From the IMG/VR virus record IMGVR_UViG_3300046492_000605, positions 1 through 36,881 of that record: DNA of 36,881 bases, one strand, 5' to 3'. The translations under genes and the position numbers were made by a program. The DNA is from a virus. The notes beneath the pieces are model-generated. The model was not told the DNA's origin and ran no database searches. It was given only the letters and a program-made list of their open reading frames with translations. Shown piece after piece: positions 1-36,881 of the stretch (its first letter is position 1; each line of letters starts with the position of its first letter).

Positions 1-711
1 ATGAGCAATTCGAAAAAAGTCGTTGTGATCACCGGTGCATCCCAAGGTCTGGGCGATGGCATGGTCAAGGCCTTCCGCGCACTCGGCTACCAGGTTGTCG
101 CCACCTCGCGTTCGATCAAGCCTTCGACCGATCCGGACATCCTGACCGTGGCCGGCGACATCGGCGAACCGGAAACCGCGCAAAGCGTCATTCGTGAAGC
201 GATCGCCCGTTTTGGCCGCATCGACACCCTGGTCAACAACGCCGGCATCTTCGTCGCCAAGCCATTCACCGCGTATACCGCTGAAGACTACGCCAACGTG
301 CTGTCGGTGAACCTCAACGGTTTCTTCTACATCACTCAACTGGCCATCAACGAGATGGAAAAACAGGGCAGCGGCCACATCGTCAACATCACCACCAGTC
401 TGGTGGACCACGCGATCGACGGCGTGCCTTCGGTACTGGCTTCGCTGACCAAGGGCGGCTTGAACGCGGCGACCAAATCCCTGGCTATCGAATACGCCAA
501 GCGTGGTATCCGGGTGAACGCGGTCAGCCCTGGCATCATCAAAACTCCAATGCACGGCGAAGAAACCCATGCTGCACTGGGCGCCCTGCATCCGGTCGGG
601 CATATGGGCGAGATCGATGATATTTCACAAGCGGTCGTGTACCTGGACAACGCCAAGTTTGTCACCGGCGAAATCCTCCACGTCGATGGCGGCCAAAGTG
701 CGGGTCACTAA
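1..711 (+). CDS. SDR-family oxidoreductase, atypical active site
   Basis: A 236-aa classical-length short-chain dehydrogenase/reductase. Visible motifs: the N-terminal Rossmann cofactor loop TGASQGLG (residues about 11-18), the NNAG motif near residue 79, the N-[IV]-[TS] segment NITTS, and the PG motif (SPGIIKTPMHG) after the active site. It ends in FVTGEILHVDGGQSAGH, typical of the family. Odd point: the catalytic YxxxK reads ASLTK, so the Lys is present but the Tyr is replaced by Ala. SDR members with this kind of change exist, so the gene is probably intact, but its chemistry cannot be assumed. It starts at the first base of the window, so the upstream context is unseen. Host chromosomal gene, followed by a strong terminator. 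No substrate can be inferred. Confidence 0.9.
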   Translation: MSNSKKVVVITGASQGLGDGMVKAFRALGYQVVATSRSIKPSTDPDILTVAGDIGEPETAQSVIREAIARFGRIDTLVNNAGIFVAKPFTAYTAEDYANVLSVNLNGFFYITQLAINEMEKQGSGHIVNITTSLVDHAIDGVPSVLASLTKGGLNAATKSLAIEYAKRGIRVNAVSPGIIKTPMHGEETHAALGALHPVGHMGEIDDISQAVVYLDNAKFVTGEILHVDGGQSAGH

Positions 712-735
712 GATCTGGTTATGCACACCGCAATG

Positions 736-773
736 AAAGAAGCCCTCGTAGCAATACGAGGGCTTCTTTTTTT
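736..773. terminator. Rho-independent terminator after the SDR gene
   Basis: Perfect 15-bp stem (736-750 pairs with 755-769), GCAA tetraloop (751-754), followed by a run of T. Its core stem is almost the same as that of the terminator at 1715-1748, so the intervening glycosyltransferase gene is bracketed by two similar hairpins. Confidence 0.92.
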
Positions 774-922
774 GATGAGGGGAAAAGGGCTTGTTTGTGA
801 TGATCAAATGCGTGATCACGTTTATTTAAGGAAGCGTCTGACATACAGAGAGGCAAACTCTTGTAGATCATTGATTCTTTTCTGTGGCGCGGGGCTATGG
901 AAAAGTCATTCAAGGATTTCAA

Positions 923-1615
923 GTGCATCGCGTTCAGATTCGCAGGGGGATGCCGCTCAACCTGCCAAGGGTCGCTTTCGATGTCGACCGCGTGTTCTGC
1001 ATCTCATTGGGCGAGCGCAAAGATCGACGTGAGCTTTTCCGGCAAACCGTCTCACGTAACATTTCCAACCCGATTGAATTCTTCATCGCGCAGCGCTGTG
1101 ATGATCCAGTCCGGGGTTGCTATGAGTCACATCAAGCGCTGGCCAAAATGCTATTGGCTGAAGGTTGGCAGAGAATTCTGGTCTTCGAAGACGATGCGAA
1201 ACCCTACACGCTTCGCGCTACTCAGGTGAGATGGGTGAACCGATTTGTTCGCAACAACGCCTTTCAAGTGCTGCACCTGGGCTACAGCATGGGGCGAACA
1301 TGGCTGACCTGGTTTCCATTCATCGCCCGTGGTGAGGTGGTGGCGTTGCACGCTTACATTATCTCGCGCGAAGGCTGCCAGGTTTTAGCCGGCACGCCGT
1401 ATAGCGGAACGCCGGTCGATGTCCTGTTCAAGCAACAGATCAAACAACATTGCGTGTTCCCGATGCTTTTCCGCCAGCACGCGGCGACGCAAACAGGCAG
1501 TGATATCCAAACGGTTGCCACTAACGAAGACGAATGGTGGGAGGGCAACTGGAGAAAACACCAACGGTCATTGCTCAAGAACATTTGGCGAACGGTGTTC
1601 AGGTTGAGGTTTTGA
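923..1615 (+). CDS. Glycosyltransferase family 25 (LPS biosynthesis type) protein
   Basis: Likely a glycosyltransferase acting on surface polysaccharide or LPS. The GT25 signature is seen in order: a beta strand with INL-like VFCISLGERKDRR near the N terminus, then GCYESHQALAKML (compare GCxLSH in the family), then the acidic LVFEDDA motif expected to bind the metal and sugar nucleotide, and a late basic C terminus. Start choice: GTG at 923 has an AAGGA Shine-Dalgarno six bases upstream (912-916), giving 230 aa. GTG 884 and ATG 950 are in-frame alternatives. The gene stands alone between two terminators and just outside the prophage attachment site, so it belongs to the host chromosome. Acceptor and sugar are unknown. 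Confidence 0.75.
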   Translation: MHRVQIRRGMPLNLPRVAFDVDRVFCISLGERKDRRELFRQTVSRNISNPIEFFIAQRCDDPVRGCYESHQALAKMLLAEGWQRILVFEDDAKPYTLRATQVRWVNRFVRNNAFQVLHLGYSMGRTWLTWFPFIARGEVVALHAYIISREGCQVLAGTPYSGTPVDVLFKQQIKQHCVFPMLFRQHAATQTGSDIQTVATNEDEWWEGNWRKHQRSLLKNIWRTVFRLRF

Positions 1616-1714
1616 TTTCGGGTTTTCTTGAAGGTGGGTTAAGCGGAGCCTGTTGAGTCATGGATGACTCAGGCTTGTTGCGAACAGGGCGCTGGATCAT
1701 TTAGCCCCAGAAAC

Positions 1715-1748
1715 AACAAAGCCCTCGTATTTCTACGAGGGCTTTGTT
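1715..1748. terminator. Bidirectional terminator between the GT25 gene and the tRNA fragment
   Basis: Perfect 15-bp stem (1715-1729 with 1734-1748) and a 4-nt loop, A-rich on the left and T-rich on the right, so it can work in both directions. It lies just 3' of the minus-strand tRNA-Thr fragment, so it probably was the terminator of the original tRNA gene and also ends the GT25 transcript. Confidence 0.88.
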
Positions 1749-1753
1749 TTGTA

Positions 1754-1798
1754 TGGTGCCGGCACCAGGAATCGAACCCGGGACCTACTGATTACAAG
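1754..1798 (-). other. attL core: 3' fragment of tRNA-Thr(UGU)
   Basis: Read on the minus strand this is the anticodon-loop-to-CCA part of a tRNA: it starts CTTGTAATCAG (anticodon TGT in its loop), has the T-arm GGTTCGATTCC, and ends GCCGGCACCA. To the right the sequence diverges at once from any tRNA D-arm or 5' half. This is the usual result of phage integration into a tRNA gene: the phage brings a copy of the 3' part that restores the gene at the far end and leaves the old 3' part here. The integrase lies close by. No matching copy was found in the rest of the window. Confidence 0.85.
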
Positions 1799-2007
1799 GC
1801 ATGTGCTTCAAATATATAAATCAACAGGTTACGAGAGCTTCTGTTACGTGTTGATGCGCCAAAACGCGCATGCTTAGCGACCTTTAAATCGCTTCTTACG
1901 TCGGAAACCAGCAGCTGGACACCTTTGCGCAGTGGCATGAACCGGCCAGTTCTATGCGTATAGAATGAGCAAAACATATCTCTTACAGCTTGCGGTGACA
2001 GTAGAAC
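1799..2007. other. attL-flanking gene-free segment
   Basis: About 210 bases between the att core and the first phage gene, AT-rich at the start. It holds a perfect 6-bp inverted repeat ATGCGC/GCGCAT (1854-1859 and 1866-1871) and two GTTACG repeats (in 1828-1850). These could be integrase arm sites, but that is inference from position only. A 61-codon open frame on the minus strand starting inside it shows no recognisable features and is not called. Confidence 0.4.
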
Positions 2008-2427
2008 ATGGATGACTTCCTAGCTTTCGTTTCCCAAAACTTGCCTGTTTTAACTGCCTTGGCGGGTGTCTTTGCTGCTGCATTGGCAGCCCTTCGCTAC
2101 TTCATGGAACGATCCAGGGATGCGCGTTGGAAAGAGTTCGAGACCTATCACAAAATGGTGAAAGATCTCGTTGAACCGGAGGATAAAGACGGAGCTATGA
2201 GGATCGACAGGCAGTGCGCGTTAATTTACGAGTTCCGATTTTTTCGTAGGTATTTCCCGCAAACACTCCGGATGTTCAAGGCTCTGAAGGACCATACGGG
2301 AAGCTGGAAACACGATCGACTCCAAGCCGAGTTGGGGGCAGGCATAGATGCGATCAACAGCGAGACGTCGTCTTGGAGGATGAAGCTGGCTTTGTTTTTT
2401 CAACCAGCCTCGTATTACAAAGAATGA
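2008..2427 (+). CDS. Small membrane-anchored protein of unknown function
   Basis: 139 aa, not recognised. One N-terminal hydrophobic helix (about residues 13-32), then a basic stretch and a soluble cytosolic domain rich in aromatic and charged residues (EFRFFRRYFPQTLRMFK near residues 75-91). No Shine-Dalgarno is obvious before the ATG. It lies between attL and the convergent integrase gene, outside the core phage operons, which is a typical place for lysogenic-conversion or exclusion genes. A role in superinfection exclusion would fit the topology but is only a guess. Confidence 0.6.
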   Translation: MDDFLAFVSQNLPVLTALAGVFAAALAALRYFMERSRDARWKEFETYHKMVKDLVEPEDKDGAMRIDRQCALIYEFRFFRRYFPQTLRMFKALKDHTGSWKHDRLQAELGAGIDAINSETSSWRMKLALFFQPASYYKE

Positions 2428-2458
2428 TGCTGCAGGTAAAAATAGAGGTTCCTTTCGA

Positions 2459-3607
2459 CTATTGCGCTGAAGGATCCACGATCGGTGTGCTGTGATCGTA
2501 AACATCCATCATCTTCGGATCTCGGTGCCCGCTCGCTTCTTGTTTGTCTGCTCTAGTGCCAGTTGTGTCAGTAATGCCACGCCGCTTCAAGTCGTGCAGG
2601 GCAAAGCGGTCTTCTGGATCAATGTTCCCATCCGCGATAGCCAAAGTGATGAATCGCTGCCAGGCAGTGTCAAGACTCGTCTTGCGAAGTGGTCCACCAT
2701 GGTTGGCCACGATGATAAAGCGCTTCGACGCTGCAATCGGAATAGCCGTCTTCCGGCTTTCCCAAGTCCTAGCGCGCAGAGCCTTGGCGCCATCCCAAAC
2801 GGTGCGTAGCCGCGGAGTCCAGCGGACAATGTTGTCTCTGCTACCCTTGCGCCGATTCGTCAGGATGCCTTCTTCCAGCTCATTGGCATCTGTCAGCGTC
2901 ACGACCTCGATGCCGCGAAGCCGGCACAAGTAGGCCAGCTCCATCACGCTGGCCAAGTACTCCGGGCAACCTCCAGGCTCATTCCGAGCCAGACGCCCGC
3001 GCGCAGTTGCGCGATCGATCAGAAGATCCATCACATTGCGCCGTGGCAATCGGCGTTGCTTCCGCTCGATCGGTGCCTCAATGCCCAGGGCGGGATTTAC
3101 TTCCAGAAATCCACGATTACGCCCCCACTGCAAAACACGGCGCAGGTATCGAAGCGCGTGTGCGGCTTTTGAGGGTGTGCCTTCGTCTGCAAGCCGATCG
3201 ACAATGCGCTGCACCAGGGCAGCGGTGAATTTCTTCACCGCCAGATCACCCAGCGGCTTGCCCAGTTTGGTTGGGATGTTAAGCAACACGTCGCGGGAGT
3301 AGCAGTAGTCGTCGTGAGTTTTTGGCGCGAGCTTCTTGTAACGGTCACTCTGGTGGAATTGCTCGCAGACATATCGAAGGGTGCCACGGTCAACATTGGA
3401 CGCCTCGTCCATGATGCGATGAAGCTCTGCCAACGAAACGTCTTTGGGCGCCACGTTCTTACGTCGCTGCTTTCCCGTCTCGTCGTAATGAAGGGTGTAC
3501 CAGACTCCGCTGCCGCGATGGTCGAAGTAAATGGCCGCCGGAAGGGCGGCCTGATCGACATGCGCAGGGATGTGGGGATTGTGCTTCCGCTTCCTTGCTT
3601 TCCTCAT
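2459..3607 (-). CDS. int: Phage integrase, tyrosine recombinase
   Basis: Catalyses site-specific recombination between attP and the tRNA-Thr attB. The open frame extends upstream to 4009, but the real start is ATG 3607 (MRKARKRKHNPHIP), which overlaps the stop of the DUF4224 gene by ATGA; the product is 382 aa. It has a basic N-terminal arm-binding region, a central SAM-like core-binding part, and a C-terminal catalytic domain with RLRGIE (Arg I), HDLKRR, GHRDPKMMDVYDH (His and the Tyr nucleophile). The usual HxLR box reads HDLK, a variant I recall from other Pseudomonas phage integrases. It is the last gene of the leftward early operon and lies about 660 bases from attL. Confidence 0.95.
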   Translation of the reverse strand: MRKARKRKHNPHIPAHVDQAALPAAIYFDHRGSGVWYTLHYDETGKQRRKNVAPKDVSLAELHRIMDEASNVDRGTLRYVCEQFHQSDRYKKLAPKTHDDYCYSRDVLLNIPTKLGKPLGDLAVKKFTAALVQRIVDRLADEGTPSKAAHALRYLRRVLQWGRNRGFLEVNPALGIEAPIERKQRRLPRRNVMDLLIDRATARGRLARNEPGGCPEYLASVMELAYLCRLRGIEVVTLTDANELEEGILTNRRKGSRDNIVRWTPRLRTVWDGAKALRARTWESRKTAIPIAASKRFIIVANHGGPLRKTSLDTAWQRFITLAIADGNIDPEDRFALHDLKRRGITDTTGTRADKQEASGHRDPKMMDVYDHSTPIVDPSAQ

Positions 3608-3816
3608 AGAATTTCGGCGTCGTACCGCTCTGCTGATGCAGGCGTGAGGCCCGCTGCTTGGTTGATGAGGTCCAGTGTTGTCCAGGGGCCGGTACGCCCG
3701 CGAAACATGCGGATGCCTTGTTCGAGAAGTAATCTTTCGACATCGGAGCGGCGTTGATAGCCGGTAATGCGCTGCAAGTCCTCGAACACCAGGACGTTGT
3801 CCGATCGGGAGTTCAT
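3604..3816 (-). CDS. DUF4224-type small protein upstream of integrase
   Basis: 70 aa with the pattern VFEDLQRITGYQRRSDVERLLLEQGI, an HTH-like segment typical of DUF4224 proteins often found directly before phage integrases. Its stop overlaps the integrase start (ATGA), so the two are probably translationally coupled. A job as excision or directionality helper is suggested by position and HTH character but is not shown. Confidence 0.75.
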   Translation of the reverse strand: MNSRSDNVLVFEDLQRITGYQRRSDVERLLLEQGIRMFRGRTGPWTTLDLINQAAGLTPASAERYDAEIL

Positions 3817-3893
3817 GTTTGGTCTCTTTCAGATGGAGCACCCCGGGCAGTGTAGTACTCCGGCCGGGGCCATGGTTATTAGAAGTGCCGCTG

Positions 3894-4103
3894 TCAGTTG
3901 CTAGTGCAGATAGTGAAAACGTTGGGGTTTTCGCCGTTCTCCAGGTGCCACACGATGTCGGGATCGGGGTAGAACTTCCGGGCAATTGCTTTGGCGGCCT
4001 CATGTGCACTGATTGTGTTGCTGGCGGTAGGCTTGAAACCTTTTATCCGAGCAACATAGGTGCCGGTGGATTGCCGAACGTTGATCACAGTTTCAACGGA
4101 CAT
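3894..4103 (-). CDS. Small phage protein of unknown function
   Basis: 69 aa, start ATG 4103 chosen because GGGAG lies at a normal distance upstream; the longer frame to 4331 is the shadow of the neighbouring gene. It contains a beta-rich start (VETVINVRQSTGTYVARIKG) and an AHEAAKAIARKFY helix, with no known domain recognised. It overlaps the end of the upstream gene by 11 bases, showing membership of the early operon. Confidence 0.6.
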   Translation of the reverse strand: MSVETVINVRQSTGTYVARIKGFKPTASNTISAHEAAKAIARKFYPDPDIVWHLENGENPNVFTICTSN

Positions 4104-4353
4104 ATCGTTTCTCCCTTGATGCTCGAGCAGCAGCTCTTTCTTCCATGAAGGCAGCCCACTCCACCGACTTGTTCTGTTGCCGAACACGGCTGCATGTCTG
4201 GTGTTTACGTGTAGAGCGAGCTTTCCCGCAGATGTCGCAGATGCTGGGCAGGTCCAGGCGGTGACTAGCCATCGTCGGACGAGTTCTAGGGCCGTGTGAC
4301 GCGGTGTTCGTGATAGCCTCGGCGGTGCCATCGTTGAGGGTTTGGGCTTGCAT
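4093..4353 (-). CDS. Small Cys-rich early phage protein
   Basis: 86 aa. The middle holds CDICGKARSTRKHQTC, a CxxC followed by one more Cys and a His, possibly a small zinc-binding element, then a basic, Ala/Arg-rich C terminus. A strong AAGGAGAG Shine-Dalgarno precedes the ATG. The 26-base start region of this gene (4348-4373) is repeated exactly at the start of the 45-aa gene (4948-4973), and both are preceded by a hairpin with the same loop. Function unknown; nucleic-acid binding is plausible. Confidence 0.6.
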   Translation of the reverse strand: MQAQTLNDGTAEAITNTASHGPRTRPTMASHRLDLPSICDICGKARSTRKHQTCSRVRQQNKSVEWAAFMEERAAARASREKRYVR

Positions 4354-4373
4354 GGTTCTCTCCTTTCAGTGGT
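4348..4373 (-). repeat. Direct repeat copy 1 (translation-initiation region)
   Basis: 26 bases covering part of the leader, the AAGGAGAG ribosome-binding site and the first codons. Identical to 4948-4973, exactly 600 bases away. Suggests duplication of a leader module within the early operon. Confidence 0.9.
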
Positions 4374-4382
4374 GGTAGGCGT

Positions 4383-4402
4383 CGAGGGGTTGCAGCCCCT
4401 CG
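4383..4402 (-). promoter_or_regulatory. Intergenic hairpin 1, conserved CTGCAA loop
   Basis: Stem CGAGGGG/CCCCTCG around loop CTGCAA (minus strand), between the stop of the 106-aa gene and the ribosome-binding site of the next gene. Same loop as the hairpins at 4782-4801 and 4975-4990. No U run follows, so a simple intrinsic terminator is unlikely. Confidence 0.6.
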
Positions 4403-4433
4403 GCGCCGTTTTGTTCAGCCTTTCCCGCGGCTG

Positions 4434-4754
4434 CTATTGCGTGTCTATTTCGCCCATCGATTTCGCAAGAGTGATGAGCTGGTACGGCTCACTATTCGGT
4501 ATTTCCGTGATGACCAACTCGCCGTTCTCACTGAAAACAACCAACCATTGCCCGCACATGAATCTGTAGGGAATGTCCTGGCCTGTGGATCTGGCTGCGT
4601 CCCGGGCAATTTCGAAGCTCTTAATCGCTTTCTGTGTCATTTCCCCAAGTTGTTTTTGTGATCTCGCGGCATCGTCTTTTGCTTGCTCGAGGTACAAAAG
4701 TGCATCCCTGAAGTCGACGATTGGTGTGGCTTTCTTCGCTTTCGTTGTTTCCAC
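4434..4754 (-). CDS. Early phage protein of unknown function
   Basis: 106 aa, GTG start at 4754 preceded by AAAGGAG. The first half (residues 15-60) is a charged helical segment (DALLYLEQAKDDAARSQKQL) that may form a coiled coil; the second half is beta-like (CGQWLVVFSENGELVITEI). No family recognised. It sits in the leftward early operon between two of the hairpin leaders. Confidence 0.6.
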   Translation of the reverse strand: METTKAKKATPIVDFRDALLYLEQAKDDAARSQKQLGEMTQKAIKSFEIARDAARSTGQDIPYRFMCGQWLVVFSENGELVITEIPNSEPYQLITLAKSMGEIDTQ

Positions 4755-4781
4755 GGTGTTTCTCCTTTCATCATTTGGCCC

Positions 4782-4801
4782 CGAGGGTTTGCAGCCCCTC
4801 G
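4782..4801 (-). promoter_or_regulatory. Intergenic hairpin 2, conserved CTGCAA loop
   Basis: Stem of CCGAGGG-type arms around a CTGCAAA loop, between the 45-aa gene stop and the GTG start of the 106-aa gene. Its right-hand part repeats that of hairpin 1 almost base for base. Confidence 0.55.
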
Positions 4802-4815
4802 GCGCCTCTCGTTGT

Positions 4816-4953
4816 TTACTTGGCCAGCCAGATCAGTACGTCCGGGACTTGCATGGCCACGATCGCGATCAGTGCAATTGTCGAAATCGTCGTGAGCAGA
4901 TTGCTCAACAATTCCCTGCTGCCCGACTGGGCTGTTTCGTTGGTGCGTTGCAT
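4816..4953 (-). CDS. 45-aa single-helix membrane protein
   Basis: Begins MQRTNETAQSGSRELLSN and has one hydrophobic helix (about residues 19-34, with TTISTIALIAIVAM), then a short tail ending LIWLAK. It is supported by a perfect AAGGAGAG ribosome-binding site and a leader identical to that of the gene starting at 4353. It is too short for default gene callers. Position in the early leftward operon suggests it is made on induction or infection. Function unknown; small phage membrane proteins of this kind can modulate lysis timing, exclusion or a host membrane enzyme, but nothing here decides between them. Confidence 0.7.
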   Translation of the reverse strand: MQRTNETAQSGSRELLSNLLTTISTIALIAIVAMQVPDVLIWLAK

Positions 4954-4973
4954 GGTTCTCTCCTTTCAGTGGT
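4948..4973 (-). repeat. Direct repeat copy 2 (translation-initiation region)
   Basis: Exact copy of 4348-4373, containing the ribosome-binding site and the first codons of the 45-aa gene. Confidence 0.9.
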
Positions 4974-4974
4974 T

Positions 4975-4990
4975 GCCGGTTGCAGCCGGC
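4975..4990 (-). promoter_or_regulatory. Intergenic hairpin 3, conserved CTGCAA loop, different stem
   Basis: Stem GCCGG/CCGGC around loop CTGCAA. The loop equals that of hairpins 1 and 2 while the stem sequence differs and stays paired, which points to selection on the structure. Confidence 0.6.
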
Positions 4991-4991
4991 G

Positions 4992-5300
4992 TTACAGGGA
5001 GCTGTCTGGCTTTCGCACCAGGTGCAGCTCCAAACCTTCAAATTCGTTGTTGTCCCCAGTGAGCGATTGCCACTCCAGAACCGCCTGGATCTGAAGTCGC
5101 GAGCAATTCAGCACGAGAATTTCGCGTTGCCCGTCCGTTGCCCTAACGTCCAGGATGTCGACCAGCCCATCAGCGCCGTAGGCGTCGGCCTGTACGGTTT
5201 TGCGGTGATCGTTGCCCATTTGGTTATGCAGCTCGGCGATGCGGTCTTGCAGGCTGAGCGATGTGTCGAGAGAGCTTTCGGCGATTACTTGAATCTGCAT
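4992..5300 (-). CDS. Early phage protein of unknown function
   Basis: 102 aa with start ATG 5300 and a GAGGGG ribosome-binding site six bases away. The sequence begins MQIQVIAESSLDTSLSLQDR and is mixed alpha/beta; no domain recognised. It follows the primase-helicase stop by 17 bases, so it is in the same operon and may assist replication. Confidence 0.65.
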   Translation of the reverse strand: MQIQVIAESSLDTSLSLQDRIAELHNQMGNDHRKTVQADAYGADGLVDILDVRATDGQREILVLNCSRLQIQAVLEWQSLTGDNNEFEGLELHLVRKPDSSL

Positions 5301-5317
5301 TTACGTCCCCTCGACGG

Positions 5318-8116
5318 TCAGGCGCTGAAAATCCAGCACTTCACAATCGGTTGCTTCGTCATGACAGCGTTGGAGTACTTCGCCTGGTGGGCACGCACCG
5401 CGCTGTCGGTCGCCTTGTTCGTCTCGATCAACTTCCGGGAGCGGGAATCCTTGAGGCGATCGCGCAGTTCGCTGATGTCGGCGACCTTCTGGCGGTGCTC
5501 GGCCGCGCACTTGACGAAATCGTTGAGGTTGATGGCGATGGTGTGGTCTTTCTTGCTGTGGTTGACCACCGGGCCGTCAGCGTCCAGGCCTTCGAGGTAC
5601 TCGTAGACTTCCCAGAATTCGGCGACTACCGGGTGGTCTGAGCTGATCGAGGCTTGCCGCTCGATCGCCATGCGGATGATCTGGGCGCGGGTATGGCTGA
5701 TCTGAGCATCACTGAGGGGCACGATCAGGCGCAGGCAGTCGAGCAGGGCGAGCAGTTGGGCGTGGTTCTTGTTGATCCGCTCCACACGGATGTAGCCGCG
5801 CAGCTTGTTGCCGCAGTGACCACAGTGATCCTGTTCATCCTTGAAGGGGGTCTCACATGCGAAGCAATGGCTGTGCAGCGTGCGCAGCTTGGCTTCGTAT
5901 CCAGGCATGCGCTGGGCAAACAGCTCCATCACTTCCGACTCTTTGCGTGCTGCTTGCAGCAGGAAGTTGCTGAGCTTTGGGCCTTCCAGCGAGTTGAGCA
6001 GATCCGCCGCCGCGCGGCTCTCAGCCGTCACGGTTGGCCGCACAAAGTGCAGCTTCACGATCCTGGTCATGATCGCCTCGGAGGCTACGACCGGTGCGTT
6101 TTGGCTGATCGCAATGGTGGCGCGGAAGGGCGGTTCGTAAGTTTCGTTGCCGGCAGTTTTGACCCCCTTGGTCGCCAGCGTGCCGCCGCCGTAGTAATCC
6201 TTCAGTTCGTCCCACTCGAACGTTTTGGCGTGGGCCTTATCGTCGCCGCTGCGATCGGACTCCAGCAGCACCACGGGCATGCCGGAGATTTGCCCCATCA
6301 AGCGGCTGCGGCCGGCCTTGGTGGACTTGGATGGGTCAAAACCCTCGTACCCTTCACGGCCGAGCAGTTTCCACAACAGGGTGAGCAAGGTGGTTTTACC
6401 GGCACCGGCTTCGCCTGTGGCTTCCAGGAACGGAAACGACTGGTACCGAGCGCGGATTTGCTCGGCGAACAGTGAGCCGAACCAGAACGTCAGGGCGACC
6501 GTGCCCTGGGCGCCGAAGCATTGCCAGAGCAGGTCCAGCCAGCGCGTGTCGTAGTCCTTGGCGTCCTTCTGCAGGGCGATTTTCACGCCTTTTTGCAGGC
6601 TCTTGAGTTTCAGCTTGCCCATCTCGAAGAACTCCTCTTCGTTGATGGTGATGAGCTGCCCTTCCTTGATGGCGATGTCGTTGAACACATAGCAGCCGTA
6701 CTCCCGGCTGTAGCCCACGTAGTCGATGGTCTGGACGGTTTTGATACCGAAAAGCTGGTCTTTCATGATCTTGTCCAACTGTTGTCCACTGCCGGTGAAC
6801 ACGGCTCCGGCACCCATGCCGAGAAGTCTTTTCTTGAATTCGCTGGCCGCAGCGACCTGGCCACCGGTGAAGGTGTTTTTCACCGAGCCGCCGTCGTGGG
6901 GAAAGTCGACGCGGAAGAAGTACCAGGACTCGTCGGTAATCTCGTTGCGCTGGAAATACAGGGCCTTGGGGTAGCAGTTGGCGATCTCGACCACGCAGCC
7001 GGACATGCGCAACGCCTTGGCGCGGCGTTCCTTGTCGTTCAGCTGCTGGTCTTCGTGGTTATCGCTGGCATCCAGCGCCTGCATGGCGCTGTTGAACTTC
7101 GAAATGTCCAACTTCCACCAGTACAGGCGGGAGTCGAAGCCGAAGTGAAACTCTTCGCGCTCGCGCCACTGGTACATGAGCAAGGCTTTCTCGACGGCGC
7201 TTTCTGCAATCAGCAGCGCGCCGTGATGCTTGGCTTCGCCGAGTTCCTTGTCGATTCGCTGGGTACGGGCCTCGGCGTCTTCCATGAAGGCCCAACGCTG
7301 ATGCAGATCGTTCCAATCGACCTTGCGCGAGTCCGGCTGTGGGATCTGCGCTGCCTCGCAGGTGAAGCCAATATCACGCGCCTGGCGGACCCACATGCGG
7401 GTGTATTTGTGGGCACCTGGTTCGTTGTCCAACGCCCAGATCAGCTTTGGCGTTTTACCGGCGCGGGCAGTAATCAGGGCTTTCAGCGATTCTTCTGGAT
7501 AGGCATTCGAGGACAGCGCGGCCACGGCGGGGATGCCGTTCTGCACCAGGGCGATGGCGTCGAAAATACCCTCAACGATCCAGAGCTCGTCCACCTGCAA
7601 CAGATCCAGGCAGGGCGGTACCCACCACACACCCTTGTAGCTGTCGCCTGGTTTGAAACGCGCCTTCTTCTTGCCGAAGCGATTCGGCTTGTCGATGAGG
7701 CGCTCCCAGTAGCCACCCTTTTCAAGTGGAAAGCGAACGGTGGCGGAGCCGATGTTCAACTCCCGATCGAAGTAATGCTCCTGGGTGTACCAGCCCTCGA
7801 TCATCCCAACGTCAAACCCACGGGCGAAGGTCAGGTAAGCCTTTGCACTCGCCGCGGGCTGGTCATCGGTGGCCGGTGCGCGCTTGCTCCAGTCGTCGAA
7901 CAGGTCGCTGTACAGCTCTTTGACCGGCTCCATGTAGCGGCACTTCTGCTCACGGCCGCAGCGGATGAACCACGGCTCGTCGTAGCGGGAAAACAGCCGC
8001 CGCTGGTTGCACTGCGGGCAGGTCCCTTTGCGCATGTACTGGGTGCCAGCCATGTGTTGCAGGCCAAAATCGGCCTCAAGGCGCTGCAGCACATCGGCGC
8101 GCAACTGGTGGTCCAT
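5318..8116 (-). CDS. Toprim primase-helicase, phage replication protein
   Basis: 932 aa from ATG 8116; a GTG at 8125 overlapping the upstream stop is an alternative start. Domains in order: a CHC2-like zinc finger with CPQC (residues 33-36) and further Cys at 53 and 59; a Toprim fold with VEGIFDAIAL (Glu 182) and WALDNE (Asp 230); and a helicase/ATPase domain with Walker A GEAGAGKTT (568-576) and Walker B-like VVLLESD (615-621). A second zinc ribbon CFAC...CGHC lies near residues 755-772. It should prime and unwind DNA for phage replication. It replaces the rolling-circle initiator A of P2, so this phage probably replicates by a P4-alpha-like theta mode, which would need an origin with repeats elsewhere. 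Confidence 0.88.
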   Translation of the reverse strand: MDHQLRADVLQRLEADFGLQHMAGTQYMRKGTCPQCNQRRLFSRYDEPWFIRCGREQKCRYMEPVKELYSDLFDDWSKRAPATDDQPAASAKAYLTFARGFDVGMIEGWYTQEHYFDRELNIGSATVRFPLEKGGYWERLIDKPNRFGKKKARFKPGDSYKGVWWVPPCLDLLQVDELWIVEGIFDAIALVQNGIPAVAALSSNAYPEESLKALITARAGKTPKLIWALDNEPGAHKYTRMWVRQARDIGFTCEAAQIPQPDSRKVDWNDLHQRWAFMEDAEARTQRIDKELGEAKHHGALLIAESAVEKALLMYQWREREEFHFGFDSRLYWWKLDISKFNSAMQALDASDNHEDQQLNDKERRAKALRMSGCVVEIANCYPKALYFQRNEITDESWYFFRVDFPHDGGSVKNTFTGGQVAAASEFKKRLLGMGAGAVFTGSGQQLDKIMKDQLFGIKTVQTIDYVGYSREYGCYVFNDIAIKEGQLITINEEEFFEMGKLKLKSLQKGVKIALQKDAKDYDTRWLDLLWQCFGAQGTVALTFWFGSLFAEQIRARYQSFPFLEATGEAGAGKTTLLTLLWKLLGREGYEGFDPSKSTKAGRSRLMGQISGMPVVLLESDRSGDDKAHAKTFEWDELKDYYGGGTLATKGVKTAGNETYEPPFRATIAISQNAPVVASEAIMTRIVKLHFVRPTVTAESRAAADLLNSLEGPKLSNFLLQAARKESEVMELFAQRMPGYEAKLRTLHSHCFACETPFKDEQDHCGHCGNKLRGYIRVERINKNHAQLLALLDCLRLIVPLSDAQISHTRAQIIRMAIERQASISSDHPVVAEFWEVYEYLEGLDADGPVVNHSKKDHTIAINLNDFVKCAAEHRQKVADISELRDRLKDSRSRKLIETNKATDSAVRAHQAKYSNAVMTKQPIVKCWIFSA

Positions 8117-8121
8117 GGTCT

Positions 8122-8361
8122 TCACTGCGCACGCTCCACGGTTTCGAGTTGCTTCTTCAACTCGCAACGTGTGCGGCAGATACCGGCAAGGTGCGGGATA
8201 TCCTTCAGCACCTTGGGAGCACGCTCACCGCGCGGCACATTCCGATAGCGATCGGAGTACCAAACGTCGGCCATGGTGGTGTCGTACTGGTTGTTGAGCC
8301 AGCGCAGGTATTGCTCTGCCTGCTGCTGATTCAGCTCCAGTTGAATGGTGATATTGCTCAT
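8122..8361 (-). CDS. Small early phage protein
   Basis: 79 aa from ATG 8361, chosen for the GGTGG ribosome-binding site just upstream; a TTG at 8373 also opens the frame. Glutamine-rich N terminus (ITIQLELNQQQAEQYLRWLNNQYD) and a C terminus with two Cys. It ends five bases before the primase-helicase start. No function recognised. Confidence 0.6.
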   Translation of the reverse strand: MSNITIQLELNQQQAEQYLRWLNNQYDTTMADVWYSDRYRNVPRGERAPKVLKDIPHLAGICRTRCELKKQLETVERAQ

Positions 8362-8431
8362 TTTGGCCACCAATAAAGTGCAGTTTCCCCTTACCCACGC
8401 GAGGCGGGCATACGTCAGGGGCGGTTCAGAT

Positions 8432-8806
8432 TTAGTTCGGGGTGTCGCGGGAGGTCAGCAGGCGCGCGGGTAGAAAACGCGCCGGGACGGGATAGCGCTG
8501 TTGTGTCTGCGTATCGAGCAGCCAGACCAAATAGCGGAAAGCGTTGCTCGATGGGTGGATGCCCAGGCGGGCTACGCGCTTGGTCGTCATGCTCTCGAAT
8601 TCGGCAACCGCCAATTCAGCGATGCGCTGCACCAGGTGCTCGGGTACGTCGAGCGACTGGGTGAGGTACCGCTTGCAGTTTTCCAATAGCTGGTGATCGC
8701 CGGACAGGTGCTGCCCTTGCTGGCGATACAGGTAAGCCACGGCCGCCTGCTGCATGGCGGCGCGGTAGTCGTTGGCAGGGTTGATCGTCAAGGTGATGGC
8801 GTTCAT
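8432..8806 (-). CDS. Early phage protein of unknown function
   Basis: 124 aa beginning MNAITLTINPANDYRAAMQQ. Helical, basic in its second half, no known domain seen. Its start overlaps the stop of the Ogr-like gene by ATGA, showing translational coupling. Similar proteins occur beside YmfL and Ogr-like genes in Pseudomonas prophages, as far as I can recall. Confidence 0.65.
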   Translation of the reverse strand: MNAITLTINPANDYRAAMQQAAVAYLYRQQGQHLSGDHQLLENCKRYLTQSLDVPEHLVQRIAELAVAEFESMTTKRVARLGIHPSSNAFRYLVWLLDTQTQQRYPVPARFLPARLLTSRDTPN

Positions 8807-9096
8807 GCGATTGAGGCCTCCATTTCCAGTTGATCCAGCAAATCGGGTTGATCGTTGGCTGACTTCATTGCAGCGCGGCGCAGTGCCACGTCCGCGATGG
8901 GAAGGCGAACGGCGGGATTGGCCATGCCGCTCGGACTCATTTCATGGGTCATTTCAAACTGGGCACGTACCGACCAACCGCAGGCTTCATTGATGCACTG
9001 CAGGTAGGCCACACGCAGGAAAATATGGGTGCCTTCGCTGGTGCGGATGCGCATGCGGCCCATGCAGTGAGGGCAGACGAGTTTGTAGGTGCTCAT
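8803..9096 (-). CDS. ogr: Ogr/Delta-like zinc-finger activator of late genes
   Basis: 97 aa. The N-terminal half has CPHC (residues 8-11), then TSEGTHIFLRVAYLQC and CINEAC, the four-Cys zinc-binding arrangement of the Ogr/Delta family, which turns on P2 late promoters by contacting RNA polymerase. It should switch on the three late operons, each of which has a matching dyad box (19250-19270, 23747-23767, 30905-30925). Unlike P2 ogr, which follows D in the late region, this gene is inside the early operon between two overlapping neighbours, so late expression would follow directly from early transcription. Confidence 0.82.
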   Translation of the reverse strand: MSTYKLVCPHCMGRMRIRTSEGTHIFLRVAYLQCINEACGWSVRAQFEMTHEMSPSGMANPAVRLPIADVALRRAAMKSANDQPDLLDQLEMEASIA

Positions 9097-9566
9097 TGGC
9101 CTGCCTCCTGGCTGTGCAACTGGATGGTGGCCAGAACCTCGGCGTGGCGTGCGCTCACGTATTTACTATGGGCCGCGAGGATCGCAGCGGCTTCGCCTTT
9201 GTCGATGACGCCATCGGCCAATGCTTTCTCGATGATCTGATCGACCACGCCACGCTTGGCAGCGGTACTGACCGAACGGCTGTACAGCTCGACGTTGTCC
9301 AGGGTTTCCGGATCGGCGATGGGCACGAACATGCCGCCATAGAGAGAGGCCACGTACTCGGGGAAAAAGCTGGTGCCGGCGTCTCGCTCGAGCATATGAA
9401 TTTGGTCATCGCTCAATGGCCGGCTGCCGGCGTTTTCGTAGAGGTGGTTATCGAACTTCTTGAGTTCGTAGCCGAGGCGCGCTGCCGCACATTCGCGTCC
9501 ACCTGGGTAAGCGCAAACAACGGCACTTACTACTTGGCGTCTGGTTTCTAGCACTGAGCGTTTCAT
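9093..9566 (-). CDS. YmfL-family regulatory protein
   Basis: 157 aa, begins MKRSVLETRRQVVSAVVCAY and carries the AARLGYELKKFDNHLYENAGSR segment and the SLYGGMFVP segment typical of the YmfL (CII-like) phage regulators. Probably binds DNA to steer the lysis/lysogeny choice or early transcription. It overlaps the Ogr-like gene by ATGA and follows the Cro-like gene by 29 bases. Confidence 0.8.
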   Translation of the reverse strand: MKRSVLETRRQVVSAVVCAYPGGRECAAARLGYELKKFDNHLYENAGSRPLSDDQIHMLERDAGTSFFPEYVASLYGGMFVPIADPETLDNVELYSRSVSTAAKRGVVDQIIEKALADGVIDKGEAAAILAAHSKYVSARHAEVLATIQLHSQEAGQ

Positions 9567-9595
9567 GTTCTCGTATCCCTACTTGGCCAGCCGCA

Positions 9596-9808
9596 CTACT
9601 GTGCGCTCACTTCTTCTTTGATCCCGAGCAGCACAGCTGCACGATGGGATTCACCTCGCAGGCACTTTTTCTGACCATTCAGGACCGCATAAACGGTCGA
9701 CGGAGAGAGGTCATGCTTTTCTGCCCATTCCTTTGCCGTGATCCCTTGACGCGCGAGCCGATCACGGGCGTCTTGGCGTGCTTGCTCGGTTGGGTATGTG
9801 TTCGGCAT
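9596..9808 (-). CDS. Cro-like DNA-binding protein (BcepMu gp16 type)
   Basis: 70 aa from ATG 9808 (MPNTYPTEQARQDARDRLAR); the frame is open to 9874 but that extension runs through the operator. An HTH is visible in GITAKEWAEKHDLSPSTVYAV, followed by LNGQKKCLRGESHRAAVLLG, the signature of BcepMu gp16-like phage regulators. First gene of the leftward early operon and divergent from the repressor, the position of Cro. Confidence 0.8.
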   Translation of the reverse strand: MPNTYPTEQARQDARDRLARQGITAKEWAEKHDLSPSTVYAVLNGQKKCLRGESHRAAVLLGIKEEVSAQ

Positions 9809-9850
9809 AGTTCCGTTTCGTGTGATTTCGTGTGATGACAGGGGCAGATT

Positions 9851-9900
9851 ATTCAACAAATGTTGGATAGTCAACTCCTTAAGGGGTCGTTTTGTTGAAT
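9851..9900. promoter_or_regulatory. Lysis/lysogeny operator region
   Basis: Four related half-sites in 50 bases: ATTCAAC (9851-9857) and GTTGGAT (9862-9868) form a dyad with one mismatch and a 4-base spacer; GTCAAC lies at 9870-9875; GTTGAAT at 9894-9900 is the exact complement of the first half-site and lies inside the repressor coding start. Located between divergent cro-like and repressor genes, so it likely binds one or both and lets the repressor control itself. Confidence 0.7.
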
Positions 9901-10218
9901 ATTGGCGAAAGGCTGAAAGAGGAGCGTGTACGCTTGGGATACAACCAGGCGGACTTCGCTGCTTTTGCTGGGGTAGCCAAAACCTCTCAGTTCAATTACG
10001 AGAAAGGTGATCGAAGCCCAGACGCGGCATACCTTGCCGCTGTGGCTGGGAAAGGCGTGGACGTGCTCTACGTCGTTACGGGAGAACGGACACCCTTAGC
10101 CAGCACTTGCTTGAGCCGCGAAGCATTGGACTTCTTCGAGGTGTATCAACTCGTAAGCGAAGCCGACCGTGATGTGCTGTTACGAACAGCCCGGGCTTTT
10201 GCCAAAGCACGCGGATAG
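9892..10218 (+). CDS. XRE-family phage repressor (CI-like)
   Basis: 108 aa. N-terminal helix-turn-helix: RLKEERVRLGYNQADFAAFA then KTSQFNYEKGDRSPDAAYL, as in XRE repressors, followed by DVLYVVTGER and a short helical C terminus without a LexA-type peptidase domain. Start is an unusual TTG at 9892 (a second TTG follows), selected because AAGGGG (9881-9886) lies five bases upstream. The start codon overlaps an operator half-site. It should hold the leftward early operon silent in the lysogen. Without a self-cleaving domain, induction must involve another route such as an antirepressor. Confidence 0.85.
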   Translation: MLNIGERLKEERVRLGYNQADFAAFAGVAKTSQFNYEKGDRSPDAAYLAAVAGKGVDVLYVVTGERTPLASTCLSREALDFFEVYQLVSEADRDVLLRTARAFAKARG

Positions 10219-10314
10219 CAAAGGCGGGCTGAGGCAAGTGATTGAGCTTGCAGGCAGTAGAAAGGAAGTAGCACGCAGGCCATGGTGGCCGGCGAATTAT
10301 CGAGGACGATGTGA

Positions 10315-11103
10315 ATGGACGGTGTTGTAGCGATTGTGGCTTTGGCTGTGTTTATCGGTGTCTGGTGGTGGCTGGTCAAACAGTTGCGCAAGAGCGGCAG
10401 AGGCTTTCTGACGCGACATCTGATGGGATGCACAGCCGCGTGGATGGCGGGCCTTCTGGTTGTCGGTTCTGCAATTTCCATAGGCCTCATCGAAGCCAAG
10501 TCTGAACAGGTTGCTCAGACGGCGGAACCATCCAAACCTGCTGTCAAATACACGATCACCAAAGACGAGCAACGTGGAAATGCTCCTCGGAAAGTCGAAG
10601 TTTTGTTGTCACGCCGCTTAACTGACGCCGAGCTCGCCGATGTGGCCAAGACGATTCGCGACGATTCGAAGGTAAAGGCTGAACGGTCTTTCATCGGATT
10701 CCGTGTTGAGGGTCAAACCGACAAGAGTTACTGGGCTAATGCCAGTTTTGACCCCGATTACAAAAGCTCTGTGATCGGCTTGAGTGCGGCCGATTATCAA
10801 GCATTAACTGTCATGGACCTCTCGGCCTATCCCGAGCAGGTTGGCAGCTGGCTGCGCGACGGCGCGCTCGGCCATGTCATGGTTCTCTACAAAAAAGACG
10901 GCAAGTACTTCATTGATTCCGTTTTCTCAGGCGGCGGCAAGAACACCAACGGGTACGTCGCAAAATCGTTGCCAGACGGTGGAATGCGCCTTGAGGAGCC
11001 GGATAACGGATTTGGAGAGTATTACATCCTGAAGAAGGACGGCGTCCTTGAAGGTTGGGGAGAGAATGGTAAGTACATGGCACTCCCGCCATTTCGGACT
11101 TGA
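10315..11103 (+). CDS. Membrane protein, probable lysogenic-conversion gene
   Basis: 262 aa, not recognised as a named family. Two hydrophobic helices (about residues 4-20 and 41-58), then a large soluble domain with beta-rich segments (YKSSVIGLSAADYQALT, GHVMVLYKKDGKYFIDSVFSG without the usual signal cleavage site). A GAGGA ribosome-binding site precedes the ATG. It is transcribed in the same direction as the repressor and directly after it, so it may be expressed in the lysogen. This and its neighbour 11193-12149 are not part of the P2 core. Confidence 0.65.
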   Translation: MDGVVAIVALAVFIGVWWWLVKQLRKSGRGFLTRHLMGCTAAWMAGLLVVGSAISIGLIEAKSEQVAQTAEPSKPAVKYTITKDEQRGNAPRKVEVLLSRRLTDAELADVAKTIRDDSKVKAERSFIGFRVEGQTDKSYWANASFDPDYKSSVIGLSAADYQALTVMDLSAYPEQVGSWLRDGALGHVMVLYKKDGKYFIDSVFSGGGKNTNGYVAKSLPDGGMRLEEPDNGFGEYYILKKDGVLEGWGENGKYMALPPFRT

Positions 11104-11192
11104 TTCTCGGGAGTATGCTTTGGTTGCGAAAAAGCGCTCTGTTTGACTAGCCCTTTTGTATTTTTTTCTGGCCATCGATTGCGGCATCAATA

Positions 11193-12149
11193 ATGACTGA
11201 TGATACCTGCGACACCACGCGTGATTTAGTACTTGCACGGCTCCGCCTAGCTCAAGCTTTGCTCGAAGAGTCGGATCGGCTTGAGGGTTTTGAAGGGTAT
11301 GTGATGGATGCCGCTGAATATTGGCTGCATGCGCGGCATGAAAGAGAGGCTCTCGTTGCATATTTGTTATTAACCTGTTTCGACATACTTGGGAGAAAAG
11401 AAAAGCATCTGACATTCGCTGACTGGGTTAATAGCAGGAAAGACATTCACATTGCTCAAAAACAGACTGCGATCAATTTGAATCAAGAGTTGAATGGAGG
11501 CGATCCGCTTAGTTTGACCAAGCTTTTGCTGGCAAAGCATTCAGAGATTTTCGGAGTAAAGAACTCTTTTTACTCCGGCATGGATACGTTGACAGATAGT
11601 GGAAAGCAAAAACTTTTTTGCTCGATAAGCGTGGGCTTTCTCCCCGGGCACTGCAATGATCCGAAGGTCAGCTACCCCCTCGAACCTATAAGTGATTCAG
11701 CCGAGGAGATGAGGTTAAAAAAAGCATATGTTTTTCGAAGAAGAAATAATTTCACTCATAATCTCGAGCAATTTCAGATGTCGTCTGTACCCATGCATAC
11801 TAAAGGCGCGGATCAGCCTACAGCCTCTTGGATGGCCATGCTAGAAGACGGGGAAGTTAGATACTGGGGAGTTCATTCAGAACGAGTTCCGTATAAAACT
11901 GGCCATTATGTTTACTCGTTAGGTCAGTGGCCGTTTGTGTTGTTTGAAGTTTTGTATGAAGCTATAAATATACCTTTCGATATAACTAATATTGATTTGA
12001 AGTTTTATCTTTGGATCCTTAGTAACAGAAATCAAAAAAATATGCAGCTCCGCTGCATCCCCCACTCAATTTTAAAATGCGCGTCCGAAAATTGGGCGCA
12101 CATAGAGTCTCTCTTTGAAGAAGCGCCGAGTTCTGCAGCTGACCAGTAG
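11193..12149 (+). CDS. Putative HEPN-domain protein, candidate defence gene
   Basis: 318 aa, no family recognised over the full length. It contains RNNFTH (residues 184-189), an exact match to the Rx4-6H, RNxxxH-type motif of HEPN RNases, within a helical context (KKAYVFRRRNNFTHNLEQF). An earlier all-helical part (REALVAYLLLTCFDILGRK, residues 51-69) resembles the long helices of HEPN folds. The gene is visibly AT-richer than the phage core and has no good ribosome-binding site. Lying between repressor and the late cluster and oriented with the repressor, it looks like acquired cargo; RNase-based abortive infection is a reasonable but unproven role. Confidence 0.55.
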   Translation: MTDDTCDTTRDLVLARLRLAQALLEESDRLEGFEGYVMDAAEYWLHARHEREALVAYLLLTCFDILGRKEKHLTFADWVNSRKDIHIAQKQTAINLNQELNGGDPLSLTKLLLAKHSEIFGVKNSFYSGMDTLTDSGKQKLFCSISVGFLPGHCNDPKVSYPLEPISDSAEEMRLKKAYVFRRRNNFTHNLEQFQMSSVPMHTKGADQPTASWMAMLEDGEVRYWGVHSERVPYKTGHYVYSLGQWPFVLFEVLYEAINIPFDITNIDLKFYLWILSNRNQKNMQLRCIPHSILKCASENWAHIESLFEEAPSSAADQ

Positions 12150-12445
12150 CCTTGGTTCCCTCTCTGCAGGTGATTGCTCGTGAAGAGTGGTAGTCCGATC
12201 TGACCAAAATGAGGGTGCTACTTGCCAACGTGCAGCCAACCGAGAAGGACCTAGGGCTTGCACTTTCAAAAGTATGCGTAGGTTAGGGAGTGGCCACCTG
12301 GAGGCTCCCGACACCAACACGAATTGCTAAACAAAATACTTTGGCATGCTGGTGGCACGTTTCGATGTGCTGAGAATAGGGAACTCCCGGGTGCTTTGGG
12401 CAATGTCATCGACGCCAGCGCCCGTCACATGGAAATGGAGTACCT

Positions 12446-12565
12446 ATGATGGAAAACCTTACCCAATTGGAGTGTCTCTTCCTGGTGTTGCTGCGAAGCC
12501 TGAGCGATCAGCAACGAGCGGATGTGATGAGAATCCTGGAGGTGCTTCAGCAGTCTGCGGAGTAA
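12446..12565 (+). CDS. 39-aa small phage protein
   Basis: Begins with two Met codons (12446 and 12449), preceded by GGAG at a five-base distance; the product MMENLTQLECLFLVLLRS continues with a leucine-rich helix to QQSAE. It is followed at once by a strong terminator. The 296 bases before it (12150-12445) hold no other gene that I can support. Function unknown; a short amphipathic or interaction helix. Confidence 0.6.
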   Translation: MMENLTQLECLFLVLLRSLSDQQRADVMRILEVLQQSAE

Positions 12566-12578
12566 GGCAGTAGTAAAG

Positions 12579-12603
12579 AACCCGGCCCAGTGCCGGGTTT
12601 TTT
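12579..12603. terminator. Convergent-end terminator
   Basis: Stem AACCCGGC/GCCGGGTT (12579-12586 and 12592-12599), 5-base loop, T run at 12598-12603. It ends the rightward transcript and lies five bases from the stop of gene D on the other strand. Confidence 0.85.
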
Positions 12604-12607
12604 GTGC

Positions 12608-13867
12608 TTAGGATTTGCTGGCCTGCAGGCGCTTCCACTCCCTTTCTGCCGCCCTTTGTGCTGAGGCTTTGCTCTCATAAAGATGGGTGAGCCGCCTCGG
12701 CTTGCTCTGATCACCCTCGGTGATTTTCTTCTGTTCCCCCGTCTTCTCGTCGCGGTACCAAGCCACGATTCCTGTGAGCCCTTCGGTGCCGTCCGCCAGT
12801 TCGTCTATTCCATCATCGTCCGGCAGCTTCGATTCCAACTCCAGGCTGGTGGTGTAGGTGTCCGAGGTAAAGCTATGGCGCAAATTGCTCCCCACCCAAA
12901 TGATGGCGCCGATCTCGGCCTTGATGCCCAGAAGGCTGAAAGTCTGATCGGGAATGAGCTCTGGCCGACCTTTGGCCAGGGAGTAACTCAAAGTCGCGGT
13001 ACCACGCTGAAGCCGACGCCATTCAGCCCGGGCAGCGCGCAATGCGCTGTCCAGATCCGTATGGCTGTGGCGTAGTTCCTTCAGGTTGTCGCCGCCGCCG
13101 GCGATCGCTTCCTTCTTCTCGGCGCTGTTGACCTCGTAGTAGTAGGCCTTGACCCCGGTGTAACTGTCGCGGTCTGCCTGGAGGAAACGGTGCTGATCTC
13201 CGTCAGCTCGAGTCAGCACGACATGCGGCAGTGGCGCGCCGCTGGCGGTGGTGCTCTTGCCCGCAGGCATGAACAGCAGCCGGCCGGCTTTTACTGCTGA
13301 GATGGCGTCGTGCTCCTGGCCCAGCCGGGTCAGCAGGTTGGCGTCACTTTCGTTGGCCTGGTCCAACTGCAGCAGGTCGATCGCGGCAAGTAATGGACTG
13401 ATGACAGGGGCCAGGCCATGGGCGGCTGCAACCGCACCAATCACGGTGCCCAGGGTAGTGGCGCTCCAGCTGCGTTCTCGTTTGACCTTGAGCCCGCCCC
13501 GTAGGTCAGCGCTTCGCGCGCGAATGCTGAGCGTGTCCGGAGCGCCGCTGTGCTCGGTTTCATCAACGGTATAGCTGCCTTTGTCGATAAGGCCCGTGTC
13601 ACTCCAGCCGAGCCACAGCCGCACCGTCGCGCCGCGCGGTGGGATAGCCAGTAGGCCATCGTGATCGCTGAGGTTGATGTCCAGCTGATCCGCTTCCATG
13701 CCGCGGTTGTCGGTCAACTCGATGCTGATCAACCGCTTCTCAATGGCGCTGGTGATGTCCTGGTCATTGACCACCACGCGGCAGATCGGTCGGGCGTAGG
13801 AGGTTGCCTTTCGGTACCGGCTTGCCGCGTCCTGGAGCAGGCTGCCTGCTTGTTCGATCGTGTTCAC
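12608..13867 (-). CDS. D: Late control/tail protein D
   Basis: 419 aa, start GTG 13867 overlapping the stop of U (GTGA). Similar to P2 gpD through its length: an N-terminal barrel (YARPICRVVVNDQDITSAIEKRLISIELTD), the hub-like region LWLGWSDTG and the LysM-like middle, and the C-terminal domain with RAEWRRLQRGTATLSYSLAKG. gpD is a central tail-tube-end component of the baseplate hub in contractile-tailed phages. Last gene of the FI-D operon. The C-terminal extension (residues 340-419) with the YRDEKTGEQKKITEGDQ segment is longer than in the P2 protein (387 aa). Confidence 0.93.
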   Translation of the reverse strand: MNTIEQAGSLLQDAASRYRKATSYARPICRVVVNDQDITSAIEKRLISIELTDNRGMEADQLDINLSDHDGLLAIPPRGATVRLWLGWSDTGLIDKGSYTVDETEHSGAPDTLSIRARSADLRGGLKVKRERSWSATTLGTVIGAVAAAHGLAPVISPLLAAIDLLQLDQANESDANLLTRLGQEHDAISAVKAGRLLFMPAGKSTTASGAPLPHVVLTRADGDQHRFLQADRDSYTGVKAYYYEVNSAEKKEAIAGGGDNLKELRHSHTDLDSALRAARAEWRRLQRGTATLSYSLAKGRPELIPDQTFSLLGIKAEIGAIIWVGSNLRHSFTSDTYTTSLELESKLPDDDGIDELADGTEGLTGIVAWYRDEKTGEQKKITEGDQSKPRRLTHLYESKASAQRAAEREWKRLQASKS

Positions 13868-14304
13868 AGTGCACCTCGCAGCAGATTGCCCGCCGTGCCG
13901 GTCACGCTGCCCAAAAGGTCCACGCGTCCATCGTCAATGCGAGTGAGCTTGAGGGTGAACTCGATCCGGCGAGCCGCGCCGTCGCGAAAGAACACCGTGC
14001 GGGTATCGCTCAGTGACTCGATTACCCAGAGCCCGTAAATTTTCCCGGTGCCTTCCACCAAGGGCCACGCCTTGCCGGTGTCAGCCATAGTGCGCAGCGT
14101 ATCGAGACTGATCGGACTGCCGGCCAGTGCGGGCAGCAGCACGCCTGGCAAGGTGATGCTGTCGTCGCCACGGCCCAGATACTGCCGCGCCGGATTGGTA
14201 CCGATGCGCGATGTGCTGCCATGGCGCCAATCGGTCTGACGCTGGAACTCCTGGTACGCGAGGGTTTCCAGGCTAAATACGAACATGCCGAGGGACATCA
14301 TCAT
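13864..14304 (-). CDS. U: Tail protein U
   Basis: 146 aa, P2 gpU family. Starts MMMSLGMFVFSLETLAYQEF and contains WRHGSTSRIGTNPARQYLG and GTGKIYGLWVIESL, all family features. It probably caps the tail tube during assembly. The stop overlaps the start of D. Confidence 0.93.
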   Translation of the reverse strand: MMMSLGMFVFSLETLAYQEFQRQTDWRHGSTSRIGTNPARQYLGRGDDSITLPGVLLPALAGSPISLDTLRTMADTGKAWPLVEGTGKIYGLWVIESLSDTRTVFFRDGAARRIEFTLKLTRIDDGRVDLLGSVTGTAGNLLRGAL

Positions 14305-14309
14305 TGGAG

Positions 14310-16937
14310 TTAAGCCTCATCCGACAGCGCACTGCGGCTGCGTGCCTGGCTGGTACGTTGAATTTTCGCGACCTCGACGGCGACGAGGCGTGCCAGGGTC
14401 TGTTCATCCATCCCCGGGGCGCCGTAGATGTTGAAGATCGGCGCTGGTGGCTGACTGCTTTGTCCTGCGCCTCGAGCAGAGGCCGGTGCCGCCGATAGCG
14501 GTGGCCTATTGTCGATGCTCATGCCTTGAAGGCCGTCGCCTGAGCTGAGCTCCATTTCCCGGGCATTGGCGCCCAGGTCAAACGCTCCGGCCGTCGTGAG
14601 CTGTTTGCCCAGCGCGGAAACGGCCGCCAGTGGCCCGCCTTGACTGCCCACCAGACCCTGCTCGAGGCCGGCCATGGTGAAACCGCCGAGCTCCGCGAAA
14701 ACGCGGGAGGGCGAATGGATACCCAGTTTTTCCTTGAACCAGCCGATGGTGGCTTCGCCGGCGCCGGTGATTGCATCTTTCACGGCGCCGAGCTTGTTGG
14801 TGATGCCGGACACCAGGCCATCGAGAAGCATGCCGCCGAAGTCAGTGAAGCGGGTTGGCAGGTCGACGCCGAAGTAGTTCATCACGGCAGCGAAGGCGCT
14901 GTAGAAAATGCCTATTGGGCTGAAGTTGGCAATCAGCCCCAGAATGCCTGTCAGGCCGCCACTGAAGCCCGCCTTGATCTCGGTCCACAGGCCAAGGAAG
15001 AACGTCTTGATCGGCTCCCAGTTCTGGTAGATCAGGTAAGCGGCTGCGGCGATCGCTGTGACGGCCAGGCCGATAGGATTCATCAGCAACGCACGACCGA
15101 TGAACAGGACGGCCTTGCCTACCCACTGCATGGCGCCGCCCAGGCCTTTGAATATCGAGATCGCGCCTGCGCCTTTGATGCCGAAGAGAGTCAGCGCATA
15201 GCGGACCATGGCGAAGGGACCGAGCATGCTGGCCAGCATGACGGTGATGCCCCCGCCAACCGCGAGAAGCACAGCCAGTCCCGTTGCTGTTTTGATGATG
15301 GCCGCAGTCAGGAGGGGATGCTCCTTGACCCATTCCTTCAGACCGTTGGCCATGTTCCCGATGCCGTTGAGCAGCTCCTTGAGCTGTGGCGCAACGGTGT
15401 TGCCCATCTCCGACAGCGCGTTCGACCAACTGCCCTGGGCGGCGTCCATCACGTTGGCCAGCGTCCCCAGTTGTTCCTTCACGCGGGTCTGCAAATCCGC
15501 CTGATCGCGCATCTTGCCCGCGACTTCCTGGTAGCCGCTCAATCCCTTGTCCATCAGCGTGTTGACGACCTGCAGCGTCTCGGAGTCGTCGCCGAAAAGT
15601 TCTTTCATGACGCTGGTGCGCTGCACGCTGGTCAGTTTTTTCAACTTCTCGAGCTGGGCGAATAGATTGTCGATGCCACCAAACTCGCCTTTGCCGTCGG
15701 TGAACTCGAGGTCGAAGCCTGCTTTCATTTCCTTGAGCGCATCGTTTGCTTTGGTGAAGCGTTTGCTGTCCACGCCGGACTGGAACACCTTGCGGATCGC
15801 GTTGCCCGCTGATTCGCCCGCCATGCCGGTCTGGTCCATCATCACCAGAAGGGGCGCCAGAGTGTTGGCCGCTTCAAGGCCCTGCTGCTTGATGATCCCC
15901 ATCACGGGGCTGAGCTTGGTGAAGCCCTGCAGCATGTTGTCGTCGTCGACGCCCAGGTAGAAGGCCCGCTGAATGGTGTCCATCAGCCCCATCATGTCCT
16001 GCTCTGACGTGCGTGTTGCATCCTGCATTTTCGCGGCGAACTCCGCGGCTTCTGCGACCGGCTTCTGCAGCTGGACACCGAGATAGGCAGCAGCCTCGCC
16101 GGTTCCCCCAAGGATCGACTGGGAACTCAGGCCCTGGCGCCGAAGCATCGTCATCATTTCCTGGAAGTCGGCGGTCGAACCTGGCAGGCGATCGCCCAAG
16201 GACCCGGCCAGATCGGAAATTTTCTGAAAATCAGCCGCGACCTGTCCGTTCTTGTCCATCATCGCCACCTTCAGCTGGGTGGCCGCGTTTTCCGCCGGTG
16301 CGAAGGCATCGACCATGCCCTGCAGCGGACGCGACAGGGCGTAGCCGCTCGCCAAACCAGCGGCCCCGCCGGCGGCCATGCTGCCCGCAACTTGCTGGGC
16401 TTTATCGAACTTTTCCTTCGCGGCGGCGGCTTTGCGGGCCTGTCGGCTCAGGGCTTCCAGTCGGCGTCCCTGGTCGCTGATGGTCTGGTTGGTTTGCGCG
16501 ATTAGTTGCCGTAGATCTCGTTCGTGCTGGCCGAGATTGCGGGTGCTGATGCCGGCACTGGCCAGCTTGTTACGCATGCCCTGGAGCTGGACCTGCTGCT
16601 CCTGGTGCTCTTGCTTGAGTCTGGTCGCTTCACGGATGGCGGACTTGAGGTCACGGGTCATCTGGCGGGTCGGCACGCTGGTCGCTGCCATGTTCTGGCC
16701 CAGAGCTTTTACTCGATCGCGAGCGGCCTGCAACGCGGTGTCGGTTTGCTCGCTGGCGGCGCGAAGGGTTCGCCAACTGCTGACGTCGCGCTGCTGGTCC
16801 TGCAGCACTTTGAGTTGATCACGGGATTCCTTGAGCGCCCGACCGAGCCCGATACTGCCTTGGGTGATGGCTCGGATAGGGCGGGTGGCGCGGTCGATGG
16901 CCTGGAGAATTACCTCCATCTTCAGGTCATTTGCCAT
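14310..16937 (-). CDS. T: Tail tape measure protein T
   Basis: 875 aa. Sets tail length and is carried inside the tube. N-terminal 180 residues form long charged coiled coils (DQLKVLQDQQRDVSSWRTLR; RLKQEHQEQQVQLQGMRNKL); a PhageMin_Tail region follows (TADFQEMMTMLRRQGLSSQS), then hydrophobic segments (GLAVLLAVGGGITVMLASML; MNPIGLAVTAIAAAAYLIYQ), and a domain with ATIGWFKEKLGIHSPSRVFAE, the conserved C-terminal tape-measure motif. It follows the E/E' pair, whose frameshift product acts as its chaperone. Confidence 0.95.
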   Translation of the reverse strand: MANDLKMEVILQAIDRATRPIRAITQGSIGLGRALKESRDQLKVLQDQQRDVSSWRTLRAASEQTDTALQAARDRVKALGQNMAATSVPTRQMTRDLKSAIREATRLKQEHQEQQVQLQGMRNKLASAGISTRNLGQHERDLRQLIAQTNQTISDQGRRLEALSRQARKAAAAKEKFDKAQQVAGSMAAGGAAGLASGYALSRPLQGMVDAFAPAENAATQLKVAMMDKNGQVAADFQKISDLAGSLGDRLPGSTADFQEMMTMLRRQGLSSQSILGGTGEAAAYLGVQLQKPVAEAAEFAAKMQDATRTSEQDMMGLMDTIQRAFYLGVDDDNMLQGFTKLSPVMGIIKQQGLEAANTLAPLLVMMDQTGMAGESAGNAIRKVFQSGVDSKRFTKANDALKEMKAGFDLEFTDGKGEFGGIDNLFAQLEKLKKLTSVQRTSVMKELFGDDSETLQVVNTLMDKGLSGYQEVAGKMRDQADLQTRVKEQLGTLANVMDAAQGSWSNALSEMGNTVAPQLKELLNGIGNMANGLKEWVKEHPLLTAAIIKTATGLAVLLAVGGGITVMLASMLGPFAMVRYALTLFGIKGAGAISIFKGLGGAMQWVGKAVLFIGRALLMNPIGLAVTAIAAAAYLIYQNWEPIKTFFLGLWTEIKAGFSGGLTGILGLIANFSPIGIFYSAFAAVMNYFGVDLPTRFTDFGGMLLDGLVSGITNKLGAVKDAITGAGEATIGWFKEKLGIHSPSRVFAELGGFTMAGLEQGLVGSQGGPLAAVSALGKQLTTAGAFDLGANAREMELSSGDGLQGMSIDNRPPLSAAPASARGAGQSSQPPAPIFNIYGAPGMDEQTLARLVAVEVAKIQRTSQARSRSALSDEA

Positions 16938-17103
16938 GGGTTTGCTCCCAGCGCGTTATGGCCCGCTCGCGCCATTCCATCAGTTCAGAAAGGGGCAGCG
17001 GATCCATGTCCGCTGGCCCCCAGTGAAAGACGATAGCCAGATCGGCCATCACCTCATCTACGCAACGAGGGCAGCTTCCCTGTCCGACTTCTTCAACAAA
17101 AAA
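16927..17103 (-). CDS. Tail assembly protein E' (frameshift extension of E)
   Basis: GpE'-type domain: MADLAIVFHWGPADMDPLPL followed by SELMEWRERAITRW, the family signature of the second domain of the E+E' tape-measure chaperone. The frame is open upstream into E, in the minus-one phase. Ribosomes that slip at 17097-17103 would make an E-E' fusion of about 152 aa (E residues 1-96 plus 56 from this frame). A separate start at ATG 17049 would give a 40-aa product. The end overlaps the start of T. Confidence 0.85.
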   Translation of the reverse strand, partial: FFVEEVGQGSCPRCVDEVMADLAIVFHWGPADMDPLPLSELMEWRERAITRWEQTHGK

Positions 17104-17384
17104 CTGCCGACCGCCACACCGCACTGCAGCAGGTCGGCAGGGTCCATGCGGCCGATCTCGATGTCAGTGAGGGTCGGGGTGGTGATGCGCGGCAGGACTT
17201 TGCGCAGTGACATCACGTCCATGTTGGCCAGGTCCACCAGGCTCACGCCGCGCAGTTCGCCGCTGGCAGGTTTGCGCAGGGTGATGGTGGTGATTTCCGT
17301 CTCGCCACGCACGATCGGTGTGTCGAGGGTGATGGTTTCTTCGTTGAAGTTTTTGGCTGGCAGGATGCTTTCGGTGGATTTCAT
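17058..17384 (-). CDS. E: Tail assembly protein E
   Basis: 108 aa, phage tail assembly chaperone of the P2 gpE type (DTPIVRGETEITTITLRKPA; GELRGVSLVDLANMDV; GRMDPADLLQCGVAVGSFLL). Binds the tape measure protein T before tube assembly. The 0-frame product stops at TAG 17058-17060; a fraction is extended into E' through the heptamer at codons 94-96. Confidence 0.92.
   Translation of the reverse strand: MKSTESILPAKNFNEETITLDTPIVRGETEITTITLRKPASGELRGVSLVDLANMDVMSLRKVLPRITTPTLTDIEIGRMDPADLLQCGVAVGSFLLKKSDREAALVA
17097..17103 (-). promoter_or_regulatory. Programmed -1 frameshift site T TTT TTG
   Basis: On the minus strand the heptamer TTTTTTG lies in the correct phase of E (AG-T TTT TTG) at residues 94-96. 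Shifting back one base gives GTT GAA GAA and enters the E' frame, which has no stop until 16927. As I recall, P2 uses the same heptamer for E/E'. Confidence 0.9.
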
Positions 17385-17440
17385 GGGGTTGCTCCTTGGA
17401 GTTGAAGTTGCCGCCGACGGATCGCCAGTGGCGTTCGGTT

Positions 17441-17956
17441 TTAGATGCCCAGGGCTTTGCGGTGCTCGTCGAGAAGGTCTTTGCCATCCACGACGTAGAC
17501 GAAGTTGAGCAGGTCGATTTCGATGATGGTTTCGCCGTCGACGGTGAGCTTGTAGTAGGTGAGGGCGGTGGTGATCTTGTGCTCGGTGTCTTCACCTGGT
17601 TCGGCATCACCGAAGTCGACCTCTTCGTGACGGCCCCGGGTGACGATCTCCACCGCGCTGACTTCGCCGGTGTCGTCACGCTGTACCGAGGCAGAGAAGC
17701 GCAGCTGTACACCGTCCACGCGCACGGCGCCGAACTGGCGAAGGGCGATCAGATCCCAGCCGCCGAGCGTCCACTCCAACTGCAGGCCGTCGTCGCTGTG
17801 GCCGAGGTCGACCTTGACAGGGCCTTCCATGCCGCCTCCCCGATACGCTTCGAGCTTGCGGCCTAAGGTGGGCAGGGTCACGGACTTGGCGACGCCCAGG
17901 TAGCTGTTGCCGTCGTTGAACAGGTTGAGATGTTTGAGTTTCTTGGGCAGGGCCAT
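17441..17956 (-). CDS. FII: Major tail tube protein FII
   Basis: 171 aa, P2 gpFII family; it polymerises into the inner tail tube. Typical start MALPKKLKHLNLFNDGNSYL and the KLEAYRGGGMEGPVKVDLGH segment are visible. AGGAGAG ribosome-binding site. Follows the sheath gene and precedes E, as in P2. Confidence 0.95.
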   Translation of the reverse strand: MALPKKLKHLNLFNDGNSYLGVAKSVTLPTLGRKLEAYRGGGMEGPVKVDLGHSDDGLQLEWTLGGWDLIALRQFGAVRVDGVQLRFSASVQRDDTGEVSAVEIVTRGRHEEVDFGDAEPGEDTEHKITTALTYYKLTVDGETIIEIDLLNFVYVVDGKDLLDEHRKALGI

Positions 17957-18003
17957 GGTCGGGCTCTCCTACGGCGCGGCCGGGGCCGCGCGGGTAAATG
18001 GGA

Positions 18004-19176
18004 TCAGGCGTTCACGGCGGCAGCGAACTGCACCAGGTGACGGTCGGTGATGCGCTGGCGCAGCAGCAGGTTTTCCAGCGGTGGGACCGGGGTGTAGTCG
18101 TAGTCCAGGTACAGCTTGCCGGCCTTGAGGGTGTCCTTGTCGTTGGCGGCCTCGTCGTACCAGCACTCGCCGCCCAGCAGGTAGCCGTTGCGCACCAGTT
18201 CGCGCAGCTTGGCGTTGATGCCCTCGACGATGTCGCGCACCAGGCTTGGGTGCATCGGTTTGTCCACAGCCCAGAAGTGCGCTTCCGCCATGGTGTCGGC
18301 CAGGACCTGTGCGGTGCGGGTGTAGTTCTCGAAGGCGAACAGCGGATCTTCCGAACAGGTGCGCGAGCCCCAGAAGCGGAAGCCTTCACGGCGGATCAGG
18401 GTGGTGACTTCATCGGCGTTCAATAGGCCCGCGTCAGTGGCGGGGTTCTGCAGGTCGAAGAAGATGTCTTTGGACAGGCCAGATACACCGTTGACCGGCA
18501 CGTTGGACAAGGTTTTGTGCCAGCCCACCTGTTCGTCGAGCTTGGCACGCAGACCCAGGGCGCGGGCCACTGCGGCGGCGGGCTTTTCGCTGCTGGTGGC
18601 GGTATCCCAGTTGATGAAGTCGGGCCAGATCAGCATCAGTTCACGGGCGCCGAAACCGGCACGGTAGGCCAGCGCTTCAGATACGGTCTCGCAGTCGAAG
18701 CAGTTGGCGTAGCCGAAACCGCGCAGCTTTTGCGCGATTGCCACCAGCTCGGTGGTGACGGCCAGGTTATCGAGACCAGGTACGCCGAGGATGCGCGGTT
18801 TGACGCCCAACTGGGCTTCAGCGGCGAGCAATGCCTTGAGCCCGGTGTATTGGCCGGTAGGTGTGACGCTACCGACAATGTTGGTGGTGGTCTCCGCTTC
18901 CGTGGCGCCCTCGGCAACCCGCACCACGACGGTGACCGGGCTGGCCTGATCGGCGATGGCGTCCAGGCTTTTGGCGAGGGTACCGAGCTCGCCGGCTTTG
19001 CCGCTGGCGGTCAGGACGTCAGTGAGCAAGATGGGCTTGTTGAGTGGGAAGACAGTGGCGTCGGCATCCTGCGCAGTGCAGATCATGCCCACCACGGCAG
19101 TGGCGACGGTGCGGATGGGGCGCGTGCCCTCGTTGATCTCGAGGACGCGTACACCGTGATGGTAATCGGTGGCCAT
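18004..19176 (-). CDS. FI: Tail sheath protein FI
   Basis: 390 aa from ATG 19176 ([20 protein letters not shown]), the usual family start. The frame stays open to a GTG at 19206. Contractile sheath: [20 protein letters not shown] near the N terminus, [20 protein letters not shown] in the middle, and [20 protein letters not shown] in the C-terminal conserved domain. First gene of the FI-FII-E-T-U-D operon, downstream of a hairpin and an activator box. Neither possible start has a clear Shine-Dalgarno. Confidence 0.93.
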
Positions 19177-19185
19177 GAGGAAAAT

Positions 19186-19215
19186 GCCTGTGCAGTTGAA
19201 TGACACTGCACAGGC
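19186..19215 (-). promoter_or_regulatory. Hairpin at the operon boundary before FI
   Basis: Perfect 11-bp stem (19186-19196 with 19205-19215) and 8-base loop, followed on the minus strand by ATTTTCC. It lies between the tail-chaperone gene and FI. It may end or slow transcription from the V operon, or act as a leader structure. Confidence 0.55.
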
Positions 19216-19249
19216 TGCCGCGCGCGCGCCGGATGGGCGAGCATGGGGG

Positions 19250-19270
19250 GTTGTAGTGAAAGGACTTACA
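19250..19270 (-). promoter_or_regulatory. Late-promoter activator box, FI operon
   Basis: GTTGTAG-N9-TTACA read on the plus strand, a near-perfect dyad (TGTA-N11-TACA). Located between the tail-chaperone gene and FI. Same 21-base pattern as the boxes before V and P/O. Confidence 0.8.
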
Positions 19271-19276
19271 ACGTGG

Positions 19277-19699
19277 TTACTGGATCTGCTCAGCGATCCA
19301 ACCCGGCGGAGGCGGTCGATCTGCCTCGGCCGGAAAAGCCGTTTGCTCGGGCCAATCGCGCAACGACTGCATGTAATCCAACAACCCCTCGAATTGCTCG
19401 GGCGTGATTGTGGTCGGCCGGTTCAGCTCTCGCTCATCCCGGTGACGGTCGCGAATCCATTGCACGCGCAGAATTTCGCCGTCGCGCCAGGCCCGCTCTA
19501 ACACGGCCAGATCTTCCGGCGGCGGATCAATCAGGATCGGCAACCCGTCAACATCATGGCTGCGAACCTTGCCGGGCTCGGGATTGGCCAGGACAGCGAG
19601 ATAACGATCCTCACTGATTTCCTTGGCATCGCTCGGCATGGTCGTATGTAACCCTTCAAGGTAGGTCGTTTTCGTGGTCTGACTATAGAACCGTTTCAA
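19277..19699 (-). CDS. Tail fibre assembly chaperone
   Basis: 140 aa with [19 protein letters not shown] and [19 protein letters not shown], characteristic of phage tail assembly chaperones encoded after tail fibre genes. Probably assists folding or attachment of fibre H. It is in the position of P2 G, but is not of the G sequence type as far as I can tell. Confidence 0.8.
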
Positions 19700-19702
19700 G
19701 GC

Positions 19703-21253
19703 TTAGACTCCAATGGCAATGACACGAGCCGGCGAAGTGATCGCTCCGCCCCAGTTGTACAAGTTGACCGCGACAGCGGACACGCCCCCCGCAACGACGT
19801 TGCCGGCGTTACCATTTCCAGCGTTACCGAGCGGCGCGGCCAGCGCCCAGATACAACCCACTGGAAACGCCATAGGCCAATACGCCGCGCCCGTTGCACC
19901 TGGTGCGAGTGAATTGGAACTTGTCCATTGAATGATCAAGCCACCGAGCCACGACGGAAACACGACATAGCCCTGAGAGTTAAAACTCACTTGAAAGCCC
20001 AGGCGCAGCTTGTAAGGAGTGACAATCACGTCATCGCCGGAGCCCGCATTGACCTGCGCAAGAGTCGCGATTTTGGCGATGCCTCTGACCGCCTCGGTCG
20101 CCTGAATGACCAACGCGGTAATGCCGGCAGAAAACTTCTTCGGCGTCACGATCGTGCTGTCATCGACGCCCGAGTTGGTCTGCACCTGCGTGGCGACCTT
20201 GGCCACCCCTAAGACGCTTTCAGTGGCCTGGATGAATCTCTTGGCGATCGCCTGGAATACGCGCAGGGCACTCATCGGCTTGGCGTTATCCTGATCGGTC
20301 TGCGCTTCGGCTTCGGCCTGCGTAGCGATATCGATCCCGTAACCGCCCAGTGTCGTCGGGTTGGTGGCACCAATGACTCGACCATTTTTGTCGACGGTCA
20401 CACTACGGTAAGTCCCCGCAGCAACTCCGGTACGACCAGCCACCATTTCGAAGGTCAGGGCAGTGGTGCCCAGGACTATTGGCGCATCAGTGATCAGTTG
20501 CCAGACGCTGTCACTGTTCGCCGTGCCTTGTTCGACGTGAACAAATAGACCAGGTGTCATCTCGGCGCTGACGTCGGCATCGTCTGCGCGCGTCCAGGCC
20601 CCGACGGCTGCCACGTAGAGGCCATTGTCTTTGGCGGCGGCCTGATCCTTGACCAGCACGCGCTTTCCGGCAGTGACCGCAACCCCGTCGATGGTCTGCA
20701 AACTGTTCAGAGCAATCGGGCCTGTGGTGGCCACCATTACCGAGTGCTTGAAGTCCTGCTTATTCAACTCCTCGAGCACTTTCTGATCCACATAAGCCCG
20801 GGTGGCCAATACCACACTCGGGTCGATCTTGAGTTCAACGCTGCTGCTGTTGCTGACGACCAAGTTCATTCGAACCACTTGCGTGCGGCCCGAGCCCTGG
20901 GTCAGCAGCGGCTTAAAGGAGGGCGCACAGTTTGCAATCGCCACCAGGTCGTTATCGGCATCGTACAAACCGATTTCACGGATCCACCAGCCACCGACTT
21001 CTGCCGGAATGACTTGCTCGGCAATGATGATGGCGGCATTGGCGGGATCAACCTTGAGCTGATTCAGCGGAGCCCGACGCCGCTCATTGATCAGCGCGGT
21101 TTGAGTTGCCGCCGGGATGGGATCAGCACCGTTGGCATCCCCCACACCCATTTGGGTGATTTTCCAGGGAATGCCCAATGCATCGGCGTTGGCCTGCTTG
21201 GCGGCACCGACGTTGGTGAGGATGGCGAAGAACTGCGAGGTCTGATCGATCAT
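19703..21253 (-). CDS. H: Tail fibre protein H
   Basis: 516 aa. The N-terminal 150 residues are the DUF3751-like phage fibre base (QFFAILTNVGAAKQANADAL; GWWIREIGLYDADNDLVAIA) that joins the baseplate. In the shaft are two repeats of ATEAVRGIAKIATLAQVN type (the other is ATESVLGVAKVATQVQTN). The C-terminal tip after VSFNSQGYVVFPSWLGGLII resembles the gp53-like fibre ends of Pseudomonas pyocins and phages. The tip should decide host range. Its stop is four bases from the chaperone gene. Confidence 0.92.
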   Translation of the reverse strand: MIDQTSQFFAILTNVGAAKQANADALGIPWKITQMGVGDANGADPIPAATQTALINERRRAPLNQLKVDPANAAIIIAEQVIPAEVGGWWIREIGLYDADNDLVAIANCAPSFKPLLTQGSGRTQVVRMNLVVSNSSSVELKIDPSVVLATRAYVDQKVLEELNKQDFKHSVMVATTGPIALNSLQTIDGVAVTAGKRVLVKDQAAAKDNGLYVAAVGAWTRADDADVSAEMTPGLFVHVEQGTANSDSVWQLITDAPIVLGTTALTFEMVAGRTGVAAGTYRSVTVDKNGRVIGATNPTTLGGYGIDIATQAEAEAQTDQDNAKPMSALRVFQAIAKRFIQATESVLGVAKVATQVQTNSGVDDSTIVTPKKFSAGITALVIQATEAVRGIAKIATLAQVNAGSGDDVIVTPYKLRLGFQVSFNSQGYVVFPSWLGGLIIQWTSSNSLAPGATGAAYWPMAFPVGCIWALAAPLGNAGNGNAGNVVAGGVSAVAVNLYNWGGAITSPARVIAIGV

Positions 21254-21870
21254 GGGTAAATTTCCAGAGTGTCGATTGTGTGGTCACGCCCACCACGACC
21301 GATAACCCCCGAGATTTCGATGTCTCGCGGCTCCGGTGGGTAAACATCAATTTCGTCGCCTTCGTGGATCGCGGTCGCGATGTGAAAGCCGCCCGAGGTT
21401 TCCAGGCTGATGGCCAGGCCGGTCAGATGGCGGGTAAGTGGTTTGGCGTCGTCAATCAGCCAGGCCAGCTCCTGGTACATCTCTTCGGTGATGCCGGTAT
21501 CGAGCACACCGACCTTGAGGGCAAAGGTGCCGGCTATGCCGTGCGGTGCGGTCTGCCACCACTCGAGTACCTCGATCAGGTAACCCAACGGCTCGACAAC
21601 ACGCCGCAGGGCGCCGATGGTGCCCTTGCGCGAATGGATGTAATACGCGGCGCGGATGGCTGAGCGCTTAACGGCTTCAGTCCAGCGGCTGTCCCAGCGA
21701 TCCACCGAAAACGCCCAGGCCAGGTATGGGAGCAGGGGCAGGGGGCACAGGTCCGGGTTGTACAGGGTGCGCAACGGAATCGGCACGCGCTGGATCTGCG
21801 CCAAGGCCTGAGCGGCTTGGCGTTCCAGCCGTGTCGCGTTACCGGGCAACAAGGGTTGGTCAGCCATCAC
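21250..21870 (-). CDS. I: Tail protein I
   Basis: 206 aa baseplate protein (LPYLAWAFSVDRWDSRWTEA and RAAYYIHSRKGTIGALRRVV, the P2 gpI signature). Overlaps J at its start and H at its end by ATGA. Links the fibre to the baseplate wedge. Confidence 0.93.
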   Translation of the reverse strand: MMADQPLLPGNATRLERQAAQALAQIQRVPIPLRTLYNPDLCPLPLLPYLAWAFSVDRWDSRWTEAVKRSAIRAAYYIHSRKGTIGALRRVVEPLGYLIEVLEWWQTAPHGIAGTFALKVGVLDTGITEEMYQELAWLIDDAKPLTRHLTGLAISLETSGGFHIATAIHEGDEIDVYPPEPRDIEISGVIGRGGRDHTIDTLEIYP

Positions 21871-22781
21871 TCAACCCCCAGCGTCAGTTCAACGCTTGTG
21901 CAATACGGCGCCTGGTACTTGGTGGCGACGATATCTATCCAGTCCTCGAGCACCACTTTGCGGACGCCTTCGACGTGCAGCGCGGCATGGAGGATGGATT
22001 CGGAGACTTCCAGTGCCAGGCGGCGCCGTTGATGCACGAAGGCCAGCAGCTTGGCTTCAGCGGCCGCGAGGATCAGCTCGGTTTCCGGCCCGGTGGTCAG
22101 CGGGTAGAGCTTGGCCTTGACCTGGTAATTGATGATCTGTGCGCCTTGTACGGTTAGGCGATCGGCGACGGGACGGCGGTCGTCGTCACTCAGATAGGTC
22201 TTCACCCTGTCGAGCAGCGCTTGCGAGGCGGTGCCATCGCCCAGCACGGATTGCACCGTGACCATGGCTTCGGCCGGCGCCGGGCTTTCGGCGGTGGCGT
22301 CGGCCACCTGCCCGTCAGCGGAGCGTGCGTGAAAGATGTAGCTGTTGCGCGGGCCGGCGGTGCTTAGGCCTTCCCAAGCCATCTGCGCACGCTCGCGCAG
22401 GCTGTCGTCGCTTTCCATCAGTCGCGGAATCGGTGGCACGGCCGTGGGGTTGGCGGCTTGAATGACCAGCCGCTTGACGTTGTGATTCGCGGCGAGGTTT
22501 TCGAGGTCGGTGCCCTTGGCCAGGGCCAGCATGTTCGCGACGGATGCCTCGTTGACCCGCTGACGCCACACGGTCTCGCGGTAGGCGTTCTCCTGGAGCA
22601 ACTTGGTCAGCGGTTCGGATTCCAGCTCCAGTGTCGCGGCGATTTCAGCTTGTTCCTCAGCGGGCCAGAGTGAGACGGCATAGGCCTTACGCTCAGCGAG
22701 GATCTGCTCATAGTCGATCTGCTCGACGACGGCGGGCTGGGGCAGTTGGGACAGGTCAACGGGCGTAAAAACCGTTGTCAT
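21867..22781 (-). CDS. J: Baseplate assembly protein J
   Basis: 304 aa from ATG 22781 (MTTVFTPVDLSQLPQP); the longer frame to 22988 runs through W. P2 gpJ/gp6-like baseplate wedge protein, with FTPVDLSQL near the start, EPLTKLLQENAYRETVWRQR in the middle and GPRNSYIFHARSADGQVADA in the C-terminal half. Start overlaps the W stop by ATGA. Confidence 0.93.
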   Translation of the reverse strand: MTTVFTPVDLSQLPQPAVVEQIDYEQILAERKAYAVSLWPAEEQAEIAATLELESEPLTKLLQENAYRETVWRQRVNEASVANMLALAKGTDLENLAANHNVKRLVIQAANPTAVPPIPRLMESDDSLRERAQMAWEGLSTAGPRNSYIFHARSADGQVADATAESPAPAEAMVTVQSVLGDGTASQALLDRVKTYLSDDDRRPVADRLTVQGAQIINYQVKAKLYPLTTGPETELILAAAEAKLLAFVHQRRRLALEVSESILHAALHVEGVRKVVLEDWIDIVATKYQAPYCTSVELTLGVE

Positions 22782-23131
22782 GCGATAGCCCCCAAGGTGA
22801 GCGGAACGCGGAGGCTGAAGGGCTCGTTTGAATCGGTGAGGCTGCCTTCTACGTCGAGCATGGCTTGGCCTGCGATTTCGCCCAGGCTGAGTTGCACACG
22901 GCTCAACCGAATACGTGGTTCCCAGCGCATCAGTGCTGTGGCAGTGGCGGCATAGGCCTGCAGGCGGGTGGTGTTGTTCAGCGGCCAATCAATCAAGTCG
23001 ACCAACTGGCTGCCGTATTCCCGGCGCATCAAGCGGCTGCCCAGTGGGGTGGTCAGGATGTCGGCAATGGATTGCGCCAGTTGTGGGCGACCGGTGGTCG
23101 TGCGGCCGGTGTGGGCGTTCATTCCGATCAT
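22778..23131 (-). CDS. W: Baseplate protein W (gp25-like)
   Basis: 117 aa, GPW/gp25 family with QSIADILTTPLGSRLMRREY, the conserved lysozyme-like wedge motif. Initiates sheath polymerisation in contractile systems. Overlaps J and V at both ends by ATGA. A second Met (residue 4) is an alternative start. Confidence 0.94.
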   Translation of the reverse strand: MIGMNAHTGRTTTGRPQLAQSIADILTTPLGSRLMRREYGSQLVDLIDWPLNNTTRLQAYAATATALMRWEPRIRLSRVQLSLGEIAGQAMLDVEGSLTDSNEPFSLRVPLTLGAIA

Positions 23132-23700
23132 TTCACGGGTGCTCCGGAAGTGCCTGAGCCTGGCATCACCTCAGAAGTCAGATGGTTCACCAAGCTGACG
23201 CCATCGGCGATTACGTCCACGGACACCGTCACCGTACCGGTAACGTGCTGGTTGCCTTGTTGGGTGTAGTCGCCGGTGTGGTTGATTGGACCGGTGATGT
23301 TGATGCCGCCGGTACTGATGATGTCGGTGATACCCCCCTCAGGCAGGATGGCGCGCAGATGGTGGGCGATGCTGTCGTACTCGATCACGGCGCCGTCGCG
23401 ATAGGTGCGACGGTGCAAGCCTTCGCGGTCACCATTGGCCGGGATCTGGTCACTGAATAGACCGGTGAGTGCTATGCCCTGGGCGAGTAGACCGGATGGG
23501 CTCAGGAAAACCACTTGTTCGCCAACGGTGGGTGGGTCCCACTCCCGGTCAGCACCGGCGCGCAGGCTCAACCATGGGCGCCAGGCCGTGACGATATTGC
23601 CGCTTTTCACCTTTACCCGGGGCGGCTGGACTTGGACCGCGTCGACTGTTCCGAGGCGGACAAGGTTTTCGATAAGACGAGCAAGGTCGGCGATGTTCAT
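23128..23700 (-). CDS. V: Baseplate spike protein V
   Basis: 190 aa from ATG 23700 (MNIADLARLIENLVRLGTVD), the family start; the frame runs open to 23745. OB-fold domain with WRPWLSLRAGADREWDPPTV and GEQVVFLSPSGLLAQGIALT, then a beta-helix spike (ITGPINHTGDYTQQGNQHVT). First gene of the V operon. No Shine-Dalgarno precedes the ATG, which lies about 56 bases from the centre of the activator box. Confidence 0.93.
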   Translation of the reverse strand: MNIADLARLIENLVRLGTVDAVQVQPPRVKVKSGNIVTAWRPWLSLRAGADREWDPPTVGEQVVFLSPSGLLAQGIALTGLFSDQIPANGDREGLHRRTYRDGAVIEYDSIAHHLRAILPEGGITDIISTGGINITGPINHTGDYTQQGNQHVTGTVTVSVDVIADGVSLVNHLTSEVMPGSGTSGAPVK

Positions 23701-23746
23701 GCCGGTATGGTTACTGCTCCGCGCGCGTATTGCATGGAGCAGCAAC

Positions 23747-23767
23747 TGTAAAAGAGAAAACTACAAC
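23747..23767 (-). promoter_or_regulatory. Late-promoter activator box, V operon
   Basis: GTTGTAG-N9-TTACA on the minus strand, pointing at V. It is seven bases beyond the stop of the cargo gene, so that insertion left the box intact. Confidence 0.8.
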
Positions 23768-23773
23768 AGCGAT

Positions 23774-24451
23774 CTAAGGCTTGTTGGAACTCTTATCTTT
23801 TTTGTTGTTTTCAGGGACATCCAAACGAAAATCTTTTACTTGGCAGTAAGAGAACAGTCTTCCCATCGCTTGATCCGGAGTAATGGTAGGGTGTTGTGCT
23901 ATTTTTACCGTTTCTTCACCGAACCACTTTGAATTTTTCTTTGGAGTGACCTCAATAGTTACCCCCTTTCGAGTCATATCAAATTGTGCGTAATTTTTGG
24001 GGTATCCTTGTTCAATATCCCAGACGGTGATAGTTCCAGAGTCTGTGAATAGGGATAGCTTTCCCTCAACAAGTTTGTAGCCATGAGGAAAGCCAACGCG
24101 ACATAAGCGTTTGTCTGACATTACGCCATCAATACTTCCTCGGTTAACTGTCAATACCAGCTGCATAGAGGTATCAGAAAGCTCCATTGATGCCATGTCT
24201 ACATAGCCTTCAGGGTAATTATTGAATGCTCCTGTCCACTCCTTTTCATTATAAAACCACGCATAAAAATCGTTGGTCATATCCGTGAAGAGACCTTTAT
24301 TTGATGCGTACAATACTAAAAGTCCAAGCACTGCGGCAATAAAGCTGATTACTGCTGTTAATGCGTTGAATGCATCTTTTATAGAATTAAAAATTGATTT
24401 CTTTTGCGTGGTTTTTGAAGAGCTCGTAGGTGTTTCTTCGGTTTCGGCCAT
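23774..24451 (-). CDS. AT-rich membrane-anchored cargo protein at the S/V junction
   Basis: 225 aa, not recognised. Basic, Ser/Thr-rich N-terminal tail (1-27), one hydrophobic helix (about 31-49, ALTAVISFIAAVLGLLVLYA), then a soluble beta-rich domain (MQLVLTVNRGSIDGVMSDKR; GVTIEVTPKKNSKWFGEETV). N-in topology by the positive-inside rule would put the C-terminal domain outside the cytoplasm. Much richer in A and T than the tail genes on both sides, a sign of transfer. P2 has its non-essential orf30 at this same S/V junction. Could be an exclusion or conversion factor; no function is shown. Confidence 0.65.
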   Translation of the reverse strand: MAETEETPTSSSKTTQKKSIFNSIKDAFNALTAVISFIAAVLGLLVLYASNKGLFTDMTNDFYAWFYNEKEWTGAFNNYPEGYVDMASMELSDTSMQLVLTVNRGSIDGVMSDKRLCRVGFPHGYKLVEGKLSLFTDSGTITVWDIEQGYPKNYAQFDMTRKGVTIEVTPKKNSKWFGEETVKIAQHPTITPDQAMGRLFSYCQVKDFRLDVPENNKKDKSSNKP

Positions 24452-24518
24452 GATCCGTCAATAGCTCAGACTAAGTGAGACGGCACAATGCCATTGTCAA
24501 GCTGGATGAAGCAATACG

Positions 24519-24974
24519 TTACCGCGAGAGAAGGTGTTCTAGGAGTCGGTCGCGTATTAGCTCGAGATCGGCCTCGGTGAAGCCCAACAATTCGCGGCGC
24601 TGGTACTGGATGTCGGCCATGCCCTTGGCTGGACGGTCACGCAGGCCGTCCTGGTGCACCCGAGCAATGCGGGCCGCGCGTGCCAGGAAGCCTATGGCGA
24701 TCGCGTTCGGCGTGCTTTGGAGCTTGAGGTGTTTGGCCTGGCGCAGCTTGGCGAACATCTGCCGCTTGATTCGGCCAGTCTTACCGCGCAATTGGCGCGG
24801 TTTGCGCTTGGCGTAAGGCGTGCCGTCCGGATTGCGTTGAGCGGCGATTCGCTGCTGCTGGCTGCGGCGCAGGTCCCGGCCGATCTCCTGGTTCAGCTTG
24901 CGACGTTCGCCCGGTTCCAGTTTGGCGAGTAGCGAGCCGGCCCACGCTTCAAGCGCGTGCAGGTTGTCAGCCAT
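24519..24974 (-). CDS. S: Tail completion/virion morphogenesis protein S
   Basis: 151 aa from ATG 24974 (MADNLHALEAWAGSLLAKLE). P2 gpS family: RRSQQQRIAAQRNPDGTPYA and LRGKTGRIKRQMFAKLRQAK, GLRDRPAKGMADIQYQRREL at the C terminus. Completes the tail terminator. Overlaps R by eight bases. Confidence 0.92.
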   Translation of the reverse strand: MADNLHALEAWAGSLLAKLEPGERRKLNQEIGRDLRRSQQQRIAAQRNPDGTPYAKRKPRQLRGKTGRIKRQMFAKLRQAKHLKLQSTPNAIAIGFLARAARIARVHQDGLRDRPAKGMADIQYQRRELLGFTEADLELIRDRLLEHLLSR

Positions 24975-25467
24975 GGGAATTGATGCCTTGGGCGGTGCTC
25001 TGCCAATCGGCAAGCAGTTCGTCACCGGCGTACAGTTTCCAGTTCCCGGCCGGCAAGAATGGCTCGTACTGAGGCTCGTCGGGGTGGCTGACCTGTAGCG
25101 TTCCGTCGTTCTGCTTTTTGACAATCACCCGTTCGGTGAGGGGCAGCTCGATCGACAAATCGACCTTGCTGTTATCCAGGATGTCGGCTTCGAACTTGAT
25201 GGCTTCCTTGCCTTTTTCCAGATTGGCGATCAGCTCATTCTGGTTGACCAGCAGCCAAGCGAGCAGGGGGATCATCAGGGCGTCCGGGTGGCCGGCGAAG
25301 TCCGTCAGGATCACGTTGAGGGTATAGGCGTACTCGAAAGACAGGCCCACCGCTGCAGTACTGCGGACGGTGCCGTTGTCGATGAACACCAGCAGACGGT
25401 CAGGGTTCTTGTGAAGCTCTGGAACGGCGGCAAGCAAGTGGCGTCGCAAGGAGTCGGGTTTGTTCAT
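24967..25467 (-). CDS. R: Tail completion protein R
   Basis: 166 aa from ATG 25467 (MNKPDSLRRHLLAAVPELHK); P2 gpR family, containing FEYAYTLNVILTDFAGHPDA. Start overlaps the stop of lysC by ATGA; ends inside the start of S. Confidence 0.92.
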   Translation of the reverse strand: MNKPDSLRRHLLAAVPELHKNPDRLLVFIDNGTVRSTAAVGLSFEYAYTLNVILTDFAGHPDALMIPLLAWLLVNQNELIANLEKGKEAIKFEADILDNSKVDLSIELPLTERVIVKKQNDGTLQVSHPDEPQYEPFLPAGNWKLYAGDELLADWQSTAQGINSHG

Positions 25468-25727
25468 GGTTGCTTGGCACTCTGTTGGGCTTGGAAAACC
25501 GTGTCGACCTGGGCGGCGCATTCGGCCCATGCGGCCTCTACGGTCTCAACATCGCGCAGCAGCTCGCCGTTAGCGCTGGGTTTCGCCGGCGGCAGACTGC
25601 AAGGCACGACGGCTGGACACCCACTCACGATAAGCAGCGGCTCCGGTGATGGTGGGGCGCTCGCGCAGCCCGCGAGCAGCAACAGGCAGAGGCTGGCGAG
25701 ACCAATCGCGAAGTTCAGCGTTTTCAT
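25464..25727 (-). CDS. lysC: Outer-membrane spanin lipoprotein (Rz1/LysC-like)
   Basis: 87 aa. Signal peptide MKTLNFAIGLASLCLLLLAG followed by the lipobox Cys (LLAGC, residue about 21), then a Pro-rich stretch. It is out of phase with lysB and begins inside it (25570-25727 shared), the classical nested spanin arrangement. Joins the inner spanin to disrupt the outer membrane at lysis. Many gene callers miss it. Confidence 0.85.
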   Translation of the reverse strand: MKTLNFAIGLASLCLLLLAGCASAPPSPEPLLIVSGCPAVVPCSLPPAKPSANGELLRDVETVEAAWAECAAQVDTVFQAQQSAKQP

Positions 25728-26013
25728 TTTCGAGTTCCTGGATCTGGTTGAGGCTGCTGACCAGCGTCTGGCGCAACTGGTTTTGGGTGGCGCGAAGGGA
25801 GGTTTGGGCGGCGCGCTCGGCGTTCACCGCTGAGCCCAAGCGGATGATGGTGGCGGCTTGGCGATCGCTTCGGTCCTGCAGCGTTTGCACGCGCTCTTCC
25901 GCATGAGCTGACTTGCCCTTTTCCACCTGCAGGCGTTGGTGTTGGCCCCAGAAAAGCAGGGACAGGGCGCCGATTGCCGCGATGGCCAGGCCGAGCTGGC
26001 GAAGCGTGCTCAC
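25570..26013 (-). CDS. lysB: Inner-membrane spanin (Rz/LysB-like)
   Basis: 147 aa, start GTG 26013 overlapping the stop of the upstream gene by GTGA. One N-terminal membrane helix (LGLAIAAIGALSLLFWG), then a long coiled coil with QRLQVEKGKSAHAEERVQTL and NQIQELENENAELRDWSRQP. This is the usual i-spanin design. The longer frame to 26085 lacks support. Confidence 0.85.
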   Translation of the reverse strand: MSTLRQLGLAIAAIGALSLLFWGQHQRLQVEKGKSAHAEERVQTLQDRSDRQAATIIRLGSAVNAERAAQTSLRATQNQLRQTLVSSLNQIQELENENAELRDWSRQPLPVAARGLRERPTITGAAAYREWVSSRRALQSAAGETQR

Positions 26014-26216
26014 GCCCGGTACCAACCGGCAGCGTTCATCGCGGCAACGTCCAGGCGGCGAACTTCCATCGTCGTGACCAGGCACTTCACACCGGGACAG
26101 GCCAGATGGAGCGCTTCGCCGAAGGCCTGCATGGTCTGGTGGTCGGTGTCTTCAGGCAGCACGAACACGTCGCCATCCTGTGGTTGGTGCTTGCGGATCT
26201 GGGCAATGTCGAACAT
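26010..26216 (-). CDS. Small protein in the lysis cassette
   Basis: 68 aa, MFDIAQIRKHQPQDGDVFVL, with a GGGAG ribosome-binding site. Contains HLACPGVKCLVTTMEVRRLD. No family recognised. It overlaps lysB by four bases, so it is translated with the lysis genes; function unknown. Confidence 0.65.
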   Translation of the reverse strand: MFDIAQIRKHQPQDGDVFVLPEDTDHQTMQAFGEALHLACPGVKCLVTTMEVRRLDVAAMNAAGWYRA

Positions 26217-26243
26217 GGGAACTCCCGGACTGCTGGTTGATGT

Positions 26244-27092
26244 TCAGGCCGCGTCGAGGGTGCAGCCGCAGCTGGCGTGCCGCTCGTAGGCTCGCTCGAG
26301 CTTCACGTCGTAGAGGTTTCGGGCGTAGGCGGGGCCGTTGTAGAGTTTGGCGAATTGCGCCCATTTCTTGCCCTTGAGCGCTTTGTGCAGCGTGGTGTCG
26401 GCTTCGATGAAACGGACGAACGCTTCGAAGTGTTCGTTTTCGTCGCGGGACATGCGGGCGACGAAGTCGGACAGGCTCGAATAGCCCAGGCGCTGCCAGT
26501 GGTAACCCATGATCTGGAAGGCGCCCCAGCTGGCCGACTCGTCCGCGCAGCGGGCATCGAGCATGCGGGCCTGTGCCAGGCGTTGATGTTCGCCGGCACC
26601 GCCGATGTAACCGCCAGCTTGCGGGTTGACCAGGTGCGGGTAAGTGACGGCCAGTTCATCGGCGTGACGCTGCAATTCGGCGACCTCGTCGCCCTCGTTG
26701 AGCGGCATGGCCAGACGCTTGTACATGACGTGGCGTTCGAAAAGGATCTTCGGCTTGCCGTTGTCCAGGAAGCCCTGGCCGAGGCTCTCCACTTCGTTGA
26801 CGGCATAAATGGCCGCGAGCTCGACGCCCAAACGCTGGGCACCCGCTACGAGGCTGGCACTACCCAGCAGCAAGCGACAGTCGGCACCAGTGAGCGCGGC
26901 TTGGGTCTTGGCGCCGGCAATGCCGTCGTCGACCAAGCCGGCATTCGTCTGAAACGCCCGCACTGCCTTTTCGGTTGAATCGCCGAAGTCACCGTCGACG
27001 ACCAGAACAGGCTTGGTGCCGGCCGCATTGAGTTGCTTCTGCAACTGACTGACCGCTTGCCCACGGTCGCCATGGCGTAGGGTGATGGTCAT
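26244..27092 (-). CDS. Endolysin, N-acetylmuramidase type with PG-binding domain
   Basis: 282 aa from ATG 27092. N-terminal peptidoglycan-binding domain (about residues 1-65: LRHGDRGQAVSQLQKQLNAA; DGDFGDSTEKAVRAFQ), then an N-acetylmuramidase domain with IYAVNEVESLGQGFLDNGKP (likely catalytic Glu) and KILFERHVMYKRL. Start overlaps the holin stop by ATGA. No signal peptide, so it needs the holin for release. Confidence 0.92.
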   Translation of the reverse strand: MTITLRHGDRGQAVSQLQKQLNAAGTKPVLVVDGDFGDSTEKAVRAFQTNAGLVDDGIAGAKTQAALTGADCRLLLGSASLVAGAQRLGVELAAIYAVNEVESLGQGFLDNGKPKILFERHVMYKRLAMPLNEGDEVAELQRHADELAVTYPHLVNPQAGGYIGGAGEHQRLAQARMLDARCADESASWGAFQIMGYHWQRLGYSSLSDFVARMSRDENEHFEAFVRFIEADTTLHKALKGKKWAQFAKLYNGPAYARNLYDVKLERAYERHASCGCTLDAA

Positions 27093-27412
27093 AGCTGGTC
27101 CGCCTTGCGGTTGTAGAAGCGCTTCAACCCTTGCCGCAACGCGTCGGCGCCGATCAAACCGATCATGCCGCCGAAGAACGGCGAGAATTCGACCGGGATA
27201 CCGAACAGGGCCAGGCCGTTGCTGATGGCCAGGGTGATGAGCCCGCAAATGATCCCTTCACCGACAGCGCGGCGAAAGCTGCCACCGCTCCAGGTGAAGC
27301 GAGCGAAGGCCAGGATCGCGGACAGTGCCGCTGCATAAATCAGCAGATGGTTCTTTTCGAGCCAGGCGAGAAGCCAGGCCCACGTTTCTGGACGGTCAGG
27401 CATGCGATTCAT
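27089..27412 (-). CDS. Holin, lambda/HK022-like family
   Basis: 107 aa. Three hydrophobic parts: LLIYAAALSAILAFARF, the segment around EGIICGLITLAISNGLALF, and FSPFFGGMIGLIGADAL, ending in a basic tail. It opens the inner membrane for the endolysin. Precedes endolysin with overlapping codons. Confidence 0.88.
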   Translation of the reverse strand: MNRMPDRPETWAWLLAWLEKNHLLIYAAALSAILAFARFTWSGGSFRRAVGEGIICGLITLAISNGLALFGIPVEFSPFFGGMIGLIGADALRQGLKRFYNRKADQL

Positions 27413-27439
27413 TCCTTGATTCCTGGTTGAGGGGGCGGG

Positions 27440-27649
27440 TCAGTCCCATAGGTTCAGCACCTGGCGTTGTTCAACTTGCGGCGCGGCATCTGGAAGCGTG
27501 ACCAGCGTGCCGTGCGGGATGGTTGGGCCGTGGTCGGCGAGTCCGGGGTTTGCCTCGAGCACGGCCTCGGTGACGCCTGCGGTCCGGCCGTAAAAACGCC
27601 AGCAAATGGCGTCGACGGTGTCGCCCTGGTGCGCGATCACGGCAGGCAT
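27440..27649 (-). CDS. X: Tail protein X
   Basis: 69 aa, LysM-like P2 gpX: GDTVDAICWRFYGRTAGVTE and LEANPGLADHGPTIPHGTLV. Baseplate/hub attachment. Its ATG overlaps the L stop by one base. Confidence 0.93.
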   Translation of the reverse strand: MPAVIAHQGDTVDAICWRFYGRTAGVTEAVLEANPGLADHGPTIPHGTLVTLPDAAPQVEQRQVLNLWD

Positions 27650-28113
27650 CAGAGCAGCTCCACGGTGGTGTGGCTGATGCCAAGCAGGCTGCGCAACGCC
27701 TTGCGGGCATCACGGCGTAACTGGTCGGCGCTGCTTTCTTCTTCGGTGACCTTCTTCTCGCCACTGTTGGTGGCGTCGAAGCTGCTGTAGCGCTCGACCA
27801 GTTCGGCCAGCGCGTTGCAGTAAATGACTCGGCGATAGAGGTGCAGCAGTTGGCTTTCACCTTTGATCTGCTCCGCCGGCACGTCGGCCAGCGCGGCAAA
27901 CCCTTGCGCCTGCTGAGCACTCCGGAAGCCTGCAAGTTCCCGGTTTGCCTCGATCATGGCGTTGACGGCGGCGACCTCCAGACGGTCGTCGGTGACGGCG
28001 TCGGTAATGCGCATGGCGGCGCGCAGGTGCTGGCCATCGACCTCGGGCCAGAAGGTGCCGTTGCTGATCGGGTAGGCGGTGGTCGGAATACCGCCGGCGA
28101 TGAATCCGCTCAT
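27649..28113 (-). CDS. L: Head completion/stabilisation protein L
   Basis: 154 aa, P2 gpL family (LAGFRSAQQAQGFAALADVP; LLHLYRRVIYCNALAELVER). Completes the capsid after DNA packaging and forms the head-tail connector. A 102-base gap separates it from M; no gene is seen in it. Confidence 0.92.
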   Translation of the reverse strand: MSGFIAGGIPTTAYPISNGTFWPEVDGQHLRAAMRITDAVTDDRLEVAAVNAMIEANRELAGFRSAQQAQGFAALADVPAEQIKGESQLLHLYRRVIYCNALAELVERYSSFDATNSGEKKVTEEESSADQLRRDARKALRSLLGISHTTVELL

Positions 28114-28215
28114 GCTCGTCGCTCGAATAGGTCGGCGGTGGTCGGGACTTCACAGCCGGGCAAGGAGTAAACCCGCTGATCCGCCCCGAGCCGCCGGGTG
28201 CGTGGGGACGCTCGG

Positions 28216-28917
28216 TTAACTGGCTGGGCCAGTGTGTTTCTTGAGGAGGCGCTCAGCGCGCTCCAGATCTTTCTTGCCGCCGCAGCTGCTGTGCAGTTCG
28301 ATGGCTCGCTTCAGCAGATCAACCCCGGCCTGCAACTGGCCTGGTTGACCGGCGAATTCATCGGTGATGCCTTCCAAGGTGGTGCGACCAAGGGCGAGGA
28401 TCAGCTTGGCGCGGGCCTCGTCCGGCATGTCCTGACCTTCAGTCAGCACCGCCGTCGTGGTGAGGATTTCCAGCGGGAAAGTGCCACCGGCCTTTTGAGC
28501 CTTGAGCGCGGCCGTTGCCACTTCCTCGGCCACCAGGCAGCCGGTGGTGCGATTGAAACGATCCGGCATCAGCAAGCCGTGCTGCAACACGTACTCAGCG
28601 ACCTGCAGCCCACCGGCGAAGTCGCCCGCATCGAAGCGCCAGACCATCAGGGTGGTCAACACTTCGTCCTGGGCGCCTTGGCCTGCCGAAAGCACTCCGT
28701 CAACGTAGGGCACGTACTCGGGCAGCATCTTGGCCTTGAGCTTTGCCTTGCCCTCTTGGGACTGCACCTGCTTCAGCCGGAATTGGTCCTGCTGCAGCTT
28801 GGCGAGCATGACCTCGTAACCGGTGGCACCTTCCATCAGGGCCGCAGGTGCGACCGCTGCGGCCTCCTGCGCTGCGCGTTTGCGCAGCTGATTCTGTTGG
28901 GCAAGGGTGAGGGCCAT
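28216..28917 (-). CDS. M: Small terminase subunit M
   Basis: 233 aa, P2 gpM: YVPYVDGVLSAGQGAQDEVL and LMVWRFDAGDFAGGLQVAEY are characteristic. Recognises cos and partners with P in packaging. Confidence 0.93.
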   Translation of the reverse strand: MALTLAQQNQLRKRAAQEAAAVAPAALMEGATGYEVMLAKLQQDQFRLKQVQSQEGKAKLKAKMLPEYVPYVDGVLSAGQGAQDEVLTTLMVWRFDAGDFAGGLQVAEYVLQHGLLMPDRFNRTTGCLVAEEVATAALKAQKAGGTFPLEILTTTAVLTEGQDMPDEARAKLILALGRTTLEGITDEFAGQPGQLQAGVDLLKRAIELHSSCGGKKDLERAERLLKKHTGPAS

Positions 28918-28920
28918 GGC

Positions 28921-29928
28921 TTACACCCGCTCGATGTTTTCGACCAGGGCGACCAGGCCGAGGTCTTCGATGACGTAGGCTTCGTTCGAGGACTGATAGT
29001 CGGCTACACGGTCGTATTCCGGTTCGTCCTTCAGGTGACGACGGCGAGCGCTGGCCAGGTAGTAGATCGACAGGTTGTTCAGCGTGGTGATGAGGACACC
29101 GCCCTCGATGAAGAACGGCGCATCCTCGATCGGCAGGCCACCCAGGCGCCCCTTGTTGACGACTTCGTCGGCGGCGTTTTCTTCCTGGTTGGACGCAGCG
29201 CCTTTTTCCACGGCCTTGAGCTGTTTTTCGTGCAGCAGAGCACGGTCGACGATCACCACTAGATCCGGGCGCTTGCGGTGCCATGGGTCAAGCATCTGAA
29301 CCGCATCGAACACCAGACCGTCGAGCGTCTTGTAGTCGCCGGTCGCACCCACAGTGACTTTGCCCGGGGTAGCGCCCTCATCGAGCACGCGCTCCGGCGC
29401 CGCCACGCGGATTTTTTCCAGCCAGCCCACGTTCACGTCCTGCAGCAGCGGGTTGGTGGCCAGGTTGGTGTCGGCCGCGACGCTGATGCCGTTGAAACCG
29501 ATCATGATCCGATCCAGCCCCTGGCGTTCGGCGATCGATGCCGACAGGCGCGGCTGGAAGTCCGGGAATTTGGCCCAGGTGTCGAGTTTGACGTAAGGGA
29601 ACGCGGTGTCGAAGTTGGTCTTCTTGCAGCTGTAGGTGTCTTTGTTCTCGCTGCTGACATCACGAGGCTGACGCCGGGTGTTTCCGCTGGTGTTGATGCG
29701 GCCGGCCGTTGGGCCGTTGACGCCCAGCAGGATCGCTTCGCCATCCGCTTCATCGACCGGGATGATGTTGATTTTTTTCAGGAAGGCACTGGATTCCTGA
29801 ATCGCGGTTTCCAGCTTTTGCTGAGGCGTCGGGGCAACGGTGAACTTCACTTCCACCGAGTCGACGCCATTGATCTTGGCTTGCTGGGTCAGGTAGCCGT
29901 TGAAGGCAATACGGGTTTCTTTACGCAT
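28921..29928 (-). CDS. N: Major capsid protein N
   Basis: 335 aa, P2 gpN type; conserved FNGYLTQQAKINGVDSVEVK at the N terminus, DRIMIGFNGISVAADTNLA in the middle and a C-terminal DLGLVALVENIERV. A GGAG ribosome-binding site precedes the ATG. Probably processed at the N terminus by O. Confidence 0.95.
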   Translation of the reverse strand: MRKETRIAFNGYLTQQAKINGVDSVEVKFTVAPTPQQKLETAIQESSAFLKKINIIPVDEADGEAILLGVNGPTAGRINTSGNTRRQPRDVSSENKDTYSCKKTNFDTAFPYVKLDTWAKFPDFQPRLSASIAERQGLDRIMIGFNGISVAADTNLATNPLLQDVNVGWLEKIRVAAPERVLDEGATPGKVTVGATGDYKTLDGLVFDAVQMLDPWHRKRPDLVVIVDRALLHEKQLKAVEKGAASNQEENAADEVVNKGRLGGLPIEDAPFFIEGGVLITTLNNLSIYYLASARRRHLKDEPEYDRVADYQSSNEAYVIEDLGLVALVENIERV

Positions 29929-29966
29929 GGGTGTTCTCCGAACTGGTTTAGGTCTGCGTCAGGGGA

Positions 29967-30821
29967 TCAGTAGTCAGCGAGGGCTTGCCCATTACCGCCG
30001 GACAGCGGCGGGCGGGTCTGCTGACTGTGGTCCTCGGTGGCGCCGAGGCGCTTGACCAGGTCGGCGAAGTCGGTGTCGAGCTTCTCGAACTTGGTTTGCA
30101 GTTCCTGGCGGGCTTTTTGTTCAGCGGCGAAGGCTTCGGCCTGTTCGCTGCCATGGTTGGCCAGGCTTTCGATCAACTCGCCCAAGGCGGCGAAGTTGGT
30201 GGCGTCCTTGCCTTCCTTGTCCTTGCTCTTGCCGAGGAGCTCGCCCACTTTCTCTTTGAGCGCGGCGAACATGCCGGTGGTGTCGGCGACTTCCTCGAAT
30301 ACCAGGGCGGTTTCTTCCGCTGCGGTGAACAGGTTGTCCTTGTCCTGCTTGCGATTGGTCAGGGTGCCGTGTTGGGCGCTGAAGGACAGCGCCTCGGTAC
30401 CGAGACTGGCCGGCGTGTCGGTGATGGCGAGGCCGACCAGGTAGGCCTTGCCGCTGTCAGCGAACTTCGGTTGAACCTCGATCGAGGTGTAGACCTTTTG
30501 GCCTGCCTTGTTCAGAGCCAGCAGCGCGTCGTTGGGTTGGAGTTGACCGAACAGCGCCAGTTTTTTCACGCCGGCAATCTCGACCTCTTCGGCCTTCAGG
30601 GCCAAAACGTCGCCGTAGGCACCGAATTCACCACCGGGCCAATAACCCTTGATGTGCTCGCAGTTGATGCGTGCGCCGTAGGTGTTGGGGCTGTAGGTGC
30701 TGGCCATGTCCTCGATCCAGCTGCGCTCGATGTTGCGGCCGTCCGTGGTGGCGCCTTCTACGGCGATGCGAGTCCATTTGGAGCGGAATTTCTTGGCTGG
30801 GGTGTCGGTCTTGCCGGCCAT
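29967..30821 (-). CDS. O: Capsid scaffold/protease O
   Basis: 284 aa from ATG 30821 (MAGKTDTPAKKFRSKWTR), with GAGGA upstream. N-terminal serine-protease domain: candidate triad Asp 27 (TDGR), His 56 (CEHIKG) and Ser 113 (YTSIEV), in the same order and close to the spacing I recall for P2 gpO (19, 48, 107). The C-terminal part is a helical scaffold (EQAEAFAAEQKARQELQTKF). Divergent from P with the shared activator box between. Confidence 0.93.
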   Translation of the reverse strand: MAGKTDTPAKKFRSKWTRIAVEGATTDGRNIERSWIEDMASTYSPNTYGARINCEHIKGYWPGGEFGAYGDVLALKAEEVEIAGVKKLALFGQLQPNDALLALNKAGQKVYTSIEVQPKFADSGKAYLVGLAITDTPASLGTEALSFSAQHGTLTNRKQDKDNLFTAAEETALVFEEVADTTGMFAALKEKVGELLGKSKDKEGKDATNFAALGELIESLANHGSEQAEAFAAEQKARQELQTKFEKLDTDFADLVKRLGATEDHSQQTRPPLSGGNGQALADY

Positions 30822-30904
30822 ACAGGGAGTCCTCATTGCGGTGGCGTTGTGCCTGGCGATGGGGGCATGGTCGGCACCGCGCGATGACGCGGCAACGAGG
30901 GGGA

Positions 30905-30925
30905 GTTGTAGCGGGGTGGCTTACA
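30905..30925. promoter_or_regulatory. Late-promoter activator box shared by P-Q and O operons
   Basis: GTTGTAG-N9-TTACA on the plus strand, pointing at P, and a near-perfect dyad, so it can serve O on the other strand too. No second box was found in the O-P gap. Centre to P ATG 57 bases; centre to O ATG about 95 bases. Confidence 0.8.
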
Positions 30926-30972
30926 GGGCGCGGAGATAGGGCCACGCGCGCGCGAACGGCAGCATCTTCGCC

Positions 30973-32727
30973 ATGAACGCTATCGTCGATTTACCCACCG
31001 ATCACCGCCGGCATGCCAAGCACCTGTATTGGCAGGGCTACCGTGTGTGCGAGATCGCCGAGCTGATCGGTGAAAAGGAGAAGACCCTTCACAGCTGGAA
31101 GGCCCGCGACGAGTGGGACCGGGCCACGCCACTCGAGCGTATCCAGGCCGCCACTGAGGCGCGCCTGGTGCAACTGATCCTCAAGGACCCCAAGTCCGGC
31201 GCGGACTACAAGGAAATCGACCTGCTACACCGGCAGCTGGAGCGGCAATCCCGAATCCAGCGCTACCAGAGCGGCGGTACCGAGACCGACCTCAACCCTG
31301 AGCTGGCCAAACGCAATGCCGGGGAGAAGCGTAAGCCCAAGCGTAACGATATCCCAGAGGAAGCCGTCGAGAAGTTGATCGAGGCGTTTCTTGATGGCTG
31401 TTTCGACTACCAGAAAGACTGGTACCGGGCAGGCAATCAGCGCACCCGCGCCATCCTGAAAAGCCGGCAGATCGGTGCAACCTACTACTTCGCCCGGGAA
31501 GCCTTGATCGATGCGCTGACCACCGGTCGCAACCAGATTTTCCTGTCGGCCAGTAAGGCGCAGGCGCATATCTTCAAGGCCTACATACAAGCGTTCGCCC
31601 GAGAAGTCGTAGAGGTCGATCTCACCGGCGATCCGATCATTCTGCCGAACGGCGCCGAGCTGCATTTCCTCGGTACCAATGCCCGAACGGCCCAGGGCTA
31701 TCACGGCAACTTCTACTTCGACGAATTCTTCTGGACCTTCAAGTTCAACGAGCTGAACAAGGTCGCCTCGGGCATGGCGATGCAGAAGCAATACCGCCGG
31801 ACGTACTTCTCGACGCCGAGCTCAATGGCGCATGAGGCCTTCACCTTCTGGACCGGTGAACGCTTCAACAAGGGCAAGCCGACCGCCCAGCAGCTGAAAC
31901 TCGATGTCAGCCACGACGCCCTGCAGCAGGGCAAACTCTGCGACGACCGGATCTGGCGCCAAATCGTCACCATCCTGGACGCCGAGGAGCGCGGCTGCGA
32001 CCTGTTCGACATCGATGAGCTGCGGCTCGAATACGACGCGGCTGCTTTCCAGAACCTGCTGATGTGCCAGTTCGTAGACGACGGCGCGAGCATCTTTCCG
32101 CTGAACATGCTGCAGCCGTGCATGGTGGACAGTTGGTCGATCTGGACCGACTACCAGCCATTCGCCGCTCGGCCGTTTGCCGATCGGCAGGTCTGGGTGG
32201 GGTACGACCCGGCTGAGTCGGGCGACACCGCCGGCCTGATCGTGGTGGCACCCCCGCTGGTGCCAGGTGGCAAGTTCCGAGTCCTGGAGCGGCACCAGTT
32301 TCGAGGGATGGATTTCACCGCCCAGGCCGAGACGATTCGGCAAGTCACGCGGCGCTATTGGGTGACCTACATCGGTATCGACACCACCGGCCTCGGTAGC
32401 GCCGTGGCGCAGCTGGTGCGCCAGTTCTTCCCCGCGTTGCGCACGTTCTCCTACAGCCCCGAGGTTAAGACCCGTCTGGTCATGAAGGCCTGGGACGTGA
32501 TCAGCAAAGGACGGCTGGAGTTCGATGCCGGCTGGACGGATCTGGCCCAGTCGCTGATGGCCATCCGCAAGACCGTTACCCCGGGCGGGCGCCAGTTCAC
32601 TTATACCGCTGGACGCACTGACAACACCGGCCACGCCGATCTGGCGTGGGCACTCTTTCACGCATTGCACAACGAGCCGCTGGAGGGTCAGACCGTGGCC
32701 AACACCGGTTTCATGGAGATTTACTGA
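30973..32727 (+). CDS. P: Large terminase subunit P
   Basis: 584 aa. ATPase with an adenine/Walker A-like region (ILKSRQIGATYYFAREALID) and Walker B-like NFYFDEFFW, then the nuclease domain with GYDPAESGDTAGLIVVAPP. N-terminal HTH (YRVCEIAELIGEKEKTLHSW). Cuts cos and drives DNA into the procapsid. No Shine-Dalgarno before its ATG. Confidence 0.95.
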   Translation: MNAIVDLPTDHRRHAKHLYWQGYRVCEIAELIGEKEKTLHSWKARDEWDRATPLERIQAATEARLVQLILKDPKSGADYKEIDLLHRQLERQSRIQRYQSGGTETDLNPELAKRNAGEKRKPKRNDIPEEAVEKLIEAFLDGCFDYQKDWYRAGNQRTRAILKSRQIGATYYFAREALIDALTTGRNQIFLSASKAQAHIFKAYIQAFAREVVEVDLTGDPIILPNGAELHFLGTNARTAQGYHGNFYFDEFFWTFKFNELNKVASGMAMQKQYRRTYFSTPSSMAHEAFTFWTGERFNKGKPTAQQLKLDVSHDALQQGKLCDDRIWRQIVTILDAEERGCDLFDIDELRLEYDAAAFQNLLMCQFVDDGASIFPLNMLQPCMVDSWSIWTDYQPFAARPFADRQVWVGYDPAESGDTAGLIVVAPPLVPGGKFRVLERHQFRGMDFTAQAETIRQVTRRYWVTYIGIDTTGLGSAVAQLVRQFFPALRTFSYSPEVKTRLVMKAWDVISKGRLEFDAGWTDLAQSLMAIRKTVTPGGRQFTYTAGRTDNTGHADLAWALFHALHNEPLEGQTVANTGFMEIY

Positions 32728-33767
32728 TGAGCAGCCAGGTACAGCCCGCCGCATCTCAACCCATCGAAGGTGAACACTTGGTCCAGGCCGGGGGCGGTCA
32801 GTCGATGGCCTTCACCTTCGGCGATCCGGTACCGGTGCTCGATGGCAAGGAAATCCTCGACTACCTGGAGTGCTGGTCCAACGGTCGATGGTATGAGCCG
32901 CCGGTATCGCTGGATGGCCTGGCGAAGTCCTCGAAAGCCAGCGTGTATCTGCAGTCGGGCCTGATCTTCAAGCGCAACGCGCTGGCTCGCACCTTCGTGC
33001 CGCACCGGCTTCTGAGCCGGCAAGCCTTCGAACAGATCGTTATGGACTGGGGGTGGTCGGGCAATCTCTACCTGGAGAAGCGCGACAACATGCTGCGACA
33101 GGCGATCGGCTTACAACCTTGCCTGGCCAAGTACATGCGTCGGGGTATCGACCTGGACACCTATCACCAGGTGCAGGGCTGGAAGGACGAGCACGAATTC
33201 AAAACCGGAAGCATTTGCCATCTGCGGGTGGCTGATATCAACCAGGAGATTTACGGGTTGCCCGAATGGCTCCCAGCGCTGCAGAGTGCGTTGCTCAATG
33301 AGAGCGCCACGCTGTTCCGCCGCAAGTATTACCAGAACGGCAGCCATGCCGGTTTCATCATGTACATGACCGACGCTGCCCAGAACGAGGACTTCGTCAA
33401 CGACCTACGGACAGCGATGAAGAACAGCAAAGGCCCGGGCAACTTCCGCAACCTGTTCATGTACGCGCCGGGTGGGAAGAAGGACGGTCTGCAGCTGATC
33501 CCGATCAGCGAGGTCGCAGCGAAGGATGACTTCGGGGCGATCAAGAACATCAGCCGGGACGATCAGCTCGCCATGTTGCGCATACCGCCGCAGTTGATGG
33601 GGGTGGTTCCGCAGAATGCTGGTGGATTTGGATCGATCCGGGACGCGGCGCAGGTCTGGGCGGTCAACGAGCTGGAACCGGAACAGGCCAGGCTCTTGCA
33701 GATCAATGATTGGCTGGGGGAGGAGGTGGTGCGTTTCCGGCCGTATGAAATTCCCGCTTCAAGCTAA
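32727..33767 (+). CDS. Q: Portal protein Q
   Basis: 346 aa, start ATG 32727 overlapping the P stop (TGATG). P2 gpQ family: GRWYEPPVSLDGLAKSSKAS, LFRRKYYQNGSHAGFIMYMT and LRIPPQLMGVVPQNAGGFGS. Forms the dodecameric vertex for packaging. Last rightward gene before the convergent cargo cassette. Confidence 0.95.
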   Translation: MSSQVQPAASQPIEGEHLVQAGGGQSMAFTFGDPVPVLDGKEILDYLECWSNGRWYEPPVSLDGLAKSSKASVYLQSGLIFKRNALARTFVPHRLLSRQAFEQIVMDWGWSGNLYLEKRDNMLRQAIGLQPCLAKYMRRGIDLDTYHQVQGWKDEHEFKTGSICHLRVADINQEIYGLPEWLPALQSALLNESATLFRRKYYQNGSHAGFIMYMTDAAQNEDFVNDLRTAMKNSKGPGNFRNLFMYAPGGKKDGLQLIPISEVAAKDDFGAIKNISRDDQLAMLRIPPQLMGVVPQNAGGFGSIRDAAQVWAVNELEPEQARLLQINDWLGEEVVRFRPYEIPASS

Positions 33768-33801
33768 AAATAGATCGGGGGAATGTTGAGCGCCGTAGCT
33801 T

Positions 33802-34440
33802 TTAGTATGACAGCAACCAACGGATGTCACTGCAGTAGTGTCGAAGGCAATCAAGACAGTGATCTTGGTTTCGGTCTTTTCCAAAGGCCGCTCGCAGGAC
33901 TTTGTCGTATTTCTCCTCCGCAACTTGAGGTCGGGCTGCTGAGACCTTTTCATTGATATGGTCGAATCCCGCATGGTCGATCATGTCCATCATGCACGAT
34001 TCTAAACACACCACTTTGGTCCGAAGGAATTCAAACGCATCGAGCTGATCATAGACGCAGATGGCTCTCAGAGCTCTCTTGTCACCAGTCAACATGAGGT
34101 AACTCAAATTCTTATCGTGATTTTCTTTGGCGTGGAGAAATAATGCCTGTTCGCCAACATCGATCTCAGGGATTTCTACCAAGTGATCGATCAAGTCGAG
34201 AATAGGCGCTTCTGGCAGCACATTGCAGTGCTCTAGAAACTCATTGATTCGCTCGAAGGCTTGAGGGCTTCCAACGTAGCGCTCGATGGACTTGTCAGGA
34301 TTGCCCAGCCTCAGACTATGTCTGATGGTGCTTAAAACAAAGCACTCACTTCTCTGGCTTTCAAAAGAGTCAAGCGCTACATCTAGGAGGTCACACTGAG
34401 CAAGTTTGACAACAAGATCATTATCGGACAGTAGAATCAT
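33802..34440 (-). CDS. PIN-like protein, partner of the ImmA-type peptidase
   Basis: 212 aa, not in a family I can name. The start MILLSDNDLVVKLAQCDLLD looks like the first strand of a PIN nuclease (acidic residues Asp 6 and Asp 8); further acidic positions fit the fold: Glu 97 (VGEQAL) and Asp 120 in LTGDKRALRA. The C-terminal 60 residues hold a Cys-rich segment (DHCLDCLRHYC). It starts two bases after the stop of the peptidase gene, so they are surely co-transcribed. A ribonuclease toxin controlled by the peptidase is the simplest reading; this is inference. Confidence 0.55.
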   Translation of the reverse strand: MILLSDNDLVVKLAQCDLLDVALDSFESQRSECFVLSTIRHSLRLGNPDKSIERYVGSPQAFERINEFLEHCNVLPEAPILDLIDHLVEIPEIDVGEQALFLHAKENHDKNLSYLMLTGDKRALRAICVYDQLDAFEFLRTKVVCLESCMMDMIDHAGFDHINEKVSAARPQVAEEKYDKVLRAAFGKDRNQDHCLDCLRHYCSDIRWLLSY

Positions 34441-34442
34441 TA

Positions 34443-35414
34443 TTAGCCAACTAATGTCCCTAACAGTGCTAAGTTGTCTTCCTTGATATCTTCTGGAAGG
34501 TTGGCGAATAAATGTTTACAAATAGTGTCTCTGTCGGTGTCGTCGCCGGCGAGAATTTTCAGGGTGTTAACGCACAATCCCCAAAAGTTCCCATTGTAAG
34601 CGCAGTTTAGAAGTACGTGTGTTGGAGCAATTCCGTTTTTTCTACCGAACTCGGTAACTGTGCGAGCAAGTTGTGCAGGCGCTTCGTACCTTCTTAGAAT
34701 TAAATTTCGATGGTTGCCTGCCAATAGTTCGAGTGCGTAATTGTCCGCGTCACGCTCAGAAGCATCTTTGTTTTCGGGATCTTTTTTGATCTCATTGTCG
34801 ACAATTGCACCATTTGGATCGAGATGCCCAAGCGCGATGTGTCCGAGTTCATGAGCCAAATGGAAAAGTAAGAAGCCAGACGGCTTTAGCGACGACAATA
34901 CAATTGTCGGGCGTCCTTTCGTTGCCATCGCAATCCCGTCCATCTTTCGTTTCATCATCTTTGATGCCAGATGAATGACAGGGATTCCAAGGTCCCAGCA
35001 ATATTCGATCAAGCTCTCTAAGTCGACCCACTGCTTGCCGGATTCCAGGATTCTCTCCCGAACCTCCGCTGCGGTACCAGGTCTTGTAAACGGCCGATCA
35101 ATTGCTGAAAGAACTATTTTGGACGCGCTACGCGCGAGCGATACCGCCAGTTCGACATCATCTTCTGTTGTCTTGCCATTCAGTTTGAATCGCCGCATTG
35201 CTGGCAGGTCAAATTCAACACGCGGCGGATCCTCCACCAAAGGCCGAACTTTTAAATTCAGTGCTTTAGCCAGGATTAACTTGGCCTGTTGGAGTCCAGC
35301 AGGTGTGGTTGCGATCTCATCTTCCCACCACGATGGCAAAACAGCTTGCACGTCCTTCTTCTGAAGGCCATGCGCGCCAAGGGCGGAATAGAGATTTTGG
35401 ATGGTATCAGTCAT
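34443..35414 (-). CDS. ImmA/IrrE-type zinc metallopeptidase with extended N terminus
   Basis: 323 aa. Zinc motif HELGH (188-192) within FHLAHELGHIALGHL and the third ligand Glu 220 in SERDADNYA, as in ImmA/IrrE (COG2856) peptidases. The N-terminal 80 residues (DVQAVLPSWWEDEIATTPAG) resemble the regulatory front part of XRE/ImmA proteins; the C-terminal part (ARTVTEFGRKNGIAPTHVLL) is a helical sensor-like domain. A very strong AAGGAGG ribosome-binding site precedes the ATG. In phages and TA-like loci such peptidases cleave a repressor to release a partner gene. It is AT-richer than the neighbouring packaging genes. Confidence 0.8.
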   Translation of the reverse strand: MTDTIQNLYSALGAHGLQKKDVQAVLPSWWEDEIATTPAGLQQAKLILAKALNLKVRPLVEDPPRVEFDLPAMRRFKLNGKTTEDDVELAVSLARSASKIVLSAIDRPFTRPGTAAEVRERILESGKQWVDLESLIEYCWDLGIPVIHLASKMMKRKMDGIAMATKGRPTIVLSSLKPSGFLLFHLAHELGHIALGHLDPNGAIVDNEIKKDPENKDASERDADNYALELLAGNHRNLILRRYEAPAQLARTVTEFGRKNGIAPTHVLLNCAYNGNFWGLCVNTLKILAGDDTDRDTICKHLFANLPEDIKEDNLALLGTLVG

Positions 35415-35443
35415 GTCCCCCCCTCCTTTTGGTTTTTCACCGT

Positions 35444-35469
35444 TGGTGTAGACGGCGCGGATGATAGCA
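35444..35469 (-). promoter_or_regulatory. Candidate promoter of the peptidase/PIN cassette
   Basis: Extended -10 TGCTATCAT (35461-35469, minus strand). No convincing -35 is seen. The start point would be about 40 bases before the ATG at 35414. Being outside the late operons and having its own promoter would let the cassette be expressed in the lysogen. Confidence 0.4.
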
Positions 35470-35636
35470 AAAGCACACGAAATTGCACGGTTATGCCACT
35501 ACGTATTTGCTAATTCCGACCACTAACAGATAGAGACGCCACGCTTCAGAGACCTTGAGCGTCGTACTCACTATAGGTGTAGACCATCCCCCAAACAGTT
35601 GGTGCCTTTCCTGGGGGTTATACCTTGGCGCGCGCA

Positions 35637-35655
35637 CTCGTCCCCCCGCCACGCC
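35637..35655 (-). other. Probable cos site
   Basis: Read on the minus strand, GGCGTGGCGGGGGGACGAG. The first 12 bases equal the 186 cohesive end as I recall it (GGCGTGGCGGGG), and differ from P2 (GGCGAGGCGGGG) by one base. The orientation is also right: the strand runs from cos to the cargo genes and Q, which is transcribed toward cos, as at the P2 left end. The exact nick positions and the 19-base overhang are inferred. Confidence 0.75.
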
Positions 35656-36338
35656 CGCGGGCTAAATGTGTCGTTTTTTCTTCAGTCCCTGCACCGATTG
35701 CGGCGCAGGCCTGCTGGTACTTGCTCTGGCATTTAGTAGGACCGAAATGCCTGCGAAACCCTGCAGGTGGGGGATGTTTTTGAGCGCACGGCTGAGTGCT
35801 GTCAGCAGGCGATTTTGAGAGGTGGCTCGGGAAAAGGGTTAGTTTTTGAAAATGGGGAGGGAGAGGCTCTACAGGCCCTGTGTTTACTGGGCTTGAGAGC
35901 TAACTTTGGAGGGTAAGTTATGGTTAGGTTGAAGGTTAGTAAATTGTAAGGTGCTGATTTATAAGGAATTTATTCTAAAGATTTTTAACATCTATGAAGG
36001 TTAGGAAATAACCCTTTGCTAACCAAAACCTAACTCGGGGTAGTCGTCGCAAAGCCGCACAGAACAAGGCTTGCAGGGCGATCAGAAAAAAACTAACCGT
36101 CCTAACCTCTTTCCCGTGGGTCAACATGAAAAGCCGAAAGCGCATAGGGAATGGGCGCTGGCAGAGGTCCATCAGCTGTTGTGCATGTACGCTGCTGCAC
36201 AAAAACTCCCAGAAATACAGTAACTGTCACCAAAACTGTCACCAGCTCTACGCAACGTCACCTCGATACCGCTGGAAGCCTTGAAAATAGTGGAGCGGGT
36301 GAGAACCCTCGTTATCAGCTTGGGAAGCTGTTGATGAT
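35656..36338. other. Gene-free cos-att interval with inverted GGTTAG array
   Basis: No convincing gene. From 35837 to 36107: GGTTAG at 35837, 35922, 35934 and 35999, and CTAACC/CCTAAC at 36019, 36029, 36093 and 36102, i.e. forward copies on the left and reverse ones on the right, around an AT-rich centre (35941-35995). Further right there is a short direct repeat AACTGTCACCA (in 36223-36245) and a hairpin TTGTGCA/TGCACAA near 36179-36205. It might be an origin, a packaging aid or a protein-bound control region. A 75-codon minus-strand frame (35975-36202) covers part of it but is interrupted by the repeats and is not called. Confidence 0.5.
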
Positions 36339-36881
36339 CTACCTATCGATCAAATCAGGCCTGTAGACGATCGATGGAGTTGGGCCCCTAACTTCCAATT
36401 CATAAAGGAATTTCTTGGTTGACGCATATTCGTTCTCCATCGATCGCGTCTGGAGATCAAAGCTGAGTTCGACCCGATTCTGCCTATACCGAGCTTCGCG
36501 AATGTTTTGGATCCCCATTTGCTTGATGTGACCAGCTGGGAAATTGAAGCCGAGACCATTGGTACCTATCAGAATCCACTCGTCCTGGTGCGGGGTATCA
36601 AAATGTTCATCACCAATTGTGAGCCGGATCGCGGTGACCCTGATGTAGCAAGGGTGCGGACCGACGTTCACCGGCTGGATCAAAATATGGAATTCAGTAT
36701 TCCCAGGTTCGGGATCGAACGGCGCGACCGTTACCGTGGGGACAACGTAAGGGCGATATTTGGCTTGATATTCACGCTTGAGATAAGCAAGGGTTCGCCA
36801 CGCAAGAAAAAGGGCGCCTACAGCCACAAAAGCGGTTACTGCGTTCGCGTAGTCGTCGGAGAAAGCTTTGAGCCATTCCAT
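36339..36881 (-). CDS. Membrane-anchored protein of unknown function (may extend beyond window)
   Basis: 180 aa from the ATG at the window edge; an earlier start cannot be excluded. One N-terminal helix (about residues 13-33, AVTAFVAVGALFLAWRTLAY), then a basic linker and a soluble beta-sandwich-like domain (YRPYVVPTVTVAPFDPEPGN; NVGPHPCYIRVTAIRLTIGD). Architecture is that of many small phage-borne or island-borne membrane proteins of unknown role. It lies between cos and the expected attR. Confidence 0.65.
   Translation of the reverse strand: MEWLKAFSDDYANAVTAFVAVGALFLAWRTLAYLKREYQAKYRPYVVPTVTVAPFDPEPGNTEFHILIQPVNVGPHPCYIRVTAIRLTIGDEHFDTPHQDEWILIGTNGLGFNFPAGHIKQMGIQNIREARYRQNRVELSFDLQTRSMENEYASTKKFLYELEVRGPTPSIVYRPDLIDR

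Follow-up and report, generated by a model that had tools for sequence, protein, structure and literature searches.

The window analysed here, a virus record of 36,881 nt (36.9 kb), belongs to a P2-like phage of the Pseudomonas type, and its cargo region shares about 70% DNA identity with the Citexvirus phages Dobby, D14A and Sirocco. Between an XRE-type repressor gene and tail gene D lie a gene for a membrane-anchored protein and a gene for a protein of 318 residues, hereafter the cargo gene (Table 1). The preliminary description had presented the latter as an AT-rich gene unlike its neighbours, in a cargo position and oriented with the repressor, and these points were borne out. The G+C content of the gene is 0.439 (GC3 0.448), compared with 0.581 for the whole window and 0.53–0.62 in the neighbouring genes, the cargo gene and the repressor gene both lie on the plus strand, and the cargo gene sits in the slot between D and the repressor and is absent at the empty site of the related phage L110.

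Table 1. Features of the cargo locus, in window coordinates
Feature	Position	Strand	Basis
XRE-type phage repressor, left anchor	9892..10218	+	PHROG transcriptional regulator/repressor matches; synteny in relatives
Membrane-anchored protein adjoining the repressor	10315..11103	+	occurs with and without the cargo gene
Inserted cargo cassette	11112..12239	+	missing from phage L110, a close relative
Cargo gene, very likely of the HEPN family	11193..12149	+	ORF with ATG start, 318 aa; homologues; dN/dS 0.18
YLLLTCFD, residues 57–64, conserved core of predicted helix 2 (47–66)	11361..11384	+	invariant in 20/20
RNNFTH, residues 184–189, predicted RNase active site (Rx4H)	11742..11759	+	conservation; end of helix 169–190
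Beta-strand insert, residues 213–244, between motif helix and last core helix	11829..11924	+	model secondary structure
Terminator-like hairpin	12584..12599	+	consensus scan only
Tail gene D (late control D family), right anchor	12608..13867	-	synteny with Dobby, D14A, Sirocco and 80 related viral loci

A consensus scan predicted no plus-strand terminator between the repressor gene and position 12584, so the repressor, the membrane gene and the cargo gene could share a transcript. No promoter-like site for the cargo gene was found, and these sequence features make it plausible that the gene is expressed from the repressor transcript. Positions 9500–13000 held no Rfam families.

Comparison with related phages defined the insert. 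Phage L110 aligned to window positions 10263–11111 and 12240–12601, at 86% identity each, with 19 bp between the two blocks; the cassette is therefore about 1.1 kb long and holds the cargo gene only, and the borders read from L111/L047 agree with those from L110 to about 10 bp. In the unrelated phage L021 the similarity was limited to window positions 11183–12157 (84% DNA identity), and the copy is located between an integrase gene and what, by eye, resembles the 3' end of a tRNA gene, no complete tRNA being called there; this is a typical position for a moron. The precise empty site in L110 and the single gene shared with L021 show that no partner travels with the cargo gene. The dN/dS of 0.18 between the window gene and the phage homologue (L005/L021) indicates purifying selection, by which the protein has been maintained. 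Phage L021 (L021:6597-7571) also has a DUF4238 gene, a common type of phage cargo.

The adjoining membrane protein is found in L110–L114 at 41–89% identity and belongs to no named family. It is present also where the cargo gene is missing and is therefore not an obligate partner; possibly it is a superinfection or lysogeny accessory. As a candidate antitoxin for the cargo protein, it was rejected on the empty-site comparison.

Variable genes fill the segment between D and the repressor in about 50 related viral loci, where it spans approximately 0.4–5 kb and its genes are often AT-rich and lie on the repressor strand. A PADLOC scan of 30 non-redundant cargo proteins from this slot recognised AbiU, PD-Lambda-5 A and B, PDC-M18A, a type II methyltransferase and others, and the AbiU (AIPR) gene of L043/L112 occupies the identical gap. 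In relatives of the window phage, the slot is a cargo hotspot for anti-phage genes, and it differs in location from the cos-proximal hotspot between gpA and gpQ of E. coli P2-like phages (PMC9122126).

Several further observations concern the cargo of these phages. A two-gene cargo recurs in L067, L074, L085, L089, L091 and L107 (e.g. L107:5096-6509), in which a gene for a small membrane protein (about 160–180 aa) overlaps that for a protein of about 300–340 aa; the pair is a possible defence module. PADLOC 2TM_IV and PDC-M38A had two matches each in the scanned cargo set as a whole. Membrane cargo proteins with similar N-termini are encoded at L110:7187-7984 and L047:7256-8164, in a second slot reaching from a small ORF region to tail gene D.

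The cargo protein had been described as matching no known family, and library searches led to the same result: comparison with Pfam, NCBIfam, PADLOC (2023) and PHROGs gave no match, even at E 10, and none was obtained among 50,697 phage records. Homologues were recovered by tblastn on plasmids of Enterobacter, Citrobacter and Pseudomonas, another was found in a second phage, and 15 more came from genome contigs of Pseudomonadota, Campylobacterota, Bacteroidota, Bacillota and others. Members L012, L013 and L016 are extended at the N-terminus, by about 100 aa, and L014 and L019 at the C-terminus. Profile searches of about 400 and about 300 genomes of two phyla found the family only in the seed genomes, so it is sparse, and the Citrobacter homologue had no DNA match in E. 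coli genomes. A Pfam scan of all 20 members returned only scattered weak matches and no HEPN family, and profile searches of PDB sequences yielded only unrelated chance matches.

The central claim of the preliminary description was a HEPN-type RNxxxH motif at residues 184–189. The hexamer RNNFTH is indeed present there, but composition-preserving shuffling of the cargo protein yields an RNxxxH hexamer in about 3% of cases, so that in one sequence alone it is weak evidence. The alignment of 20 homologues was more informative: R184 is retained in 20/20 and N185, T188 and H189 in 19/20 each, and 19 of the 20 preserve the complete pattern R-N-x-[FY]-T-H, across many phyla and down to about 20% identity, while most of the remaining sequence diverges. 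The only exception is L020. Such conservation is far beyond chance. RNNFTH thus agrees with the HEPN definition, Rx4-6H with a polar residue after the arginine.

The search seeds bear on how this conservation is read. The YLLLTCFD block served as the seed for the genome loci, and its invariance among them is thus partly by construction; in the three plasmid homologues, found by tblastn without a seed, the block is present independently. The motif was also a seed for some loci. In seven genome loci (L011–L013, L015, L016, L018 and L019) the motif or the residues preceding it fall outside the motif seed pattern, and the motif in loci reached only through YLLLTCFD (e.g. RNDYTH, RNNYTH) is independent evidence.

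HEPN domains consist of two helical hairpins, with Rx4-6H ending helix 3, a polar residue (mostly N, D or H) after the arginine, often an acidic residue in helix 2, and a variable insert between helices 2 and 3 (PMC3710099). The AlphaFold2 model of the cargo protein (mean pLDDT 86, pTM 0.84) contains helices at residues 4–27, 47–66, 75–143 (in pieces), 169–190 and 248–257 and strands at 213–244 and 270–290. Whether the motif lies at a helical active site or in a loop had been set as a test, and in the model R184 and H189 are at the C-terminal end of helix 169–190, where HEPN proteins have Rx4-6H. The model of the compact relative L015 (246 aa, pLDDT 80.5) agrees, with R169–H174 within helix 158–175. 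The predicted layout fits the HEPN definition with long inserts. The one between helices 2 and 3 exceeds the inserts of up to 60 residues described for HEPN families, which speaks against the assignment, and the beta insert is a candidate sensor or regulatory part. The acidic feature is less clear in the model: D64, the last part of helix 2, does not vary, but with helices 47–66 and 169–190 expected to run antiparallel it is possibly far from the motif, and E52, also in helix 2, is only partly conserved, the HEPN acidic feature being Ex3[KR].

Comparison with HEPN folds, proposed earlier as a check, separated them better for the compact relative than for the window model, whose ranking was weak and tied. 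In the VIA structural comparison, AbiV came first for the window model (9bj7, Z 5.2, rmsd 3.5, 113 aligned residues), and several HepT and HEPN entries stood in the top rows, tied with unrelated bundles. For L015, solved HEPN domains made up nine of the top ten rows with Z 6.4–8.0, including HepT (7ae6, Z 8.0, rmsd 3.9, 127 aligned), AbiV (Z 7.0) and AF0298 (Z 6.4); the best non-HEPN row was SUGP1 at Z 7.0, and the next clearly unrelated row stood at 5.8. VIA Z values of 5–8 fall in the range of common helical bundles and would not settle the fold alone. Foldseek against PDB and BFVD gave nothing significant for either model; among the non-significant matches of the first PDB list, HepT chains ranked 21st, 29th and 31st. 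Since the Z values of L015 combine with the position and the conservation of the motif, it is very likely that the cargo protein has a HEPN fold and active site.

Neither Pfam nor hhalign linked the protein to any named HEPN family by sequence or profile. Tha of a Staphylococcus aureus prophage is a HEPN protein of 301 aa with R265NSIMH270, which is activated by tail proteins; its RNase kills the infected cell, and the H270A mutant gives no protection (PMC11087260). Like Tha-1/Tha-2, the cargo protein stands alone, has about 300 residues (318 versus 301 in Tha), is encoded near a temperate phage repressor and carries R-N-x-x-x-H. In Tha, however, the HEPN part is a contiguous C-terminal domain (184–296), whereas inserts interrupt the predicted bundle of the cargo protein, which begins at residue 4. 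Tha also has an overlapping gene, ith (xis), that counteracts it, and no such gene was recognised overlapping the cargo gene. No homology to Tha-1 was detectable (BLASTP E 3.8 over 5 residues; hhalign probability 0.6), and the resemblance is thus one of analogy and not of membership.

HepT of MntA-HepT (MNT-HEPN), the best structural match of L015, shares the Rx4H active site, but the cargo protein is much larger, has inserts and shows no sequence similarity to it. The lactococcal abortive-infection protein AbiV, first for the window model, is likewise without sequence similarity and typically lacks the histidine of Rx4-6H (PMC3710099), which the cargo family keeps. RiboL-PSP-HEPN and MAE_28990 (PF18735/PF18737) are HEPN proteins with an R-N-x-x-A-H motif that differ from the cargo protein in size and inserts; hhalign paired their motif helices with those of the cargo family in both directions at probabilities under 5%, far from significant. 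For RiboL-PSP-HEPN (PF18735) the probability was 0.2–0.3, under 1%, with the best local alignment on the motif helix, and hmmscan found no match to it in the 20 members. A comparison set for HEPN_Apea was also sought, but only one member turned up, too few for a profile. The CRISPR-associated HEPN protein Csx1 resembles the cargo protein in layout only, no CARF domain being recognised and no CRISPR context noted in the window.

Given a HEPN active site, the cargo protein is likely to be an active RNase, and it probably acts against phages by abortive infection. An active RNase could also serve another role, such as prophage stability, plasmid exclusion or stress response, as might suit the homologues on plasmids and in stretches of chromosome that lack known defence genes. 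This is unlikely in view of the occupied hotspot, rich in recognised anti-phage genes, and of Tha, a prophage-borne HEPN RNase that is a proven defence (PMC11087260). Some distant homologues have defence genes near them, namely a GmrSD_N gene and a HEPN_MAE_28990 gene near that of L016, an ABC-3C component near that of L013 and PDC-S13 near that of L011; these neighbours serve as supporting evidence only. At L016:5485-8780 the GmrSD_N (DUF262-type) gene, the MAE_28990/RiboL-PSP HEPN gene and the family member are consecutive on one strand, a candidate defence cluster.

A toxin-antitoxin pair, in which the protein would be the toxin and the membrane protein or another neighbour the antitoxin, is improbable. 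HEPN domains are common as the toxins of MNT-HEPN pairs (PMC3710099), and on two enterobacterial plasmids (L002:5696-6894 and L003:5714-6894) there is a 4-bp overlap between the homologue and an upstream gene of the Hha/YmoA family, which suggests translational coupling or a nucleoid-protein regulator. A Hha gene was recognised beside no other homologue, however, and no nucleotidyltransferase or other constant partner appeared in the loci read; in particular, no minimal nucleotidyltransferase gene adjoins the window gene or was recognised by eye in relatives. The membrane gene, for its part, occurs without the cargo gene in L110, L111 and L112, and it was the cargo gene alone that moved into phage L021.

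There is a similarly small chance that the HEPN fold serves a non-catalytic, RNA-binding regulator, for example of the lysis-lysogeny decision or of host RNA. Some HEPN domains are without activity (PMC3710099), the cargo gene lies close to the repressor, and the Bacteroidetes contig L020 carries a tandem pair of members (L020:5685-7218) in which the motif is lost from both copies (RHCYSG and RCSYMR). The complete R-N-x-[FY]-T-H in the other 19 homologues, mostly of non-phage origin, would be unexpected for a phage-specific regulator. That the motif is a coincidence in an unrelated helical protein is very improbable: the frequency of the hexamer in shuffles and the lack of a significant HEPN link by sequence or Foldseek would allow it, but the motif is conserved, ends the third core helix and goes with a predominance of HEPN rows for L015.

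The cargo gene thus probably encodes a HEPN-fold endoribonuclease that stands alone, belongs to an undescribed family and would be triggered by infection and abort it. In the proposed mechanism, the predicted helices 4–27, 47–66, 169–190 and 248–257 would form the bundle, with the long helical insert between the second and the third bundle helices and the beta insert after the third. The protein would most likely be a dimer, as in other HEPN RNases, in which R184 and H189 of the third helix would face a basic cleft, and metal-independent cleavage of RNA would produce a 2',3'-cyclic phosphate. In the lysogen, it may be expressed together with the repressor and be inactive; an infecting phage would make the trigger that switches it on, and the active protein would degrade host or phage RNA, by which the infection would be aborted. 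An endoRNase that stands alone and is inactive until infection would be the most economical reading, with Tha as its best analogue. More tentatively, the protein might combine sensor and effector in itself, the beta insert and the family-specific helical insert directly recognising a conserved phage product and switching on the HEPN site.

If this sensor-effector reading is true, the family would be a second, independently evolved design of the Tha kind, spread across phyla as a single gene common to unrelated prophages. An endoribonuclease triggered by infection would also mean that current defence finders have overlooked a HEPN RNase family that acts on its own and is passed as a single gene among unrelated prophages and plasmids, and that the slot from D to the repressor in P2-like Pseudomonas phages would be a place for finding more uncharacterised defence genes.
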